Source: Caulifigura coniformis (GTDB lineage Bacteria; Planctomycetota; Planctomycetia; Planctomycetales; Planctomycetaceae). Taken from it: DNA of 64,000 bases. The translations under genes were made by a program, and so were the position numbers. This document shows positions 1-64,000 of the stretch, in pieces. The notes beneath the pieces were generated by a model. The model saw only the letters and a list, made by a program, of their open reading frames with translations, did not search any database and was not told the origin of the DNA. Position 1 is the stretch's first letter. The number at the start of each line of letters is the position of its first letter. The stretch spans positions 3,546,314 through 3,610,313 of the forward strand of contig NZ_CP036271.1 of the NCBI RefSeq assembly GCF_007745175.1, read 5' to 3'.

Positions 1-276
1 TGCGGTCGCCCGATCTCCGACGAACGATACACCGCCCGCATCGAAATCGCGGCGGCCTTCGATCCGGAGAAGCTGGCGCCAGTCTCGCCCGACGAGGATC
101 CGCTCGAGCAGATTGCCGAGGAGATCGAGGCGCTGGAAGACACCGGGCAGTTCCACCTGCCGGAAACCGGCCCCAAGACGTTTGAGTTCGACCTCTGCCC
201 AACCTGCCAACGGCGGCTGTCGCGCGATCCGCTGAACCGCGCCGCGCGGAAGCAGCTGAACTTCAGCCCGAACTAG
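1..276 (+). CDS. Partial cysteine-pair protein (5' end outside window)
   Basis: Only the last 91 codons are present, in frame from base 1 to a TAG stop at 274-276. The fragment begins with Cys-Gly at its edge and has a second pair, CPTC, near residue 67, so the missing part may complete a zinc ribbon. Between the pairs is an acidic stretch rich in Glu and Asp. The frame has the high-GC third positions of the neighbouring genes, which supports it as coding. I do not recognise the family, and no function is proposed. Confidence 0.6.
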   Translation, partial: CGRPISDERYTARIEIAAAFDPEKLAPVSPDEDPLEQIAEEIEALEDTGQFHLPETGPKTFEFDLCPTCQRRLSRDPLNRAARKQLNFSPN

Positions 277-321
277 CGACCGGCGACTGGCCTGGACGCT
301 CGGAGCCTCGCCGCGAGACGC

Positions 322-1197
322 TCATTTGCGAGCAGGCGTCGCCGGCAGAATCTCGGCTTTGGCCTCGCGAATCGCGAGAATTGAGAAGGCGGCCAGCACC
401 AGCGGCGCCCCAACCAGCCCGGCACGAATGAGGGTTTCCGCGTAACCATCGGGCCCGAGGGCGACCGTCCACAGGCCAATGCGAAACGCAATCCAGATCG
501 CGCTCCCGATGTAGATGACGCGCGAACGAGTGACGGCCAGGCTGATCGCCACCGCGAGATCGATTCCGCCCAGAACGCCAACCGCCATGTCGGTTCGCAG
601 TGGCGACCACGATTCGCCGAGGCACTTGGTCACGGCTTTGTCGACCAGGGCGACGAACTCAGGACGGTCTGGAATCGAAAGCAGCGCGCGGAGCGCCTGC
701 CCAGCGAGGGAGGCACAGAGCGTCAGCTTGAGAAATCCAAGTGCGAACAGAAAACGGCCGAGCGAGAACGCGAGCCTGGGGGGCCACCAGTCGATCAGCG
801 CGAGGGCAAAGGGGGCCCCGATGCGGATCAGCTGTTCGCTGACGGAGAAGGCGGCGGCCGTGGATTCTCCTGTTGCAGAGCTGATGAGCTGCGCTCCGAA
901 CCACGCCACGATCGCCAGCACGGCGATTGCGGCAGGCCGCACGAGAGTCAGCAGCCCGGCGGCGAGCAGGGCGATTCCGGCAATGCGATCAAACTGAACG
1001 GGGACGGGCGACGATTCGCCAAGCCCGGAAAACAACGACTGGGCCAGTTCGGTCGTCGAGGTCGCCTGCAGCTGTTGGGCCGCTGAGCCCCAGCATTGCA
1101 CTGCAACCACGACGCGCAGCATTCCCTGCACGACGGCGAGGCCTCGCGGTTCGGGGTGCTCCCAGGGTGAATTTGCAGTTGCCATCTCGCCGTCCAT
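322..1197 (-). CDS. Multi-pass membrane protein, unknown function
   Basis: A 291-residue protein with about six to eight hydrophobic segments, for example the runs containing IAGIALLAAGLLTL, IAVLAIVAWFGA and LIRAGLVGAPLVLAAF. There are no catalytic motifs I recognise. The frame stays open upstream to 1359, but the extra N-terminal part is Arg-rich and not membrane-like. I therefore start at the ATG at 1195-1197; the ATG at 1183-1185 is equally possible because neither has a clear ribosome binding site. It lies 160 bases downstream of the esterase on the same strand and may be co-transcribed. Confidence 0.6.
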   Translation of the reverse strand: MDGEMATANSPWEHPEPRGLAVVQGMLRVVVAVQCWGSAAQQLQATSTTELAQSLFSGLGESSPVPVQFDRIAGIALLAAGLLTLVRPAAIAVLAIVAWFGAQLISSATGESTAAAFSVSEQLIRIGAPFALALIDWWPPRLAFSLGRFLFALGFLKLTLCASLAGQALRALLSIPDRPEFVALVDKAVTKCLGESWSPLRTDMAVGVLGGIDLAVAISLAVTRSRVIYIGSAIWIAFRIGLWTVALGPDGYAETLIRAGLVGAPLVLAAFSILAIREAKAEILPATPARK

Positions 1198-1359
1198 GGC
1201 GTCGGACGGCGGGAGTCGTTCTCCCGCAAGGCCGACGAGACCGGCGGGATGGTAGCGCACCCGGATTCGGCAGGAAAAGAGGAATCTGCCGCGAACACCG
1301 CGGTTCGCTTCGGCCGATGGTACTCCTTGCCGCGGCCACTGCCCGCGGGGCATCGACAA

Positions 1360-2352
1360 TCAACGGATTGAAGCCACGGTCCTGGGATCGCCAGGTTCTC
1401 GCGCCGCGCCGAACGTGCTCCGGAGGAACGTGTCGGTTTCGCGCAGCACGTCCGTCGCGGTCTGGAAGTCGTCCAGGCGGCGCATGAATCCGTGGATCAG
1501 TCCGCGGCGCTCGGTGAAATGGACGGTGACGCCGGCGTCGATGAGACGCTTGGCATAGGCACGGCCGTCGTCGCGGAGCGGGTCGTAGCCTGCGGTCAGC
1601 AGATACGTGGGCGGGAGAGCGGACAGGTCCTCCGCCAGGAGCGGCGCGGCGTCGGGATGTCGGGCATCCTCAGGGCGTGGCAGGTACTGCGAGGTGAACC
1701 AGTCCATCTCGGCCCGCGTCAGGAAATAGCCTTCACGGTTCTCGAGATAGGAAGGCGTCTCCATGCCGAAGCTGGTCACGGGATACCACAGGACCTGTGC
1801 AGCGACCTGGATCTCCCCGGCGAGGTTTCTGCCGGCAACGGTCGCCAGGTTCGCTCCCGCGCTGTCCCCGCACACGACGAGTCGGGCGGCATCGAAGCGG
1901 CGATTCTCGGCCTCGGCCGCGACCCAGCGAATTGCGGCCTGTGCGTCATGAACCGCCGCAGGGAAGGGATGCTCGGGAGCGAGGCGGTAGTCGACCGAGA
2001 CGACCGCACAGCCCGTGAGGCGGCACATGCGTCTGCACAGGCCGTCGTGGGAATCGAGCGAACCGAAAACCCAGCCGCCTCCATGAAAGAAAATGATGAC
2101 GGGAAGTCTTCCCGGCGCCCGGGCGTCGGCCTCAGGGCGGTAGATCCGCAGCTTGAGCGGGTGTTCCGGTCCGGAGATCGACAGGTCCTCGACATGTCCG
2201 ATCGGGTCCGCGGTGACGACCGTCGATGCGGAACCGGCCCGGGCCTGCGCGAGCGGAATCTGATGAATGGGCGGCAGGCCGGCGGCCTTCAATCGTTCGA
2301 GAAACCGGACAGCGTCGTGATCGAGTGGCGCGCGGCGGGGCGAAGAATTCAT
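1360..2352 (-). CDS. Alpha/beta hydrolase, HSL-type (class IV) esterase
   Basis: A 330-residue member of the hormone-sensitive-lipase/acetyl-esterase family, predicted to hydrolyse carboxylic esters in the cytoplasm (no signal peptide). The oxyanion-hole motif HGGGW is at residues 90-94 and the nucleophile elbow GDSAG at 162-166, with catalytic Ser164. The expected acid is Asp257 in YDPLRD and the base is His287 in IHGF. Its length is typical of the family. The ATG at 2350-2352 overlaps the TGA of the preceding minus-strand gene (2349-2351) as ATGA, which indicates translational coupling with the NPCBM protein. The natural substrate cannot be read from the sequence. Confidence 0.9.
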   Translation of the reverse strand: MNSSPRRAPLDHDAVRFLERLKAAGLPPIHQIPLAQARAGSASTVVTADPIGHVEDLSISGPEHPLKLRIYRPEADARAPGRLPVIIFFHGGGWVFGSLDSHDGLCRRMCRLTGCAVVSVDYRLAPEHPFPAAVHDAQAAIRWVAAEAENRRFDAARLVVCGDSAGANLATVAGRNLAGEIQVAAQVLWYPVTSFGMETPSYLENREGYFLTRAEMDWFTSQYLPRPEDARHPDAAPLLAEDLSALPPTYLLTAGYDPLRDDGRAYAKRLIDAGVTVHFTERRGLIHGFMRRLDDFQTATDVLRETDTFLRSTFGAAREPGDPRTVASIR

Positions 2353-3563
2353 TGAATGACGCGGGCCTCGCCCAACACGAGATGTTCGAGAATGCCCGGG
2401 ATTTCACGAGCCGATTCGACGCGAATCTCCAGCTCCCGGATGCCGGAGACGTCCAGCTCGAGCGGAGTCGGCGGATCGTTCCAGGCGACTTCGCGCGTGT
2501 CGAGCGGTTTGCCGTCGCCCGATATGATGACCTTCACCCTGGGGGCGATCCGCGGCAGTTCAGTCGAATTCGAGTCGATGCCAAGCGTCGCCGTGAGCCG
2601 TCGGTATTCGCGACCGAGCCGGAAGGTCGCGACCGTGCCCGAATGCATCCAGAGTCCGCGCGGGAATTCCCGGGTGCCAATCCGGAGCGGTTTGCCGAGC
2701 GAGTTCCGGTTCTTGCGCACCGTGAACGCCGCCGAGGTCAGGAGGGGCGACCGAGCGAATTGAGACTGCGTCATCGGCAGGTCGGCCAGGGCCTTCACCT
2801 TGCCCAGCGTGAAGTCGAACGTGGCAATCTCGTTCAACGGGAACGACGCTTTTGCGGCGGCGCCGATCGAGGCGAGAAGGTTGTCGCCGGCGAGGCCTGC
2901 CTCGGTGATGCGGAGGCGGTCGCCCGAAGCCAGCGTCACTTCACACAGGGGCGGCCGGGCCGGGGACTGCGCCACATAGACGATTCCAAACACCCGTTCA
3001 CGCGGAACCGCGACGGCCCGCTCGCGGACCAGCAGCTTGACCTCTTTCTCGTTGATCTCGCCGACAACCCCGGCGACGAAGTCGAGTGCGTCCCCTTTGC
3101 GGATCACGAGCAGATCGTTCTTCGTCTCGCGAGCCGCCATTTCGGCCCACGCCGTCTCCAGCTTGTCGTCGGCCGCGGCGAGTCTGAGCGAGCGGACATC
3201 GTTGACCGGGAACGACAGCGGGCCCCATTTCGTGACGACTTCCACTGTTCGCTGAACGACCTTCGTGACGCTGCCTCCCAGCTGGGAACCGTTCTGCAGG
3301 ATGACCGTCGGGAGGAACGGCAATTCTGGAGCGGGGAGCGTTGCTGCCTGACGCAGCTGTTCCAGCTCCTTGAGAGGAATCGTTTCCGGCATTCCTTCGA
3401 CGTCGACCTCGACGGCCTCGGGCGACAGCGACTTCAGCGTCGCGCCGGCGAGCGACTTCCCATCCAGCCGCTCGACCTGGAAAACCGGCTGAGGCGACTG
3501 TGCGAGGAGCGTTGTCGGAAGTGCCCACCCGAGGGTGAGCAGGATCAGCATCAACTGTTTCAT
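2349..3563 (-). CDS. Exported NPCBM-domain protein
   Basis: A 404-residue protein with an N-terminal signal peptide (MKQLMLILLTLGWALPTTLLA) and a C-terminal NPCBM/NEW2-type beta-sandwich. The latter is recognised from FPRGLWMHSGTVATFRL, LGIDSN and the following strand ISGDGKPL. The middle part has repeated beta-rich segments of the kind seen in planctomycete surface proteins. NPCBM modules are thought to bind carbohydrate, so a periplasmic or surface sugar-binding role is inferred, not shown. The open frame extends upstream to 4100, but that part overlaps the next gene out of phase and is Arg-rich, so the ATG before the signal peptide is preferred. It is coupled to the esterase by an ATGA overlap. 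Confidence 0.8.
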   Translation of the reverse strand: MKQLMLILLTLGWALPTTLLAQSPQPVFQVERLDGKSLAGATLKSLSPEAVEVDVEGMPETIPLKELEQLRQAATLPAPELPFLPTVILQNGSQLGGSVTKVVQRTVEVVTKWGPLSFPVNDVRSLRLAAADDKLETAWAEMAARETKNDLLVIRKGDALDFVAGVVGEINEKEVKLLVRERAVAVPRERVFGIVYVAQSPARPPLCEVTLASGDRLRITEAGLAGDNLLASIGAAAKASFPLNEIATFDFTLGKVKALADLPMTQSQFARSPLLTSAAFTVRKNRNSLGKPLRIGTREFPRGLWMHSGTVATFRLGREYRRLTATLGIDSNSTELPRIAPRVKVIISGDGKPLDTREVAWNDPPTPLELDVSGIRELEIRVESAREIPGILEHLVLGEARVIQ

Positions 3564-3631
3564 CGCGGTTCCGAATCGAAGGTCAGCACGATCCTCGTGG
3601 CCGTCGGAAGGCACGGGCGGGCTGGTGCGAC

Positions 3632-4699
3632 TCAGTATCGCGGCTGGCTGTCCCGGAACCAACCGATGCGATTGCGGTTTCGGTAATAGAGATAGCCCAT
3701 CAGCGACATGCAGGCGGTCACCGTGAGAAAGACCAGCCACCACGTCAGGAAGCCGCGGATGATCCCTGCGAGGAGGGCGACGATTCCAAACTTGAAGGAT
3801 AGCCGCGGAACGACCCAGTCGAGACCGATCGCCACGGCGACGAGCCCGCCGGCGACAATCAACGTGGCCGTGTATTGAAAGGGAAGCTTCAAGATGGTGG
3901 TCAGCGTCGTCCAGTGGTTCGCAGCCAGAACGCTCGTCTGCAGGACGGATGCGATAACGCCCATCGGCCAGAGGAACAGGCAGAACGCCAGCAGGGGGTA
4001 GTAGAGGGCGTCCGGAGTCGAGCGGCCGTCCCACCAGAAGGCGATCGACGTGACGATCAATGGCAGGAACACCATGCCCGTGCCCCCGATCATCAGCCAC
4101 AGATCGAGTCGCACTTCTTCGAAGTCAAATGCGGTGGCGACGGGGAGTTCGCGTTCGTTCTGAGCCGTGCAGCGCAGTGTCTGGAACAGGAAATAACAGA
4201 AGTATCCGACGATCAGGATGGAGACCGTGAAGAACCCGATGAAGAACTTGATCGCGTAGAAGCCCGTCACGAGCATCGCCGGCCCGAACGACATCGCCAG
4301 CATGATCGGACCATACAGGAACGCGAGAACGGCTGTGGTGATCAGGGCTTCCCGCCGGAACGGAAACGTCAGGCCATCGACCCAGACCTGCGCGAGGGAA
4401 CGCCGTTTCCTCGGGCCGGCTGACATCTCTTCCGCTGATTTCTTCTTCTTTTTCCGCTTCCCGGTCCTGGTCTCTTCCTCCTGCAGCGGGGCGTTGTGCT
4501 CGGTGAAGACCTTCTTTTTCTTCTTGCCGGTCAGCTTGGGTGGAAGCCTCACGCCGTCCACTGCGGAGGCCTCCCGGGCTTTCCGCGCAGGGGCGATCGT
4601 GAGCACGGCGCCACACGCGCCGCAGCGTGCCTGTTGACCAGCCAACTCGTCCGGAGCATCCAGACGCGAGCCACATTCGCAGACAACCCGGATCGACAT
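3632..4699 (-). CDS. Zinc-ribbon membrane protein
   Basis: A 355-residue protein that opens with a short zinc ribbon (Cys8 and Cys10, then CGAC at about residues 26-29). A strongly basic linker with two poly-Lys runs follows at about residues 55-90. The rest holds about five or six transmembrane helices. This zinc-ribbon plus membrane layout is common in planctomycete proteins of unknown function. It lies 68 bases upstream of the NPCBM protein on the same strand and may head a transcript with that protein and the esterase. The poly-Lys linker is unusually basic for the region. Confidence 0.75.
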   Translation of the reverse strand: MSIRVVCECGSRLDAPDELAGQQARCGACGAVLTIAPARKAREASAVDGVRLPPKLTGKKKKKVFTEHNAPLQEEETRTGKRKKKKKSAEEMSAGPRKRRSLAQVWVDGLTFPFRREALITTAVLAFLYGPIMLAMSFGPAMLVTGFYAIKFFIGFFTVSILIVGYFCYFLFQTLRCTAQNERELPVATAFDFEEVRLDLWLMIGGTGMVFLPLIVTSIAFWWDGRSTPDALYYPLLAFCLFLWPMGVIASVLQTSVLAANHWTTLTTILKLPFQYTATLIVAGGLVAVAIGLDWVVPRLSFKFGIVALLAGIIRGFLTWWLVFLTVTACMSLMGYLYYRNRNRIGWFRDSQPRY

Positions 4700-4789
4700 T
4701 GGCCATTCGAAACGCGAGAACGGACCCCAGCAGCCACGAGTGCAATCTCGCGGTTCCTGGAGTCCGTTTCAAGCTGTCAGGCGGACGAC

Positions 4790-5551
4790 TTACTGCAGAA
4801 GGAATACGGCTCCCGCGTAGGTCGGCACGGACGCCGCGGCCGCCCGGGCATTCAGAGGGACGCGATAGTGCAGGCGCGGGGCACAATCTCCCGGCCGGTA
4901 ATAGCCGAGGGCGTAGCGGCGATCATGTGGGTTGTCGAGCGCCATCTGGTAGGGCAGGCCGATCAACTGCACCCCGAATTTTCCAACCGAGTAGAAGGGC
5001 TGGACGAAGTCGTTGCACTTCACCTGCCCGTAACGCTCGGCCTGAACGTCTTCGAAATAGAGCGGGTTGTGGTACAGGTTCGATGCGCACCACATGTAGT
5101 TCAGATCGGGAAACGCCCGGTCGGCGGATGTCAGGAATTCGCGATCTTCTTCAAGCGGACACTCGTCCTGCGTATCGCTGGGGCAGAGGGCCGGATCGCG
5201 CGGGCAGAGATGCTCACACGGATACTTGGCCGTCGGGTCGTAGTCGAACGACGGATTGATTTCCGAGATCGGGCGGAGCTTCCGGGGATTCGGCTTTGCC
5301 GAGTCGACGAGCGTCTGGTTCGGATCAGGAGGCGCGACGAGCGGAGGGGGCGCCACCACCGCCGGCGCCTCCGCCTGGGCCGCGACGCGAATAATCGCGC
5401 CGCCGGAATTCTGGAATGGATTGGCCGGATGGTCGTCCGCGATGCCGAAGCTTCCGAGCATCAATGCCGGAGTCAGAACGGCCGCGGTCATCCACCGGTG
5501 CGCCGGGGGGATCCAGTTCAACATGAAGTTCTGGGCAGAGGCTGGCGTCAT
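4790..5551 (-). CDS. Exported protein with cysteine-rich middle, unknown function
   Basis: A 253-residue protein with an N-terminal hydrophobic segment (AAVLTPALMLGSFGIA) that looks like a signal peptide or anchor. An Ala/Pro-rich linker follows. The C-terminal half carries several Cys residues (HLCPRDPALCPSD, DECPLEED, MWCASNLYHNPLYFED) and is rich in aromatic residues. The Cys spacing suggests disulfides in an exported protein. The ATG at 5549-5551 is chosen over the GTG two codons upstream because GGAGTGGAG lies directly before it. No enzymatic motif is visible. It is neighbour to a lipoprotein on the same strand, and the pairing suggests a planctomycete-specific envelope function (inference). 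Confidence 0.65.
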   Translation of the reverse strand: MTPASAQNFMLNWIPPAHRWMTAAVLTPALMLGSFGIADDHPANPFQNSGGAIIRVAAQAEAPAVVAPPPLVAPPDPNQTLVDSAKPNPRKLRPISEINPSFDYDPTAKYPCEHLCPRDPALCPSDTQDECPLEEDREFLTSADRAFPDLNYMWCASNLYHNPLYFEDVQAERYGQVKCNDFVQPFYSVGKFGVQLIGLPYQMALDNPHDRRYALGYYRPGDCAPRLHYRVPLNARAAAASVPTYAGAVFLLQ

Positions 5552-5892
5552 CTCCACTCCCTTTCGACGCTTTCCGAACGGCGAACGACGGCCCGCGAAA
5601 AGAGGTTCGCAGTCGACTGCTTCACCGTGCGCGAGGCAGAAAAACCATCCTGGTCTGCCACGCGTCCGTTGTATTCATCGTCCCGTCGATTCAGAGACTG
5701 CAACAGGATCACCCGTCGAATCGGGCACGGCGCTCTTTCGCGGAACTCGCCAGCGCCTGCGGCAGAGCGGGCAAAGGCGGAACCACCGGATTTCCAGGTT
5801 CGACCGCGGCCGCTGAAACTTCCGGTACAACCGGGGCCGCCCGGAAATGTCGCCCCGCGGATCCATTTCCGCCGTTGCGACCGGCAAAAGCG
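5552..5892. other. Intergenic stretch, nothing recognised
   Basis: A 341-base gap between two minus-strand genes. Open frames here are extensions or shadows with Arg/Ser/Pro-rich translations and no supporting ribosome binding site. No hairpin terminator or tRNA was seen. It presumably carries the promoter of the 4790-5551 gene. Confidence 0.4.
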
Positions 5893-6738
5893 TTATTTCT
5901 TCGCGGGTTCTTCGCCCGAGGCGGTAATGACCTCGGACTTGCCCGGTTCGTCCTTCGGCTTCGACGTGGCGAAGTGCTCAAACACGGCCGGCTCGCGGAA
6001 TCCGACCGCAGGCATGTCCATCCCGTCCCTGCCGACATCGAGCGTCGATCCGGCGATGCCGGTCTTCGTGTAGATGGAGCCCTTCTGGAACGGGCCGGCT
6101 CCGAGAAACCACGAATCCTGGGCCGTGCTCTTCGCGGTGGCCAGTCCGGACTGCCAGACGCGTTCTTTCGACTCCCGGGCGTACGCGAAGCACGCGACTT
6201 TGGCCGCCGCGAGCTGGTTCTTCTTCTTGGCCAGCGAGATTTCCGGAATGGAAGTGATGGTGGTCGGCATCGAGGTCGCTGCGGCTGCGGCGGCAGTCGC
6301 AGCGCCGGCGTTGCTGGAGGGAAGTCCGTAGATGATGTCGTTTCCGTCGGCGCCCAGAGTTCCGACGCGGGCTTCCACAATGAGGTCAGCCTGGGCCGCG
6401 GTGTCCTGCAGCAGCACACCGGAGCCGACCATTGCCTGGCGGAGCGAACTGATGATGTACTCCGCCGAAACGAAACCGATTGTTTTCAGGTTCTGGATGT
6501 AGCGCGTTTCGAAGAAGACCTTCTGGCCGGCGAGGGGTCGGAAATCAATGCTCGAAACGGCCGAGTCGACGGCATCCGACGCCAGGAGCTGTTCGGTGGC
6601 GCTGTTCTGCAGAATCGTTCCGCAACCAGTCAGTCCGACGACCGTGGAACAGAGTGCGGCCAGCACGAAACGTCGCTTCCGCGAGCGCCGGTCGATGCAC
6701 GCAATGCGTGCGGGTCGAGTCCTGATGCGCTTTCCCAT
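5893..6738 (-). CDS. Lipoprotein of a planctomycete DUF6655-like family
   Basis: A 281-residue protein with a basic N-terminus, a hydrophobic segment and a lipobox ending VGLTGC near residue 39, so it is predicted to be lipid-anchored. After the Cys it has the segment SATEQLLASDAVDSAV, which matches my memory of the DUF6655 type, then an alpha/beta region and an Ala-rich stretch near residues 145-160. The upstream extension of the frame (to 6828, TTG) lies inside the receiver-like gene and is rejected. It starts 7 bases after the receiver-like gene ends, so the two are very likely co-transcribed. The function is unknown. Confidence 0.75.
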   Translation of the reverse strand: MGKRIRTRPARIACIDRRSRKRRFVLAALCSTVVGLTGCGTILQNSATEQLLASDAVDSAVSSIDFRPLAGQKVFFETRYIQNLKTIGFVSAEYIISSLRQAMVGSGVLLQDTAAQADLIVEARVGTLGADGNDIIYGLPSSNAGAATAAAAAATSMPTTITSIPEISLAKKKNQLAAAKVACFAYARESKERVWQSGLATAKSTAQDSWFLGAGPFQKGSIYTKTGIAGSTLDVGRDGMDMPAVGFREPAVFEHFATSKPKDEPGKSEVITASGEEPAKK

Positions 6739-6745
6739 GGCGAGC

Positions 6746-7087
6746 TCAGTCGCTTCCGCACAGGAGCCGGTCGATGGCGCTGACCAGCTCGCGGTAGTCA
6801 AACAGCGATGAGATGCGACAGGCCGCAACGTTCCGGGCCTCCGTCTGGGCAGGGCCGGCCGCCATGCGGCCGACGATCACTTTGAGAGGGGGATGATCCG
6901 CGATGTCGTCGTCGGCAGTGGGGGAACGGAGAACAACGACACTGCCGCGGCCACGCTGGAAGGGAGGATGGGATTCGCGCGTGGAGACTCGTTCGACTTC
7001 AAAGCCCCGGGGCCGATAGACGGCCGCCAGCACCTCCGACGTATCGAAGGCATCGTCGTAAACGAGAACTTTTGGCGTGGATTTCAT
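6746..7087 (-). CDS. Degenerate receiver-like protein
   Basis: A 113-residue single-domain protein with the beta-1 strand and acidic pair of a response-regulator receiver (KVLVYDDAFDT, residues 6-16). The strand that should end in the phospho-accepting Asp instead reads SVVVLRSPT, with no Asp. A C-terminal FDYRELVSAIDRLL helix resembles receiver helix 5. I therefore call it a pseudo-receiver that is unlikely to be phosphorylated in the usual way. It sits 7 bases before the lipoprotein gene, which suggests a shared transcript. An unrelated small alpha/beta protein remains possible. Confidence 0.55.
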   Translation of the reverse strand: MKSTPKVLVYDDAFDTSEVLAAVYRPRGFEVERVSTRESHPPFQRGRGSVVVLRSPTADDDIADHPPLKVIVGRMAAGPAQTEARNVAACRISSLFDYRELVSAIDRLLCGSD

Positions 7088-7248
7088 GACGTCCTGTCAA
7101 ACCAGCACCGCTCTGCATCCTTCAGAGACGGGGCGGGACGATAACCGTTCCTTCAGAATCGTGCAAAATGAGTTTTCCGCCTGATGGCAATGCACGCAGT
7201 CTCCGCAAGAGAGGCAGACTGTTGTCCGTGTCCGCCCGCGACTGGTCT

Positions 7249-8067
7249 TCAGTCCCCCGGGGCGGCGTTCGCGAGAGCCCTACACGCAGGGGCGGCGGTC
7301 GACGACGCGGCGTTCGGATTGATCTCGGGAACGGCGGCTGCGATTTCGTCGACCACCGGCGTCAGCTCCGGAGTGACCGCCGTCCGCAGATCGAATACGA
7401 AGCAGTTCCCTTCGAAATGGGCGCCCCCGCATTCTTCGAAGTACTTCAGGATCCCGCCGTCGAGCTGCAGCACGTTCTGGAAGCCGGCCATCTCCATCCA
7501 CGGGGCGGCCTTCTCGCAGCGAATCCCCCCCGTGCAGAACGTGACGATCGGCTTCTCCTTCAGCTCCTCGGGCAGCTGCGCGACGAGCTCCGGAAAGCGG
7601 CTGAAGTCTTGCAGCGGCGGAGCGATGGCGTTCCGGAATGTCCCGACTTCCACCTCATAGGTGTTGCGAGTGTCGAGGAGCGTCACTTCGCGGCCTTCAT
7701 CGAGCCATCGTTTCAACTCCGCCGGCCCGATGCGCCGACCGCCGTCCTGGTCGGGGCGGGCCTCTGGACGTCCGAAGGTGATGATCTCTTTCTTGATTTT
7801 GACCAGCAGTTTCCGGAACGGCTGCCTTGCGCTGAAGCTCTCTTTGGCGGTGAGCCCTTCAAGCCCCTCAATGGTTCGCAGCCTGGCCAGCACCGTCTCC
7901 AGCGCGGGGTGTGATCCCGCGAGGAAGAGGTTGATTCCCTCAGGAGCCAGCAGAATGGTCCCGCGAATTTCCAGGGAAGTGCACAGCTCCCGCAGTCCGG
8001 CTTGCAACTCCTTCAGGGCCTGGAGTGGAGCGAATCGATACGCGGCAATATTCAGAACCGACTTCAT
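7249..8067 (-). CDS. trhO: tRNA uridine(34) hydroxylase TrhO (rhodanese family)
   Basis: A 272-residue protein of the TrhO/YceA family, which forms 5-hydroxyuridine at position 34 of tRNA in an oxygen-dependent reaction. The N-terminal acylphosphatase-like domain includes ILLAPEGINLFLAG (about residues 38-51). The rhodanese domain follows from about residue 115, with LLDTRNTYEVEVGTF and the active-site loop CTGGIRCEK. The conserved Cys is residue 178. A C-terminal segment with Cys residues is shorter than in the Escherichia coli protein. It is a cytoplasmic, single-gene unit whose upstream region faces the helicase leader. Confidence 0.9.
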   Translation of the reverse strand: MKSVLNIAAYRFAPLQALKELQAGLRELCTSLEIRGTILLAPEGINLFLAGSHPALETVLARLRTIEGLEGLTAKESFSARQPFRKLLVKIKKEIITFGRPEARPDQDGGRRIGPAELKRWLDEGREVTLLDTRNTYEVEVGTFRNAIAPPLQDFSRFPELVAQLPEELKEKPIVTFCTGGIRCEKAAPWMEMAGFQNVLQLDGGILKYFEECGGAHFEGNCFVFDLRTAVTPELTPVVDEIAAAVPEINPNAASSTAAPACRALANAAPGD

Positions 8068-8564
8068 CGGGGGAGTTTAATCAATCTGTCCGAATGCCTC
8101 TCCTGAGGAACGATGCAATTGCAACGTCTGTCTTTCCAAAGATTTCTGCAGATTGCCATTTTCATTTCCCGGCGGGGTGTTATTCTTCTCGCAGTTCTCC
8201 TCGCGCCGTGATGGCCCTTGGATGACGGCCAGGCCCTTTGGCGTCTGTTGTGAATACGGGCTCGTATTCTCCGCTTTCGGTCCTGGATATGTCGGAGCCT
8301 CAGTTTTCTGAGAGTTCGTCCGACTTCAATCAGGACTGTTCCCGATCTTCGGGCCGCTCGCTGGCGATCATTGCCGGATGTCGAGCGCACCGTGGGCGCG
8401 TCTGTCGCTGATTTCGCGTCGATCAGACCGGTCGTCGCAACATTTTTGCCACAGGACCACGTTCGGTTCGCACGGCCTCAACAGAGCCGTGGAGGCTTTT
8501 TGTATTGCCGCATCGGGCTTCGCGCCGTCGGCAAACCTCGCGGACGACCGTCCGCAAGTTCAGG
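8068..8564 (+). promoter_or_regulatory. Long structured leader upstream of the DEAD-box helicase
   Basis: A 497-base gap before the helicase start with no convincing gene. Two structures stand out. One is a compound hairpin with outer arms GTCGGA (8291-8296) and TCCGAC (8319-8324) and inner arms CTCAG/CTGAG around a TTTT loop. The other is a stem CACGGC (8471-8476) with GCCGTG (8486-8491), overlapping an alternative stem GCCTC (8475-8479) with GAGGC (8492-8496) that runs into TTTTTG. The second resembles an intrinsic terminator with a competing stem, which fits attenuation or autoregulation of the helicase (inference). Confidence 0.45.
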
Positions 8565-10676
8565 ATGAATCAGAGAATGTTGTTTCAAGACCTTGGCCTT
8601 GCCGAACCAGTGCTGAAAGCAGTGACTGCGGAGGGCTACACCACCCCGACGCCGATCCAGGAAGGCGCGATTCCGCACATCATGGAGGGGCGCGACCTGA
8701 TCGGGACCGCACAGACGGGAACCGGCAAGACCGCTGCGTTCGCGCTGCCGATCCTGCATCGGCTCATCACGATTCCGGACAACCAGAACGGCTACTACAG
8801 GCCCCGCGTCCTTGTCCTCTCGCCGACCCGCGAACTCGCTACGCAGATTGCGGACAGCTTCGAGACCTACGGCGCCGGCAGCGGGATGCGTCACGTCACC
8901 GTGTACGGCGGCGTCAGCCAGGTGCCGCAGGTGAAGATGCTGCGCCGCGGCGTCGACATCATCATCGCGACCCCCGGCCGCCTGCTCGATCTCCACAACC
9001 AGGGCTGCCTGCAGCTCGAGTCGATCGAGATGTTCGTGCTCGATGAAGCCGACCGCATGCTCGACATGGGATTCATGCCCGACATCCGGCGGATTATCGA
9101 TCAGCTTCCCGCCGAGCGTCAGACACTCCTGTTCTCGGCGACGATGCCCCCTGCCATTGAGCGGCTGGCCTCTGAACTGCTGAAGAACCCGGCCGAAGTG
9201 CGGATCGCCCCCAAGGCGGCCACGACCGACCTCGTCACGCAGAGCGTCTTCCACGTCGAGCGCGGCAACAAGCCGGCTGCGCTGGCCTCGTACCTCACGA
9301 GCCAGCCGGTCGAGCGAGCCGTGGTCTTCACCCGGACGAAGCAGTCGGCCGAACGCGTCGCCACGCGGCTCTGCCGCGCCGGGCTCTCGGCCGACGCGAT
9401 CCATGGAAACAAGACGCAGAACGCGCGGCAGCGCACGCTGAACGCGTTCCGCGCGAACCGCGTGACGGTGCTCGTCGCGACTGACGTCGCGGCCCGCGGA
9501 CTCGATGTCGACGGCGTGTCGCACGTCGTCAATTACGACCTCCCGATGGAGCCTGAGACCTACGTCCACCGCATTGGCCGCACCGGCCGGGCAGGGGCGT
9601 TCGGAGTCGCGATGTCGTTCGTCGACCGCGAGCAGCGCAGCCTGCTTGGCGCCATCGAACGACTGTTGCGCAAGAAGATTCCGGTCCAGGCGATCGACAT
9701 CAACGACAATGCGTCGGCGCTGGCCCTTCCGGGCAGCCCGCCGTCACCCGTCGAGTCGACGCCCGCCCCGAAGCCGCGCCAGGCACCTCCTCCGCACCAC
9801 GATCGGCCGAAAGGCGAATACCGCGAGAATGGCCCGCGCCGCGAATACCGTGAACAGGGCCAGGGGAACCGGTATGAAGGCCGTCGTGATGGCGAAAGCC
9901 GGGGCAACGGTGAAGGCCGTTCCTACGGTGACCGCCAGAACCGTTCCTACGGCAATCGCCCGCAGGGCCAACAGGGTGGTCGGCCGGCCTACGGCAGCCG
10001 CCCCAAGCCGGGTGACCGGCCGAAGTATGGCGAGCGCCCCAAATACGGTGAGCGTCCGAAGTATGGCGAACGGCGAGAGGAAGGCCGCTCGCAGGATCGG
10101 CCGCAGTACGGCGCCCGTCCGCCGCGTCAGCAGTACGGCGACCGTCCGAAGTTTGTGCCCCGGGAACGCTCAGAACAGGCCGCTGGCGATCAGCCGCAGG
10201 GCGGAGATGCTCCGGCCCCGCGGCAGTCGGAGCGGCGGTTCGAGCGGCGTCCTGCCGGTGACCGCCCGCAAGGCCGTTACCAGGGAGGCCGCCCGGCCTA
10301 CGGCGATCGGCCACGCCGCGACGGCGAAGGTCGTCCCGTCTACGGTGACCGTCCCCGCCGTGACGGCGAAGGTCGCCAGGTCTATGGAGAGCGCCGTCCT
10401 GGCGGAAAGTTCCCGCCCAAACGGTTTGAAGGTCAGCGGCAGGCCCAGGGCAAGGATCAGCGTCCCCGCCGGCACGACGACGCGGCGGCTGTTCTGCCTC
10501 CCGCCGGTCCCCGCAAGGAAATGCGGGAAGGTTCGCAGTCGGCCGGAGCCGATGGCCAGCAGGCCAGGCGGAAAGCGCCCTTCATGAAGAAGAAGCGTCA
10601 TCAGGGGGGCCCCGGCGGTTCACACTCGACGGGACCGGCCACTCCCCGCCGCTACGACAACGGCTCGGCCGAGTGA
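8565..10676 (+). CDS. DEAD-box ATP-dependent RNA helicase with long basic tail (RhlE-like)
   Basis: A 703-residue protein. The helicase core spans about residues 6-380: Q motif near 7-32, motif I AQTGTGKT at 49-56, PTRELA at 87-92, DEAD at 160-163, SAT at 191-193 and HRIGRTGR at 335-342. It unwinds RNA duplexes in the cytoplasm using ATP. The tail, about residues 390-703, is rich in Arg, Gly, Tyr and Pro and includes tandem PKYGER units, typical of RNA-binding disordered tails. The start at the ATG 8565-8567 has only a short AGG before it; an in-frame ATG four codons later is possible. It ends at a strong bidirectional terminator. Confidence 0.95.
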   Translation: MNQRMLFQDLGLAEPVLKAVTAEGYTTPTPIQEGAIPHIMEGRDLIGTAQTGTGKTAAFALPILHRLITIPDNQNGYYRPRVLVLSPTRELATQIADSFETYGAGSGMRHVTVYGGVSQVPQVKMLRRGVDIIIATPGRLLDLHNQGCLQLESIEMFVLDEADRMLDMGFMPDIRRIIDQLPAERQTLLFSATMPPAIERLASELLKNPAEVRIAPKAATTDLVTQSVFHVERGNKPAALASYLTSQPVERAVVFTRTKQSAERVATRLCRAGLSADAIHGNKTQNARQRTLNAFRANRVTVLVATDVAARGLDVDGVSHVVNYDLPMEPETYVHRIGRTGRAGAFGVAMSFVDREQRSLLGAIERLLRKKIPVQAIDINDNASALALPGSPPSPVESTPAPKPRQAPPPHHDRPKGEYRENGPRREYREQGQGNRYEGRRDGESRGNGEGRSYGDRQNRSYGNRPQGQQGGRPAYGSRPKPGDRPKYGERPKYGERPKYGERREEGRSQDRPQYGARPPRQQYGDRPKFVPRERSEQAAGDQPQGGDAPAPRQSERRFERRPAGDRPQGRYQGGRPAYGDRPRRDGEGRPVYGDRPRRDGEGRQVYGERRPGGKFPPKRFEGQRQAQGKDQRPRRHDDAAAVLPPAGPRKEMREGSQSAGADGQQARRKAPFMKKKRHQGGPGGSHSTGPATPRRYDNGSAE

Positions 10677-10696
10677 TCTCGAGCTGATGCAAAAAA

Positions 10697-10720
10697 AGCC
10701 CGGTCAGCAATGACCGGGCT
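10697..10720. terminator. Bidirectional intrinsic terminator
   Basis: A perfect 10-bp stem AGCCCGGTCA / TGACCGGGCT closed by a GCAA (GNRA) tetraloop. It is flanked by seven A on the left and a T run on the right, so it works on both strands. It lies between the convergent helicase and methyltransferase genes. Confidence 0.93.
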
Positions 10721-10740
10721 TTTTTGTTGGAGAGTTGCGT

Positions 10741-11682
10741 TCAGCCCTTGGTGAAGACGAACGCCATGTACTGGGAACGCCGGCGGACGTAATCGTGGGC
10801 CTTGGCGATTTCCTCCAGTTGCTTCCAGTCATCTTCCGACAGCGAATTCAGGAGCGGATTCACGCCAAGGACCCGCCGCCTCAACCAGGGGCGCTTGCGG
10901 ACGGCCAGCAGACTTTCGAATGTCGCCTGGAATGGCGCCGTGACCCGGTCACTCCAGTCGACGGTCTCGACCTCTTTGAAGCCCGCGTTGCGTGCTTCCC
11001 GCTTGTACTCTTCGACGTCGTAGAGGTCGTCCCACTGCCAGATGTCGCGCACGAGCCGGGTTTCCGGATCTTCGAGACACTTACGGTCTTCCGGCTGACG
11101 CCAGGCAAAGTCGACGACGACCATTCGTCCCCCGGGCTTCAGGACGCGAAACGCCTCCTGCAGGAAGCGAGAGCGGTCCGGGAAGTGGAAGGCCGCTTCG
11201 AGGCACTGCACACGATCGAACGATCCCGATTCGAACTCCAGGTGCATCGCGTTGCCGTTCTCGTACGACAGGCGTGGCGAGCAGCCGAAGAGCAGCCTGG
11301 CGACGTCAATGTTCCTCTGCAGGAGGTCCAGTCCGACGATCGTCGCTTCGGGGTTGAGGCAGTGCATCATGAAGCTGCTTTTGCCCCGCCCGCACGCGAC
11401 GTCCAGAATCTTCTGGGCGCCTTTCACGTCGAGCAACTCGATGCTCTTCCCCACCAGCCGGCGCTGCGTGTTCTCGAGATTAATCAGCAGGTTGAGAAAC
11501 GCGAATGGCCCCCGAAAGCGGAAGTATCCCAGGTTCATCAGCCCCGGGCCCCAGGAGATCATCCGGAGCAGGCGGAAGAGGACGTTCGAGCCATCGTACG
11601 CGGCGTGGACGTCCTGACCTGTGGTGCTTTCCACAATGGACTCGCAATTCCCGTCGACTCGGTCCATCGTGGAAGATTCCAT
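10741..11682 (-). CDS. Class I SAM-dependent methyltransferase
   Basis: A protein of about 313 residues with a Rossmann methyltransferase core. Motif I is ILDVACGRGKSS, the post-I acidic residue is in IVGLDLL, the motif near QCLEAAFHFPD is the fourth strand, and LKPGGRMVVVDF is the family-typical post-strand loop. It transfers a methyl group from S-adenosylmethionine to an unknown small molecule. The frame is open to 11859. I choose the ATG at 11680-11682, which has AGGA seven bases upstream; the ATG at 11695-11697 is the alternative. The long N-terminal helical region suggests a substrate-specific cap. It ends at the shared terminator. Confidence 0.8.
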   Translation of the reverse strand: MESSTMDRVDGNCESIVESTTGQDVHAAYDGSNVLFRLLRMISWGPGLMNLGYFRFRGPFAFLNLLINLENTQRRLVGKSIELLDVKGAQKILDVACGRGKSSFMMHCLNPEATIVGLDLLQRNIDVARLLFGCSPRLSYENGNAMHLEFESGSFDRVQCLEAAFHFPDRSRFLQEAFRVLKPGGRMVVVDFAWRQPEDRKCLEDPETRLVRDIWQWDDLYDVEEYKREARNAGFKEVETVDWSDRVTAPFQATFESLLAVRKRPWLRRRVLGVNPLLNSLSEDDWKQLEEIAKAHDYVRRRSQYMAFVFTKG

Positions 11683-11911
11683 CACAGCGTCCTGCATGAG
11701 CAATTCTGAAGGGGCGGCGACCGTCTCCTTCGCCCGCAAGGAACTCCGGAACCACCTCTGGAAGCAGGTGAGTCTACCGAGATCGACGCGCCAAGTCTGC
11801 CCCGAGCGAGAATCCCTGATTCGGCCAGACTCCGGAAAATGCGGGTTGACCGCCTGCATGGCGAGACGAATCTGAGGAAAGCATCATGTTCGTCCCCACC
11901 CGGAGTCTGTC

Positions 11912-12040
11912 ATGATTCATCGGATCCTCGCCGGTGTGATTCTTGGCGTCGTGGTTCTGGCCGCCGCTGCGATCGTGCAAAAGGCGGGTGACGGCCTGCA
12001 CTGGCCCGAGCCGCAGGCCGTCGGAGCGGCCAGCCGCTGA
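11912..12040 (+). CDS. Small single-helix membrane protein (42 residues)
   Basis: A short open frame with one hydrophobic helix, ILAGVILGVVVLAAAAIV, after a His-Arg start and followed by a polar tail ending AASR. GGAG lies about six bases before the ATG, and third positions are GC-rich as in neighbouring genes. It is divergent from the methyltransferase. Function unknown. Confidence 0.55.
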   Translation: MIHRILAGVILGVVVLAAAAIVQKAGDGLHWPEPQAVGAASR

Positions 12041-12133
12041 CAGTGAGGCGTCATGGAACGCGATCCAGCTGACCGAGGCTCTGAGAACGTCAGTCGCCAC
12101 CGTCACTCGAGGCCCCTCGCCAATCTCAGTCCG

Positions 12134-12382
12134 TCAGCGGAGCGGAGCGAACCACCGCCCCACCTCACGGGCAACGGCGGGAAGCTGGCGGTGAGTCATG
12201 GCCAGTGTCAGAAGGCCGGCGACAATCAGGAACCCGGTCACCTGCAACGCCGCGAGGGTTTGTTCCGGAAAACTGAACCAGAGCACCACGACCAGGAGGC
12301 CCGTCACGGAGGCCGCCAGTACGGCCACGACGACAATCAGCCATCCCACACGCCGCTCCAGACGTTCCACTCGGTCGTTCAT
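12134..12382 (-). CDS. Small two-helix membrane protein
   Basis: An 82-residue protein. The N-terminus MNDRVERLERRV is a short amphipathic helix, followed by two hydrophobic helices (LIVVVAVLAASVTGLLVVVLWF and VTGFLIVAGLLTLAM) and a basic tail. GGAGG lies seven bases before the ATG at 12380-12382, so the longer frame to 12646, which runs into the truncated tRNA copy, is rejected. It is the last chromosomal gene before the left end of the tRNA island. Function unknown. Confidence 0.7.
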   Translation of the reverse strand: MNDRVERLERRVGWLIVVVAVLAASVTGLLVVVLWFSFPEQTLAALQVTGFLIVAGLLTLAMTHRQLPAVAREVGRWFAPLR

Positions 12383-12534
12383 GTTCGAGCCTCCGTCGGA
12401 ATTGTCTTCCAATGACTCTTCCTGGACCAGCCAGTCGCGTCTCCGTTTCCTGACCGGTTGAGCGTCTTTCGGTTCCCGCGGAGAGCCCTCGGTTGAGAGT
12501 CGAACGGGCAACAAGGACCCGCGACGCGTGACTC

Positions 12535-12595
12535 TGCAACTCCGGGCAGCAATGGGGCCGCTGGGACTCGAACCCAGAACCAAAGGATTATGAGT
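12535..12595. repeat. Left attachment repeat of tRNA island (truncated tRNA copy)
   Basis: A 61-bp perfect direct repeat of 15509-15569. It contains the 3' 43 bases of the tRNA(CAU) gene (12553-12595, minus strand), ending in the anticodon loop, plus 18 bases beyond the tRNA 3' end. The 5' half of the tRNA is missing, so this copy is not a functional tRNA. Confidence 0.92.
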
Positions 12596-12787
12596 GAGGA
12601 TGGCGAATCGCAGAAGCCAATAAAAGCTCACGGTTTGCGTCGACACGAAAACGGGCTTACAGCGGAAACGTCAGTACTTCAGCAGCTCGCCGATCTAATC
12701 TCCCTCTGGCCCGAACTTCCCAGGCCGGTGAGAGACTGGATCGTCACCTGTGCGAAGGCAGCCATCCCCGTCGTCCGGGTGTCGTGA
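12590..12787 (+). pseudogene. Detached C-terminal extension of the island integrase
   Basis: An open frame of 65 residues whose first codons, ATG AGT, are the last six bases of the left attachment repeat. In the excised circle it would lie in frame directly after the integrase codons that cross the right repeat (15564 ATG AGT). Its C-terminal part, LADLISLWPELPRPVRDWIV, resembles the end of planctomycete integrases as I remember them. In the integrated state it is separated from the integrase body by the whole island, and I see no independent ribosome binding site. I therefore treat it as the split end of the integrase, not as a separate gene. Confidence 0.6.
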
Positions 12788-12856
12788 TCGTGGCGTCGGC
12801 TCGCGAGCGAACTTCGGAAAGGAGACGCAGAATGTCTACGCCGAAGGGGTAATGCG

Positions 12857-13306
12857 CTACGGCCCAAGCCACTTCGCACGCCTGGAAGTATTACGAATCA
12901 GAACAGCGCGCTCGCCGGCACTGTTGCTTAACTTGATCTCAGACGCGGCCACGGAATCGATCGTGAGTTCGTTCCACGTCTGGGAGGTACTTTTTCCATT
13001 AATCTCCTTCCGAACTTTCAATTTCAGGATACGGAGCCGTGTCCACAGATCAGCATCGCGGTCAGCGCTGACGAAGAGAACGGAATCGGACACACGCCAG
13101 CGATGCGGCCTCGAAAACGGATCGCCCTTCAGCCAGAGACGACCATCTTCACAGAAGTCGTAGTGTTCAATTCCGTAAGGCCCCCAATCGGCAGTCCACG
13201 TCCCCACCAGCCTCGGATCGATCCTCGGACGAGTCGACCACCACAGCCCGCCGCCAAGGATAAGCAGGACGAGTACGGCGATGGTGAGTCGGCGACGGCG
13301 AGTCAT
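12857..13306 (-). CDS. Island membrane-anchored protein, paralogue 3 of 3
   Basis: A 149-residue protein: basic start MTRRRRL, one transmembrane helix (TIAVLVLLILGGGLWW), then an extracytoplasmic beta-rich domain. It shares with the next two genes the pattern of an Arg-rich start, a helix ending in Trp residues, a Pro-Arg/Asp segment, then VGTW and a strand ending in HRWRVSD. Its ATG overlaps the TGA of paralogue 2 as ATGA, showing translational coupling. The family resembles small lipocalin-like planctomycete proteins, but no ligand or activity is known. It is island cargo. Confidence 0.65.
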   Translation of the reverse strand: MTRRRRLTIAVLVLLILGGGLWWSTRPRIDPRLVGTWTADWGPYGIEHYDFCEDGRLWLKGDPFSRPHRWRVSDSVLFVSADRDADLWTRLRILKLKVRKEINGKSTSQTWNELTIDSVAASEIKLSNSAGERAVLIRNTSRRAKWLGP

Positions 13307-13785
13307 TGGTCACTCTGGTCGGCGACGCGTGTCCAGGTGAACGGGAAGTCCGGAAAGTTGGGACCCACTGGTTTCAACCTGATCTCATTAGGACCGACCG
13401 CTACTAACTCGAACTCCCTGGACTCTCCCCCCGGTAGCGGCCGTCCCGTGAGATTTGAGTAGAACAACCGTGCGTCATCCCTGATATCGTTCCAGAGCGA
13501 CGGTGCTTCGAGTTCAGGCGGCGTCCTTAACGTGAGTCGATTGCCGGATACGTGCCACCGGAAGGCCGCGGGCGTCCAAGTCTTCAGGTCGGAGTTCAAC
13601 ACACGGGCACGTCCCGTGGACTCCAGAGCAAGCACTTCACCGATCGTTCCCAAGCCTCTCCATCTGCCTACAAACCTCTGATCCACCTGCGGCCAAAACC
13701 ACCAGCACAGCCCCACCGCGAGGACAGCGACCACGACGACTACCCGTCGCCTGTGCCGGTTCGGTGGTGACGGGGAAGAGGTCAT
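13303..13785 (-). CDS. Island membrane-anchored protein, paralogue 2 of 3
   Basis: A 160-residue protein with an Arg-rich N-terminus, a helix VVVVVAVLAVGLCWWFWP, and an outer domain starting VDQRFVGRWRG. The strand AFRWHVSGNRLTL aligns with HRWRVSDSVLFV of paralogue 3 and YSWRVQDETLIV of paralogue 1. Both ends overlap neighbours by four bases (ATGA), so the three genes are translated as a coupled set. A two-residue-spaced Trp cluster at the membrane boundary is shared by all three. The function is unknown; divergent tandem copies suggest duplication inside the island. Confidence 0.65.
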   Translation of the reverse strand: MTSSPSPPNRHRRRVVVVVAVLAVGLCWWFWPQVDQRFVGRWRGLGTIGEVLALESTGRARVLNSDLKTWTPAAFRWHVSGNRLTLRTPPELEAPSLWNDIRDDARLFYSNLTGRPLPGGESREFELVAVGPNEIRLKPVGPNFPDFPFTWTRVADQSDQ

Positions 13786-14255
13786 TCGGGGATGCGGGTG
13801 AGAATCAGATTGAACTCCGATGATTCCGGCCTCCTGATCACGAATCGGTCTGATGAGATTTCAGACAACAACATGGTGGATGCATCATTCGAATCAAGAC
13901 TCACTGTTCCGCCGCGGAATCCGCAAAAGAACGCGGCAAGCATGTGGCGGAGTCCTACGGGGGTCGCAGCGGGAAATACTGATCCGACAATGAGTGTTTC
14001 ATCCTGAACACGCCATGAATACCGATGCGGCTCCCGGGCAATGGAATCAACCTGACTTGCGGTTCCGTTTGAGCGAAACGTAACCGTGCCGTAGACCGAT
14101 GAGTCCTTCTGCCAGACCATTCGCCATTTCCCGACGAACCTCGCATCCCCTCGCGGCCAGCACCACCAAGCCGCGGTCGTCACGAGCACGAGAACGAACG
14201 CGACGACAAGCCAGCGGCGTCGGCGTTTCTTCGTCGGTGGTGTGCTCGGTTCCAT
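13782..14255 (-). CDS. Island membrane-anchored protein, paralogue 1 of 3
   Basis: A 157-residue protein, first of the coupled minus-strand set. It begins with MEPSTPPTKKRRRRW, then one helix (LVVAFVLVLVTTAAWWCW) and an outer domain with DARFVGKWRM and RYSWRVQDETLIV. The ATG at 14253-14255 has GGAGG upstream, so the longer frame to 14483 is rejected. The promoter must lie between it and the divergent gene at 14362, a gap of 106 bases. It shares the RFVGKWR motif with paralogue 2. No enzymatic residues are recognised. Confidence 0.65.
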   Translation of the reverse strand: MEPSTPPTKKRRRRWLVVAFVLVLVTTAAWWCWPRGDARFVGKWRMVWQKDSSVYGTVTFRSNGTASQVDSIAREPHRYSWRVQDETLIVGSVFPAATPVGLRHMLAAFFCGFRGGTVSLDSNDASTMLLSEISSDRFVIRRPESSEFNLILTRIPE

Positions 14256-14361
14256 CAGGTAGCCCTCCGAGGTGAAGTCTACCGGAGGGCAGGGGGGCGC
14301 GGCGAGAAGGGACGGCCGGTAGACTCGTCGACCATCCGACGAAAGGCATCTGGAGGTTGCG

Positions 14362-14538
14362 GTGAGCGAAACAGGGTTGAAGAGCATCAGCGCAGCGATC
14401 ATCGTTGGGGGTGGGTGCTTGATTATCGGCCTGGCAAATACCGGGAGCCAGGACAGTGCAGTCGTGACGGGGCTAATTGGCATTGGCGTCGTTGTGACGG
14501 GAATCTACGAATGGCGGCAGCTCTTGAAGCGCCCATGA
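14362..14538 (+). CDS. Small two-helix membrane protein in island
   Basis: A 58-residue protein starting at GTG 14362 with a near-ideal GGAGG five bases upstream. It has two hydrophobic segments (ISAAIIVGGGCLIIGLA and AVVTGLIGIGVVVTGIY) joined by a short polar loop, and a basic tail WRQLLKRP. Its TGA overlaps the ATG of the next gene (ATGA), so the two are coupled. It is divergent from the three paralogues. Function unknown. Confidence 0.6.
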   Translation: MSETGLKSISAAIIVGGGCLIIGLANTGSQDSAVVTGLIGIGVVVTGIYEWRQLLKRP

Positions 14539-14921
14539 CCGACGACACCCCTCCGAAGCCGAAACGCAGACGCTGGCGATGGGTCTGCGTCGCCCTGGTG
14601 GCAATGTCACTCGCAGGCGGTGCGGTCCCCGTTTGGGACAATCGAGTTGAGCAACGGGCGCAGGCGTGGCTGGCCGAAGCGTCGAAGCGGAAACTGCTGA
14701 TCGCGTACGACACCGTGGGCATCATCCCGGGGATTGAACACGTGTTCGGCAAACAGCTCCTGGGGCGCCGTCAGATCACCGTGGGCGTCTTCGGCATGCA
14801 GGACGCGCAGAATCTGAAAATGATGCCGCCTTGCCCGGTGCGGTTGGTCATCAATGTCTGCGGCAGTCCGTGGGATGTCGTCGAGTGGCTCCGCCTGCAC
14901 TTTGGAAATGCGATCGAATGA
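14535..14921 (+). CDS. Island single-helix exported/anchored protein
   Basis: A 128-residue protein with a basic N-terminus (PPKPKRRRWRWVC), one membrane helix (VALVAMSLAGGAVPVW) and an outer domain of about 90 residues with no recognised motif. The Arg-rich-plus-Trp start resembles that of the three minus-strand paralogues, although the rest does not obviously align. It starts at the ATG overlapping the preceding stop codon. A further ATGA at its own stop opens a 14-codon frame only. Likely island cargo of unknown role. Confidence 0.6.
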   Translation: MTDDTPPKPKRRRWRWVCVALVAMSLAGGAVPVWDNRVEQRAQAWLAEASKRKLLIAYDTVGIIPGIEHVFGKQLLGRRQITVGVFGMQDAQNLKMMPPCPVRLVINVCGSPWDVVEWLRLHFGNAIE

Positions 14922-15005
14922 CCGAACCCCGCATCATCGTCGCCGAGTCGCACGGCCACTGAAACGCCTGGTTTGAGGACCGGCCGCACGAGACTTTCGG
15001 CGGTA

Positions 15006-15581
15006 ACACGCTGGGGACCGCCTGTCTTCAAGATGCCGCACGAGACGGACGTAGCAGAGATGCTCCGTAGAGATGTCAACGCGGCGCGGGAGGAGTGGTT
15101 GTACGGTGCTGGTGACGACGTACAGGAGCACGCTAGGCGGCCAGCCTCGGACTTCCTGTCAGTCCAGAATCACGACGGAGCGGTCATCGACTTCCACGCA
15201 CTTAGGCACACCTGCGGAGCTTGGTTGGCGAAGGCCGGCAATCACCCGAAGGTGGTTCAGACGATCATGCGACACTCGACCATCACACTGACGATGGGCA
15301 CGTACGGTCATCTGTTTCCGGGCCAGGAGTCGGAGGCTGTCGCGAAGCTGCCGGAAATGGTCCCGTTACAGTGGAATTCACAGTGTTCGGGTGACACGTC
15401 GCCGCAATCGGGTGCAGCTCCTTGCAGCGTGATGAAAGGCCGGTCGAAAAAAGAAAGGAGCCGCAAAGCCTGCGTGGAGAGCGATTTACAGCTCTCCCTG
15501 CAGTGCCATGCAACTCCGGGCAGCAATGGGGCCGCTGGGACTCGAACCCAGAACCAAAGGATTATGAGTCCTCTGCTCTAA
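15006..15581 (+). pseudogene. 5'-truncated tyrosine integrase of the tRNA island
   Basis: About 190 residues matching the C-terminal catalytic half of a tyrosine recombinase: TRWGPPVFKMPHETDVAEML, then HALRHTCGAW (His and Arg of the catalytic set) and IMRHSTITLTMGTYGHLFP with the second His and the Tyr nucleophile. The N-terminal DNA-binding domain and the first catalytic Arg are missing, and no start lies in a sensible place, so this is a remnant. The 3' end runs through the right attachment repeat and the tRNA, giving the residues AAGTRTQNQRIMSPLL before the TAA. Integrases of this type insert at tRNA anticodon loops, which fits the location exactly. Confidence 0.75.
15509..15569. repeat. 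Right attachment repeat of tRNA island
   Basis: A 61-bp perfect copy of 12535-12595, lying across the 3' half of the intact tRNA gene and 18 bases beyond it. The offset between copies is 2974 bases, which would be the size of the excised circle. Confidence 0.92.
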
Positions 15582-15600
15582 CCGATTGAGCTACAGCCCC
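15527..15600 (-). tRNA. tRNA with CAU anticodon (Met elongator or Ile2)
   Basis: A 74-base cloverleaf on the minus strand. The acceptor arm is GGGGCTG/CGGCCCC with one G-U pair, the D stem is GCTC/GAGC, the anticodon loop is CTCATAA (anticodon CAT) and the T stem is CTGGG/CCCAG with a TTCGAGT loop. CCA is not encoded. The anticodon alone cannot separate elongator Met from the lysidine-modified Ile tRNA. This is the attachment site of the adjacent island and has been left intact. Confidence 0.9.
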
Positions 15601-15835
15601 CGAAGACCCGGAATGACAGCGACTTGCGGCATCGCACGCAAGCCCGCGAGAAACCTGGCCCCGGAAGTGTGGATTCTCTCTCCAGACGTCGGCCCGTTCG
15701 ATCCGCCCTGCGCGAAAAAGCAGAACTCGAACGCGTTGCGGGGCGCGTGTCCGACCGGCCAATGGCTATTCTGCGTCGACGGCATTCCATCCCGCGCGCA
15801 CCAGTGGTTTGGACGATATCTCTGAAAGGCGAGTG

Positions 15836-18772
15836 ATGTCTCGAGCGGTTCTTTTCTTACTGGTCGTGTTCGCAGCCATCGCGCCGGCGGCCGGCGCTGA
15901 TCAGGTCCCATTCACGCTGGAGCAGGTTCGCAGCTATCCCTTTCCCAACGAGCTCACCGCCGCCCGTTCCGGCTCACGGATCGCCTGGGCCGTTGATGAT
16001 CGCGGGCGGAGAAACATCTGGGTGGCGGAAGGGCCCGATTTCGAACCCCGGAAGCTCACGAAGTTCGATCTCGATGACGGCCAGGAACTGACTGCCGTCA
16101 GCCTGTCGCCCGATGGCGACCATGTGGTGTTCGTCCGCGGTGGAGATTTCGGCAGTAACTGGGACCGCGGCGTCGGTGTCAACACGCTGTCGCTCCCGAT
16201 TCCGCCAAAGCTGCAGCTCTGGGCGGCGCCGTTCGCAGGAGGCGACGCCAGGGTGCTCGCTGACGACGTCGACAGCCCGGCCATTTCGCCGCGGGGCGAC
16301 ATCGTGGCCTTCAACAAGGGAGGGCAGGCCTGGAGTGCGAAGCTGGACGGCTCGTCGCCGGCCCAGCCCATGATTGCCACCCGCGGTTCGACCAGCAGCC
16401 TCACGTGGTCGCCCGACGGCTCAAAGCTGGCGTTCGTTTCCTCGCGCGACGATCACGCCTTCATCGGCATCTACACGGACGCCACAACCCCGATCCTGTG
16501 GATTGATCCTTCGACCGCCCGTGACGGCTCGCCGCGCTGGTCTCCGGACGGCAAGTCGCTCGTGTTCGTTCGCCGACCCGGCTCGGGGCCCGAACCGGCG
16601 ATCAAGAAGGTGCCGCAGCCCGAGTGGTCCATCCGCGTCGCCGATGTCGCAACCGGAACTTCGCGGGAAGTCTGGAAATTCCTGGCGACCCGCGGCCGGA
16701 ATTCCTCGGGAGCATCGAACCTCGACTGGGCCGCCGGCGACCGGATCGTGTTCCTCGCCTCCTTCGACGGCTGGCCACACCTCTATTCCCTCCCGGTGGC
16801 CGGCGGGGAACCGGAGCTGCTGACCCCCGGCAAGTTCCACCTCGAACAGGTTCGACTCAGCCCCGATCGGAAGTTCCTGCTGTGCGCGGGGAACACGGGG
16901 CCCGATGCGCTGGATATCGACCGTCGGCACATCCTGAAAGTCCCCGTCGACAGGCCCGAACTGAACGTGGTGACTCCCGGCGACGGCCTCGAGTGGTCCC
17001 CGGTCGTCACGGGCGACGGCAAGGCCATTGTCTGCCTCTCGTCCACAGGGCAGCGGCCCCCCATGCCGACCTTGCTGCCGGCCGACGGAGGCCCTGCGAA
17101 AGTCCTGGGAGAGTCTCACCTCGCGAATTTTCCAGTTTCTCAACTGGTCGCGCCGAAGCAGGTCGTCTTCAAGTCGCCGGATGGGCTCGAGGTTCACGGC
17201 CAGCTCTTTGAAAAGCCCGGACCCGCAACGAAGAAACCCGCCATCGTCTACGTGCATGGCGGGCCCCAGCGGCAGATGCTGCTCGGCTGGCACTATTCCC
17301 CCTACTACGCGAACGCCTACGCCTCCAATCAGTATCTCGCGTCGCGAGGATACGTCGTCCTGTCGGTGAATTACCGGCTTGGCATCGGATACGGCCAGGC
17401 GTTTATGAGCCCCGGAAAAACAGGGGCGTCCGGCGCCGCCGAATACATCGACATCAAGGCGGCCGGCGAATACCTGCGCTCGCTTCCGCAGGTCGACCCG
17501 GACTGCATCGGCATCTACGGCGGCTCCTACGGCGGATACCTGACCGCACTGGCGCTCGCCCGCAATTCCGATCTCTTCGCCGCAGGGGTCGACATCCACG
17601 GCGTCCACCGCCAGCGCACTGCAAGGGAGAACGCCGATCCGAAGGAGACTGATGCGGGCGCCGTGGCCTGGCGGTCGTCGCCCGTCTCGGCGATCGAAAC
17701 ATGGAAGTCGCCCGTCCTCCTCATCAGCGGGGATGACGACCGCAATGTCGCCGTCTCGCAGACAGTCGATCTCTCGCGACGGCTTGCGGCCGCTGGAGTT
17801 CCGTTTGAGCAGTTGATTATTCCCGACGATACCCATCACTTCATGCGGTTCGCCAACTGGATGAAGGTCAATGCGGCCACCGCCGAGTTCTTCGACCGTC
17901 AGATTGGCTATCCCGATCCCGCGCAGCAGCCGCAGGTGACCGCGCAGGCCTGGGCGATTCTCGACGGCCAGACCGGCAAGCTTCTCTATGGCAAGGAGGC
18001 GGACGAACGTCGGAAAACCGCGAGCACCACGAAAGTCATGTGCGCCAGCGTCATCCTGAAGCTGGCCGAGAAAGATCCCAAGGTCCTCGACGAGATCGTC
18101 ACCTTTTCGAAACTCGCCGATGACACCGTCGGCAGCACGGCCGGCATCAAAGTGGGGGAGAGCCTTCCGGTTCGCGACTGTCTCTACGGGCTTCTTCTTC
18201 CCTCCGGAAACGATGCAGGGAATGCCCTGGCCGAGCATTTCAACGATCGTTTCGATCCTCCGGACGCCACGATGATCCAGTCGCTCGGTCTGGATGTGGA
18301 GCTACTCAAGACCCGCATCAACTTCATTGCCGAGATGAACCGCACGGCCCGAAGCTGGGGCGTGACGGGCACGGAGTACCGTTCGTCCTACGGAGACGGC
18401 GGGACGCCCGACCAGCGCACGACGTCGGCCGGGGAACTCGGCCAGGTCGTCTGGAACGCCTTCCAGAACAAGCGCCTGCGGACCGTCGTCGGCACGAAGG
18501 CGTATGCGTGCAAGGTGCGGCAGCCTGACGGAACGCTGCGCGATGCCCGCTGGGAGAACACGAACAAGCTGCTCGATCGATATGGCGTCGATGGCGTGAA
18601 GACCGGCACCACCAACCAGGCCGGAGCCTGTCTGGTGTCGCATGCCCGATTCGGCGCCGAAGACTATTTCTTCGTCGTCCTGGGCGCCGCGCGGGATGAG
18701 GCACGCTTCTCCGACACCGTCGATCTGATCCGCTGGTTGAAATCCCGACGTGCGACGCCGGAGTCCCATTAA
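15836..18772 (+). CDS. Exported S9 prolyl oligopeptidase fused to S11 D-Ala-D-Ala carboxypeptidase
   Basis: A 978-residue protein with a signal peptide (RAVLFLLVVFAAIAPAAGA). Residues 30 to about 430 form a TolB/DPP-like beta-propeller with repeated LSPDG, WSPDG motifs. The S9 hydrolase domain follows, with GGSYGG (Ser564), an acid in SGDDDRNV and His in DDTHHF. From about residue 700 there is a complete S11 domain: STTK (Ser730), SGN (790-792) and KTG (922-924). The S9 part cleaves peptides; the S11 part trims D-Ala from peptidoglycan stem peptides. Both would act in the periplasm. The start at ATG 15836 has AAGGCGAG upstream. Confidence 0.9.
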   Translation: MSRAVLFLLVVFAAIAPAAGADQVPFTLEQVRSYPFPNELTAARSGSRIAWAVDDRGRRNIWVAEGPDFEPRKLTKFDLDDGQELTAVSLSPDGDHVVFVRGGDFGSNWDRGVGVNTLSLPIPPKLQLWAAPFAGGDARVLADDVDSPAISPRGDIVAFNKGGQAWSAKLDGSSPAQPMIATRGSTSSLTWSPDGSKLAFVSSRDDHAFIGIYTDATTPILWIDPSTARDGSPRWSPDGKSLVFVRRPGSGPEPAIKKVPQPEWSIRVADVATGTSREVWKFLATRGRNSSGASNLDWAAGDRIVFLASFDGWPHLYSLPVAGGEPELLTPGKFHLEQVRLSPDRKFLLCAGNTGPDALDIDRRHILKVPVDRPELNVVTPGDGLEWSPVVTGDGKAIVCLSSTGQRPPMPTLLPADGGPAKVLGESHLANFPVSQLVAPKQVVFKSPDGLEVHGQLFEKPGPATKKPAIVYVHGGPQRQMLLGWHYSPYYANAYASNQYLASRGYVVLSVNYRLGIGYGQAFMSPGKTGASGAAEYIDIKAAGEYLRSLPQVDPDCIGIYGGSYGGYLTALALARNSDLFAAGVDIHGVHRQRTARENADPKETDAGAVAWRSSPVSAIETWKSPVLLISGDDDRNVAVSQTVDLSRRLAAAGVPFEQLIIPDDTHHFMRFANWMKVNAATAEFFDRQIGYPDPAQQPQVTAQAWAILDGQTGKLLYGKEADERRKTASTTKVMCASVILKLAEKDPKVLDEIVTFSKLADDTVGSTAGIKVGESLPVRDCLYGLLLPSGNDAGNALAEHFNDRFDPPDATMIQSLGLDVELLKTRINFIAEMNRTARSWGVTGTEYRSSYGDGGTPDQRTTSAGELGQVVWNAFQNKRLRTVVGTKAYACKVRQPDGTLRDARWENTNKLLDRYGVDGVKTGTTNQAGACLVSHARFGAEDYFFVVLGAARDEARFSDTVDLIRWLKSRRATPESH

Positions 18773-18833
18773 CCGATCGGGGACTCAATTTGCCGCGGCA
18801 CTTCTGAACTCCTCGCGGACTCCTGACTCCGGA

Positions 18834-21236
18834 TCACGGTGCGGATTCCGCGAGGACCTTTTCATAGTACGCAGCCGCCCGGTCGTAGGCCGCGCGGGCC
18901 GCAGGCCGCTCGGCCTCGCGAATATTGCGTTCCTTGGACTTCCAGCAGACATCGACCGCCTTCCGGCACCATTCCGCGCTCGCCTTGCGGGCGCGAACTG
19001 GATTCCCCTCGACCGTCACCCATACCGGGTTCGTATGGACGCTCGGAAGGATCCGGACGGCGATCCACGACGACCTCGCGACGTCGACTTCGAAACGCAG
19101 CGTTTCCATCGTGCCGTCCGCTTCGATGTCTTTCCGGGCGACCGGTTCACCATTCACGATGACCTCCACCGGAACCCGGCGCGACTCGCCAATGCGGCAG
19201 CGCTCAATGTTCCAATACGGCTTCGCATCCAGGCGCGAGTTCCGGATCCGCCTCGTCGTTTCCGTCTCCGTCTGCTCGAGCAGCGCGGCGGCGTCCAACT
19301 CGACCGTCACCCGGCCCTCCGCGGGGAGTGCCAGCGTGCTCACGCCATCGGCCGTCGGCTCGCCGACGCCAACCGTTGTCCCAGCATGCGAGACGCGGTA
19401 GTCGATCAGGTGGCTCATTCCATCGCCGACGTAGCTGCGGCCAAGCTTGATTCCCTGGGCCCATTGGTCGAAATCGAGTGGCTCGTCCTTCGACAACTTC
19501 ACGTAGCTGCGTCCCAACCCGACACGCTCCCCGTAGATACAGGGAAAGTCGGTCTCCCCGCTGATGCGAGTGGTCACGCCACAGTTCAGCGTGTGATACC
19601 AGATGTTGAGTTCCCAGATGCTGGGGGTGTCGACGGCCGAGATGAAGTCGCAGGCTCCCAGCGGCCCGGTGACGATGTATTCATTGGCGCCGATGCCATC
19701 GAAGGGCGGCATGGCGTCGTCAGGAAGCTGGCTGGCCGCTTTGCCGGGAGTCGGCCGGAAGCGTCCGCCATAGGGGATCGGCGCCGGCGACCGCCTGCCG
19801 TCGGGCATGACGTCGGGCAGTCCCAGTCCCCATCCCGAGTGGCTGTAGCCGACCACGCCCCCCTGCTTCTGTCCGAACTCGAGGACCGGCAGGGTCCAAC
19901 TCGGCCAGTCTTCGAGGAGCGTCGTCCCGGGGTAATCGTCTTCCGTCAGTCGCAGCAGGCACAGATGACCCGCATGCGATGAGGGAAACCCGCTCACTTC
20001 CACGTCGTATCGCATCAGGTAGTTGGGCTTCGAGAGGGCGGAAGTCTTGCCTTCGAAGTATTGCTTCTGCGTGTACCAGCAGGGGCCCCACGACAGAACA
20101 CAACCGACATTCAGGTCTTCGCCCAGAATGTGGCGCATCATGTCCCCAGGGCCGACGCCTTCGGTCGGACTGTCGTAATGGGCGCAGCCTGCGGCATGGA
20201 CGTGGTGATCTCCCGAGAACCAGCCGCGCTCGCGGGGATGGATCCAGCGGACGAGCCGCATCGATTCGCGATGGCTCTTCACGCCGACCGGCACGGTGAT
20301 CGTTCTCCGGAGCGGCATGTATTCAGGACCGCGCGTTACTTCGATGGTGTACTCGCCCGGAATCAGCGGGACGGTCTCGCCGCTCGCGCGGTAAACCTGG
20401 TGATGGAAGAAGAAATCGGGAGCGATCCGCCGCGATGGATTCGGATAGACACGCTGGAGCCGGTCGCGAATCGTGAACGCCGCCGTCGTCGGCTGGCCGT
20501 CATGGTCGCGAACGTCCAGCACGACTTCGACGCTGGGCGCGATGTGGAACAGGATCGGCACTTCTCCGCGAAAGCCGAGATCCTGCGTCCCCTGGCCGAC
20601 GCTGAACGCGAACGAAGCCTCCCGTCGTCCGACATCCCGCGCGTAAAGCTGCAGGATGCGATACTCGACGCCAAGCCCCGAGAGGTTCGGCTTCAACGGC
20701 TGTTTATCGAACTGGTCGATGTCGAGGAATCGGTGGGGCACATCCGCGGCCGACGTCAGTTTGCTGTCGGTCAGCGGCTTCTCACGCCGGCCTTTCCCCT
20801 GCAGATACGGCGTCGCCGAATTCGGACTGGTCACTTCGAGTTTCGGCGTGATTCCCGCTTCGTTGACGACCTTCACCAGGAACGAGCGCCAGCCGTTCTG
20901 GTCAAGCTCCTTCTTTGCAGGTCCCTCGACGGCTGAAACCCGGCTCTCGGCGTTAATCGTCACCACCGCGAGCGCCATCGGATCAAAGATCGCCTGGATC
21001 TCGACGACTGAGGCCCGGCCATCGGGATTCGCGATCGCCGCAGCCAGGGCCTCCTGCTGCGACTTCGAAAGTGGCGAACCGACGTACTCCAGCGCGTCGC
21101 GTAGCCGCTCTGCGGCCGCGGCGAATGGCTGCGGCTCGACAGTGCGGACCGGTTCGATGTCCGTGGCCCGGGCCACGGCCGCGAAGCCTGTCACGAGCAG
21201 GATCGGTGTCAGCACGACGCACAGAGCAAGGCGCAT
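18834..21236 (-). CDS. Exported CehA/McbA family metallohydrolase
   Basis: An 800-residue protein with a signal peptide (MRLALCVVLTPILLVTGFAAVARA). The N-terminal third is beta-rich. A CehA/McbA-type PHP-like metal-binding domain begins around residue 335 with GDHHVHAAGC and contains VVGYSHSGWG. The C-terminus has further beta strands and a helical end. Relatives include carbaryl hydrolases, but planctomycete members are of unknown substrate. The frame is open to 21752, but the upstream part is unlike coding sequence; the ATG at 21234-21236 directly before the signal peptide is used. Convergent with the peptidase fusion at its 3' side. Confidence 0.8.
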   Translation of the reverse strand: MRLALCVVLTPILLVTGFAAVARATDIEPVRTVEPQPFAAAAERLRDALEYVGSPLSKSQQEALAAAIANPDGRASVVEIQAIFDPMALAVVTINAESRVSAVEGPAKKELDQNGWRSFLVKVVNEAGITPKLEVTSPNSATPYLQGKGRREKPLTDSKLTSAADVPHRFLDIDQFDKQPLKPNLSGLGVEYRILQLYARDVGRREASFAFSVGQGTQDLGFRGEVPILFHIAPSVEVVLDVRDHDGQPTTAAFTIRDRLQRVYPNPSRRIAPDFFFHHQVYRASGETVPLIPGEYTIEVTRGPEYMPLRRTITVPVGVKSHRESMRLVRWIHPRERGWFSGDHHVHAAGCAHYDSPTEGVGPGDMMRHILGEDLNVGCVLSWGPCWYTQKQYFEGKTSALSKPNYLMRYDVEVSGFPSSHAGHLCLLRLTEDDYPGTTLLEDWPSWTLPVLEFGQKQGGVVGYSHSGWGLGLPDVMPDGRRSPAPIPYGGRFRPTPGKAASQLPDDAMPPFDGIGANEYIVTGPLGACDFISAVDTPSIWELNIWYHTLNCGVTTRISGETDFPCIYGERVGLGRSYVKLSKDEPLDFDQWAQGIKLGRSYVGDGMSHLIDYRVSHAGTTVGVGEPTADGVSTLALPAEGRVTVELDAAALLEQTETETTRRIRNSRLDAKPYWNIERCRIGESRRVPVEVIVNGEPVARKDIEADGTMETLRFEVDVARSSWIAVRILPSVHTNPVWVTVEGNPVRARKASAEWCRKAVDVCWKSKERNIREAERPAARAAYDRAAAYYEKVLAESAP

Positions 21237-21386
21237 CAGTCTGTCCCCCAGGCGAGCGGTGCAGGTGAGAGCTGGGGAACAATCTATCCGGCCCCGGTCG
21301 GCAATGCCTTCATGGAGAATGGTTTCTGTCCATCCCCCGTTTCGTGTCAGAAAACGTGAAGCCGTGTGTAAAACAGTGATAGACCA

Positions 21387-21992
21387 ATGATGACCTTTTC
21401 CCCACAAACCCGGGCAAGCCTGCTGATTCGCGTCCGCAATCCGGCGGATCAGGCGGCGTGGCATGAGTTTGTGGAGATCTACTGGCCCGTGATTCACAGG
21501 CTGGCCCGCCGGAAGGGGCTGCAGGAGGCCGACGCCGACGACCTGGCGCAACAGGTGTTGATGTCCGTCGCCAAGACGATTGAGGAACGGCCGCACGACC
21601 CGGGCCGTGCAAAGTTCCGGACCTGGCTCGGACGCGTCGTCCAGAATGCGGCCTTGAATGCCCTCACTCGTGCGAAGCCTGATCGCCCGGCAGGGGGCGA
21701 CAGTCACGACGCGCATGTCCGAAACGCCGTGAGTCGCGAACCCGACTCTCAACTGATGCAGCTGGAATTGCGTCGCGAAGTGTTTCGGTGGGCCGCCCGG
21801 CAGGTCGAACGGGAATTCCAGGCGGACACGTGGCAGGCATTCTGGTTGACAGCCGTCGAAGGACGGGCGTGCGACGATGCGGCGAGGAAACTGAAAAAAG
21901 GTGTCGGCGCTGTTTATGCCGCGCGCAGCCGGGTGATGAAGCGTCTGCAGGAGAAGATCGAGGAGTATGCCGCAGAGTCAGGGAGTGTGTAG
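21387..21992 (+). CDS. ECF-type RNA polymerase sigma factor
   Basis: A 201-residue sigma-70 family protein. Region 2 lies at about residues 20-90 (FVEIYWPVIHRLARRKG, DADDLAQQVLMSV, FRTWLGRVVQNAALN) and region 4 at about 130-195, ending VYAARSRVMKRLQEKIEEY. It directs RNA polymerase to a small regulon. It lies just upstream of a Ser/Thr kinase with a zinc motif, the arrangement found in planctomycete ECF groups where a kinase is thought to control the sigma factor. ATGs at 21387 and 21390 are both possible. Extracytoplasmic signalling is inferred. Confidence 0.9.
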   Translation: MMTFSPQTRASLLIRVRNPADQAAWHEFVEIYWPVIHRLARRKGLQEADADDLAQQVLMSVAKTIEERPHDPGRAKFRTWLGRVVQNAALNALTRAKPDRPAGGDSHDAHVRNAVSREPDSQLMQLELRREVFRWAARQVEREFQADTWQAFWLTAVEGRACDDAARKLKKGVGAVYAARSRVMKRLQEKIEEYAAESGSV

Positions 21993-22157
21993 AGGAACGC
22001 ATGATTCATTCGCCACGGCTGGTTTGGCCGTGTGGGAATGAGAGCGCTGCACACTGTTTCACGGCTCACAGAGTCGTGGCACTTCCTGGTTGTTGGTTGA
22101 GATCACACCACGGATTCATTGATACGAAGATGAGCAGGCGTCCTGCCTGTCCCCCCG

Positions 22158-23657
22158 ATGTCCATTTCCCCATCCACCTGTGATCCGCGCCGCCCGCTCC
22201 AGTTTCTGGAAGGCGCGCTCAGCGATGCCGACCAGTCCGCGTTTGAGACTCATCTGGAGTCGTGCCCGATCTGCCGTGCGTCACTGGAGTCGAAGGCCGG
22301 CGATGTCCAGGCATGGTCGGAAGTCCGCGAGTATCTGTCGTCCTTTGGAGAGGATGCCGACGCCACGCGCGATGCGGTCCAGGAATCCTCGGAGATCGGC
22401 GACCATGGGATCACGGCTGTCCTCAAGCTGCTCGCGCCGACCGATGATCCCGCCATGGTCGGTCGCCTGGCCGGCTACGAGATCGTCGGCGTCATCGGAT
22501 GCGGCGGCATGGGCGTCGTCCTCAAGGGGTTCGATGCCCGCCTCAACCGATTCGTGGCGATCAAGCTGCTCGCTCCTCATCTCGCCGCCAGTGCGTCTGC
22601 CAGACGCCGTTTTGCGAGGGAAGCCAAAGCGGCCGCGGCCGTCGTCCATGAAAACGTGGTCGCGATTCACGGAGTTTCCGAGTTTCAGGGGCTGCCGTAC
22701 CTCGTGATGCCGTATGTGAAAGGGGAGTCGTTGCAGAAGCGGCTCGACCGCAGCGGCCCACTGGGAGTTTCCGAGGTCCTCAGGATCGGCCGTCAGATTG
22801 CCGCCGGGCTCGCGGCGGCCCACGCGCAGGGCCTGATCCATCGCGACGTGAAACCCGCGAACATCCTGCTCGAAGAGAATGTCGATCGACTTCAGCTGAC
22901 CGACTTCGGGCTCGCCCGAACTGTCGATGACGCCAGCGAAACAAGAACCGGCATTATCGCCGGCACTCCCCAGTACATGTCGCCCGAGCAGGCCCGCGGC
23001 GACGCGCTCGACACCCGGAGCGATCTCTTCAGCGTCGGCAGCGTGATGTACACGATGTGCGCGGGGCGGCCGCCGTTTCGTGCGGAGACGCCTTACGGAA
23101 TTCTGCGACGAATCACGGACGACACGCCGCGACCTTTGACGGAAGTGAACCCTGACACGCCGGGATGGCTGGAAGCGATTGTCGGGAAACTGCACAGCAA
23201 GGAGCCAGCGGATCGGTTCGTTTCGTGCGAGGAGCTGGCGGAGACGCTGGAGCAATGCCTCGCTCACGTCCGGCAGCCGGCGACGGTGGGGCTGCCTGAA
23301 GGAGTGACGAAGCTGGTGAAGCCGGCGCGGCCGGGCAGCGCCGGAATCTCAGCCGCCCGGTTCATGCGTCTGATGAAGACAGGACGCGGCCAGATGACGG
23401 CCGGAATTCTGGCGACAGCAACGCTGGCGGGCGTGTTCGTGATGATGCGGCAGCCGGCGGCTGAACTGGCGAGTGAATCGGGTTTGCCGCCGGCGGGGCT
23501 TCCCGAGTCGACGTTGCCAGTGCTTGATCCGGCACTCGACTGGGATCGGGTCGCCGGCGAGACGGAATTGCTGAAGGGACAGGCCGAGGAGCTGGCGGGG
23601 CGGGCGGAGCAGTTGTGGGACGGCGCGAAGATTCCGTCGGCCGAGATGCCTCCTTGA
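22158..23657 (+). CDS. Membrane Ser/Thr protein kinase with zinc-binding anti-sigma-like N-terminus
   Basis: A 499-residue protein. Residues 32-39 read HLESCPIC, the Hx3Cx2C pattern of zinc-binding anti-sigma (ZAS) domains. The kinase domain spans about 105-375: a Gly-rich loop in GCGGMGVV, Lys136 in VAIKLL, His-Arg-Asp at 228-230, Asp249 in DFGLAR and an APE-like SPEQ. One transmembrane helix follows near residue 412, then a short outer tail. It probably phosphorylates proteins in the cytoplasm and may bind the ECF sigma factor encoded 165 bases upstream. No clear ribosome binding site precedes the start. Confidence 0.88.
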   Translation: MSISPSTCDPRRPLQFLEGALSDADQSAFETHLESCPICRASLESKAGDVQAWSEVREYLSSFGEDADATRDAVQESSEIGDHGITAVLKLLAPTDDPAMVGRLAGYEIVGVIGCGGMGVVLKGFDARLNRFVAIKLLAPHLAASASARRRFAREAKAAAAVVHENVVAIHGVSEFQGLPYLVMPYVKGESLQKRLDRSGPLGVSEVLRIGRQIAAGLAAAHAQGLIHRDVKPANILLEENVDRLQLTDFGLARTVDDASETRTGIIAGTPQYMSPEQARGDALDTRSDLFSVGSVMYTMCAGRPPFRAETPYGILRRITDDTPRPLTEVNPDTPGWLEAIVGKLHSKEPADRFVSCEELAETLEQCLAHVRQPATVGLPEGVTKLVKPARPGSAGISAARFMRLMKTGRGQMTAGILATATLAGVFVMMRQPAAELASESGLPPAGLPESTLPVLDPALDWDRVAGETELLKGQAEELAGRAEQLWDGAKIPSAEMPP

Positions 23658-23781
23658 TGAAACGCGAGGGAGAGCGGCTGGTATGAGCCGGTGGATGGCG
23701 TCCAAGTTCGCGCAGCAACGATGACACAGCGAAGGCATCCGGAGACTGACGTCCCGATCTGGCGGAAAGAAGGAGAGTGAA

Positions 23782-26700
23782 ATGAAGCTCACAATGATCC
23801 CGCTGTTCGTACTGGCGTTGCTGATCAGCGCACTACGGGCCGATGAGACCAAGACTCCCGTCAGCACCGACGTCGCTCCGCAAACATCGACCGAACCGCC
23901 GGCCGCTCAGCACGCCGAGTCGCGGGATGACCATTGGCTGACCTCAATCTCGGAGGGCCAGGTCCGCGCGAAAGAGACTGGCCGCCCGCTGCTCATCTTC
24001 TGGCGCACCGGCGAAACCGAAGCCGGCGGGCAGATGGGGCGAAACCTGTATTCGGGAATGATCAGAAACGTGCTTCGGAATGTCTTCGTTTCTGTGGACG
24101 CCGATCCTGGCAGCGAAACGGTCCCGTCGACGCAGCTCAAGATCACGGCAGATCCGACGGTGGTAGTCACTGACGCCGATCTCAAGGAGCTTCATCGTTT
24201 CGAAGGTCTGCGGAGCCCCGAGGAGATCGTCGCCGAGCTGTACGTTGCTGGCTCGAAGCTGTCGCCGCCACGATTCACGGCTTCGACGCCGCTGGGAATG
24301 AAGAGCTTCTATGTGAAGCGGGAATCGGTGACTGGACTGCAGAAAGGAGATCTGGCGGACGTGGCGCTGACATACGAACTGCAGTCCACGTCTGGTCGTG
24401 AGCTCAAATCCCAACTGATCCTCGAACGGGTGCCTGTTGCGGATGTCGTTCACGGCGCTCCGAACGACGAGTCGCCGGTGAAGGAAGGCGTTCGGTTGCT
24501 GCTGACACCAGCGAAGGCAGACGCGATGGAGTCTGTCCTCAACCGCTCGCAGATCTCCCTCACATATCGATCGCCGGACCAATTGGCGCGGTTGAAGGAA
24601 GAGGATTTCGAGGCGCGAATCGCGGAAGTTCGGAAAGCCGCGCCGCTCGAGGAGAGTGGCGAATCAACAGACCAGCAGAAGGCTCAGCCGTCCGTCACTG
24701 AAAACGCAGGCGATGCGGAGACACCTCGGCCTCTGCGATTCGTCCACTATGTGTCGCACGGGCAACGAGCCATGCCAGTGTTCACGACATTGATGGAGGA
24801 ACTGGCAAAGCAAGACGTTGCTCTGGGAGTCGGCCATCCTGGTGAGCCGCCGGCCGATCAACTTCGGATTGAAGTGACTGTCGACGAATCCGGCGATTGG
24901 AAAGGGCCGGTGAGCGGTCTGCTCAAAGAGATCAGTGAACTGCCGGTGCAACGGCTGGCCCTATCGTGTGGTCCGGCCCAGGGGAAAGGTGAGACCAGGG
25001 TCACTCTGCGTTGGGGCGAAGAGGCTCCCAAAGCCGATGTCACAGCGGTGAGGGATCTGATGCAGCGACAGTCACGGATTCTTGTGGCATTCACCGGTCC
25101 TGTTGAGGTGGCTCCCTTGCCCGGCGCACCTGCGGAGCGGGGAGGGCTGAAGATTGTCCGGCTGAGCCACGCGAAGGCGCCCGCGATGGCCGTGCTGCTG
25201 AGCCAGGTGGTGATGGGACCAGGCTTCACGGCCGTGGCCGACGAGCGGACCAATTCCGTCGTTCTGAAATCGCATGATGCGGAATCTCTCGATGCCGCGG
25301 AGGCCTTGCTAGCCAAACTCGACGATGCGGGGCCCTCCCCCGGAAAAACGACTGATCTGATGGCGATGGGAATGGGGATGGGGTCTGAGGGGGACATGTC
25401 AATGGGCATGGGGGCCCCTCCCAGGAAGGCGGTCTCTCAACTCCAGAAGGAATACGCCGACCGGGAGGCGGCGGCGGCGAAGCTGGCAAATGAACTTCGG
25501 GGTCTGCAGGCCTCGTCCGAAAGGGGCCAACCGGCCGAGGTCCGCGAGCTTTCGAGCGATGAGTTTTACGCGCAGGCCGGGAGTTCGCTTGAGGGCTTCA
25601 TTGAAAAACTGCATCAGACAAAGCTGGGACGGAAGCCCAGGCAGGAGGAACAGGCCTACTGGCAGGGGGTGTTGACGACGAATGGATACGACCGCGTGGG
25701 GCTGGTGCGGCAGTTCCTCGACTCCGTCGCACCTGGCAAGCTCGACGCCGAAGCCGGGAAGGGGGATCCGAAGCAGGCCGCTTTGCGCAAGCAGTTGAAA
25801 GACGCTGTCAAGAAGTCCTTCGAGGCCCGGCAGGCGATGCTGGCCGCGGAGTTGGAGGCGATGCAGGCGAAGCTCGCCGTGACCCGGCAGTCACTCGAAG
25901 CGCGGAACCGGATCTCTGGAGAGATCGTCGCCCGGCGGGTAGAGGACCTGCTGAATCCCGCACTCAAGTGGGATGAACCTCAACCGGCCAGCGAATCGTA
26001 TGCGGCGTCGCCGCAGCCTGCGGTTTCGGGGCCGGGCAGACTGCCCGTTGATCCGAACGCTCCGACGGGCGTCCGAAAGCTGCCGTCTTTGGCGACGTCC
26101 GGGCCGCAGTCCAGGGGCCCCGCCGGTCGATCGGATGCGAGTTTACAACCGGCCGCCGCGCTTCCTTACCCCCCGGCGGCGTCGGAAGCCATTCCGACTC
26201 CGCGACTGACCGGGATCTGGGAATCGCACGTCGAAGGAATGGGGATGATGGGCGGCATGGGCGGCATCCCGCCTTACCGCGGGGCGGGGATGTCAATGAT
26301 GCTGGCGGGAGAGATGTCGGGCGCCCCCCGGCCGCGACTGGTGATCGAAGGCGAGATCGCGGCGCTGTACGAGAAGAACGAACGCCGGCGTCTGTGGAGG
26401 ATGTCGGTCGGCCGGCCCGGCCAGATCTGGACGCCGATCACCTTCACCCCCCTCGATGAACTGCCGGCCATGCAGGGGAGCTATGCCACGAAAGACCAGG
26501 TCCTGACGGTCGTTACTGCCACCGATGAGGGACCGGAGATTGTGAGTTACCACCGCTCCATTGCAGCGGTCCCTCCCGACTGGGCGAAACAGATGCAGGC
26601 GGACGCTGGTGACAAACTGCGGGCTGCCGAGGATCAGTTTCACCCTGCCGCGCGCATCGATCTTTCAAATGCTGCTTCGGCAGGCGGACAAGACGTTCTT

Positions 26701-27888
26701 TCGAAGGTGGCGGGACTTTGGACGAAGCTCGGCAATCTGGGCACGGATCCCGCCGGCATGGGCATGGGAGGAAATCCAGAACTCGGAAATGCGCCGCAGG
26801 AATACCTGGTGATCCACGCGCATGGCGCCGCGGTGTACGAGAAGAATCAACGGAAGCAGTTGTGGACGATCTCAATCGACAATTCAGATGAAACCCAGGC
26901 GCGGCTGACCTTCCGACCGGTGGGCGGGGGCGTCGGCATGCAGGGGACATATGCATTGAAGGGGGGGGCATTGTCAGTCGTCAGCGTCGGCGAGGAAGGG
27001 CCGAAGATCGTCCAGTACCGGCGCATCCTGCCCGTGACTCCGCCGGAGTGGGCGGCGGAGATTTCGAAGTTATTGCCGAATCGCAACCTTGATCTTCTGC
27101 GAGGCGTCTCCTCCGGCGAAATGCGGCCAGGCTTTACACCCGCAGAGCGAGACGCGAAGCCACGGGCCGCGTCTGGCCAAACCACGCCTTCGGACCAGTT
27201 CCTCCGCGACGATGTGCAGTACTTCCCGCCTGCACCGTTGCAGAGGACGGCGCCAAAAGAGGATGCGGTTTCCGATGAGTTCCGACAGCGAAATCCGGGG
27301 CCGCGCGCAGAGCGGCAGCCATCCGATTACCTCGAACTGCTCGACCGGCATCACGCAGCGCTTGCGGACTACGACAAGCAGCTTCAGAACGTGGGCAACG
27401 ATCACCCGCAGACTCAACAGGCCCAAGGCGGGAAAGCACGCACCCTGCGTTCGATCGATGTGATCGAGATCGAATTCGAGGCGGAGCTGGATGCGGCGGC
27501 CGGAGAAGTCGAAGTGAAACAGGTCGAGCTCAAGGCCGCAAAGGCATCGCTCGATCGCGAGCGGAAGCTCTTTGAATCGAACGCGACAACGCAGACGAAA
27601 GTCCGGCAGCAGGAGTCGGCTGCAAGGCTGGCGGAAGCGCGCCTGAAGGCGGCGGAGACACGGCTGCGTTTGTTCCTGTCGACGAGGGAGAAACTGTTCC
27701 CTGACAAGCCCGATGGGCCGATTGCTCCGACGGATCCGGGGACGTCGCCGCCGGTTCCGCCCGCAGCCGCTCCTCAACCCGTCCCGGCACAGCCAGGTCC
27801 GGCGCCGGCAGCCCCTGCGGCCTCTCCGTCAGCACCGAAAACACCGGCGCCGATGGCTCCCTCGACGATTCCGGGGCCCAATGCCTGA
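23782..27888 (+). CDS. Very large modular exported protein
   Basis: A 1368-residue protein with a signal peptide (MIPLFVLALLISALRA). Modules in order: a thioredoxin-like fold at about 50-155 lacking a CxxC; a secretin N-domain-like alpha/beta segment at about 450-515 (VVADERTNSVVLKSH-like); Met/Gly-rich linkers; a DUF4214-like helix pair at about 590-660; a coiled coil; two similar beta-rich repeats at about 850 and 1008 (YEKNERRRLWRMSV and YEKNQRKQLWTISI); a TolC/HlyD-like coiled coil at about 1240-1310; and a Pro/Ala-rich tail. It follows the sigma factor and kinase genes on the same strand and could be their target. No overall function is recognised. Confidence 0.8.
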   Translation: MKLTMIPLFVLALLISALRADETKTPVSTDVAPQTSTEPPAAQHAESRDDHWLTSISEGQVRAKETGRPLLIFWRTGETEAGGQMGRNLYSGMIRNVLRNVFVSVDADPGSETVPSTQLKITADPTVVVTDADLKELHRFEGLRSPEEIVAELYVAGSKLSPPRFTASTPLGMKSFYVKRESVTGLQKGDLADVALTYELQSTSGRELKSQLILERVPVADVVHGAPNDESPVKEGVRLLLTPAKADAMESVLNRSQISLTYRSPDQLARLKEEDFEARIAEVRKAAPLEESGESTDQQKAQPSVTENAGDAETPRPLRFVHYVSHGQRAMPVFTTLMEELAKQDVALGVGHPGEPPADQLRIEVTVDESGDWKGPVSGLLKEISELPVQRLALSCGPAQGKGETRVTLRWGEEAPKADVTAVRDLMQRQSRILVAFTGPVEVAPLPGAPAERGGLKIVRLSHAKAPAMAVLLSQVVMGPGFTAVADERTNSVVLKSHDAESLDAAEALLAKLDDAGPSPGKTTDLMAMGMGMGSEGDMSMGMGAPPRKAVSQLQKEYADREAAAAKLANELRGLQASSERGQPAEVRELSSDEFYAQAGSSLEGFIEKLHQTKLGRKPRQEEQAYWQGVLTTNGYDRVGLVRQFLDSVAPGKLDAEAGKGDPKQAALRKQLKDAVKKSFEARQAMLAAELEAMQAKLAVTRQSLEARNRISGEIVARRVEDLLNPALKWDEPQPASESYAASPQPAVSGPGRLPVDPNAPTGVRKLPSLATSGPQSRGPAGRSDASLQPAAALPYPPAASEAIPTPRLTGIWESHVEGMGMMGGMGGIPPYRGAGMSMMLAGEMSGAPRPRLVIEGEIAALYEKNERRRLWRMSVGRPGQIWTPITFTPLDELPAMQGSYATKDQVLTVVTATDEGPEIVSYHRSIAAVPPDWAKQMQADAGDKLRAAEDQFHPAARIDLSNAASAGGQDVLSKVAGLWTKLGNLGTDPAGMGMGGNPELGNAPQEYLVIHAHGAAVYEKNQRKQLWTISIDNSDETQARLTFRPVGGGVGMQGTYALKGGALSVVSVGEEGPKIVQYRRILPVTPPEWAAEISKLLPNRNLDLLRGVSSGEMRPGFTPAERDAKPRAASGQTTPSDQFLRDDVQYFPPAPLQRTAPKEDAVSDEFRQRNPGPRAERQPSDYLELLDRHHAALADYDKQLQNVGNDHPQTQQAQGGKARTLRSIDVIEIEFEAELDAAAGEVEVKQVELKAAKASLDRERKLFESNATTQTKVRQQESAARLAEARLKAAETRLRLFLSTREKLFPDKPDGPIAPTDPGTSPPVPPAAAPQPVPAQPGPAPAAPAASPSAPKTPAPMAPSTIPGPNA

Positions 27889-27989
27889 TGCGATCTTAAG
27901 GATTGCTTCGTCGTCAGGTGTCGCGTCGTTCGCGAGTTGCTCCCCGGACGCCTGCTCGGGGAGCCTTGATTCGCGAACGACGCTCAGCA

Positions 27990-29273
27990 TCAGCCGACGA
28001 GCGCCTTGATCGGCTTCACCGCCGGGTCGGCGATCGGGAACTCGCGGCCTTCAAGGTCGAAGCTGCCGTTGGAGTCGACGCCGACGGCGGCCAGGTAGGT
28101 GTGGAACAGCTCGGCTGCGTCGCACTGGCCGTCGACCACTTCCGTTCCGCGGTCGTTCGTCTTTCCGTAGGCCGCGCCCCGGGGCAGCTTGGCGCCGGCC
28201 ATCGCGATCGACCAGGCCGCGGACCAGTGGTCGCGGCCATAGTAGAGGTTCACGTTCGGAGTGCGTCCAAACTCGGAGAGAACGACGATCAGCGTGCTGT
28301 CGAGCATGCCCCGCGCGGCGAGGTCCGTGACCAGGGCCGCGAATGGGCGGTCGAATTCACCGACCTGCTCGAGGTGGAAGTTGAAGTTCTCGTTGTGGGT
28401 GTCGTAGTTGGAGTGAGTCACCTGGACGAACGTGACTCCCTTCTCGAGCAGCCGGCGGGCGAGCAGGGTGTGCCGCCCCAGGTCGTGCTTGCCGTACCGC
28501 TCCAGGTCGGCCGCCGGTTCCTGCGTCACGTCGAAGGTGTCAGCCTTCTGCATCAGCTTGAGGGCCTGCTCGTAGCTGTTCGTGTACGCATCCGTGATGG
28601 CCGTGCGGCGACGCGACAGGAACCGCTCGTTCACCTTGCGGCGGAAATCGTGCCGCGCCTGCTCAGAGACGTCGCTGACGGCCGCCGGCCGTTTGAGATA
28701 CGACGGCGGATTCCCGTTGCCGAGGCTGATGCTCGCATACTTCGGGCCAAGGTACGCGGAGTCGCTGCCGCGTGATCCGCCGCCGCCCGGAGTGATGACG
28801 ACATGTCCCGGCAGCGGATTCTCTTCCGGCGCGATGGCCTTGGCCACGACCGCCCCAAGCTGCGGATACGACTGGGCCGGCTGCTGGCGATGGCCGGTCA
28901 GGACGTAGTACGCCCCTTTGCCGTGGTCGTCCTCCTTCGTGTTCACACCGCGGGCGACGCACAGATGGTGTGCGATCTTGGCCGTTTCCGGCAGCAGTTC
29001 GCTGAAATGCACGCCAGGCACGGACGTCGGGATCGACAGGAAAGGGCCGCCGGTATCCGTGCCGGGCTTCGGGTCCCAGCTTTCCAGCTGGCTCAGCCCC
29101 CCGTGCATGTTGAATACGACAACCCGCTTCTGCTCGCTCGCGAGCTGCGCGGCCTGGGAACGTCCCGCGAAGACCCCGAGACCGCCGACCACAGCGCCGG
29201 TCGCGGCGCCGAGAAACGTGCGACGGGCAATGAGGTGCTCCCGCGACTGGCAGGCATAGTTGCAGTGACGCAT
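27990..29273 (-). CDS. DUF1501 protein with Tat signal
   Basis: A 427-residue protein with a twin-arginine motif (ARRTFLGAATG) and the DUF1501 sulfatase-like fold. Visible conserved segments are the metal-site strand VVFNMHGGLSQLESWDPKPG, VARGVNTKEDDHG and the C-terminal SEFGRTPN followed by GRDHW. DUF1501 proteins are exported and typically encoded beside DUF1549/DUF1553 partners; their biochemical activity is not established. The ATG at 29271-29273 has AAAGGA upstream. It lies downstream of a nucleotidyltransferase-like gene and the DUF1549/DUF1553 gene on the same strand. Confidence 0.88.
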   Translation of the reverse strand: MRHCNYACQSREHLIARRTFLGAATGAVVGGLGVFAGRSQAAQLASEQKRVVVFNMHGGLSQLESWDPKPGTDTGGPFLSIPTSVPGVHFSELLPETAKIAHHLCVARGVNTKEDDHGKGAYYVLTGHRQQPAQSYPQLGAVVAKAIAPEENPLPGHVVITPGGGGSRGSDSAYLGPKYASISLGNGNPPSYLKRPAAVSDVSEQARHDFRRKVNERFLSRRRTAITDAYTNSYEQALKLMQKADTFDVTQEPAADLERYGKHDLGRHTLLARRLLEKGVTFVQVTHSNYDTHNENFNFHLEQVGEFDRPFAALVTDLAARGMLDSTLIVVLSEFGRTPNVNLYYGRDHWSAAWSIAMAGAKLPRGAAYGKTNDRGTEVVDGQCDAAELFHTYLAAVGVDSNGSFDLEGREFPIADPAVKPIKALVG

Positions 29274-29332
29274 GGGAAATCCTTTGGTGGGAGTGAAGGC
29301 CATCCGTGCAATGTGTCTGTTCAACCGGGCGG

Positions 29333-29923
29333 TCAGCCGTCCGGAGTGTCGATCAGTTCTTGAAGTCGGCCGCCGAGTTCCGGCGACAGATGTGAGATCC
29401 AGGATGAATCGATCAATCCGACCTCCAGCATGTCCCGCAGATGAGTGCGGTCCTTATCGCGAAACGAAGTCAGTTTCATCCGCACAAGCGCGTCCAGAGA
29501 CACGAGATCGAAGCTTTTGTCGCGGATGCGTTCGTCGATCGAGGGGGCCGTCGCGGAATATTCCTGGCGGACTTTCTCATTCGCGAAGATGACATGGACT
29601 GCGTCGCGGAACTTTCCTTCCGGACCATCGAGGAACATGGTCACGTCCGCCGCGTGGCGATGGAAAAAACCGGCCGACTCGAGAGCAACGATCGCAGCAG
29701 GAAGGTCTGCGCGATTCAGAAGCAGGTCGACATCTGCGGTGTTTCGGACGGCAGCTTCATCGATCGTCGAGACCCATGCGGCGACGGCGTTACCGCCGAT
29801 CACCGCGTAAGGAACGCCGGCCTGTTCCAGCGCTGCAGTCGCCCGCAGCAATCTCTGTCTGACTTTTTCCACAGCCCCGATCATCCTTTCCCACGAAACG
29901 GAACCGTAGTCGGTTGTCGCCAT
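29333..29923 (-). CDS. Nucleotidyltransferase-like protein
   Basis: A 196-residue protein with the nucleotidyltransferase signature GGNAVAAW and, about 20 residues on, TADVDLLLNR, the expected Asp pair on a strand. This resembles AbiEii/MNT-like nucleotidyltransferases, which add nucleotides to RNA or protein. GGAGG lies directly upstream of the ATG at 29921-29923. It sits between DUF1549/DUF1553 and DUF1501 genes with gaps of about 60 bases on each side. No antitoxin-like partner (HEPN, short HTH) is adjacent, so a toxin role is not supported. Confidence 0.75.
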   Translation of the reverse strand: MATTDYGSVSWERMIGAVEKVRQRLLRATAALEQAGVPYAVIGGNAVAAWVSTIDEAAVRNTADVDLLLNRADLPAAIVALESAGFFHRHAADVTMFLDGPEGKFRDAVHVIFANEKVRQEYSATAPSIDERIRDKSFDLVSLDALVRMKLTSFRDKDRTHLRDMLEVGLIDSSWISHLSPELGGRLQELIDTPDG

Positions 29924-29987
29924 TCCGGTCCTCCTTTCGTATGAGAAAATGATAGCGGGTCCACACAGCAACCACTGACAGCCTCTG

Positions 29988-32858
29988 TCAGTGGTTCATC
30001 CGAAACTCAACGCTCGCAATCAGGCTCCAGACAAGTTCCTGGGCCGCCACCGGCTTCTGGTCGGCCGGGCGGGACGTCAGGTACTTCTCCACGTCGGCCA
30101 TCTCTTCGTCGCTGGGCGGACGGCAGAGAACGGTTTCATACAGAATGCGGGCGGCCTTCTTGGTGTCGGGCTCGTCCAGCATTCGCTTCGTGACGTTGTT
30201 CCCCTGCTGACCCGACCACGCGATCATTGCGTCGGCATTGGCGGTGAACAGCGCCTGGTCCGCCGAGGCGAAGAAGTCGTCCTGGGGGGCTCCCGCAGCG
30301 GCGCCGTACAGGTTGACGTACAGCGAACGATGCGGCTTCAGCAGCTTGTCATGCACCCGCTGCTCGAGGTCGCGCTGGCGAGCCAGCTGCTTTGCGGCGT
30401 CCTGCTTGTCGGCGTCGGTCATCGGCGCCGCCTTTTCCAGTTCCGCGACCTCGACTGCCTTGTAGTTCTCGTAGATCCCCGTCACCCGGAACACGCTGGC
30501 ACAGAGCTGTTCAGGGGTGAGCGGCTTGAGCGTGGCCACCAGTCCGTCGTTCGACCAGCCCGCCGTCAGCGAAGCCAGCACCACGTCGAACGCCGCCTTT
30601 GCTTCGGCGGCTTTCTGCGCGGCGTGTTCGGCCGCCAGCCGGGCTGCCTCCGCCGCTTCGACCCGGCGGCCGCGCTCCGCGATCGCCTGTTCAAAGTCGC
30701 CCTGTGCCGCGGTTCGCTTCTCGACTGCGACCTTCTCCGCAGCGATCGCGGCCTCGAGTGCCTTCTGTTGTTCGACGGCCGCCGCGTCGAGTTCCGTCTT
30801 CCGTTTCGACAGTGTCGTCAGCGCCTCCGTCAACGCCGCATCGGCCGGCAGCTTCTCCAGCGCCGTTTTTGAAGACGCGATGACAGCATCCAGTGCGATC
30901 GTCGAATCCTGCAGCTTCGCAATCGTCGCCTTCGACGTTGCGATGGTTTCCGAGGTCATCGCCAGGTCGCGAATTGCCTGCTGGTACGCCGCGTCAACGG
31001 CCGGAAGTGAATTGCTCATCTCGGCCATCTTCGCCATCGATGCATCGGCCAGAGCCCGCGAGTCGGCCAGCGATTTCTCGACTTCAGCAACCTGCGCCTG
31101 CTGTGTCTTCGCTTCGACCAGGGCCTTCGCGGCGACCAGCTTCTGCTCGACACGATTCAGGGAAATCTCCAGCGACTCCATCTGCGTTTTTGACGCGGCC
31201 CAGTGATCATGCTTCGCGCGGCACGCGTCCCGCAACGGGTTCAGCTTCGCGACCGCCGCATCAATCACGGATCGCGAACCGGTCAGTTCCTCCGTCACCG
31301 GCGCGACCGCCGCTTCCTTCTCGGCAGTCGCCTTGTTCAACGCTTCCACTTCCGCTTTGAGCGTCGTCAGTCGCTCGTTGAACTTGGCCGCCGCGGCGGC
31401 CAGCTCTGTGTCCATCGGCAGCTTCTGGGTCACTTCCGTCGCCTTGGCGGCGGCTTCCCCGACGGTCGTCGCGATGCCGTTCTTCGCATCGGCCGCGGCC
31501 TTTGCGTCGGCCAGCGCTTTCTTTGCGGCGTCGAGTTTCTTGACCACTTCCTGTGACTTCGCGACCGCCGCATCACGCTCCGCCAGGGCAGGCAAGACAG
31601 CCGCCTGGGCGTCGTTCCATTCCTTCAGTGACGTTTCTTCGGCCTGCCGCGCACTGTCGATCCTTGGCTTCAGCTGTTCCTGCTCGGCCAGCAGCACGGC
31701 CATCGCGGCGACGGCCGTCTCCGCGGCCGCGGCGACATCCGCAGGCCGGTCGATCGCCCGCTGATACACATGGCTGAGCGCGATCTCCCGGAGAAATGCG
31801 GGAATGCTGAAATTCATCGCCGCAAACCGCTCGCCCAGCACCCGCAACAGCTCCGGATGCGTCGGCGGATTTCCGGCATGTCGCAGGTCCGGCGGAGAGA
31901 CGAGACCTCGCCCGAGCATGTAGGCCCACAGGCGGTTGGCGATATTCTCGTTGAACATCCGGTTCTGACCGTTCGTCGCCAGCTCGGCGAACTTCTGCCG
32001 CCGGCTGTACTTCGGAACTGGCGCTTTCGCTCCGGCCGCCAGGGGATGGTATTCGTCCCCCGGGTACACCACCGGCTCGGTGATCTCCGCCTCGCCCGGC
32101 AGTTGCGGGGAGACGACGTGCTTGACCCCCTTCACGAACACCGATTCAAACACCACGTCGGAGTGGGCCTTCTCGACGTAGTACCCCTTGAGTGCCGCCC
32201 CCTCCATGACATCCAGGTTGCTGCTGGCGCCGAAGAACGCGAGCAGGCCGTGGTAGTCAGTCTGCCGGTAGTCACTGATGAGCGGGTGGTCATGACATTG
32301 CGCGCACTGCATGTCGACGCCGAATAAGATCCGGCCCACATCGCGGGTCACGGCATTCGGTTCGCCCCCCCGGTCCAGGAAGAATCGGGCGGCCGTTCGG
32401 GTCGCGGGATCTTCGCTGCTGGCCGTGAGCATCTCGCGCACAAGTACGTTGTACGGCTTGTTTTCCTGGAACGACTTCAGCAGAAAGGCGCTCCAGTCGT
32501 CCGCGCCGACTTCCTTTGCGACCCGTCGTTCCATCAGCATCACGTCGAAAAACGTCGCGATGTTTCGGGTAAAGTGGGGCGACGCCAGCAGGCGGTCGAT
32601 CACAACTTCGCGCTTGTTCGGCGAAGCGTCGTTCAGAAAGGCTTCGAGTTCCTCAAACGTCGGCGGCATCCCGATGAGGTCGATCGAGATCCGGCGGAGA
32701 AACTCGCTGTCGCTGGCGAGTGGCGCTGGAACGCCCACGGAGCCAGCAGCGACGATGCGGTCGATTTCGACACGCAGCGGTTCCTGTGCCGAGGCTGTTG
32801 CGGCCCCGAAAAGACAGGCGAACAATGCAAACGATCTGAGTGCGGACCAAGGCATCAT
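29988..32858 (-). CDS. DUF1549/DUF1553 protein with inserted coiled coil
   Basis: A 956-residue exported protein (signal FALFACLFGAATASA). DUF1549 occupies about residues 30-240 and includes CAQCHDHPL, a CxxCH motif that could bind haem c. DUF1553 starts at about 290 with the NRLWAYMLGRGLV segment, is interrupted at about 385-755 by a long Ala/Glu/Lys-rich coiled coil, and resumes with LTPEQLCASVFRVTGIY and the final RPPSDEEMADVEKYL block. Such proteins are paired with DUF1501 proteins in planctomycetes; a role at the cell envelope in polymer degradation has been proposed but is unproven. Confidence 0.88.
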   Translation of the reverse strand: MMPWSALRSFALFACLFGAATASAQEPLRVEIDRIVAAGSVGVPAPLASDSEFLRRISIDLIGMPPTFEELEAFLNDASPNKREVVIDRLLASPHFTRNIATFFDVMLMERRVAKEVGADDWSAFLLKSFQENKPYNVLVREMLTASSEDPATRTAARFFLDRGGEPNAVTRDVGRILFGVDMQCAQCHDHPLISDYRQTDYHGLLAFFGASSNLDVMEGAALKGYYVEKAHSDVVFESVFVKGVKHVVSPQLPGEAEITEPVVYPGDEYHPLAAGAKAPVPKYSRRQKFAELATNGQNRMFNENIANRLWAYMLGRGLVSPPDLRHAGNPPTHPELLRVLGERFAAMNFSIPAFLREIALSHVYQRAIDRPADVAAAAETAVAAMAVLLAEQEQLKPRIDSARQAEETSLKEWNDAQAAVLPALAERDAAVAKSQEVVKKLDAAKKALADAKAAADAKNGIATTVGEAAAKATEVTQKLPMDTELAAAAAKFNERLTTLKAEVEALNKATAEKEAAVAPVTEELTGSRSVIDAAVAKLNPLRDACRAKHDHWAASKTQMESLEISLNRVEQKLVAAKALVEAKTQQAQVAEVEKSLADSRALADASMAKMAEMSNSLPAVDAAYQQAIRDLAMTSETIATSKATIAKLQDSTIALDAVIASSKTALEKLPADAALTEALTTLSKRKTELDAAAVEQQKALEAAIAAEKVAVEKRTAAQGDFEQAIAERGRRVEAAEAARLAAEHAAQKAAEAKAAFDVVLASLTAGWSNDGLVATLKPLTPEQLCASVFRVTGIYENYKAVEVAELEKAAPMTDADKQDAAKQLARQRDLEQRVHDKLLKPHRSLYVNLYGAAAGAPQDDFFASADQALFTANADAMIAWSGQQGNNVTKRMLDEPDTKKAARILYETVLCRPPSDEEMADVEKYLTSRPADQKPVAAQELVWSLIASVEFRMNH

Positions 32859-33072
32859 GCTTTGGCGGCTCCTCTGCGGGTGAGGTCATGGAGGCAGGGT
32901 TGCGAGGAATCCACCCGATTCCCGCGACAGTCCGGCCGGGCGCCGGTTCCATCAACGCATCACAGTAAGTTGATACGTTAGGTCGCAAATCGACCTCGGT
33001 CAATCAAAACCCCCCATTCGGCATACGTTTGGTAGCTTAGGACCTCCAGATCACCCTGACGGAAAGATTGTC

Positions 33073-33843
33073 ATGCCCCCCGAGACCAAACCCCGTGTTG
33101 AGGTCCTCTATTGCGGAGATACCTCGCTCGACACCGCCGCCAGCTACCTCGCCGGACTCCTGGCCAACGCCGGAATCAAATTTCACTACGTCCCCAGCGA
33201 CAAGCCGGTGGAGGAAAACCTCGTGAACGGCTCCTGGTCGCTGGTGATCGTCAGCGACTATCCCTCCCCACGCTTTTCCCGCGAGCTGCAGAACGTCGTC
33301 GTCTCGCGCGTCGAGAAGGGGGCCGGCCTGCTGATGATCGGCGGATGGGAGTCGTTCCACGGGCTCGGCGGCGACTGGGACGGAACTCCGATTGGCGACC
33401 TGCTTCCGGTCGTCATCGGGAACAAGGACGACCGCTGGAACTGCGATCGCCCCTTGATCGTCAAGCAGCAGGCCGCACATCCCATCGTGGATGCACTTCC
33501 GTTCCAGAGTCGACCGCCGCTGATCGGCGGACTGAATCGCATCCAGGTGAAGCCCGGCGATACCCAGCTTCTTTCGGCCGAGCAGTTCCAGCTCGAATGG
33601 AACGGTGACACGCCGCAGCTGAAACCGTCCGCGTCGTATCCGCTGCTGGTCGTCGGCAAGCGGGGGCAGGGGCGTGTGGCCACGTTCTCCAGCGATGTCG
33701 CTCCCCACTGGGTTGGTCCGCTCGTCGACTGGGGCGATGCCCGTGTCACCGCGACCGCTCCCGGCGCTCCCGGAATCGAAGTCGGTGACCTCTACACCGA
33801 GTTCTTCACCCGCCTCGTGTTGTGGACTGCCGGCCGGCCTTGA
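33073..33843 (+). CDS. Class I glutamine amidotransferase-like protein
   Basis: A 256-residue protein of the putative glutamine amidotransferase-like group (formerly DUF1355). It starts VEVLYCGDTSLDTAASYLAG and contains SLVIVSDYPSP, a glycine-rich LMIGGWESFHG and a C-terminal GRVATFSSDVAPHWVG segment. The nucleophilic Cys of true amidotransferases is not in the expected elbow, so amide transfer is doubtful. No signal peptide is visible. It heads a plus-strand group with a beta-propeller and a GH43 enzyme and is divergent from the DUF1549 gene. Confidence 0.75.
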   Translation: MPPETKPRVEVLYCGDTSLDTAASYLAGLLANAGIKFHYVPSDKPVEENLVNGSWSLVIVSDYPSPRFSRELQNVVVSRVEKGAGLLMIGGWESFHGLGGDWDGTPIGDLLPVVIGNKDDRWNCDRPLIVKQQAAHPIVDALPFQSRPPLIGGLNRIQVKPGDTQLLSAEQFQLEWNGDTPQLKPSASYPLLVVGKRGQGRVATFSSDVAPHWVGPLVDWGDARVTATAPGAPGIEVGDLYTEFFTRLVLWTAGRP

Positions 33844-33951
33844 ATCACACTCGTCCGTGATCCTGCGATCGTGCTTCATCGAATGATCGGACCCCGTCGC
33901 TCGGCGGCGTCAGCACCACCACCACGTCCTGCCTCGCAGCGGAAGGCCTTC

Positions 33952-34893
33952 ATGCGCTCCCTCCTCGCTTTTGCTTTGTGTTTGACACTCTGTGGTCAGA
34001 ATGCCGCTGCGGACGCCCCGGTCTCCCATCGCGTTCTTGGCGCCGACAAAGGGCGCCTCGCCATTGTCGAGCCCGATGGAAAAGTCTCCTGGGAACATCC
34101 CTGCAAAGGGACGCCGCATGACCTGACGCTGCTCGAGAGCAGCAACGTGCTGTTCATCAACGCCGATCGCGAAGTCCTCGAGGTCTCGCCGGCCGGGGAC
34201 ATCGTGTGGCAGTACAAGCCGCAGCCGACAGGCGCGGACGTCAAGAAGATTGAAGTGCATGCCGCCCAGCGACTGGCTGATGGAAATACGCTTGTCGCGG
34301 AGACCGGGAACCGCCGGCTCGTCGAAGTCGACTCGAAGGGGAATGTCGTGAAGTCGATTCCGCTGACAATCGACAAGCCGCACCCGCACCGCGACACGCG
34401 GATGGCCCGCAAGCTTCCGAATGGCCACTACCTCGTCTGCCATGAAGGGGACAGCAAGGTCCGTGAGTACGATCCGGCCGGCAAGGTCGTCTGGACATAC
34501 ACGCTCGATCTCGCCGGTCGCCCGGAAGCGCCCGGCCACGGCGTCGAAGGGCATGGCACGGCCGTTTACGGCGCCCTGCGACTCGCCAGCGGCAATACGC
34601 TGATCGCCTGCGGAAACGGCAACCGGGTCATCGAGGTCGACCCGACGGGAAAGACCGTCTGGTCGATCGAGCAGAACGAACTCCCTGGCATCCAGCTCGC
34701 CTGGGTGACGACGCTCCACGCCCTGCCGAATGGCAACGTCATCTTTGGCAACTGCCACGCTGGCGAGGCGAACCCGCAGGTGATTGAAGTGAACCGCGAC
34801 AAGAAGGTCGTCTGGACGCTCAGGAACTTCGAGACGTTTGGCAACTCGCTCGCAGCCGTTCATATCGTGGATGCGAAGGATGCGATTCGGTGA
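33952..34893 (+). CDS. Exported PQQ-like beta-propeller protein
   Basis: A 313-residue protein with a signal peptide (MRSLLAFALCLTLCGQNAAA). At least six repeats of the pattern G-N-x-hydrophobic-V-x-E-x-D-x-x-G-K-V-x-W are visible, for example NRRLVEVDSKGNVV, SKVREYDPAGKVVW and NRVIEVDPTGKTVW, typical of a PQQ-like propeller. No enzyme motif is seen. GGAAGG precedes the ATG at 33952. Its TGA overlaps the GTG start of the GH43 gene (GTGA), so the two are translationally coupled and probably act together in the periplasm on a carbohydrate. Confidence 0.8.
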   Translation: MRSLLAFALCLTLCGQNAAADAPVSHRVLGADKGRLAIVEPDGKVSWEHPCKGTPHDLTLLESSNVLFINADREVLEVSPAGDIVWQYKPQPTGADVKKIEVHAAQRLADGNTLVAETGNRRLVEVDSKGNVVKSIPLTIDKPHPHRDTRMARKLPNGHYLVCHEGDSKVREYDPAGKVVWTYTLDLAGRPEAPGHGVEGHGTAVYGALRLASGNTLIACGNGNRVIEVDPTGKTVWSIEQNELPGIQLAWVTTLHALPNGNVIFGNCHAGEANPQVIEVNRDKKVVWTLRNFETFGNSLAAVHIVDAKDAIR

Positions 34894-35936
34894 GCAAGGC
34901 TGACGGTGTGTCGCGTGGAAGGTTCATTCGCTGCTGCGTACCGGTGGTGATGGTCGTCTCGGTTCTGGCTGGGAGTTCGAGCCGCGGCGACGCTCCAGCC
35001 ACCTTCCGGAATCCCATCCTTTCCGCCGGCGCCGATCCCTGGGTGATCCGTCACACCGACGGCTTCTACTACCTTTGCGGATCGACGCGCGAAGGCATCT
35101 TCCTGCTGCGCTCGAAAACGTTGTCCGGCCTCGCGTCCGGCGAAAGGAAAGTCATTCGACCGCCGCACGCCTCTGGCCCGAGCAGCCGCCAGGTCTGGGC
35201 TCCGGAATTGCACCGCCTCGACGACGGCTGGTACGTCTATTTCGCGGCCTCTGACGGTGACAACAAGAACCACCGCATGTTCGTGCTCGAGAACCGCTCG
35301 GCCGATCCGTTCGAGGGATCCTTTATTGAAAAAGGTCGAATCGCCGTTCCAAACGATGACGCCTGGGCGATCGATGGCACAGTCCTCGAGCACGACGGAA
35401 CTCGCTACTTCGTCTGGTCGAGCGCCCGCGGAGAAGAGCTCGACCCGCAGGTCCTCTCGATTGCCAGCATGTCCAATCCATGGACCGTCGAATCACCGGC
35501 CGTTGAAATCTCGCGTCCCACCTATCGCTGGGAGCGGCGCGGAGATCCGGACGTCAATGAAGGACCGCAGGTCCTGACTCGTGATAAGCGAACTTTCATC
35601 GTCTACTCCGCAAGCGGAAGCTGGACGGATGACTATTGCCTGGGCCTTCTGTCCCTCAAGCGGAATGGCGATCCGCTCGATCCGGCGGCGTGGACGAAGT
35701 TCTCCGAGCCCGTGTTCCAGTCCGCGAACGGCGTGTATGGCCCGGGGCATGCCAGCTTCACCACTTCGCCCGATGGCAGGGAAGACTGGATCGTCTACCA
35801 CGCCGCCCGGGAGAAAGGATCGGGCTGGGATCGCAATGTCCGTATCCAGAAGTTCGGATGGACGACCGGAGGAACTCCCCGCTTCGGCCTCCCCGTCTCC
35901 GTCGACCAGCCAATCCGGAAACCGGGCGGCGAATAA
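34890..35936 (+). CDS. Glycoside hydrolase family 43-like enzyme
   Basis: A 348-residue protein with a five-bladed propeller of the GH43 type. The three expected acidic residues are Asp49 in GADPW, Asp162 in AIDGT and Glu224 in NEGPQVL. GH43 enzymes hydrolyse arabinans or xylans by inversion; the substrate here is unknown. A hydrophobic N-terminal segment (VPVVMVVSVLAGSSS) suggests export. The GTG start overlaps the preceding stop. The 3' end converges closely (8 bases) on the thioredoxin-like gene. Confidence 0.88.
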   Translation: MSKADGVSRGRFIRCCVPVVMVVSVLAGSSSRGDAPATFRNPILSAGADPWVIRHTDGFYYLCGSTREGIFLLRSKTLSGLASGERKVIRPPHASGPSSRQVWAPELHRLDDGWYVYFAASDGDNKNHRMFVLENRSADPFEGSFIEKGRIAVPNDDAWAIDGTVLEHDGTRYFVWSSARGEELDPQVLSIASMSNPWTVESPAVEISRPTYRWERRGDPDVNEGPQVLTRDKRTFIVYSASGSWTDDYCLGLLSLKRNGDPLDPAAWTKFSEPVFQSANGVYGPGHASFTTSPDGREDWIVYHAAREKGSGWDRNVRIQKFGWTTGGTPRFGLPVSVDQPIRKPGGE

Positions 35937-35943
35937 CCGCCTG

Positions 35944-36507
35944 TCAGTCGCCGTGCTTCTGACGCAGGCGACTCGATGTCCGCAGCATGGCGTGAATCCG
36001 CTCGAACTCGTTGAGCCATTCCTGCACAACGGAATTCCGTTCGTCTTCCGCGGTGAGCAGTCCCGTCGGGCACGCGGCCCCGCCGATGTTCGACATCATC
36101 TTCCGATACTTCGAAAGCGTCCGGTCGCCATAACGGCCGCAGAACTGGCCATCCTCGCTGAGAAACACCACGCACGGAACCCGCGCAGCGCCGCAGGTGT
36201 GGAGTTCGGCTGCCACGTCCGCATCGGCATCGCGGTCGAAATAGCGCACCTGGATCTTGTCCGTCGCCTTCGCAAAACGTTCGAAGGCCGGGCACTGATT
36301 GATGCAGTCGCCGCACCAGGCCCCGGCGAGAACGACGACCTTCATCTCGCGGGTGAAGCTTTCCAGAAGCGACGTCTGCTCGGCCGAAAGCTCCATCGCC
36401 GCGAACGTGTCGTCCCACCGTCGTCGCTGCTCCGGCGTGGCGTGGCGGTCGAGGAACGCCGTGTACGTCAGCCCCGAATCAAACTTCGCGCCGAAATCAT
36501 ACGGCAT
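35944..36507 (-). CDS. Thioredoxin-like protein with WCGDC motif
   Basis: A 187-residue cytoplasmic protein with a thioredoxin fold. The motif WCGDC is at residues 64-68 (Cys65, Cys68), followed by the QCPAFERF helix and a VPCVVFL strand with the cis-Pro. The N-terminal 40 residues and a C-terminal extension are additional to the usual 105-residue fold. It probably reduces disulfides or senses thiol state. It is followed on the same strand by nothing closer than the convergent GH43 gene, and preceded by the lipocalin-like gene 35 bases upstream. Confidence 0.88.
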   Translation of the reverse strand: MPYDFGAKFDSGLTYTAFLDRHATPEQRRRWDDTFAAMELSAEQTSLLESFTREMKVVVLAGAWCGDCINQCPAFERFAKATDKIQVRYFDRDADADVAAELHTCGAARVPCVVFLSEDGQFCGRYGDRTLSKYRKMMSNIGGAACPTGLLTAEDERNSVVQEWLNEFERIHAMLRTSSRLRQKHGD

Positions 36508-36542
36508 CGTTCAAATCTCCGTGCAGTCAGTGAAAACAGGAA

Positions 36543-37043
36543 TCAGGGGACGCGAGTCCAAGTGTAGGTTTCGGTCGGATCGATGACGCGGATGAGATGC
36601 ATGCGATCCGGTTCGATCGAGCCGATGCGATAGGTCGCCTGGCTGCCGTAGGTCTTGATAATGCTGTTGGCCGAATCGGCTGGCGTACCCGACTGGATCG
36701 TGTAGACCAGTTTCCCGTCCTCCACGATCCATTTCAGCTCGAGCTTCATCTTCGCGCCGTAGAGCAGGCTCGCGACGAAATCGAAGGTCACGTCCATCGA
36801 CGCCGTGCCATCGGCCCGGTTGTCGACAACGCGTGTCCCGTTCGACTCCGTTTTCCAGCGTCCAGGAATCATCGCGCGAATGTCCGCATCGGTCGGCAGC
36901 GACTTCTCCGCCGTCGCGACCGCAGCTGGTGCTCGGTCCGGCGGATTCGTCCCCAGGCTCAGGCCGACGACGGACACGACGCCGAGCGAGGCCAGCAGGC
37001 TGAACCCGGCGCGGCGTGGCAACGGCGATGCGGCTCTCGTCAT
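36543..37043 (-). CDS. Membrane-anchored lipocalin-like small protein
   Basis: A 166-residue protein with a basic N-terminus, a hydrophobic segment (FSLLASLGVVSVVGLSLG) and an outer beta-rich domain beginning IRAMIPGRWKTESNG and ending TYTWTRVP. The GRW motif and the strand-rich remainder fit lipocalin-like planctomycete proteins. Its ATG overlaps the TGA of pyruvate kinase (ATGA), so expression is tied to the glycolytic enzyme, which is unusual. Function unknown. Confidence 0.7.
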   Translation of the reverse strand: MTRAASPLPRRAGFSLLASLGVVSVVGLSLGTNPPDRAPAAVATAEKSLPTDADIRAMIPGRWKTESNGTRVVDNRADGTASMDVTFDFVASLLYGAKMKLELKWIVEDGKLVYTIQSGTPADSANSIIKTYGSQATYRIGSIEPDRMHLIRVIDPTETYTWTRVP

Positions 37044-38488
37044 CCGACTTCGTGGACCAGGAGCATGTTATGCCGGCTCGTCGGGAGGCCGGTTCCCGAC
37101 AGCAGGATCAGCCGGTCGCCGTTGACCAGGTCGCCCGATCCCCGTCCGCGGGCGATGATGTATTCCAGCAGACGCCGGTCGTCGTTCACCGGAGCATTCG
37201 GCAGCGGGATGACTCCCCAGTAGAGGCACATCCGCCTCAGCGACGCCGTCGACTCGCTCACGCCCACGATCGGCGCCGGTCCCCGGTACTGCGACACGCT
37301 GAGGGCCGAGACTCCGGTCGCCGTGGCGACGATGATCAGTTTCGCGCCGAGCGTTTCCGCGATCTCGACCGCTGCGCCGGTGGTTGCCGCGGTGATCGGT
37401 GCAACGTTCAGTTGGCCCCGCGGCGCCGGTTGACGTCGGATGAGTGTTTCCGTCGCAACGGCGATGCGGTGCATCATCTCGACCGATTCCCGCGGGAACT
37501 TTCCGACGGCCGTCTCGCCGGACAGCATGCACGCATCAGCGCCGTCGAGAATGGCGTTCGCGACGTCGGTCGCTTCCGCCCGGGTCGGCAGCCGCGAATG
37601 ATGCATGCTGTCGAGCATCTGCGTCGCGATGATGACCGGCTTGCAGGCCCGCCGGCAGGCGCCCACGATCCGCTTCTGAACGACCGCCATCTGGGCGATA
37701 TCGACTTCGACACCGAGGTCGCCGCGGGCCACCATCACGGCGTCCGCCTCGGCAACGATCGCATCGAGTTCCGCCAGGGCTTCCGGTTTTTCGATCTTCG
37801 CGCAGATCTGCGCCTCGGAACCCAAGGGACGCAGCAGCCGCCGCAGACCGCGCACGTCATCCGCGCGGCGCACGAAACTCAGGCTGATGTAGTCGGCGCC
37901 CGCAGTCGCCGCCCATTCCGCGTTCGAGGCGTCTTCCGGGCTCACGGCAGGGGCGCTCAGCTTCGCCCCGGGAAGGTTGATCCCCTGGCGGCTGCGGACA
38001 ACGCCGGCCTGGACCACCTCACAGATCGCGACATCCGGCTCGACGGAAACCACCTGCAGGGCGACCGTTCCGTCGGCCAGCATCACGCGATTGCCAGGGC
38101 GAAGTTCATCGAGAAGCGGCTTGTAGGCGGAGGCCAGTTCGCCCGGGCCGGGAGTTTCGTTCCGGACGATGCGGATCGTGTCGCCCGAGTTGCAGTGCAC
38201 TTCACCGTCATGCAGTTCAGTGAGCCGCATCTTCGGGCCCGCCAGGTCGACCAGCACGGCGACCGGAGTGCCAACTTCCAGTTCCGCGGCGCGGACGTTG
38301 TCGAGCGAGGCCTGGTGATCGGCCCGGGAGCCGTGGGCCGTGTTGATGCGGAAGACGTCCACACCCGCGCGAATCAGTTCCACGAGCCTGGTGACCGACG
38401 AACAGGCCGGCCCGATCGTCGCCACAATCTTCGTCCGGCTGGCCCGTTTCCAGGGGGCCGCGGCAGCCATCGTCGCCATCAAATTCAA
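37040..38488 (-). CDS. pyk: Pyruvate kinase, K+-independent signature
   Basis: A 482-residue enzyme converting phosphoenolpyruvate and ADP to pyruvate and ATP in the cytoplasm. Recognised from TKIVATIGPAC (19-29), FRINTAHG (46-53), KIEKPEALAELD, VMVARGDLGVE and IIATQMLDSM. Residues 81-89 read DLAGPKMRL, where potassium-dependent enzymes have DTKGPEIRT; the Lys in place of Glu117 (rabbit numbering) and the Leu at 113 and 120 match the potassium-independent class. The start is the ATG at 38486-38488; an internal ATG lies three codons on. A small lipocalin-like gene follows with a four-base overlap. Confidence 0.95.
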   Translation of the reverse strand: MNLMATMAAAAPWKRASRTKIVATIGPACSSVTRLVELIRAGVDVFRINTAHGSRADHQASLDNVRAAELEVGTPVAVLVDLAGPKMRLTELHDGEVHCNSGDTIRIVRNETPGPGELASAYKPLLDELRPGNRVMLADGTVALQVVSVEPDVAICEVVQAGVVRSRQGINLPGAKLSAPAVSPEDASNAEWAATAGADYISLSFVRRADDVRGLRRLLRPLGSEAQICAKIEKPEALAELDAIVAEADAVMVARGDLGVEVDIAQMAVVQKRIVGACRRACKPVIIATQMLDSMHHSRLPTRAEATDVANAILDGADACMLSGETAVGKFPRESVEMMHRIAVATETLIRRQPAPRGQLNVAPITAATTGAAVEIAETLGAKLIIVATATGVSALSVSQYRGPAPIVGVSESTASLRRMCLYWGVIPLPNAPVNDDRRLLEYIIARGRGSGDLVNGDRLILLSGTGLPTSRHNMLLVHEVG

Positions 38489-38648
38489 CCTTCCGTGAAC
38501 TAAAGCCTGCGTCCTTGGCGACCGGCGTCACTGCCGCGGACTGAAACTGGCTGAATGGTACCGCAGCGAACCCCGCTGTCACGCGCCGCGGGTCGCTGTG
38601 TTCGATGAAGAATTCTTTCGAGAAACTCCCGCTCGAGCCGCGATCTGG

Positions 38649-38852
38649 TTATCGCCTGACCAGGATGAGCGCGATGGCCCCGAACAGCAGCATCCAGACG
38701 AGCAACGCGACGGGCGCGGGAAGGATCTGTTTTTCAGCCAGCAGGAGAACGAGGCCCTGCACCGCCAGCATCAGCGTCAGTGACCTGGCATCTGACTTCG
38801 CCGGCGCCGGATGACCGACTTGATTGGGCTGGTCTGACGCCTGGTGTTCCAT
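38649..38852 (-). CDS. Small two-helix membrane protein
   Basis: A 67-residue protein with a polar N-terminal 24 residues, then two hydrophobic helices (SLTLMLAVQGLVLLLAE and VALLVWMLLFGAIALILV) and a terminal Arg-Arg. A short GGA element lies before the ATG. It sits between sixA and pyk on the same strand. No family recognised. Confidence 0.6.
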   Translation of the reverse strand: MEHQASDQPNQVGHPAPAKSDARSLTLMLAVQGLVLLLAEKQILPAPVALLVWMLLFGAIALILVRR

Positions 38853-38912
38853 CGGATCAGTTCCAGCTTCGCTCGTGCAGGAAGGCCGAATCGCCGTTCT
38901 TGCGGGACCCGA

Positions 38913-39413
38913 TCACTGAACTTCCCTGGGACGCAGCACGTCGCTGACCGTCAGCCCGTGCCGGTCATACTGGTCCCATTGGGACACCGTCACATCGACG
39001 ATTGCGATTGCCGCGGTCGGCATCTCGATCTCTTCGCCCGACCACTTCCTGAGCACCTGCTCGAGGCCGGGATTGTGGCCGACGCAGAGAATCGTCTCGT
39101 GCTCGTCGGGAAACTGTTTGACGATCACGTCCCAGTCGTTCGGGCTGGCGAGGTACAGCCGAGGTTCGAGAACAATCTGCCCGGCGAAGCTGATTGACTC
39201 GGCGACGATTTCGGCCGTCGTTTTCGCGCGATTGGCGGTCGAGGAAACGATGTGCGACGGCGTCAGGCCGCGGTCTTTCAGGATCTGGGCCATGCGCGGC
39301 GCATCGCGATCGCCGCGGTCGTTGAGCGGACGGTCGTGATCGGTCCAGGCGGGATTGTCCCAGCTCGATTTGGCGTGCCGCATCAGGAGCAGGGTTCGGT
39401 AAAGCGCGGCCAT
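38913..39413 (-). CDS. sixA: SixA-type phosphohistidine phosphatase
   Basis: A 166-residue histidine-phosphatase family protein. The RHG-like motif is RHAKSSW with catalytic His13, a second Arg is in the RAKTTAE segment, and a second His is in GHNPGLEQ. SixA removes phosphate from histidine residues of signalling or phosphotransfer proteins. Length is typical. The ATG at 39411-39413 is used; the longer frame to 39473 has no ribosome binding site. It lies 160 bases downstream of the ATP-grasp pair. Confidence 0.88.
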   Translation of the reverse strand: MAALYRTLLLMRHAKSSWDNPAWTDHDRPLNDRGDRDAPRMAQILKDRGLTPSHIVSSTANRAKTTAEIVAESISFAGQIVLEPRLYLASPNDWDVIVKQFPDEHETILCVGHNPGLEQVLRKWSGEEIEMPTAAIAIVDVTVSQWDQYDRHGLTVSDVLRPREVQ

Positions 39414-39572
39414 AACTGAGTGTGATCCTCGACGGGGCGACCCAAAGTTAAACCGCGAATCACGGAGTGACAATGTTCGGCGTGTTCGATTGGTGAGCCT
39501 GTTCGATGTTTGGTCGGGTCTCGCGTTCTGTTCCGGAACGCCGAGAGCCTTCTGTTGCCAGGCCGGAGTTGG

Positions 39573-40556
39573 TCAGCACGCGGCAGCGAGAATGTGGCGG
39601 ATGACCTCGTTGTAGATCAGGCCGGCCTGGGCGGCGGCGGCCGCGAATCCGGCGTCGGGCGACAGGCAGGGGTTTGCGTTGGCTTCGAGGATGAATGAGC
39701 GGCCGTGCGGGTCGACGCGAAAGTCGACCCGAGCGTAGCCCCGGAGGCCGAGCGCCTGCCAGCATTCGATGGCCTGCCGGGTCAACGTATCCACCAACTG
39801 GGCGTCGCCCCGGGATCGCTCGAAAGAGCGGACGGTGGCAGTGTATTCGAACGACTCTTCGTCCCACTTGGCGGCGCTCCCCACGATCTTCGGCTTGCCT
39901 TCGGGGAAGTCGACGAACCGGATTTCGGCCGCGGGAAGCGCCCGCACGCCGTGCGAGGTTTCCAGAAGTGAGAGGTTGAATTCGCGGCCGTCGACATAGG
40001 CCTCCGCGAAGATCGGGCGCCCGAAGGCGGTGGATTTCGCGACGAGGCGATGCTGGAGTTCGTCGACGCAGGCGGCGTCGACCACGTCGGCGTCGGTCAT
40101 GCCGAGCGAGGCATGTTCGAGATCGGGTTTGAGAATGTAGCGCCCGGGGACGAAATCCTGCTGGGGCTGTTCGAGAGCGCTGAGGTCGTAGGACGCCGGC
40201 GTTGGCAGCCCCGCCGCACGGAGCAGCGATTTGGCGAAACGCTTCCGGCCGCTGTCGAGAATCGCCGCGCCGGATGAGCCGGTGCACCGGATGTGGAGCG
40301 ATTCGACCAGCAGCGGCACGAGCGATTGCAGCGCATCCGTCCCGTTCAGCGATTCCACCAGGTTGAAAACAACCTCCGGCTTTTGCGACGTCAGTTGTCC
40401 GGCCAGGGCGGCCAGGTCGAGCGTGCACGGCAGGACGAAAGACGAATGACCCAGCCGGCCGAGCGCCGCGGAGACCGCCTCGACCTGCGTGAGGACGTCA
40501 CGCTCATCGGCCGAGGCGTTGTCGGGCACGAACTGGTGAAGGATGGCGACGTGCAT
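39573..40556 (-). CDS. ATP-grasp ligase, D-Ala-D-Ala-ligase-like (second of pair)
   Basis: A 327-residue ATP-grasp protein of the D-alanine-D-alanine ligase group. Visible elements are an N-terminal Rossmann-like half with VVFNLVESLNG, the ATP-binding Lys in RYILKPDLEHASLGM, EAYVDGREFNLSLL and the metal-binding end RVDFRVD followed by FILEANANPCLS. It joins an amino acid or similar acid to an amine with ATP hydrolysis. It starts 30 bases after the other ATP-grasp gene, so the two are co-transcribed. The substrate-binding loops differ from housekeeping Ddl, so peptidoglycan synthesis should not be assumed. Confidence 0.85.
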   Translation of the reverse strand: MHVAILHQFVPDNASADERDVLTQVEAVSAALGRLGHSSFVLPCTLDLAALAGQLTSQKPEVVFNLVESLNGTDALQSLVPLLVESLHIRCTGSSGAAILDSGRKRFAKSLLRAAGLPTPASYDLSALEQPQQDFVPGRYILKPDLEHASLGMTDADVVDAACVDELQHRLVAKSTAFGRPIFAEAYVDGREFNLSLLETSHGVRALPAAEIRFVDFPEGKPKIVGSAAKWDEESFEYTATVRSFERSRGDAQLVDTLTRQAIECWQALGLRGYARVDFRVDPHGRSFILEANANPCLSPDAGFAAAAAQAGLIYNEVIRHILAAAC

Positions 40557-40586
40557 TGGGCCCGGTCGTTCGGCGCGTGTGTAATA

Positions 40587-41570
40587 TCAACGACGGATGC
40601 GCTGGCTGGCGGACTCGACGATGCCGGCAATGAGGTCGCGGTACGAGACGCCGACAGCGGCGCAGATCATCGGGAGGTCGGAATGAGTGGGGTGCAGCCC
40701 GGCCAGGGGATTGACCTCGATGAACGATGGTCTCCCCCCGGCATCGCAACGGACGTCGATGCGGCCGGCATCGCGACACCCCAGCGCCCGCCACGCCGCC
40801 AAAGTCAGGGACTCCGCCTCGGCGACGATCGGATCGTCCGGCCGGCGCAGTTCGTAGCGGACGACCTCTTCGCTGTTCTCCTTGTTGGCGTACGAATAAA
40901 TGCCGGCCTCAGCCGCCGGCAGCAGCAGGATCTCGTACGTCCCGATGACCGTTGCGGCCGATCCCGTCCCACGGACTCCAATCGTGAACTCGCGGCCTGG
41001 TAGAAACTCCTCGACGAGCACCGGCTGCTGGAACTGCGACAGGAGGTGTTCGCAGACGGGCCGCAGCTGATCGAGCGATCGCACCCGCGACAGGGGAGAG
41101 ACTCCCTTCCCGGTTCCTTCGGCCACCGGCTTGGCAAACAGCGGAGGGGTGAGCGTGACTCCGGCGACGTCGTCAGGCGACGCGACGAGCGCGAAGCCCG
41201 GAGTCCGCACGCCCGCGTCACGAACGACCGATTTCGTCATCCCCTTGTGCAGCGTCAGCGCGGAGACGAGCGGATCCGAAAACGTATACGGAATGTCGTA
41301 CGCATCGAGCAGGGCCGGAACCTGGGCCTCGCGAGCGATGCCCCGCAGCCCTTCACAGATGTTGAAGACGAGATCCCAACGTTCGCCGGCAACCAGTCGC
41401 TGCGCGAGACTTTGAACGTGACCGATACGCGCGACCGAATGCCCGAGTTCCTCGAGCGTCCCGGCGATCGCGTCGACGGTGATTTCGCTGTCGAACTCCG
41501 CAGTCGCCTCGGGCGAATAGCCCATGGCGAGGTAGTCGGACCGAAGGTCGTAGGTAAAGCCGATGTTCAT
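40587..41570 (-). CDS. ATP-grasp ligase, D-Ala-D-Ala-ligase-like (first of pair)
   Basis: A 327-residue ATP-grasp protein. The N-terminal half has DLVFNICEGLRG, followed by FAKPVAEGTGKGVS (ATP-binding Lys and Gly loop), VEEFLPGREFTIGV and the metal-binding RIDVRCD with FIEVNPLAGLHP. The final motif, NPLAGL.P..S..P, matches Ddl-like enzymes more closely than the partner does. It lies 63 bases after the aminotransferase gene. The two ligases differ widely in sequence, so they are not a recent duplication and probably catalyse successive or different couplings (inference). Confidence 0.85.
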   Translation of the reverse strand: MNIGFTYDLRSDYLAMGYSPEATAEFDSEITVDAIAGTLEELGHSVARIGHVQSLAQRLVAGERWDLVFNICEGLRGIAREAQVPALLDAYDIPYTFSDPLVSALTLHKGMTKSVVRDAGVRTPGFALVASPDDVAGVTLTPPLFAKPVAEGTGKGVSPLSRVRSLDQLRPVCEHLLSQFQQPVLVEEFLPGREFTIGVRGTGSAATVIGTYEILLLPAAEAGIYSYANKENSEEVVRYELRRPDDPIVAEAESLTLAAWRALGCRDAGRIDVRCDAGGRPSFIEVNPLAGLHPTHSDLPMICAAVGVSYRDLIAGIVESASQRIRR

Positions 41571-41633
41571 CCGTGAAGGGGCAGTGGTCAGGAATCAGGG
41601 AGAAGCGGCCCGCAACCCGGGCGCCAGCCGCCG

Positions 41634-42818
41634 TTACTTTCCGTATGCGGCGATCGCGGCGGCGACGCCGGCGCCGGGGGAAACCTTGATCCCCTGCGTC
41701 GCGAGGCAGCGTTCCAGGGCGCCGAGAAACAGCAGGACATTGCGCCGCGAACTGGCATCCCCCATCAGGCCGATCCGCCACACCTTGCCGGCCATCGAGC
41801 CCAGTCCGCCGCCGATCTCGATGCCGAATTCGTTCAGCAGCAGCCCCCGGACCGCCTTGTCGTCGCAGCCGGCCGGAATCTTCACGGCGTTCAGGGTCGG
41901 CAACTGGTGCGGTTCGGCCACGGCGTAGTCGATGCCCATTGCCGCCAGGCCGGCTTTGAGAGCCACATGGTTTTCCTGGTGGCGGGCAAAGCGCTTTTCG
42001 AGTCCTTCCTCCAGCACAATGCGAAGTGCCTCATGCAGGCCGAAGTTCATGTTGATCGGGGCCGTGTGGTGATAGACCCGCGACTGGCTGCTCCAGTAGT
42101 TGCGGACCATCGCCATGTCGAGGTACCAGCTCTGGACCTTCGTCTTCCGTTTGTCGATGGCTTCGACCGCGCGGGCGCTGAACGTGACCGGACCAAGACC
42201 GGGCGGGCAGCTGAGACACTTCTGCGTCCCGGAGTAGGCGGCGTCGATTCCCCAGGCGTCGATTTCGACGGGCAGGCCACCGAGAGAGGTGACACAGTCG
42301 ACCAGCAGCAGCGCACCGGCGGCGTGGACGATCTTCGAAATCTCTTCGAGCGGCTGCCAGGCGCCGGTCGACGTTTCCGCGTGCACGATGCCGACAACCT
42401 TCGGCTTCACCTTGTCGACTGCTTCCTGGATCGCCGCGGCTGGAATGATTTCACCGAACGGCCGCTCGACTTTCGTCACGACGGCGCCGGCCCGCTCGGC
42501 GACGTCCACCATTCGTCCCCCGAACACGCCGTTCACGCAGACGACCATCTTGTCGCCCGGCTCGATCAGGTTGACAACGCACGTTTCCATGCCCGCGCTC
42601 CCCGTCCCGCTGACGGCCAGCGTCATCTGGTTCTCGGTCCGGAACACCTGCCGCAGCATCGCCTGCGTTTCATCCATCACCTGCAGGAAGTAAGGGTCGA
42701 GATGTCCCACCGTCTGGGCGCCGAGGGCGGCCAGCACGCGGGGGGAGATCTCGCTCGGTCCCGGTCCCATCAGGATGCGGCGCGGCGGACAGATCGGAGC
42801 AGGCAGGGGCGTGGTCAT
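41634..42818 (-). CDS. Class V aminotransferase (alanine-glyoxylate / serine-pyruvate type)
   Basis: A 394-residue PLP enzyme. The N-terminus [13 protein letters not shown] is characteristic of the AGXT-like group, [11 protein letters not shown] binds the cofactor phosphate, Asp174 is in [11 protein letters not shown] and the PLP Lys is Lys200 in [13 protein letters not shown]. It moves an amino group between alanine or serine and glyoxylate or pyruvate. No signal peptide. It is upstream of two ATP-grasp ligases on the same strand and could supply an amino acid for ligation (inference). Confidence 0.92.
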
Positions 42819-42930
42819 GCGAAAGTGTGACGGATCGAAAGGAGGAGCCAGCTGGGCGGAACGAAAATTCGCCGGCGAATCTTAGAGGGAAGGGCGGCTG
42901 TGCGTAATGACACCGCGGAACTCGTGCCGG

Positions 42931-43890
42931 TCAGATCCCGATCATGGGGGCGACCTGGCCGAGTTCCGTCAGCAGTCGGTCCGGCTTGATCTCGGGATTC
43001 CGCAGGTCCTCGCCCGTCACCTGGCACACTTTCTCATCGCCGGCGAAGAGGGCCGTGCGGAAGCCGTGTTTCCTGGCAACAGCGAGATCGTCGTGCAGGC
43101 GGTGGCTGATATACAGAACCTGCGACGGCTCGATCCCGAGACCCCGATACTGCTCCGCGGCGATCGCAAAGAGAGTGGGCGACGGCTTGCGGATGGCGAA
43201 CCGGCAGGACAGCGCGACGAGTTCCGGCTTGATAAGACCTGCGAGAAAGGCCTGGGGGTTGATCTTCTGGAATTCGTGTTCCAGCTGAACGGTCGTGAAG
43301 GCCTGACCGTCGACGATGAGGCCCTGCTTGAGCCCTGCCTGTGCGATCCGCTCAAGGCTTGCGGCCGCGCCATCTGTCGCCGTCACTCCCTGGAGCATCG
43401 AATGAAAGAAGCAGGCGACCTTGAGCGCCAGGTCGTCGACGTCTCCATAAAACGTCTGGTCGAATTCATATTCATTCTGCAGCAGGCGGTCGATCAGCTT
43501 CCGCCAGATCTTGACCGAGTCAATTTCGGGCGTGTCCCCTTTTCGCTTTGTGGAGACGAGCCGGGCCTCGTCGATCAGCTTGGTGTACTGCTGCAGCATG
43601 TACTCCCACGGCTGGCCCGGCTTGCGGGACATGCTGTTCCACATGTGGAACTCTTCGATCGTCTTCTGCAGGGCCACCTGCATCCGCAGCACCTGCGGGT
43701 GCTGGTGATGCAGCCGGCCGTCGTGAATCTGCAGTAGTGTTCCGTAGACGCACCACGAAACGGCTCGAATGTCGGGCAGCGATTTGACGTAAGGATCGGC
43801 GTCGATCGGCACGGGGACCGGGGGCTTCGGCCAGATCAGGTTCGGCCGTGCCTCGAGCCAGGTCAGGTATTCCGGAAGCGACTTGCCCAT
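42931..43890 (-). CDS. HAD-like protein lacking the catalytic Asp
   Basis: A 319-residue protein with the HAD fold. Motif I, normally FDVYGTL, reads WCVYGTLL with Cys47 in place of the nucleophilic Asp. The Lys of motif III is present in RKPSPTLF and a motif IV-like ISHRLHDDLAVARKHG follows. The N-terminal 30 residues and a long helical cap (about 60-170) are extra. Without the Asp it should not form the usual aspartyl-phosphate. It lies upstream of the aminotransferase on the same strand, 112 bases away. Binding or another chemistry is possible. Confidence 0.75.
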   Translation of the reverse strand: MGKSLPEYLTWLEARPNLIWPKPPVPVPIDADPYVKSLPDIRAVSWCVYGTLLQIHDGRLHHQHPQVLRMQVALQKTIEEFHMWNSMSRKPGQPWEYMLQQYTKLIDEARLVSTKRKGDTPEIDSVKIWRKLIDRLLQNEYEFDQTFYGDVDDLALKVACFFHSMLQGVTATDGAAASLERIAQAGLKQGLIVDGQAFTTVQLEHEFQKINPQAFLAGLIKPELVALSCRFAIRKPSPTLFAIAAEQYRGLGIEPSQVLYISHRLHDDLAVARKHGFRTALFAGDEKVCQVTGEDLRNPEIKPDRLLTELGQVAPMIGI

Positions 43891-43997
43891 TGCCGACCCG
43901 TTCAGATGAACCGAGTGACCGCCGCCGAACGTCCATTCGCGGGCAACCGACCCGACTGGGGCCGATTCCTCCTGCAGAGGGAGTGCAAGATACGAAA

Positions 43998-44028
43998 GAA
44001 GCCCGGCTTCTCAAAGAAGCCGGGCTTC
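43998..44028 (-). terminator. Intrinsic terminator of the A-type carrier gene
   Basis: A perfect 13-bp stem GAAGCCCGGCTTC / GAAGCCGGGCTTC around a 5-base loop. On the minus strand the stem is followed by TTTCG. It lies 58 bases past the stop of the Fe-S carrier gene. Confidence 0.8.
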
Positions 44029-44085
44029 GAATGCGTCAATCGCCGACCGCACCGCCAGGAGTCTGTTGGACCTGCTCCAGGCCGA

Positions 44086-44412
44086 TTAGACGGAGAAGCT
44101 GCTGCCGCAGCCGCACGACTTCTGGACGTTCGGGTTGTTGAACGTGAAGCCGCGGCGGTCCAGGCCGTCGTAGAAATCGACGGTCGTGCCATCGAGGTAC
44201 AGGTCGCTCTTCTTGTCGACGGCGACCTTCAGGCCGTGCTGCTCCGTGACATGGTCCTTCGCGGCGTCGGCCGCGTCGTCGAAGCCGAGGCGGTACTGGA
44301 AGCCGCTGCATCCGCCGCCGGCAACCGCCACGCGGAGAACCTTTTCGCCCATGCTCTGCTCGGCCAGCACGCGCTTGATTTCGCCGGCGGCCTTTTCAGT
44401 CACGATAATCAT
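44086..44412 (-). CDS. A-type iron-sulfur cluster carrier (ErpA/IscA/HesB family)
   Basis: A 108-residue protein with the three conserved cysteines of A-type carriers: Cys35 in GGGCSGF and Cys100 and Cys102 in SCGCGSSF. These bind a transient Fe-S cluster for delivery to apo-proteins in the cytoplasm. The first Met of the family motif ([13 protein letters not shown]) is used as start; the longer frame to 44643 has no homology-like features. Single gene with its own terminator. ErpA and IscA cannot be separated by sight. Confidence 0.92.
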
Positions 44413-44894
44413 TGTGATCGATCTCTCTTCGATGTCCTCAAACTCATCAGACTCGCCCGTCCGGCGGTCGAAACCCTTCGCAGGATTATAGCAGTCCGGT
44501 CGCAAGGACATAGTGCGCTTCCAAAGGGAAGCAGGGCAGGGGACTTTTTCCGATCTCTGTCGACGAGCGGCCGGTTTCAGCCGGCTGATGAGATGGCCCG
44601 CCTGAACGCCATCGGCACCCTTCCGGGAGGAAAGCCGTGACACGTTTTTGGAGTAGCGACAGACCGCGTCCGTGCGGGCCTGATTAGGAAACGATTCGCC
44701 GTCAGGCTCAGATCGCCGCGCGCACCCTGTCGCAATAACAGAACCTATTGTCCCCTTCGTGGACTATCGACGGCCGCCCCTGCGCTTAGGATCGTCGACG
44801 ACACTGCGGTTCTGCCCATCCACAGACGCGCTCTCTGGCCGTCTACCGCGGTGTCTGGTTCGTGCGTTCATATCGTCTCCTCCTGAGGTGAGTC
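44413..44894. other. Intergenic stretch with divergent promoters
   Basis: A 482-base gap between the minus-strand Fe-S carrier and the plus-strand pseudopilin. No gene is supported. The end has a strong ribosome binding site (GAGGTGAG) for the pseudopilin. No tRNA or stable long hairpin was noticed. Confidence 0.45.
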
Positions 44895-45905
<1,011 letters not shown>

Positions 45906-46036
45906 TGCGGCGGTCACCGCGTTCCCGACTGGGGCGCGAGCGGCCCGATGGAGCCTTTCTCCTGACGGGCGGTGCCTCGGCGCGATCGCCAGGGCGCGGG
46001 ACAGTGAACTTGAATCCACTTCGCCGGAGATCGCTG

Positions 46037-46501
46037 ATGAATGTCAAAGCTGCCTGGATGTGGCGCCCGGCGGCGTCGCTTCTGTTCGCAATTACACTCT
46101 CTGGCTGCGGCGGAGGAGACGACGGACCGCCGCGGGCGGAGGTCACGGGCACGGTGACGCTCGATGGAAAGCTCGTGGAAGGAGCGGGACTGCAGTTCAT
46201 CTCTGAAGGTCCGACTGGCATCACGGCCTATGGCCGCTCCGATGCGAATGGGCAGTACGTCATGCATTTCGGGGCCAGTCGCACTGGCGCCGGAATCGGG
46301 AAGAACCGGGTGCGGATCACCTCGGATGACTTCGTGACGGTGGGCGACGAGAAGTTTGAATCGACGGAAGTCTTTCCACCGAAATACAACGTGAAGTCGG
46401 AAGAGTTTGTGGAAGTCAAAGAGGGAGATAACGTCTTCGACTTCAAATGCGAGTCGGGCGGCTTCAAACCGAAGAAGCCGAAGAGTACGGGTGGAACCTG
46501 A
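46037..46501 (+). CDS. Small lipoprotein downstream of DUF1559
   Basis: A 154-residue protein with a signal ending LFAITLSGCGGG (lipobox LSGC). The mature part is a transthyretin/carboxypeptidase-regulatory-like beta-sandwich: VTGTVTLDGKLVEGAGLQF and SDANGQYVMHF, as in lipoproteins that accompany DUF1559 pseudopilins in planctomycetes. GGAG precedes the ATG at 46037. Predicted to be anchored to a membrane and to face the periplasm. Confidence 0.85.
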   Translation: MNVKAAWMWRPAASLLFAITLSGCGGGDDGPPRAEVTGTVTLDGKLVEGAGLQFISEGPTGITAYGRSDANGQYVMHFGASRTGAGIGKNRVRITSDDFVTVGDEKFESTEVFPPKYNVKSEEFVEVKEGDNVFDFKCESGGFKPKKPKSTGGT

Positions 46502-46551
46502 CCTCGCTCGACGGGAGGGCCGAATTCGCCGACGACACGGGATACTGCAAC

Positions 46552-47337
46552 ATGGAAATCTGGGACCTGCATTCGCATCTGTCGGGCGTGCCCGGGCGGA
46601 CGCCGGAAGAGCGAATGGCCGCCTTGCTCGAGGCGGCCGACCGGATGGGCGTGTCGAAGCTCTGCGTCTACATGGGGATGAACTGGTCCTACGACCCCAC
46701 CCCCGAAGACCTCAGAAAACAGAACGACGAAGTGCTGCAGGCGCTGCAGCACTGGAGCGACCGCTGTTTCGGATTCGTCTACCTGAGCCCGAAGCATGTG
46801 CAGGCCAGCCTCGATGAACTGGAACGCTGCGTGGCCAATGGGCCGATGGTCGGTGTCAAACTCTGGGTCGCCGAGCACTGCAACGCCGAAAGCGTCGACG
46901 CGATCGTCAAACGGGCGACCGAACTGAAAGCCGTCATCTTTCAGCACACCTGGATCAAGATCACCGGAAACCTGCCGGGCGAATCGACCCCCATGGACCT
47001 CGCCGAACTCGCCGCGCGGCATCCTGACGCAAAGCTGATCTGCGGGCACACCGGCGGCGACTGGGAGTTGGGAATCCGCGCGATCCGCAATTCCCCGAGT
47101 GTCTGCGTCGATCTCGGCGGCGGCGATCCCGCGGCCGGCTTCACGGAAATGGCCCTCCGCGAACTCGGGCCCGATCGCGTGCTGTATGGCAGCGACGTGG
47201 GTGGGCGGAGCTATTCGTCCCAGCTGGGGAAGGTGTTCGGGGCGACAATGTCGAACGAGACGCGGCGGAAGATTCTGGCCGGCAACCTGAAACGTCTCCT
47301 TGGCCCCATCCTGAAAGACAAGGGGATCAAGGTATGA
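46552..47337 (+). CDS. Amidohydrolase 2 family metal-dependent hydrolase
   Basis: A 261-residue TIM-barrel protein of the amidohydrolase-2 family. The metal ligands are visible: DLHSHLSG (His7, His9), FQHTW, a His in GHTGGDW and the terminal Asp in YGSDVGG. It hydrolyses or decarboxylates a small substrate in the cytoplasm. Its TGA overlaps the start of a second, related gene (ATGA), so the two are coupled, perhaps as a heteromer. The longer frame from 46447 overlaps the lipoprotein and is rejected. Confidence 0.88.
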   Translation: MEIWDLHSHLSGVPGRTPEERMAALLEAADRMGVSKLCVYMGMNWSYDPTPEDLRKQNDEVLQALQHWSDRCFGFVYLSPKHVQASLDELERCVANGPMVGVKLWVAEHCNAESVDAIVKRATELKAVIFQHTWIKITGNLPGESTPMDLAELAARHPDAKLICGHTGGDWELGIRAIRNSPSVCVDLGGGDPAAGFTEMALRELGPDRVLYGSDVGGRSYSSQLGKVFGATMSNETRRKILAGNLKRLLGPILKDKGIKV

Positions 47338-48116
47338 CCGGCCCGATCATCGATACCAACATTTACCTCTCCCGCTGGCCGACGCGGCGATTGCAGCTGG
47401 ATGAAACGGCAAAGCTGGTCGAAAAGCTGAAGTCGCAGGGAGTCGTTGAAGCATGGGCCGGCAGCTTCGATGCCCTCCTGCACAAGGACCTTGCCGGCGT
47501 CAATGCGCGCCTCGCGGAGGAGTGCGCCGCGCACACGGCCGTGCGACTGGTTCCGTTCGGCGCAATCAACCCCATGCTCCCCGATTGGCAAGACGACCTC
47601 CGTCGGTGCGCGGATGAGCACAAGATGCCCGGGATCCGGCTCCATCCGAACTATCACGGCTACACGCTGGCGGACCCGGTTTTCGCCGAGGTCCTGAAGG
47701 CGGCCACGGAGCGGAAGCTCGTCGTGTCGCTCGCGGTCACGATGGAAGACGAGCGGATGATGCACCCGATGTTCCGCGCGGCCGCGGTCGACGCGAGGCC
47801 ACTCGCGAAGATCGTCCGCGAAACTCCGGGAGTCAGATTGCTGCTCCTGAACGCCGTGAAAACTGTGAAGGGCGAGTCCCTCGCTGACCTCGCGGCCGCA
47901 GGGGACGTCTCTGTCGAGATCGCGATGCAGGAAGGCGTGAACGGCGTCGAGACGTTGCTCAAGGCGGCCCCGCTGGAACGCGTTCTGTTCGGGTCGCTGT
48001 CGCCCCTCTTCTATTTCGAAGCCGCTGCCTTGAAGCTCCAGGAGTCTCCGCTGGCGACTCCCCAGATTCGTGCCATCGCGGAGACCAATGCCCGTCGACT
48101 GTTGTCCGGCTCCTAG
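47334..48116 (+). CDS. Amidohydrolase-like protein lacking the HxH metal site
   Basis: A 260-residue protein similar in fold and length to its coupled neighbour, but the N-terminal HxH is replaced by DTNIYL and the later histidines GH.. and the Asp motif are replaced (LLNAVKT, FGSLSPLF). A His-rich RLHPNYHGY remains. It may be a non-catalytic partner subunit or bind another ligand. Co-translated with the preceding amidohydrolase, and followed after 15 bases by a DegT aminotransferase on the same strand, so the three form an operon-like unit. Confidence 0.75.
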   Translation: MTGPIIDTNIYLSRWPTRRLQLDETAKLVEKLKSQGVVEAWAGSFDALLHKDLAGVNARLAEECAAHTAVRLVPFGAINPMLPDWQDDLRRCADEHKMPGIRLHPNYHGYTLADPVFAEVLKAATERKLVVSLAVTMEDERMMHPMFRAAAVDARPLAKIVRETPGVRLLLLNAVKTVKGESLADLAAAGDVSVEIAMQEGVNGVETLLKAAPLERVLFGSLSPLFYFEAAALKLQESPLATPQIRAIAETNARRLLSGS

Positions 48117-48131
48117 GTTCCAGGTGTCACA

Positions 48132-49445
48132 ATGGAAAAGAACGCCTCGCGTCGCGAGTTCCTGGCCGCTTCAACGGCCGCTGTCGCTGCAGGTTCCGCC
48201 ATCGCGGCGTCCGCCGCTGAGCCCGGGAAGCTGGCGATCGAAGGGGGCGAGAAAGCGGTCGGCCCGGCGCCCAAGCACGCCCGTTGGGGCGAAGCGGAAC
48301 GCGAGCAACTGTCGAAGGTCGTCGACCAGCCATCGCTGATGTATTGGAAGGGGCCGCAGACGACGCTCTTCACCGAGCGGTTCAAGGCAACCTATCCGTT
48401 CGAGCACTCCCACGTCTGTTCGTCAGGCACGGCCGCCCTGCATATCGCCGTCGCCGCGGCAGGCATCGGCCCCGGCGATGAAGTCATCACCTCCTCCATC
48501 ACCGACATGGGGACGGTGATCGGCGTCGTCTTCCAGCAGGGCGTTCCGGTTTTTGCCGACCTGAAGCCGACGACATACAACCTCGATCCTGAAGACGTCG
48601 CCCGGAAAATCACGCCGAAAACCAGGGCGATCATCGCGGTCCATCTCGGCGGCAATCCGGCCGACATGGCGGCCCTGCGGACTCTCGCCGATCAACACAA
48701 TCTTGCGCTCATCGAGGATTGCTGTCAGGCCTGGGGCGCGCTCGATCGCGGCAAGCCGATCGGAACCGCCGGACACATCGCCTGCTTTTCGCTCCAGCAG
48801 TCGAAGCACATCACGACGGGCGACGGTGGCGTCGTGGCGTCGAGCGACCCGAAGTTCGGGCCGCTCCTGCAGCGTTTCGGCGACAAGGGTATGGACCGCA
48901 GTGGCGCGACCGGAGGTCTGTTCCACGAGTTCGCCACGAACTACCGCATGTCCGAACTGCAGTCCGCCTTCGCGGCGGCCCAGATCACGCGGCTCGAGAA
49001 GATCGCCTCGAACCGCGCTCGCGCGGGAAACCTGCTGACAACCCGCCTCGCGGATCTCAATGGGCTCACGCTGCACGACGTGAACGCGGCCGATCGCTGC
49101 ACCTACTGGTTCTACATGCTCCGCATGCAGCCCTCCGCCTTCCGCTGCGACCGCGCAAAGTTCGTGAAGGCGCTGGCCGCAGAGGGAGTGCCGGCCGCGG
49201 CGGGATACATCCCGGTCCCGCTCTACGGCAATCCGGTTTTCCAGAAGCACGCCTTCTTCGCAGGACGCTGGCCCGTGAAGGAACTCGGCCTGACCGACAT
49301 GGACTACACCAGGGTTCGGCTTCCCGAGACCGAAGCGATCCTCGACACCTGCATTCGCATCGCGATCAACGAAGCCATGCCCGACGACCACATCGAGGCC
49401 ATCGCCCGCGGCGTCCAGAAGGTCGCACGGCATTTCGCAGTCTGA
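48132..49445 (+). CDS. Tat-exported DegT/DnrJ/EryC1 aminotransferase
   Basis: A 437-residue PLP enzyme of the DegT/StrS sugar-aminotransferase family. Conserved parts are SSGTAALHIAV, the acid in LIEDCCQAWGA (Asp196) and the PLP Lys225 in SLQQSKHITTGDGG. The N-terminus SRREFLAASTAAVAAG is a twin-arginine signal, so the enzyme is probably folded with its cofactor and then exported, which is odd for this normally cytoplasmic family but common in planctomycetes. It follows the two amidohydrolases closely. Substrate unknown. Confidence 0.9.
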   Translation: MEKNASRREFLAASTAAVAAGSAIAASAAEPGKLAIEGGEKAVGPAPKHARWGEAEREQLSKVVDQPSLMYWKGPQTTLFTERFKATYPFEHSHVCSSGTAALHIAVAAAGIGPGDEVITSSITDMGTVIGVVFQQGVPVFADLKPTTYNLDPEDVARKITPKTRAIIAVHLGGNPADMAALRTLADQHNLALIEDCCQAWGALDRGKPIGTAGHIACFSLQQSKHITTGDGGVVASSDPKFGPLLQRFGDKGMDRSGATGGLFHEFATNYRMSELQSAFAAAQITRLEKIASNRARAGNLLTTRLADLNGLTLHDVNAADRCTYWFYMLRMQPSAFRCDRAKFVKALAAEGVPAAAGYIPVPLYGNPVFQKHAFFAGRWPVKELGLTDMDYTRVRLPETEAILDTCIRIAINEAMPDDHIEAIARGVQKVARHFAV

Positions 49446-49730
49446 ATGACGCCTCAGGGCAGGGGGCCAGGCCACGGCTCGGTCTGGTCGGGGCCTCGAC
49501 CGCCCTGGTGGCGTCGACCGCACGCATTGTCCGCCACGGTGCAGGATGCACCTGCGAGACAGCCCCTTCGAACGGCCGGTCCGCCCCCCTGGGTCTCGCC
49601 GATCGACGGAAATGACAGAACCTTTCTGCTTGTTCCGCGTCCGAATTCCGATAAACTCTCGACTCGCCGGCAACGGCGGTGCTGTCGTTCTTCGCTCCCC
49701 GCAACGGGTTGCGGCGAATGGCAGTGGTCA

Positions 49731-49804
49731 GGCAGGGTAGCTCAGTCGGTTAGAGCACCGGCTTCATAAGCCGGTTGTCGGGGGTTCAAGTCCCCCCCCT
49801 GCTA
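49731..49804 (+). tRNA. tRNA with CAU anticodon (probably elongator Met)
   Basis: A 74-base cloverleaf: acceptor GGCAGGG/CCCTGCT (first pair G-U), D stem GCTC/GAGC, anticodon stem CCGGC/GCCGG with loop TTCATAA, and T stem GGGGG/CCCCC with TTCAAGT. The anticodon stem lacks the three G-C pairs of initiators. CCA is not encoded. It is a different sequence from the other CAU tRNA at 15527. Confidence 0.92.
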
Positions 49805-49927
49805 CTTGCCATCCCCTATCGACGTCCCTCATTCTGATCCTGAATGAGACAGAACCGGGATCCCCTCCCGCTGCGTCGATCGGCCGCCGGCCTCATGGCG
49901 GTCCCACCTGAAGTCTGCGGAGGTCCC

Positions 49928-51301
49928 ATGGCTCCGTTTCGTTCTCCATTCGGGGCCCTGCTCGGCCGCCGCGACGCTCTCAAGATCGGCGGCGCCGGAT
50001 TCCTGGGTCTCAATGCGGCCAACGCATTGCATGCCGCCGACGAAATCGCCCGGGCCAAATCGGTCATCTTTCTCTACCAGTTCGGCGGGCCGACCCACCT
50101 CGATACGTTCGACATGAAGCCGGACGCCCCCGAGGGATACCGCGGACCTCTCAGCGGGATCGATTCCAGCCTTCCGGGGCTGAAGGTCTGCGAGCTGCTG
50201 CCGGAGACGGCGAAAGTCATGCACAAGGTGACGCTCATCCGCAGCGTCCACCACAGCATGAAGAACCATAACTCGGCGTCCTATTGCGCACTGACGGGAC
50301 ATCTCCCCCTCGTCGACGACATCCGCCTCAAGGACACCCTCGAGCTTTTCCCCGCCTACGGATCGGCCGTCGATCGATTCTGCCCCGGCTCGGGCGAGAT
50401 GCCCAAGTTCGTCGCCTACCCGCACATCATGCGCGACGGCTCCGTCACGCCCGGACAGCATGCCAGCTTTCTCGGCAAGCAGCACGATCCGCTGCTGGTG
50501 CTGTCCGATCCGAACAGCACCGAGTTCGGACTCCCCGAACTGAGCCTCCCGCGCGGTGTCTCGGTCGACCGCCTCCAGGCTCGACGCGAGATGCAGAAAC
50601 TCGTCAACGCCCAGCAGCGGTCGCTCGACCAGACGGCCGAAGCCCGGGGCATGAACGAGTACTACGAAAAAGCGCTCGGCATGCTCAACACGTCCCGCGT
50701 GCGGGATGCGTTCGACCTCTCGCGCGAGACCCCGAAGATGCGCGACGCCTACGGGCGGACCACCTACGGGCAGGGATGTCTCCTGGCCCGCCGGCTCGTG
50801 GAAGCCGGCGTGAAGTTCGTGAACGTCTATTTCGATCAGTCGATTGGCGGTCAGAAATTCGACGCCGGAGGCTGGGACACGCACGGGTTCAACGACACCC
50901 GCATGTTCCCGATCGTCAAGGCACGCCACATGCCGATCACCGATCACACGCTCCCCGTCCTGATCAACGACCTCGACGACCGTGGCCTGCTCGACACCAC
51001 GCTCATTGTCTGGATGGGGGAATTCGGCCGGACCCCGAAGATCAACGCCAACATCAGCCGCGATCACTGGCCGCAGTGTTACACCGTCCTGCTGGCCGGC
51101 GGCGGCGTGAAACGCGGCTACATTCACGGCGCCTCGGACAAACGGGGCGAGTTCCCCGCGCGCGATCCCGTCCACATCGGCGACCTCGCCGCCACGATGT
51201 TCGCCCTCATGGGCATCGACCCGCAGACCGAAATCCGAGACCCGCTGGGGAGGCCTTTTCCGGTGGCGACGGGGAACCCGGTGAGGGAGGTCTTTGCCTG
51301 A
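49928..51301 (+). CDS. DUF1501 protein, stand-alone
   Basis: A 457-residue DUF1501 sulfatase-like protein with a Tat-like start (GRRDALKIGGAGFLGL). Conserved segments are VIFLYQFGGPTHLDTFDMKP, IRSVHHSMKNHNSASY and MGEFGRTPKINA followed by SRDHW. No DUF1549/DUF1553 partner is next to it, unlike the other copy in this window. GGAGG lies just before the ATG at 49928. The GxxExxY mini-element begins 13 bases after its stop. Biochemical activity is not established. Confidence 0.88.
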   Translation: MAPFRSPFGALLGRRDALKIGGAGFLGLNAANALHAADEIARAKSVIFLYQFGGPTHLDTFDMKPDAPEGYRGPLSGIDSSLPGLKVCELLPETAKVMHKVTLIRSVHHSMKNHNSASYCALTGHLPLVDDIRLKDTLELFPAYGSAVDRFCPGSGEMPKFVAYPHIMRDGSVTPGQHASFLGKQHDPLLVLSDPNSTEFGLPELSLPRGVSVDRLQARREMQKLVNAQQRSLDQTAEARGMNEYYEKALGMLNTSRVRDAFDLSRETPKMRDAYGRTTYGQGCLLARRLVEAGVKFVNVYFDQSIGGQKFDAGGWDTHGFNDTRMFPIVKARHMPITDHTLPVLINDLDDRGLLDTTLIVWMGEFGRTPKINANISRDHWPQCYTVLLAGGGVKRGYIHGASDKRGEFPARDPVHIGDLAATMFALMGIDPQTEIRDPLGRPFPVATGNPVREVFA

Positions 51302-51313
51302 AGGGCGGAGAGG

Positions 51314-51808
51314 TTCACCACAGAGACACAGAGGGACGGAGAAGGGGGAGGTCGCTTGGACTCATCGATCGACTTGAACGAATTGACCTCGATCATCATC
51401 GCCAGTGCGATCGAAGTTCATAAGTGCCTCGGCCCGGGCTTGCTCGAATCCACATACGAGCAGTGCCTCTTCCGGGAGCTTCAATTGCGAGGAATTCCGT
51501 GCGAGCAGCAACGGGAATTGCCGCTCGAGTACAAAGGCCTGAGTCTCGTCGGAGCCTACCGGATCGATCTCGTTGTGGCCGGAACTGTGATCGTCGAGGT
51601 AAAGTCTGTCAGCGAGTTGGCAAAGATTCACGAAGCACAGGTGCTGACCTATCTGAAGCTGACGGGACTGCCGGTAGGCCTGCTGCTGAACTTCAACGTT
51701 CCCGTGATGAAGGACGGAATTCGACGGCTCAAGAATGGCCACGTCGAGCAGTCTTCAACCTAGGCGTTGATCTCCCTCTTCTCCCGGACTCTGTGTCTCT
51801 GTGGTGAA
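51314..51808. mobile_element. GxxExxY mini-element with 20-bp inverted ends
   Basis: A 495-bp unit bounded by perfect 20-bp inverted repeats, TTCACCACAGAGACACAGAG at 51314-51333 and its reverse complement at 51789-51808. It holds a single gene with its own strong ribosome binding site and nothing else. No target-site duplication is obvious. It fits almost exactly between the stop of the DUF1501 gene and the start of the Gfo/Idh gene. Mobility is inferred from the structure. Confidence 0.6.
51356..51763 (+). CDS. GxxExxY protein (PD-(D/E)XK-like)
   Basis: A 135-residue protein with the name-giving motif GPGLLESTYEQCL and a nuclease-like core: an acid in YRIDLVV, then VEVKSV, the D...ExK pattern of the PD-(D/E)XK superfamily. 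The function is unproven; nuclease activity is possible. It starts at TTG 51356 with GGGGGAGG directly upstream. The gene sits inside 20-bp inverted repeats and is not part of the surrounding transcription units by function. Confidence 0.85.
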   Translation: MDSSIDLNELTSIIIASAIEVHKCLGPGLLESTYEQCLFRELQLRGIPCEQQRELPLEYKGLSLVGAYRIDLVVAGTVIVEVKSVSELAKIHEAQVLTYLKLTGLPVGLLLNFNVPVMKDGIRRLKNGHVEQSST

Positions 51809-51829
51809 TTTCTTCTCGGAGTGCTCCTG

Positions 51830-53035
51830 ATGAATCGCCGTCACTTCCTCCAGTCCTCCACCGCCGCGTTGGCCGCCGGCTTCACGGCCACTTCCCGCGG
51901 CTATTTCGCCAATGAAACGATCAATGTTGGGCTGATCGGGTTCGGAGGCCGCTGTCGCGCGATCATCCGGCCGCTGGCGTCGATCCCCGGAACGCGAATC
52001 ACTGCCGTCGCCGATGTCTGGGAACAGAATCGCCAGGCCGGAAAGAAGATCGCCGACGCGAACGCGACGATCCACAACGACTACCGCGAGCTGCTCGACC
52101 GCAAGGACATTGATGCCGTGATGATCGCGTCGCCCGATCACTGGCATGTGCAGATGACCTGCGACGCCTGTGCGGCCGGCAAGGACGTGTATGTCGAAAA
52201 GCCGCTGACGCATGACCTGTCGGAGGGGGCGAAAGTGATCGCCGCCCAGAACGACAACCGCCGCATCGTACAGGTGGGAACGCAGCAGCGCAGCATGCCG
52301 CACATCCAGAAGGCCTACGAACTGGTGAAGGCGGGTCACATCGGGAAGATCCACAAGGTTCACCTGTCGTGGAACCGGCAGGCCGAGCGGGGAAAGAAGG
52401 GGCCGCTGGGAATCGATCCGGCTTCCGTCGACTGGAATCGGTTCTGCGGAAATGCGCCTGAGCAACCGTTCGACGAGTACCGCTTCCGCAACTGGCGATG
52501 GTTCTGGGATTTCGGCGGCGGCATCTTCACTGACCTGATGGTCCACTGGATTGACGTCGTCCACTGGTTCCTCGATCTCGATCATCCCGACACGGCCGTG
52601 GCGCTGGGGGACTGGTATCAGAAGAAAGACATGTGGGAGACGCCCGATACGGTGCAGACACTGCTGAATTATCCGCAGCAGCAGGTGCAGGCCCACTTCG
52701 AGGGAACGTTCTACAACGCGCGAACCGCCTCGATGGTCGAGTTCATGGGCACGGAAGCGACACTCTACATCGACCGCGGTGGATACCAGGTGATCCCGCA
52801 GCGGAAGAGCACCGTACAGGCGAGCGAGATGATCCTCGGGACAGGAGCCCGCGGACTCGACTTCTACGACAAACCGGATGGTGAAATGGTCCACGTCGCC
52901 AACTGGGTCGAGTGCATGCGCTCGAGGAAAACGCCCACGGCCCCCGCTGAGGCGGGCGTCAGTGCAGCGTCGGCCGCCCACATGGCGAACACGGCAATGC
53001 GGACCGGGGAGACGGCCCGATGGAAATCGGCTTGA
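51830..53035 (+). CDS. Tat-exported Gfo/Idh/MocA-family oxidoreductase
   Basis: A 401-residue protein with a Tat-type N-terminus (MNRRHFLQSSTAALAAG) and a Rossmann domain starting INVGLIGFGGRCRAI. The dinucleotide domain includes VMIASPDHWH and VYVEKPLTHDLSEG with the conserved EKP. The C-terminal domain has the substrate segment WDFGGGIFTDLMVHWIDVVHWF. It oxidises or reduces a sugar or related alcohol with bound NAD(P), here predicted outside the cytoplasm, as in many planctomycete members. GGAG precedes the ATG. Confidence 0.9.
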   Translation: MNRRHFLQSSTAALAAGFTATSRGYFANETINVGLIGFGGRCRAIIRPLASIPGTRITAVADVWEQNRQAGKKIADANATIHNDYRELLDRKDIDAVMIASPDHWHVQMTCDACAAGKDVYVEKPLTHDLSEGAKVIAAQNDNRRIVQVGTQQRSMPHIQKAYELVKAGHIGKIHKVHLSWNRQAERGKKGPLGIDPASVDWNRFCGNAPEQPFDEYRFRNWRWFWDFGGGIFTDLMVHWIDVVHWFLDLDHPDTAVALGDWYQKKDMWETPDTVQTLLNYPQQQVQAHFEGTFYNARTASMVEFMGTEATLYIDRGGYQVIPQRKSTVQASEMILGTGARGLDFYDKPDGEMVHVANWVECMRSRKTPTAPAEAGVSAASAAHMANTAMRTGETARWKSA

Positions 53036-53247
53036 GGAAGCGGGCCGTTTGCCACTTCGTGGTCGACGGGCGAACCCGTTGGCGGGACGGCGCCCGCTCC
53101 GGGTTCGAACAGTGGGCAATGAACTGGTTCGCCGAAGAACTGAATTCGGGCGGCTGGTTGTGGCGGCAGATCTCGATCGCCTGGCTGCGGTACAGGCTGG
53201 CTGAGATCACGCGCCGTCATGAGCCGTCGGCAAGAACGTTCTGGTAA
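53020..53247 (+). CDS. Small Trp-rich protein overlapping the Gfo/Idh end
   Basis: A 75-residue frame starting inside the last codons of the Gfo/Idh gene, out of phase with it, with GGGGAG about eight bases before its ATG. Third positions are strongly GC-rich, in line with real genes here. The sequence has six Trp residues and an amphipathic part (AMNWFAEELNSGGWLWRQI). No family is recognised, and it could still be a chance frame. Confidence 0.45.
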   Translation: MEIGLRKRAVCHFVVDGRTRWRDGARSGFEQWAMNWFAEELNSGGWLWRQISIAWLRYRLAEITRRHEPSARTFW

Positions 53248-53253
53248 CGACCT

Positions 53254-53439
53254 TCACAGGAGCGCATTGGCGATCGCGTACGCGATTCCGTAAACCGACA
53301 GGCACAGGACGGCCCAGGCCAGGATGCTGACGATCACAACCAGCGGCGTGTTTCGCTCGGCGACGTCCGCTCCCATGAACCCGCAGACCAGAAAATAGCC
53401 GGGAAGCGTGAACATCAGTGCCACGATGAACTCGCCCAT
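53254..53439 (-). CDS. Small two-helix membrane protein
   Basis: A 61-residue protein, nearly all hydrophobic, with two helices (FIVALMFTLPGYFLVCGFMG and VVIVSILAWAVLCLSVYGIA) around a short acidic loop. AAAGGG precedes the ATG. Convergent with the small frame at 53020. Function unknown. Confidence 0.6.
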   Translation of the reverse strand: MGEFIVALMFTLPGYFLVCGFMGADVAERNTPLVVIVSILAWAVLCLSVYGIAYAIANALL

Positions 53440-53651
53440 GAACGCCCTTTCAGAACCCGGACAAACGGTGAATCTGACGTGCGGCGGTCAGGGTATCCTG
53501 CACGGGGGGGCCAGGAGAAGCGGCCTGTCGGCACAATTCCGGCCCGTCGTGGCCCGTAGCGGACGCATTGCTTAGAACACAGACGTACCCGACCGGCCGC
53601 GTCCTCCCGCGCCATCCAGGACTCATGGCCAGTCGCGAAATGGAGCACCTG

Positions 53652-54989
53652 ATGACTTCGCCCGCTTTCTCTCGTCGGTCATTTCTGGTTTCCTCATCTG
53701 CTGCCGTCGCTGCCGGGCTGGCGGCCCCAGGCCATTCCGACGATCGCCCCCCGGTCACCAATCCCCGCGCCACGTCGTTCGACAATCGCGTCGAACCCAA
53801 CTGGGACGAGCGATTGACGATCACCGTCGGCGCGAAGGACGCCGAGATCATCGGCCTCAGCCATAAGGCTGTGCAGGCAGCCGTCGATTACGTCGCCCAG
53901 CTCGGCGGCGGAACTGTCCACCTCCTGCCTGGGAAGTATGTCTTTCGCGGCGCCGTGCATCTCAGGTCGAATGTCCGCATTCTTGGCAGCGGCGACGACG
54001 CGGTCGTCACCAAGGTTCCATCCCGGTCGTCGAAACTGCTGGCCGACTCCGACTGGTACGACCAGGAAATCACCCTGGCTCCCGGGCATGGCTTTGAAGT
54101 CGGCGACAGCGTCTGCCTCCGGTTCAAGAACGCCCATAGTGGCGGGACTGAAGTCCTCAAGCGTCGGCTGGTCGCCCGCTCGGGAGACCGGTTCAAGCTC
54201 GATGCGGCCCTCAAGCAGAACATCTGGGAGCAGGGGGCGCCGGTCGCCGAGGCCCTCTTCCCGCTGCTGACAGGAGAGGAGATCGAACGCATCGCCATCG
54301 AGCAGCTCACTCTCGATGGAGACCGCGCGAACAACGCCAACCTCGACGGTAACCACGCCGGATGCGTCTTCCTGCAGGACTGCCGCGACATCCAGTTTCG
54401 TCGCGTCAACGCTCTCAACTACAACGGCGACGGGCTCAGCTGGCAGATCTGTCACGATGTCGTCGTCGAAGACTGCCACAGCACCGGTCACGCCGGTCTC
54501 GGCCTGCATCCCGGTTCAGGATCGCAGCGGCCGTTGATCCGCCGAAACAAGCTGACTGACAATCAGATCGGAATCTTCTTCTGCTGGGGCGTGAAGTACG
54601 GCCTGGCGGAAGACAACGTCTGCGAAAGGAACGGCGTCGGCATCTCGATCGGACATCGCGACACCGACAACATCATCCGCAACAACCGCGTGACCGACAG
54701 CAGGGACAACGGCCTCCTGTTCCGGCCCGAACGCGGCCCCTCCTTCTGCGCTCATCGCAATCTCGTCGAGCGGAACACGCTCGTGAACAACGGCGGCGAT
54801 TCCGCGGTCGCGCTCGACGTCCAGGGAGGGACCGAACAGGTCACCATTCGCCACAACGTCATCGAGGAAACGCGCGGCCCCGCAAACCGTATGGGAATCC
54901 GCCTGGGCGAACTCACTCGCGACATCACCCTCGCGGACAACACCGTGACCGGCTTCGCGCGGGATGTCGTCCGCATGAGCGGCGGGTGA
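53652..54989 (+). CDS. Tat-exported right-handed beta-helix protein
   Basis: A 445-residue protein with a twin-arginine signal (FSRRSFLVSSSAAVAAG) and a pectate-lyase-like parallel beta-helix. The start of the helix is AVQAAVDYVAQLGGGTVHLLPGKYV, and many coils of the pattern NxVxxN follow (HNVIEETRGPANRMGIRLG, NTVTGFARDVV). Such proteins bind or cleave polysaccharide; catalytic residues are not identifiable by eye. GGAG lies upstream of the ATG at 53652. The frame upstream of it (from 53568) is rejected. Confidence 0.85.
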   Translation: MTSPAFSRRSFLVSSSAAVAAGLAAPGHSDDRPPVTNPRATSFDNRVEPNWDERLTITVGAKDAEIIGLSHKAVQAAVDYVAQLGGGTVHLLPGKYVFRGAVHLRSNVRILGSGDDAVVTKVPSRSSKLLADSDWYDQEITLAPGHGFEVGDSVCLRFKNAHSGGTEVLKRRLVARSGDRFKLDAALKQNIWEQGAPVAEALFPLLTGEEIERIAIEQLTLDGDRANNANLDGNHAGCVFLQDCRDIQFRRVNALNYNGDGLSWQICHDVVVEDCHSTGHAGLGLHPGSGSQRPLIRRNKLTDNQIGIFFCWGVKYGLAEDNVCERNGVGISIGHRDTDNIIRNNRVTDSRDNGLLFRPERGPSFCAHRNLVERNTLVNNGGDSAVALDVQGGTEQVTIRHNVIEETRGPANRMGIRLGELTRDITLADNTVTGFARDVVRMSGG

Positions 54990-55119
54990 ATCGCCCGCAG
55001 GCCGGGCACCGGCGAAAAGAGTTCCCGAAAATCGGACCTCCAGGCGGCCGGATCTGGTGAGCCGGGATACCAGACCATCCGTTTTCGGGATGTCCTGAAT
55101 CCAGCCCGCTGATCCGAAC

Positions 55120-55326
55120 GTGGAAGAACTCGCCCTTTTCGTCGTCCAGGCCGTTGGCGAAGTGGTCGCCGAGATCGTCATCAAACTGCCAGGGTACGGC
55201 GTGATGCGCCTGTTCGGCAGGGCGCCCGTCGAAGACCCCGATGGCTGCGCCGTCCTGCTGCTGGGCATGGGGTTTTGGGGTGTCGCCGCAGCGTGTGCCC
55301 TCTTCATCTGGCAGATCACCCGGTGA
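55120..55326 (+). CDS. Small membrane protein, GTG start
   Basis: A 68-residue protein with an acidic, hydrophobic N-terminus (EELALFVVQAVGEVVAEIV), a Pro-Gly turn and one transmembrane helix (CAVLLLGMGFWGVAAACALFIW). No clear ribosome binding site precedes the GTG at 55120, so the start is uncertain. Third positions are GC-rich. Function unknown. Confidence 0.5.
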   Translation: MEELALFVVQAVGEVVAEIVIKLPGYGVMRLFGRAPVEDPDGCAVLLLGMGFWGVAAACALFIWQITR

Positions 55327-55433
55327 AGGGTAGGGCGGCCGGTGAGGACGACGCCAGTGCTTCGGCGAAGTGGCGCGGCGACCTGACCACTCAAGTCGGC
55401 CGCGCTCGAAGCGTCGATCTCCGTAGCCGAGTT

Positions 55434-56813
55434 TTAATGAAGGGCGTCCTTGAGAACTTTGCCTTTGGCAGTCGGCATCTTGACGCCAAGCAGGGCGGCG
55501 ATCGTCGGCGCGATGTCCATATTGGAAACGATCGGCAACTGCCCGCCCGCTTTCACACCATAGCCATTCAGGACCAGCGTTCCGTGCAAGGGCGCCTGGT
55601 TCGGCAGGTATCCGTGCGTTCCCCCAGGAGTTTCACGCAGCGTGACGACGTCGTCGCCCACGATCGAATCGCTGAAGCTGTATCCGCTCTTCGCGGCGAG
55701 CCAGAAATCGGGAGCACGCGGATCTTTCTCCGGCGAGGCCAGGCCCAGTTCCGCGAACCGGTCGGGAGTGATCACTGTATCCACCCCTTCGATCGCTCCC
55801 AGTTTCTCGATCAGCTTCGGCATCAGCTCGGCCTTCTTCGCCGGGTCGAGCAGGTACACCAGGCACCCGCCTCCGTTGGCAACTGAGTACACCTGCCGGT
55901 TCGCAGGCCCCTTGCCGTCGCCCGTAATCAAACCGGCCTGTTTCAGCAGCACGTTCGGACGGATTTCGCGCGTGATCGGAAGGAAACCGTGGTCGCTGAC
56001 GATCACGAACGTCGTCTTGTCGGCGTACGGCGATTTCTTCGACGACTCGACCACGTCACGCAGCCGGTCGTCGATGAACTTCACGGCCCAGTAGGCCTCC
56101 GGACTCTGCGGTCCGTACTTGTGCTCGATGTGATCGACCTCGATCAGATGCACCAGCAGCAGATTGGGCGGATGGTTTTGGAACAGGTGGTCGGCCAGCT
56201 TCGTGTACAGCCAGTCGCGGAGGACGCCCCCCCCGGAAGAGTCGGTGCAGTAAGTGCCGTGCTTGTCGACGGGAATGCCCGCCTGCCGCAGTTCCTCGAG
56301 CCACGTCGGCGTGCCGTACTTCTGCCAGCCGTCCTTCGCCATGTCGGGAACCTGGAAATCCAGCGTCTTCGCATTGCGCGTTGCAGGCCAGATGATACCA
56401 GCTGTCTTCAGCCCCGCTGCGTGGGCGACGTCGTAGATCGTCGGCGACGTCACGACCTCGTCCTTGTCGAACACCGGGTCGGTCAGCAGCTGGACTTTCT
56501 CCGCGGTCTTGCGGTCGAGGTAGTCGTTGCCAAGCACCCCATGCTCCGCCGCCGGAACCCCCGTCACCATCGTGGTGTGGTTCGGCCACGTGACCGTGGG
56601 GAAAGTGCAGACCGTGCCGGCCGATCTTGTCCCCGACTTGATCAGCGACTTCAGATACGGCATCTCGGCTTTGGGATCGTCGAGATAGAAGTTCGCGAGG
56701 CCATCCAAGCTGATGAGGACGACGCAGCGGTCCTTGCCAGCCGGCGCATCGGCCGCGTTCACGGCCGCGACGAAGAGGGGCAGGATTGCGAAGAGGCAAA
56801 CGGCGACACGCAT
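55434..56813 (-). CDS. Exported alkaline phosphatase-superfamily phosphodiesterase
   Basis: A 459-residue protein with a signal peptide (VAVCLFAILPLFVAAVNAA). It belongs to the type I phosphodiesterase/nucleotide pyrophosphatase group. Metal and nucleophile residues are visible: LISLDGLA, TFPTVTWPNHTTM (Thr nucleophile), EVDHIEHKYGP, VIVSDHGFLP and the late His in GGTHGYLP. It hydrolyses phosphodiesters outside the cytoplasm. GGGAG precedes the ATG at 56811-56813. It is divergent from a winged-helix gene, with a palindrome between the two starts. Confidence 0.9.
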   Translation of the reverse strand: MRVAVCLFAILPLFVAAVNAADAPAGKDRCVVLISLDGLANFYLDDPKAEMPYLKSLIKSGTRSAGTVCTFPTVTWPNHTTMVTGVPAAEHGVLGNDYLDRKTAEKVQLLTDPVFDKDEVVTSPTIYDVAHAAGLKTAGIIWPATRNAKTLDFQVPDMAKDGWQKYGTPTWLEELRQAGIPVDKHGTYCTDSSGGGVLRDWLYTKLADHLFQNHPPNLLLVHLIEVDHIEHKYGPQSPEAYWAVKFIDDRLRDVVESSKKSPYADKTTFVIVSDHGFLPITREIRPNVLLKQAGLITGDGKGPANRQVYSVANGGGCLVYLLDPAKKAELMPKLIEKLGAIEGVDTVITPDRFAELGLASPEKDPRAPDFWLAAKSGYSFSDSIVGDDVVTLRETPGGTHGYLPNQAPLHGTLVLNGYGVKAGGQLPIVSNMDIAPTIAALLGVKMPTAKGKVLKDALH

Positions 56814-56920
56814 GGCGACTCCCGGTTTCACGGCTCGAAGGGTGAGATTCTAGGAAGCAATGCGGTGGGGACCAATCACAGCGGGGAGAGCGCGGTGGCC
56901 GTGGTCGGCGACCAATGCCG

Positions 56921-56951
56921 CTATTGAAAAATGGTCGACATATTTCAATAG
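56921..56951. promoter_or_regulatory. Palindromic operator between divergent genes
   Basis: Perfect 9-bp inverted arms, CTATTGAAA at 56921-56929 and TTTCAATAG at 56943-56951, with ATGGTCGACATA-like symmetry between. It ends 21 bases before the winged-helix start and lies 107 bases from the phosphodiesterase start. A dimeric repressor site is the natural reading; the neighbouring regulator is the likely binder. Confidence 0.65.
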
Positions 56952-56972
56952 TGCTGATACGCTTGTCCTGGA

Positions 56973-57584
56973 ATGACGACTCCACGGCAAAAGCTGTTTA
57001 CCGTGAGAAGCGACGCCGAATGGCGCGCGGTCAATTCGCCAGTGCGCGTCGAGATGCTGGTGTTCATGCTGATGGCCGGCCCCTGCGCCATTCGTGAACT
57101 TTCGTCGTGGCTGCAGCGGCCGGCCGATGGCCTGTATCACCACCTGCGACAGCTTCTAAAAGCAGGTCTCGTCACCGACGTCGGCAGTCGGAAGGTCGGT
57201 ACGCAAACCGAAACGCTTTACCAGACCGTCGCGGAAGAGATCACGATCGATCGAGATCTCAGTCGAGCACGGACCCGTGAGCGCAGCCTGCGGCTGTTTC
57301 ACACGATGCTGAAACACGCGTGGCGGACGGTCGAGGCCGCATTCCATTCAGGCACAGCGGTGCTGGAAGGTCCGAAGCAAAACTTCCGGTTCAACTGGCG
57401 AATTTCATGGCTCGATGACCGGCAGCTGGCGGAGATCAGGCGACACGAGGAAGTCATCGACCGAATCCTTCAGGAGGGCATGCAGAAGAGGCAAGGGCAG
57501 CTGATTGCGCATCTGACTTACCTGTCTCCCGTCGTTCGCACGCGCGGGGCACGATCACTCCATGATGAGGAACGCGACACATGA
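56973..57584 (+). CDS. Winged-helix transcriptional regulator (ArsR-like)
   Basis: A 203-residue protein. The N-terminal winged helix-turn-helix covers about residues 20-85 (SPVRVEMLVFMLMAGPCAIRELSSWL, then the recognition region PADGLYHHLRQLLKAGLV). The C-terminal part is helical and probably dimerises or binds a ligand. It likely binds the palindrome just upstream and controls itself, its coupled membrane partner and perhaps the divergent phosphodiesterase (inference). Its stop overlaps the next ATG (ATGA). Confidence 0.8.
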   Translation: MTTPRQKLFTVRSDAEWRAVNSPVRVEMLVFMLMAGPCAIRELSSWLQRPADGLYHHLRQLLKAGLVTDVGSRKVGTQTETLYQTVAEEITIDRDLSRARTRERSLRLFHTMLKHAWRTVEAAFHSGTAVLEGPKQNFRFNWRISWLDDRQLAEIRRHEEVIDRILQEGMQKRQGQLIAHLTYLSPVVRTRGARSLHDEERDT

Positions 57585-57817
57585 CATCTGACACTGCGAA
57601 AAGAGCCGTCTCGATCAACGCAGGCATCTGGGCGGCCGCCACACTGGCATCGGTGATCCTGCCGTTTGTGACGGACTCGCTCTCCGCCGGACGGGCCAAC
57701 TTCCTGCGCCTCATTGCGCAGGCCGCTCCCCTGATGGTGGGGATGTACGTTTCCTCGGTTTCCGTCGCTCGAGGGTTTCAGAACCCGGGCGCCGGGAAAA
57801 ATCAGGCAATCCCTTGA
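57581..57817 (+). CDS. Small membrane protein coupled to the regulator
   Basis: A 78-residue protein with two hydrophobic stretches (AGIWAAATLASVILPFV and FLRLIAQAAPLMVGMYVSSV). It starts in a four-base overlap with the regulator, so the two are co-translated. It could pass a membrane signal to the regulator, but the sequence shows no specific motif. Confidence 0.65.
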   Translation: MTSDTAKRAVSINAGIWAAATLASVILPFVTDSLSAGRANFLRLIAQAAPLMVGMYVSSVSVARGFQNPGAGKNQAIP

Positions 57818-57835
57818 GGCGTCGCCCAAACGCAA

Positions 57836-57868
57836 AGCACCCCGGCTGCGAGATGCAGCCGGGGTGCT
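57836..57868 (-). terminator. Intrinsic terminator downstream of pnp
   Basis: A perfect 14-bp stem AGCACCCCGGCTGC / GCAGCCGGGGTGCT around a 5-base loop, followed on the minus strand by TTTGCGTTT. It lies 48 bases past the pnp stop and also separates pnp from the convergent small gene. Confidence 0.8.
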
Positions 57869-57915
57869 GGAAATCAAATCTGCGTTGAGACAGCCCGCAG
57901 GCTGCAGATCAACGA

Positions 57916-60060
57916 TTACTCCTCGTCGTCGAAATCGTCGTCGTCCGACACGGCCGGAGCGGCAGTCTCACCCTTCTCGGCGAGCACGGCCTTGCGCGAC
58001 AGCTTGACCCGGTTCTGGTCGTCGACGGCGATGACCTTCACCTCCAGCTTGTCGCCCACGCGGCAGACGTCCGTCACCGACTTCACGAACCCATCAGCCA
58101 GTTCGCTGATGTGGCACAGGCCGTCCTTGCCCGGGGCGATTTCGATGAAGGCGCCGAAGTCCTTGATCGAGCTGACCGTTCCGGTGTAGATGCGGCCGAC
58201 CTTGATGTCCTCGGTGATCGCTTCGACGCGAGCCAGGGCTTCATCACAGTTCGACTTGGCCGGTCCGGCGATGGTCACGGTTCCGTCGTCGACGATGTCG
58301 ATCTGGGTGCCCGTCTGTTCCTGGATGGCGCGAATGTTCTTGCCGCCAGGTCCGATGACCATGCCGATCTTCTCCGGATCGATCTTGGTCGACACGATCC
58401 GGGGAGAGTAGGGGGAGATGTCGCCGCGCGGGCGGCGGATGGCGGTGAGGATCCGCTTGAGGATCTCCATGCGGGCCGTCTTCGCCTGCTCCAGAGTCTT
58501 GCGGATGATCTCTTCGTTGATGCCGGCGATTTTCAGGTCAAGCTGGATGCCGGTGATTCCGCGGCCGGTGCCGGCCACCTTGAAGTCCATGTCGCCGAAG
58601 TGATCTTCGTCGCCCATGATGTCGGTCAGCAGCGTGAAGCGGCTGCCTTCCTTGATCAGGCCGATCGAGATGCCGGCCACGGGCTGCGTGATCGGCACAC
58701 CGGCGTCCATCAGCGACAGGGTCGCCGAGCAGACGGAAGCCATCGAGCTCGAGCCGTTCGACTCGGTGATGTCCGAGATCACGCGGATCGTGTAGGGGAA
58801 CTTTTCAGCCTTGGGCAGGACCCACTGGACCGAACGTTCGGCCAGCATGCCGTGTCCGATTTCGCGACGACCCGGTCCGCGGATCGGGCGGGTTTCGCCG
58901 ACCGAGTAGGACGGGAAGTTGTAATCCAGCATGAACGGCTTGCCGTACTCTTCGAGCAGGCCGTCGACCTTCTGCTGGTCGCGGACGGTGCCGAGAACAA
59001 CAGTCGCCAGCGACTGCGTTTCGCCGCGGGTGAACAGGGCCGAGCCGTGCACGCGGGGAAGGATCGAGACGGAGCAGTCAATGTTCCGCAGTTCCGTGGT
59101 GCTCCGTCCGTCGAGCCGCTTCCCTTCGATCGTCAGATCGCGGCAGGCGTGATGATCGACGTCCGAGAACGCCGCCTTCAGCTGCTCGATGGTGCGGCCA
59201 TCTTCCAGCACGGTCACGCCGGCCGGATAGTACTTCGCAATCAGTTCTTCCTTGACGGCCTTCGTCGCGGCGGACCGCTCAGCCTTCTTCGGGCTCTGGC
59301 GGGCCGTCTTGATCTTGCCGGCCCATTCGCTTTTCACGGTCGCCAGCCACGGGTTCACGGTCCCCGGCACGTACGTGATTGGCTTTTTGCCCGCCTTGGC
59401 GACCAGATCGTTCTGCAGCTTGCACAGTTCCTGGATCGCCCGATGACCGAACATCAGGGCGTCGGCCATTTCGGTTTCCGGAAGCTGGTCGGCAAAGCCT
59501 TCGATCATCAGGATCGAGTCCTTGCTGCCCGCCACCACGAGGTCGAGAGAGCTCTTGGCGATCTCAGCCATCGTCGGGAACAGGATCAGCTTCCCTTCGA
59601 TCAGGCCGACCCGCACCGCCGCAATCGGGCCGTTGAACGGTGCGTCCGAAATCGACAGGGCGGCGCTGGCGCCGATGATCGAGAGAACGTCAGGATCGTT
59701 CTCGCCGTCGAACGACATCACGTTCGACATCACCTGCACTTCGTTGAAATAGTCTTCCGGGAACAGCGGCCGGATCGGACGGTCGGTCAGACGGGCCGTC
59801 AGGATTTCACGGGTCGAAGGGCGTCCTTCCCGCTTCAGGAACCCGCCGGGGAACTTGCCTGCCGCCGCGAGCCGTTCACGGTAGTCGACGGTGAGCGGGA
59901 AGAAATCCTGACCGGGCTTCACTCCGCCGGTCTGGGCCGCCACCAGCACGACCGTCTCGCCGTACTGGATCAGAACGCAGCCGCTGGCTTGCTTGGCGAT
60001 CTCGCCTGTGGTGATTGAAAGAGTTCTGCCCGCAACTTCTGCTGAGACCTGGACCTTCAC
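57916..60060 (-). CDS. pnp: Polyribonucleotide nucleotidyltransferase (PNPase)
   Basis: A 714-residue protein with the full PNPase order: two RNase PH-like domains (residues about 1-150 and 310-540) joined by a helical linker, a KH domain with IGMVIGPGGKNIRAI, and an S1 domain with IYTGTVSSIKDFGAFIE. It degrades RNA phosphorolytically from the 3' end and is a degradosome component. The acidic tail DDDDFDDEE closes the protein. Gene order rpsO-pnp is the common bacterial one. The start is the ATG at 60058-60060. Confidence 0.97.
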   Translation of the reverse strand: MKVQVSAEVAGRTLSITTGEIAKQASGCVLIQYGETVVLVAAQTGGVKPGQDFFPLTVDYRERLAAAGKFPGGFLKREGRPSTREILTARLTDRPIRPLFPEDYFNEVQVMSNVMSFDGENDPDVLSIIGASAALSISDAPFNGPIAAVRVGLIEGKLILFPTMAEIAKSSLDLVVAGSKDSILMIEGFADQLPETEMADALMFGHRAIQELCKLQNDLVAKAGKKPITYVPGTVNPWLATVKSEWAGKIKTARQSPKKAERSAATKAVKEELIAKYYPAGVTVLEDGRTIEQLKAAFSDVDHHACRDLTIEGKRLDGRSTTELRNIDCSVSILPRVHGSALFTRGETQSLATVVLGTVRDQQKVDGLLEEYGKPFMLDYNFPSYSVGETRPIRGPGRREIGHGMLAERSVQWVLPKAEKFPYTIRVISDITESNGSSSMASVCSATLSLMDAGVPITQPVAGISIGLIKEGSRFTLLTDIMGDEDHFGDMDFKVAGTGRGITGIQLDLKIAGINEEIIRKTLEQAKTARMEILKRILTAIRRPRGDISPYSPRIVSTKIDPEKIGMVIGPGGKNIRAIQEQTGTQIDIVDDGTVTIAGPAKSNCDEALARVEAITEDIKVGRIYTGTVSSIKDFGAFIEIAPGKDGLCHISELADGFVKSVTDVCRVGDKLEVKVIAVDDQNRVKLSRKAVLAEKGETAAPAVSDDDDFDDEE

Positions 60061-60565
60061 TGATGATTCCTACTGTTTCTACCGACCCAACCGACTTGAC
60101 GACTGGCCGCCGCCGCGTTTTCGCGTCTGCTGAAGATCCTGCGTCTTGAGAGCCCCGCGCAGCCTTCGCGTTCGCCGCGATCACTGGGGTCTCAAAGAAT
60201 TCCGTGGTCGCAGGGCGACTGCGGGCATGAGCACCGCAGCCGGAACGGACCAACCAGGCTTCAGAACACAACCGGCTGACAACAGGCCGGAAGTCGTGGG
60301 ACCGGCCTGAACCACTCAACGTCACGGCTTCATGTGACTGACGCACCGGCGAACCGATTTCGCGCGGGCGCCTTGCAGGCGTGACAGGCCTGCGAAGCTG
60401 GCGGATGGCACGTATCAGATACGCACCATCGACCTTTTGCTGCGGGCAGCCCATGTCCTGAGCGGAACACCAGCTGGCTCGCCTCCTCTGGCATCGCGTG
60501 CGACGCCGCCTCTGGCCTTGAAGCGACGTCCCGGGATCAGAACCGCGACGCCGAGCGCGGCCCTC
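60061..60565 (-). promoter_or_regulatory. Long rpsO-pnp spacer with hairpins
   Basis: A 505-base gap with no gene. It contains an interrupted stem GGATGG...CGTAT / ATACG...CCATC (60403-60430) and a neighbouring GCAGGC/GCCTGC stem at about 60375-60393. In other bacteria this spacer carries RNase III sites through which PNPase controls its own mRNA; a similar role is inferred. Confidence 0.4.
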
Positions 60566-60835
60566 CTACTTCCTCAGGCTCAGCTTCCCGATCAGCGACA
60601 CATAACGATCGGGATCGAGCCGACGAACGTAATCCAGCAGACGCCGGCGCTTGCTGACAAGCATCAGCAATCCGCGACGGCTGGAGAAATCCTTCCGATG
60701 ACTCTGCAGATGCTGCGTCAGCGAATTAATCCGCTCCGTCAGCACGGCGATCTGCACGTCCGGAGAACCTGTGTCCCCGTCGGTCCGACGATATTCGCCG
60801 ATCAGCTCCGTCTTCCGTTCTTTCGTGATTGCCAT
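60566..60835 (-). CDS. rpsO: 30S ribosomal protein S15
   Basis: An 89-residue protein of normal S15 length. It shows the family features [37 protein letters not shown] and the terminal [16 protein letters not shown]. It binds 16S rRNA early in small-subunit assembly. It sits upstream of pnp on the same strand, the classic arrangement. Confidence 0.97.
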
Positions 60836-61328
60836 AACCTTCGATTCCCAGCGGGTTTATCTCCACCCGCGACTCGATTCAACAATTGGTCGAAGGCCGT
60901 ACTCTAACAACTACTTGTGGCGATTCAACCGACTTCGGGTTTCCCATCCTGACACGTTCAGCAAACACTCTGAGTGCAGCGGGACCCTCCTGCCCGTCAT
61001 CGGCGTTTCACCCCACTCTCGCCACCGCGACGCTGCAACTCGGCCTCCCGCGTCCGACCGCACTGGTTCTTCCTGCGATTCATCGCGCACAAGCGGCGCG
61101 AATGGCACGAACGGTCTTTCTGGCGGCCCCTCAATCGTTGTGACGCACGATGGATGAGCGGCCTGAATTCGCCCGCGACGGCGATCGATACACAAGGGGC
61201 GACCCACTTCGCGGTTCCGCGAAAGCCACGTCGCATTCATCGCAATCGATCCCTTTTCCCTGGTCCGCACGGATGGACCGGGATCGCCGCTGCCTCAACG
61301 CAGCGCTGAATTCACGGAGGAGCTCGCA
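60836..61328. other. Intergenic stretch with divergent promoters
   Basis: A 493-base gap between rpsO (minus) and a methyltransferase (plus). Frames here are Arg/Ser/Pro-rich shadows. The right end carries GGAGGAG for the methyltransferase. No RNA gene was recognised. Confidence 0.45.
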
Positions 61329-61994
61329 ATGTCCTCGGAAGTTGTGTCCATTCGGCAGCCACTGGTCCTCCACGCCTCGTTCTGGGGTAAGGCTCTCGCC
61401 GGGATCAAGGCCGGATCTGACACTCGCGTTCTGGAAGTGGGCTGCGGCCGCGGAGAATCGCTGGCCCTGCTCGCATCGAAGAAAATTGACGCGTACGGCT
61501 TCGACCTCGGCGCCGCCTCCGGGCAGCTCCTCGCACCCAAGAGCCAGTTCGCCTTCGGCAGCCTCAGCTCGGCCATGAGCTACCCCCAGCATCATTTCGA
61601 CGCCGTCATCGTGCGTCCGATGCCCTCGTTTCGCGGCGAACTGGCGACTGCGGAACACTACGTCGCGACCGCCAACCTCCTCTCCTGCGTGAAGGCCGGC
61701 GGCCGCATGATCATCGTCGAGCCCACCGCCGGGCGGGAAGGGACGCCCTCCACCGAGTGGCTCGCCCGCTGGAATCGCCAGCTCGAAGCCTTCACCGTCG
61801 AGAAGAAGTCACTGGTCTATCGCGACGGCGGCCTGATGCAGGCCCTCCTCGGTTGGCTGAAGAAGGGGCCGAAGCTCGACCTCCAGCTGATCCAGATCAC
61901 CATCCCCCAGACCCCCGTGTCCCGGCTCGAGTGGCACCGCCAGGCGCGGACCGCCGCCATGCCGAAGACCCGCAACAGTCGGAAAGCGGCCTGA
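61329..61994 (+). CDS. SAM-dependent methyltransferase
   Basis: A 221-residue class I methyltransferase. Motif I is RVLEVGCGRGESLALL, the acidic residue after strand 2 is in YGFDLGAA, and KAGGRMIIVEP closes the core. The substrate is unknown. GGAGGAG lies upstream of the ATG. The C-terminal region is basic (RQARTAAMPKTRNSRKAA), which may favour an RNA or other acidic partner. It ends just before a strong terminator. Confidence 0.82.
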   Translation: MSSEVVSIRQPLVLHASFWGKALAGIKAGSDTRVLEVGCGRGESLALLASKKIDAYGFDLGAASGQLLAPKSQFAFGSLSSAMSYPQHHFDAVIVRPMPSFRGELATAEHYVATANLLSCVKAGGRMIIVEPTAGREGTPSTEWLARWNRQLEAFTVEKKSLVYRDGGLMQALLGWLKKGPKLDLQLIQITIPQTPVSRLEWHRQARTAAMPKTRNSRKAA

Positions 61995-62008
61995 GACTGT
62001 CAGAAACA

Positions 62009-62046
62009 CACCACGGTGACATCCTCACCTGGATGTCACCGTGGTG
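62009..62046 (+). terminator. Intrinsic terminator after the methyltransferase
   Basis: A perfect 16-bp stem CACCACGGTGACATCC / GGATGTCACCGTGGTG around a TCACCT loop, followed by ACTTCTTTTG. It lies between the methyltransferase and recombinase genes and argues for a separate promoter or read-through for the recombinase. Confidence 0.85.
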
Positions 62047-62070
62047 ACTTCTTTTGTTCCCGGAGGTTTC

Positions 62071-62988
62071 GTGCAGACAGCGGTTCAGGGATTTCTTCGA
62101 TATCTGCACCTCGAGCGAAATGCGTCCGAGCTGACGCTCAAGTCGTATCGCGAAGACCTGAACAGTTTCTCCGACTTTCTGCAGGACCGCGTCGGATCGA
62201 TGCCGCCGGTCGAGCAGATCGACATCCCGATGCTGCGGGCGTTCATCGCTTATCTGCACGAATGTAACTACGCCCGGACCACCATCGCCCGGCGACTCGC
62301 CTGCCTGCGCAGCCTCTTCCGCTATACCACGCGCGAAGGCATCACCGCGGCGAATCCCGCCAAGGCCCTCCGGACCCCTCGCATCGGTCGCTCCCTGCCC
62401 AAGTTCCTCAGTAATCCCCAGGTCAATCAGCTCATCGATGCCCCCGTCTCCAGCGAAAAGCTCGGAGTCCGCGACAAGGCAATCCTGGAGACCATGTACT
62501 CGGCCGGTCTCCGCGTTGCGGAACTCGTCGGTCTGAACGTCGAAGACTGGGACCGCTCCGCCAATGTCATCCGTGTCCGCGGTAAGGGGAAGAAGGAACG
62601 GATCGCCCCCATCGGGAAGTTCGCGGCCGCGGCCCTCGACGAGTGGCTCTACCTGCGTCGGCCGGCGGAGAAGGCTTCCGCGTCCGACGGCAAGGCGATG
62701 TTCCTTAATCGTTTCGGCAAACGCCTGACCACGCGAAGCATCGGCCGCATGCTGTACGGCCATCTGCAGCATGCGGGCATGGACCCGAAGCTCGCGACCC
62801 CGCACACGTTGCGGCATACCTTCGCGACACATCTGCTCGATGGAGGCGCCGACCTCCGCAGCGTCCAGGAGATGCTCGGCCACAAGAGCCTCACCACGAC
62901 CCAGATCTACACCCACGTCAGCACCCGGCGCATGCGCGAAACCTACGAGGCGTCGCACCCGCATGCCAAGAAAAATGGGGAGCGGTGA
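62071..62988 (+). CDS. XerC/XerD-type tyrosine recombinase
   Basis: A 305-residue recombinase of the usual XerC/D length. An N-terminal SAM-like domain (about 1-95) is followed by the catalytic domain: Arg148 in AGLRVAEL, a Lys in [10 protein letters not shown], His245 and Arg248 in HTLRHTF, His271 in [12 protein letters not shown] and Tyr280. It resolves chromosome dimers at dif. The GTG at 62071 has GGAGG four bases upstream and is preferred over the GTG at 62041, which lies in the terminator stem. XerC and XerD cannot be distinguished by sight. Confidence 0.92.
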
Positions 62989-63077
62989 CTGAAGGGGATT
63001 TCAGGGGAGATCTTCTCTGCGGGCTGCCGTCGTCGTCTACAATCGCGCTTTCTGGACAGGGTGTCAGGAGCGCGGGA

Positions 63078-64000
63078 ATGGACGATGTTTTTGCGGGAGT
63101 GGATGTCGGCGGGACCTCCGTCAAGCTGGCCTTCGGAACGGCCGACGGCGAGATCCTGGCCGAATCGTCGATTCCGACTGAGTCGCACCGCGGGCCCGAT
63201 TCCGTCCTCAAGCGGATCGCGGAAGGGGTCAAGCACCTGACCGCCCAGACCGGCGCCGCTCCCCGGCGCATCGGCATGGGGATCCCCGGAATCGTCGACA
63301 TTCCCCGCGGCATCACCAAGTTCCTGCCGAACCTGATGGGCCACTGGAAAGACGTCCCCGCGGCCGACACCCTCTCCGCTCTGGTCGATTGTCCCGTCAC
63401 GCTGCTCAACGACGTGCGGACAGCCACCCTCGGGGAACTGGCCTACGGCCACGGCCGAAATCCGGCCATCGGCACCTTCGTTCTGATGGCGATCGGCACG
63501 GGAATCGGCGGCGGCGTCGTGATCGACCGCAAACTGAGACTCGGACCGATCGGCGCGGCCGGCGAAGTCGGTCATCAGACCATCCAGCCCGATGGGCCTC
63601 GCTGTGGGTGCGGAAACTACGGCTGCCTGGAAACGCTCGCCAGCGGGACCGCCATCGCGGCCGAAGGCGTCCGGCTTGTTCTGATGGGCCTCGCCCCGAT
63701 CCTCCGCGAGAAGTCGGAGGGCAATACCGCGAAGATCACGGCCAAGCTTGTGGCGGAGTCGGCCGACGAGGGGGACGATGCCTGCCGCGATGCGATTCAG
63801 GGGGCAGGACGTTGGCTCGGCATCGCCGTCGCCAACATCGTCACCACGATCCATCCCGATTTGATCGTCATTGGGGGAGGCGTTTCCCGAATCGGAGAAG
63901 TGCTGATCGAACGCATCCGGGAAGAGGTCGTCGCCCGCGTCCCCATGTACCCGCCGGAAACGATCCGCGTCGAACCATCGCTCCTTTCCGACAAGGCGGG
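63078..64000 (+). CDS. ROK-family sugar kinase, 3' end outside window
   Basis: The first 307 codons of a ROK kinase, running off the window. ATP-binding DVGGTSVK (9-16), the catalytic Asp in LNDVRTATLGE (Asn111-Asp112), GTGIGGGVV, and the zinc motif His166 with CGCGNYGC (176-183) are present. It phosphorylates glucose or a related sugar in the cytoplasm. GGAG lies before the ATG. It follows the recombinase by 89 bases and may be independent. Confidence 0.93.
   Translation, partial: MDDVFAGVDVGGTSVKLAFGTADGEILAESSIPTESHRGPDSVLKRIAEGVKHLTAQTGAAPRRIGMGIPGIVDIPRGITKFLPNLMGHWKDVPAADTLSALVDCPVTLLNDVRTATLGELAYGHGRNPAIGTFVLMAIGTGIGGGVVIDRKLRLGPIGAAGEVGHQTIQPDGPRCGCGNYGCLETLASGTAIAAEGVRLVLMGLAPILREKSEGNTAKITAKLVAESADEGDDACRDAIQGAGRWLGIAVANIVTTIHPDLIVIGGGVSRIGEVLIERIREEVVARVPMYPPETIRVEPSLLSDKA

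Follow-up and report, generated by a model that had tools for sequence, protein, structure and literature searches.

Integrase genes of planctomycete elements that appear to span attP, with a conserved C-terminal module severed on integration into tRNA genes

What becomes of an integrase whose gene runs across its own attachment site is the question raised by a ca. 3-kb element in the window, that is, the whole stretch of 64,000 nucleotides of Caulifigura coniformis DNA that was analysed. The element lies in a tRNA-Met gene and is bounded by a 61-bp direct repeat, the two copies of which are 100% identical (Table 1). A 41-nt part of this repeat occurs at just these two sites of the window with up to 3 mismatches allowed, 0 occurrences being expected. 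The first-pass annotation had proposed that an integrase frame enters the right att core and stops within the tRNA, that an ATG AGT at 12590 lies in the same register at the left end, and that integration consequently strips a C-terminal extension from the enzyme, so that the end of the protein reports the state of the element. Both frames were found as described: the integrase frame ends in ...NQRIMSPLL followed by a stop, and the left frame stays open for 65 codons, 63 of them after ATG AGT. The end assigned to the left frame, LISLWPELPRPVRDWIV, was wrong, 13 more residues being encoded beyond it (TCAKAAIPVVRVS).

Table 1. Features of the tRNA-Met element and its attachment sites (positions in the window)
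Feature	Position	Strand	Basis
attL core: displaced tRNA-Met 3' part and adjoining flank	12535..12595		identity to 15509-15569
attR core: inside the regenerated tRNA-Met gene	15509..15569		identity to 12535-12595
tRNA-Met(cat), intact, integration target	15527..15600	-	ARAGORN
5'-truncated tyrosine integrase frame; final RIMSPLL derived from the tRNA gene	14973..15581	+	ORF, Pfam; 64% identity to an intact paralogue elsewhere in this genome
Integrase frame resumed at the left end, 63 codons plus stop, joined in the circle only	12596..12787	+	ORF, element comparison
Conserved C-terminal tail module (LADLISLWPELPRPVRDWIV region), severed by integration	12665..12784	+	motif common to 35 further elements
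Possible arm-type repeat pair, integrase side of core, within integrase frame; TTACAG / TCACAG, period 12	15366..15383	+	by eye and one-mismatch words
Possible arm-type repeat pair, left-end side of core, within extension; TTACAG / CGTCAG, period 12	12657..12674	+	by eye and one-mismatch words

The copy in the window has decayed and is non-autonomous; the anatomy is visible in it, a working switch is not. The Pfam Phage_integrase match covers only profile positions 88-168 of 172, so the N-terminal half of the protein, which presumably held the first catalytic Arg, is absent, and a complete catalytic domain is not present in this copy. An intact paralogue of 465 amino acids, located ca. 154 kb from the element, reads into tRNA-Lys.

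The joint that an excised circle would carry was rebuilt for 40 elements residing in many tRNA genes. The integrase frame continued across the joint for 52-96 residues in 36 of them, and all 36 continuations finished in one motif of about 30 residues, L-x6-W-x2-L, hereafter the tail. The loss of a C-terminal extension, not supported for the truncated remnant in the window, is supported by the comparison of elements. Upstream of the core at least 354 codons are open in 35 of the 36, the exception being the window remnant. A 63-codon open frame is by itself weak evidence; chance was nevertheless ruled out, because 36 of the 40 elements reach the same motif in the integrase frame and because, in these 36, the other two frames shut no more than 13 codons past the core in 62 of 72 cases. 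Two tandem elements in one tRNA-Ser run through different tRNA frames, and each left end carries the tail in its own frame. In the integrated state the gene ends in the tRNA or shortly beyond it, as with the SPLL of the window, with longer readthrough in some elements.

These counts come from two rounds of analysis. An initial round with 46 candidate elements gave 35 in the same frame, 4 in a different frame and 7 without a core/tail pair. The second round took 41 of the 46, omitting G092, G002 (4.77 Mb), G086, G043 and L242, none of which had shown a pair; a core was found in 40 of the 41, and the tail in frame in 36. For G037:C8, L230, G098 and G002 (3.83 Mb) the longest shared word, tried as the core, turned out to be the arm-like repeats described below, and tRNA-overlapping cores were used instead; L230 had no such core and was dropped. 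The tail match of L198 is weak (14 bits). Many of the 40 were picked because integrase and tail matches shared a contig. When elements were taken from the integrase, the tail not being a selection criterion, 15 of 17 had the tail in the integrase frame: 5 of 6 in one set (10 elements, 4 of them without a core found) and 10 of 11 in another (upstream repeat of at least 20 nt at 12 of 80 loci; L258 omitted, no tRNA having been found at its integrase end).

The first-pass annotation had also pointed to circular copies as the place where tRNA-derived and left-end parts should share one frame, and such a copy was found. Contig JAQTSY010000011.1 (L286/L252), the only circle seen, which came from a scan of genome contigs, has a 127-bp exact terminal repeat and a single ORF composed of integrase, a piece of tRNA-Arg and tail. 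The statement that the protein's end reports the state of the element holds as anatomy, any regulatory effect being conjectural. A further uninterrupted ORF, that of G390:C270, is a tandem junction. Two scans of viral contigs (33 loci) turned up no uninterrupted form; in L154/L191 the tail has a reading frame of its own, 1 kb downstream of the integrase. Plasmid and phage collections yielded distant integrases only (<60% identity).

The tail was found in 109 of the 392 genomes, spread over the phylum; Pfam, NCBIfam, PHROGs and PDB sequences gave it no meaningful match. By inspection, what the tails have in common is an L-W-L helical motif in their interior, the last residues being variable, and they do not look like an ssrA-like degradation tag. 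The linker varies freely between elements. A tRNA piece was recorded at 15 of 29 phylum-wide tail loci (of 30 listed), 11 of them in open frame, and at 24 of 30 class relatives, the two sets partly overlapping in elements; its lower frequency phylum-wide is likely due to other targets or short cores.

Intact relatives match PF00589 with E-values of 2.5e-22 (L252), 2.2e-16 (L145) and 3.8e-12 (L002), and a sequence alignment contains the invariant tyrosine recombinase residues Arg...His-x-x-Arg...His...Tyr, which we take to be catalytic in these integrases. In a model of one circle-form integrase, every folded part but a C-terminal hairpin precedes the core; residues 405-534 are predicted to be disordered and the hairpin, residues 536-568, is mostly confident. 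In the circle-form alignment L252 alone covers the tail, and the tail model was therefore built from a separate set of 15 sequences. An alignment with tail fragments misplaced those fragments and was not used for folding.

Paired short repeats flank the core in 25 of the 40 elements, compared with 8 of 240 cross-element and 0 of 200 shuffled controls; no pair was detected in the remaining 15, window included. They resemble arm-type integrase sites and are candidates for such a role. The possible repeats of the window scored zero in the strict arm tests; its left pair occupies relative position +61/+73, as do the arm-like repeats of other elements.

Full-length relatives were expected to carry the left-end segment, which proved right for the 36 elements and not for G038, which has no tail at its rebuilt joint; because of this case and of a few joints without a clear outcome, the tail is not universal. 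The other failing joints (4 of 40 in all) are those of L189, in which a tail-like stretch was seen by eye in another frame, and of G071 and G088, whose integrase frames are broken. Four further loci (L194, L199, L217 and L264) have a tRNA-like stretch in the integrase frame; neither an intact tRNA nor an in-frame tail was found, and they may represent decayed attR sites or tailless joints. Severing is not obligatory either, since L145 and L105 are uninterrupted integrases with the tail and without a tRNA piece; their att sites were looked for and not found. A channel-like ORF in L088 also ends with the tail motif.

Frame continuity, the shared motif, the circle and the paired repeats lead us to place attP inside int, as a predicted disordered linker followed by a conserved module that is lost. 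We consider it about 80% probable that in these elements the integrase gene spans attP and that the tail, joined in the circle, is lost on integration, stabilising the integrated state. In the circle, one ORF would encode a lambda-type integrase, a disordered linker and a conserved helical-hairpin tail, the DNA of the linker comprising an arm site, the tRNA-like core and a second arm site. Recombination with the tRNA gene would swap everything 3' of the crossover, stranding the tail, cut off from its gene, at the element's opposite end, and excision would put it back. The tail may be needed for, or promote, integration, possibly through protein-protein contact in the attP complex; its loss would curb recombination or make the enzyme dependent on a partner factor. 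A stronger proposition is a phylum-wide switch, in which the tailed integrase that the circle encodes integrates and the tailless one, made after integration, cannot, or excises only; the state of the DNA would then set direction through an unnamed C-terminal module, with a complete attP as coded flexible linker. We advance it tentatively, its odds being somewhat short of even.

The exchange of C-termini might instead be real and neutral, with int overlapping attP only because the two move as one compact unit. Such neutrality would agree with the freedom of the linker to vary, and with the fact that excision needs some enzyme while the integrated element encodes the tailless form only. However, a useless tail would be expected to decay or be lost through an upstream stop, whereas this one is widespread and conserved at the protein level despite being joined to the enzyme in the circle only, which makes neutrality unlikely. 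Equally unlikely, in our judgement, is self-disabling of the archaeal 'suicidal' type, the truncated integrase being inactive and excision depending on a full-length integrase in trans. The genome of the window does contain three more integrase frames (374-469 codons), and the window element has kept identical att sites with no intact integrase of its own; but integration spares the catalytic domain as far as the Tyr, unlike in the SSV1-type integrases, which are split, and the shortened integrase of phage Mx8 is described as less active or altered rather than dead.

It is very improbable that the left-end ORF constitutes a small gene in its own right, such as an excisionase, that simply adjoins attL. 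The tRNA-Met anticodon does supply an ATG, as at 12590, but the stretch from core to tail has no ATG in 29 of 36 elements and no ATG, GTG or TTG in 13 of 36, no start for a separate gene is conserved among the 36, and uninterrupted integrase-tail fusions occur; in 36 of 40 elements the tail is in frame with the integrase of the same element despite differing tRNA frames, a match that holds element by element and renders such a gene implausible. Just as remote is conservation as a DNA-binding site with the open frame a by-product or chance, since, although arm-like repeats fall in the same stretch, the tail lies beyond them, identity is highest at codon position 2 and lowest at position 3 (0.52/0.66/0.37 for positions 1/2/3), and tails with 13-38% protein identity to that of the window retain L-W-L.

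The directionality of integrases is usually put down to a separate directionality factor. A conserved module joined to the integrase in the circle only, with many tRNA targets across one phylum, offers many natural replicates for asking if the direction of recombination depends on the state of the DNA. The preferred reading, attP within int and loss of the tail, would explain why the C-termini of these planctomycete integrases derive from tRNA genes and qualify the view of gene-altering recombinases as an archaeal speciality. The modelled circle-form integrase has fold matches to the integrases of lambda, Tn1549 and Brujita, none of which is known to carry such a tail or to have attP within its int gene.

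Closer in layout is the Myxococcus phage Mx8, in which the tyrosine integrase gene is reported to span attP and integration to exchange 112 C-terminal residues for 13, lowering or altering activity (PMC4701971, PMC6070905). Mx8 and Mx9 resemble the planctomycete elements in having attP inside int; they differ in that Mx8 represents one Myxococcus phage lineage, whereas the present elements occur Planctomycetota-wide with one tail and many tRNA targets. The tail motif reached at best 1.5 bits in the Mx8 integrase (AF396866), at residues 147-157, not C-terminal. The archaeal 'suicidal' integrases of SSV1, pTN3 and pT26-2 also have att within the gene, which integration alters, and the resulting N and C parts are thought inactive (PMC8371274); by contrast, the planctomycete recombinase would keep all modelled folded domains and lose the C-terminal module only. 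Streptococcal ICEs in rumA carry att in the integrase gene and exchange 3' parts on integration (PMC4701971), in this case with a serine recombinase, a protein-coding target and, in the portion consulted, no mention of a conserved tail. In mycobacteriophage BPs, attP lies in a coding gene, whose protein becomes shorter on integration and changes state (PMC4557955); there the gene is that of a repressor, from which an ssrA-like degradation tag is removed, as opposed to an integrase and a predicted folded hairpin. The principle of att within int is therefore already known from phage Mx8 and the rumA elements, whereas what looks new is that one severed module is shared and used across the phylum.

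Integration swaps the C-terminus of the integrase and leaves stranded a conserved module (L-x6-W-x2-L, hereafter the tail), which the excised circle retains. A circle was seen once, in JAQTSY010000011.1 (15,590 bp), where a single 579-codon frame (locus L252) comprises the integrase, a tRNA-Arg-like half and the tail. This contig bears an exact terminal repeat of 127 bp, the usual sign of a circular assembly, and ARAGORN found no tRNA over its full length. The first-pass annotation had expected circular copies to carry the tRNA-derived and left-end parts in one frame, and this contig is such a copy. By sequence appearance, we take some ORFs of the circular element (L286) to resemble a type I restriction-modification set.

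Coordinates of the window element and its integrase frame
Feature	Position	Strand	Remark
Left core copy	12535-12595		identical to 15509-15569
Right core copy	15509-15569		inside tRNA-Met
tRNA-Met	15527-15600	(-)	hosts the right core copy
Integrase frame	14973-15581		runs into the right core copy, last residues RIMSPLL*
Left-end extension	to 12787		same register as the integrase frame, continues from the left core copy

The frame originally described for the window was borne out in that the integrase enters the right core copy and the left copy keeps the register, but the extension is 13 residues longer. A domain search showed that the window integrase is devoid of its N-terminal half, and this copy cannot act itself; with identical att sites, the element may, speculatively, be open to mobilisation in trans. 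The same genome, a single contig of 6.76 Mb, holds an intact 465-aa integrase paralogue ca. 154 kb away, whose frame enters a tRNA-Lys gene. Within the element, three neighbouring ORFs (12857-14273, minus strand), each with an N-terminal hydrophobic stretch as judged by eye, are possibly related cargo genes; two gave weak, sub-cut-off SH3-like or lipocalin-like matches and the third gave none.

Frame coupling was assessed in 40 elements joined at the core, many of them selected for carrying both integrase and tail, frame being no criterion. In 36, the integrase frame continued into the tail 52–96 residues beyond the core, and in 35 of these at least 354 codons of open integrase frame precede the core, the exception being the window. 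The nominal chance of 35 cases under random frames is about 2 × 10−17, for elements that are not fully independent. The best natural control is contig G032:C23, where two tandem elements occupy one tRNA-Ser gene: integrases 1 and 2 use different frames of the same tRNA, the left end of each element holds a tail in that element's own frame, and at the mixed junction the frame terminates at the core. In the tandem elements of G390:C270, which have a common frame, the tail of element 2 is fused to integrase 1. The same architecture was found with sense-oriented tRNA genes (G076:C15, G008, L237, L239).

The four failures were an element with no tail (G038), two with a broken integrase (G071, G088) and one with a tail-like stretch, recognized by eye, in another frame (L189). 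At L194, L199, L217 and L264 the integrase frame crosses a tRNA-like stretch with no intact tRNA close by and ends tailless, these being either decayed ends or tailless joints. At L154, on the same contig as L191, a tail sits ca. 1 kb 3' of the integrase, in an ORF with its own frame. Integrase and tail form a single ORF without a tRNA-derived stretch at L145 (G012:C333) and L105 (G091:C2:3191654), for which att sites were looked for and not found.

The tail was sampled in ten elements picked for a tRNA gene directly 3' of the integrase. A distant core copy was located in six, five of which have an integrase frame that extends 60–88 residues beyond the core and terminates in a common motif. 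A tail profile matched 64 of 99 relatives (E 0.01), and an enlarged profile 109 of 392 genomes sampled from the phylum (E 0.001). An open-frame tRNA piece was present at most 330 nt upstream of the tail at 24 of the 30 best loci among the 99 relatives (controls, 1 of 54 regions); among 30 phylum-wide tail loci, 15 of 29 had a tRNA piece, open-frame in 11 (controls, 2 of 53). Because identity at codon positions 1/2/3 over 36 aligned tails was 0.52/0.66/0.37, versus 0.30/0.29/0.26 in the unaligned linker, the sequences indicate that selection acts on the tail as protein. Scanned tail examples had no meaningful E-value match in Pfam, NCBIfam, PHROG families or PDB sequences. An independent tail gene was ruled out, the core-to-tail stretch being devoid of ATG in 29 of 36 cases and of ATG, GTG and TTG in 13.

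Tails also occurred in other settings. Four relics lie within one 30-kb stretch of the window's genome (G000:C1:2381424-2410244; L150, L151), one close to a tRNA-Arg gene, possibly reflecting recurrent insertion and decay in one region. A 313-aa ORF, channel-like by eye (L088, G034:C130:20019), ends in the same motif with no upstream tRNA piece, and given this case the module may not be limited to integrases. An enzyme-like ORF of 462 codons (L108, G080:C9:14-94) carries a tail at its end, as if an element had inserted into a protein-gene target.

In 25 of 40 elements, one and the same 9-bp word (one mismatch allowed) is paired, its copies 10–13 bp apart, on either side of the core (cross-element controls, 8/240; shuffles, 0/200); in 24 of the 25 the pairs lie 118–194 bp before and 37–73 bp after it. 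In position and pairing these candidate arm sites resemble arm-type integrase sites; where the element frame is intact, they lie inside coding sequence. The window fails this test and shows degenerate TTACAG-type pairs at offsets matching those of other elements. In the modelled circle-form integrase, residues 405–534, encoded by the repeat-core region, are disordered (pLDDT about 30) and the tail is predicted to fold into a two-helix hairpin (pLDDT about 90 across most of it); the tail was also modelled alone, from 15 sequences. The recombinase part matches the integrases of Brujita, lambda and Tn1549.

The window integrase fragment was matched in 74 of 99 relatives searched, and many integrase frames in the loci fetched from these enter a tRNA gene. 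A separate scan found this at 58 of 80 loci; the tRNA gene is antisense in 52 of them and sense in 6. Judged by record titles, 78 of those 80 relatives are Planctomycetota, which suggests a planctomycete source for the window. The other two are MAG contigs, JAQTSY010000011.1 (filed under Paceibacterota) and JABMRB010000560.1 (L191; filed under Nealsonbacteria), both probably mis-binned.

As to function, the tail would serve the integrative reaction, and its loss would damp or redirect the integrase. By analogy, phage Mx8 supports this reading: its shortened integrase is reportedly less active or changed in specificity (PMC4701971, PMC6070905). The degradation-tag role described for BPs repressors (PMC4557955) is a poorer fit for the tail, an internal motif predicted to be folded. 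The principle itself is already known from Mx8, SSV and rumA elements (PMC4701971, PMC8371274). Searches of open-access literature listings found no publication on planctomycete integrases of this kind. What looks new is one conserved, unnamed module that integration severs in elements across a whole bacterial phylum, attP serving as a coded linker.
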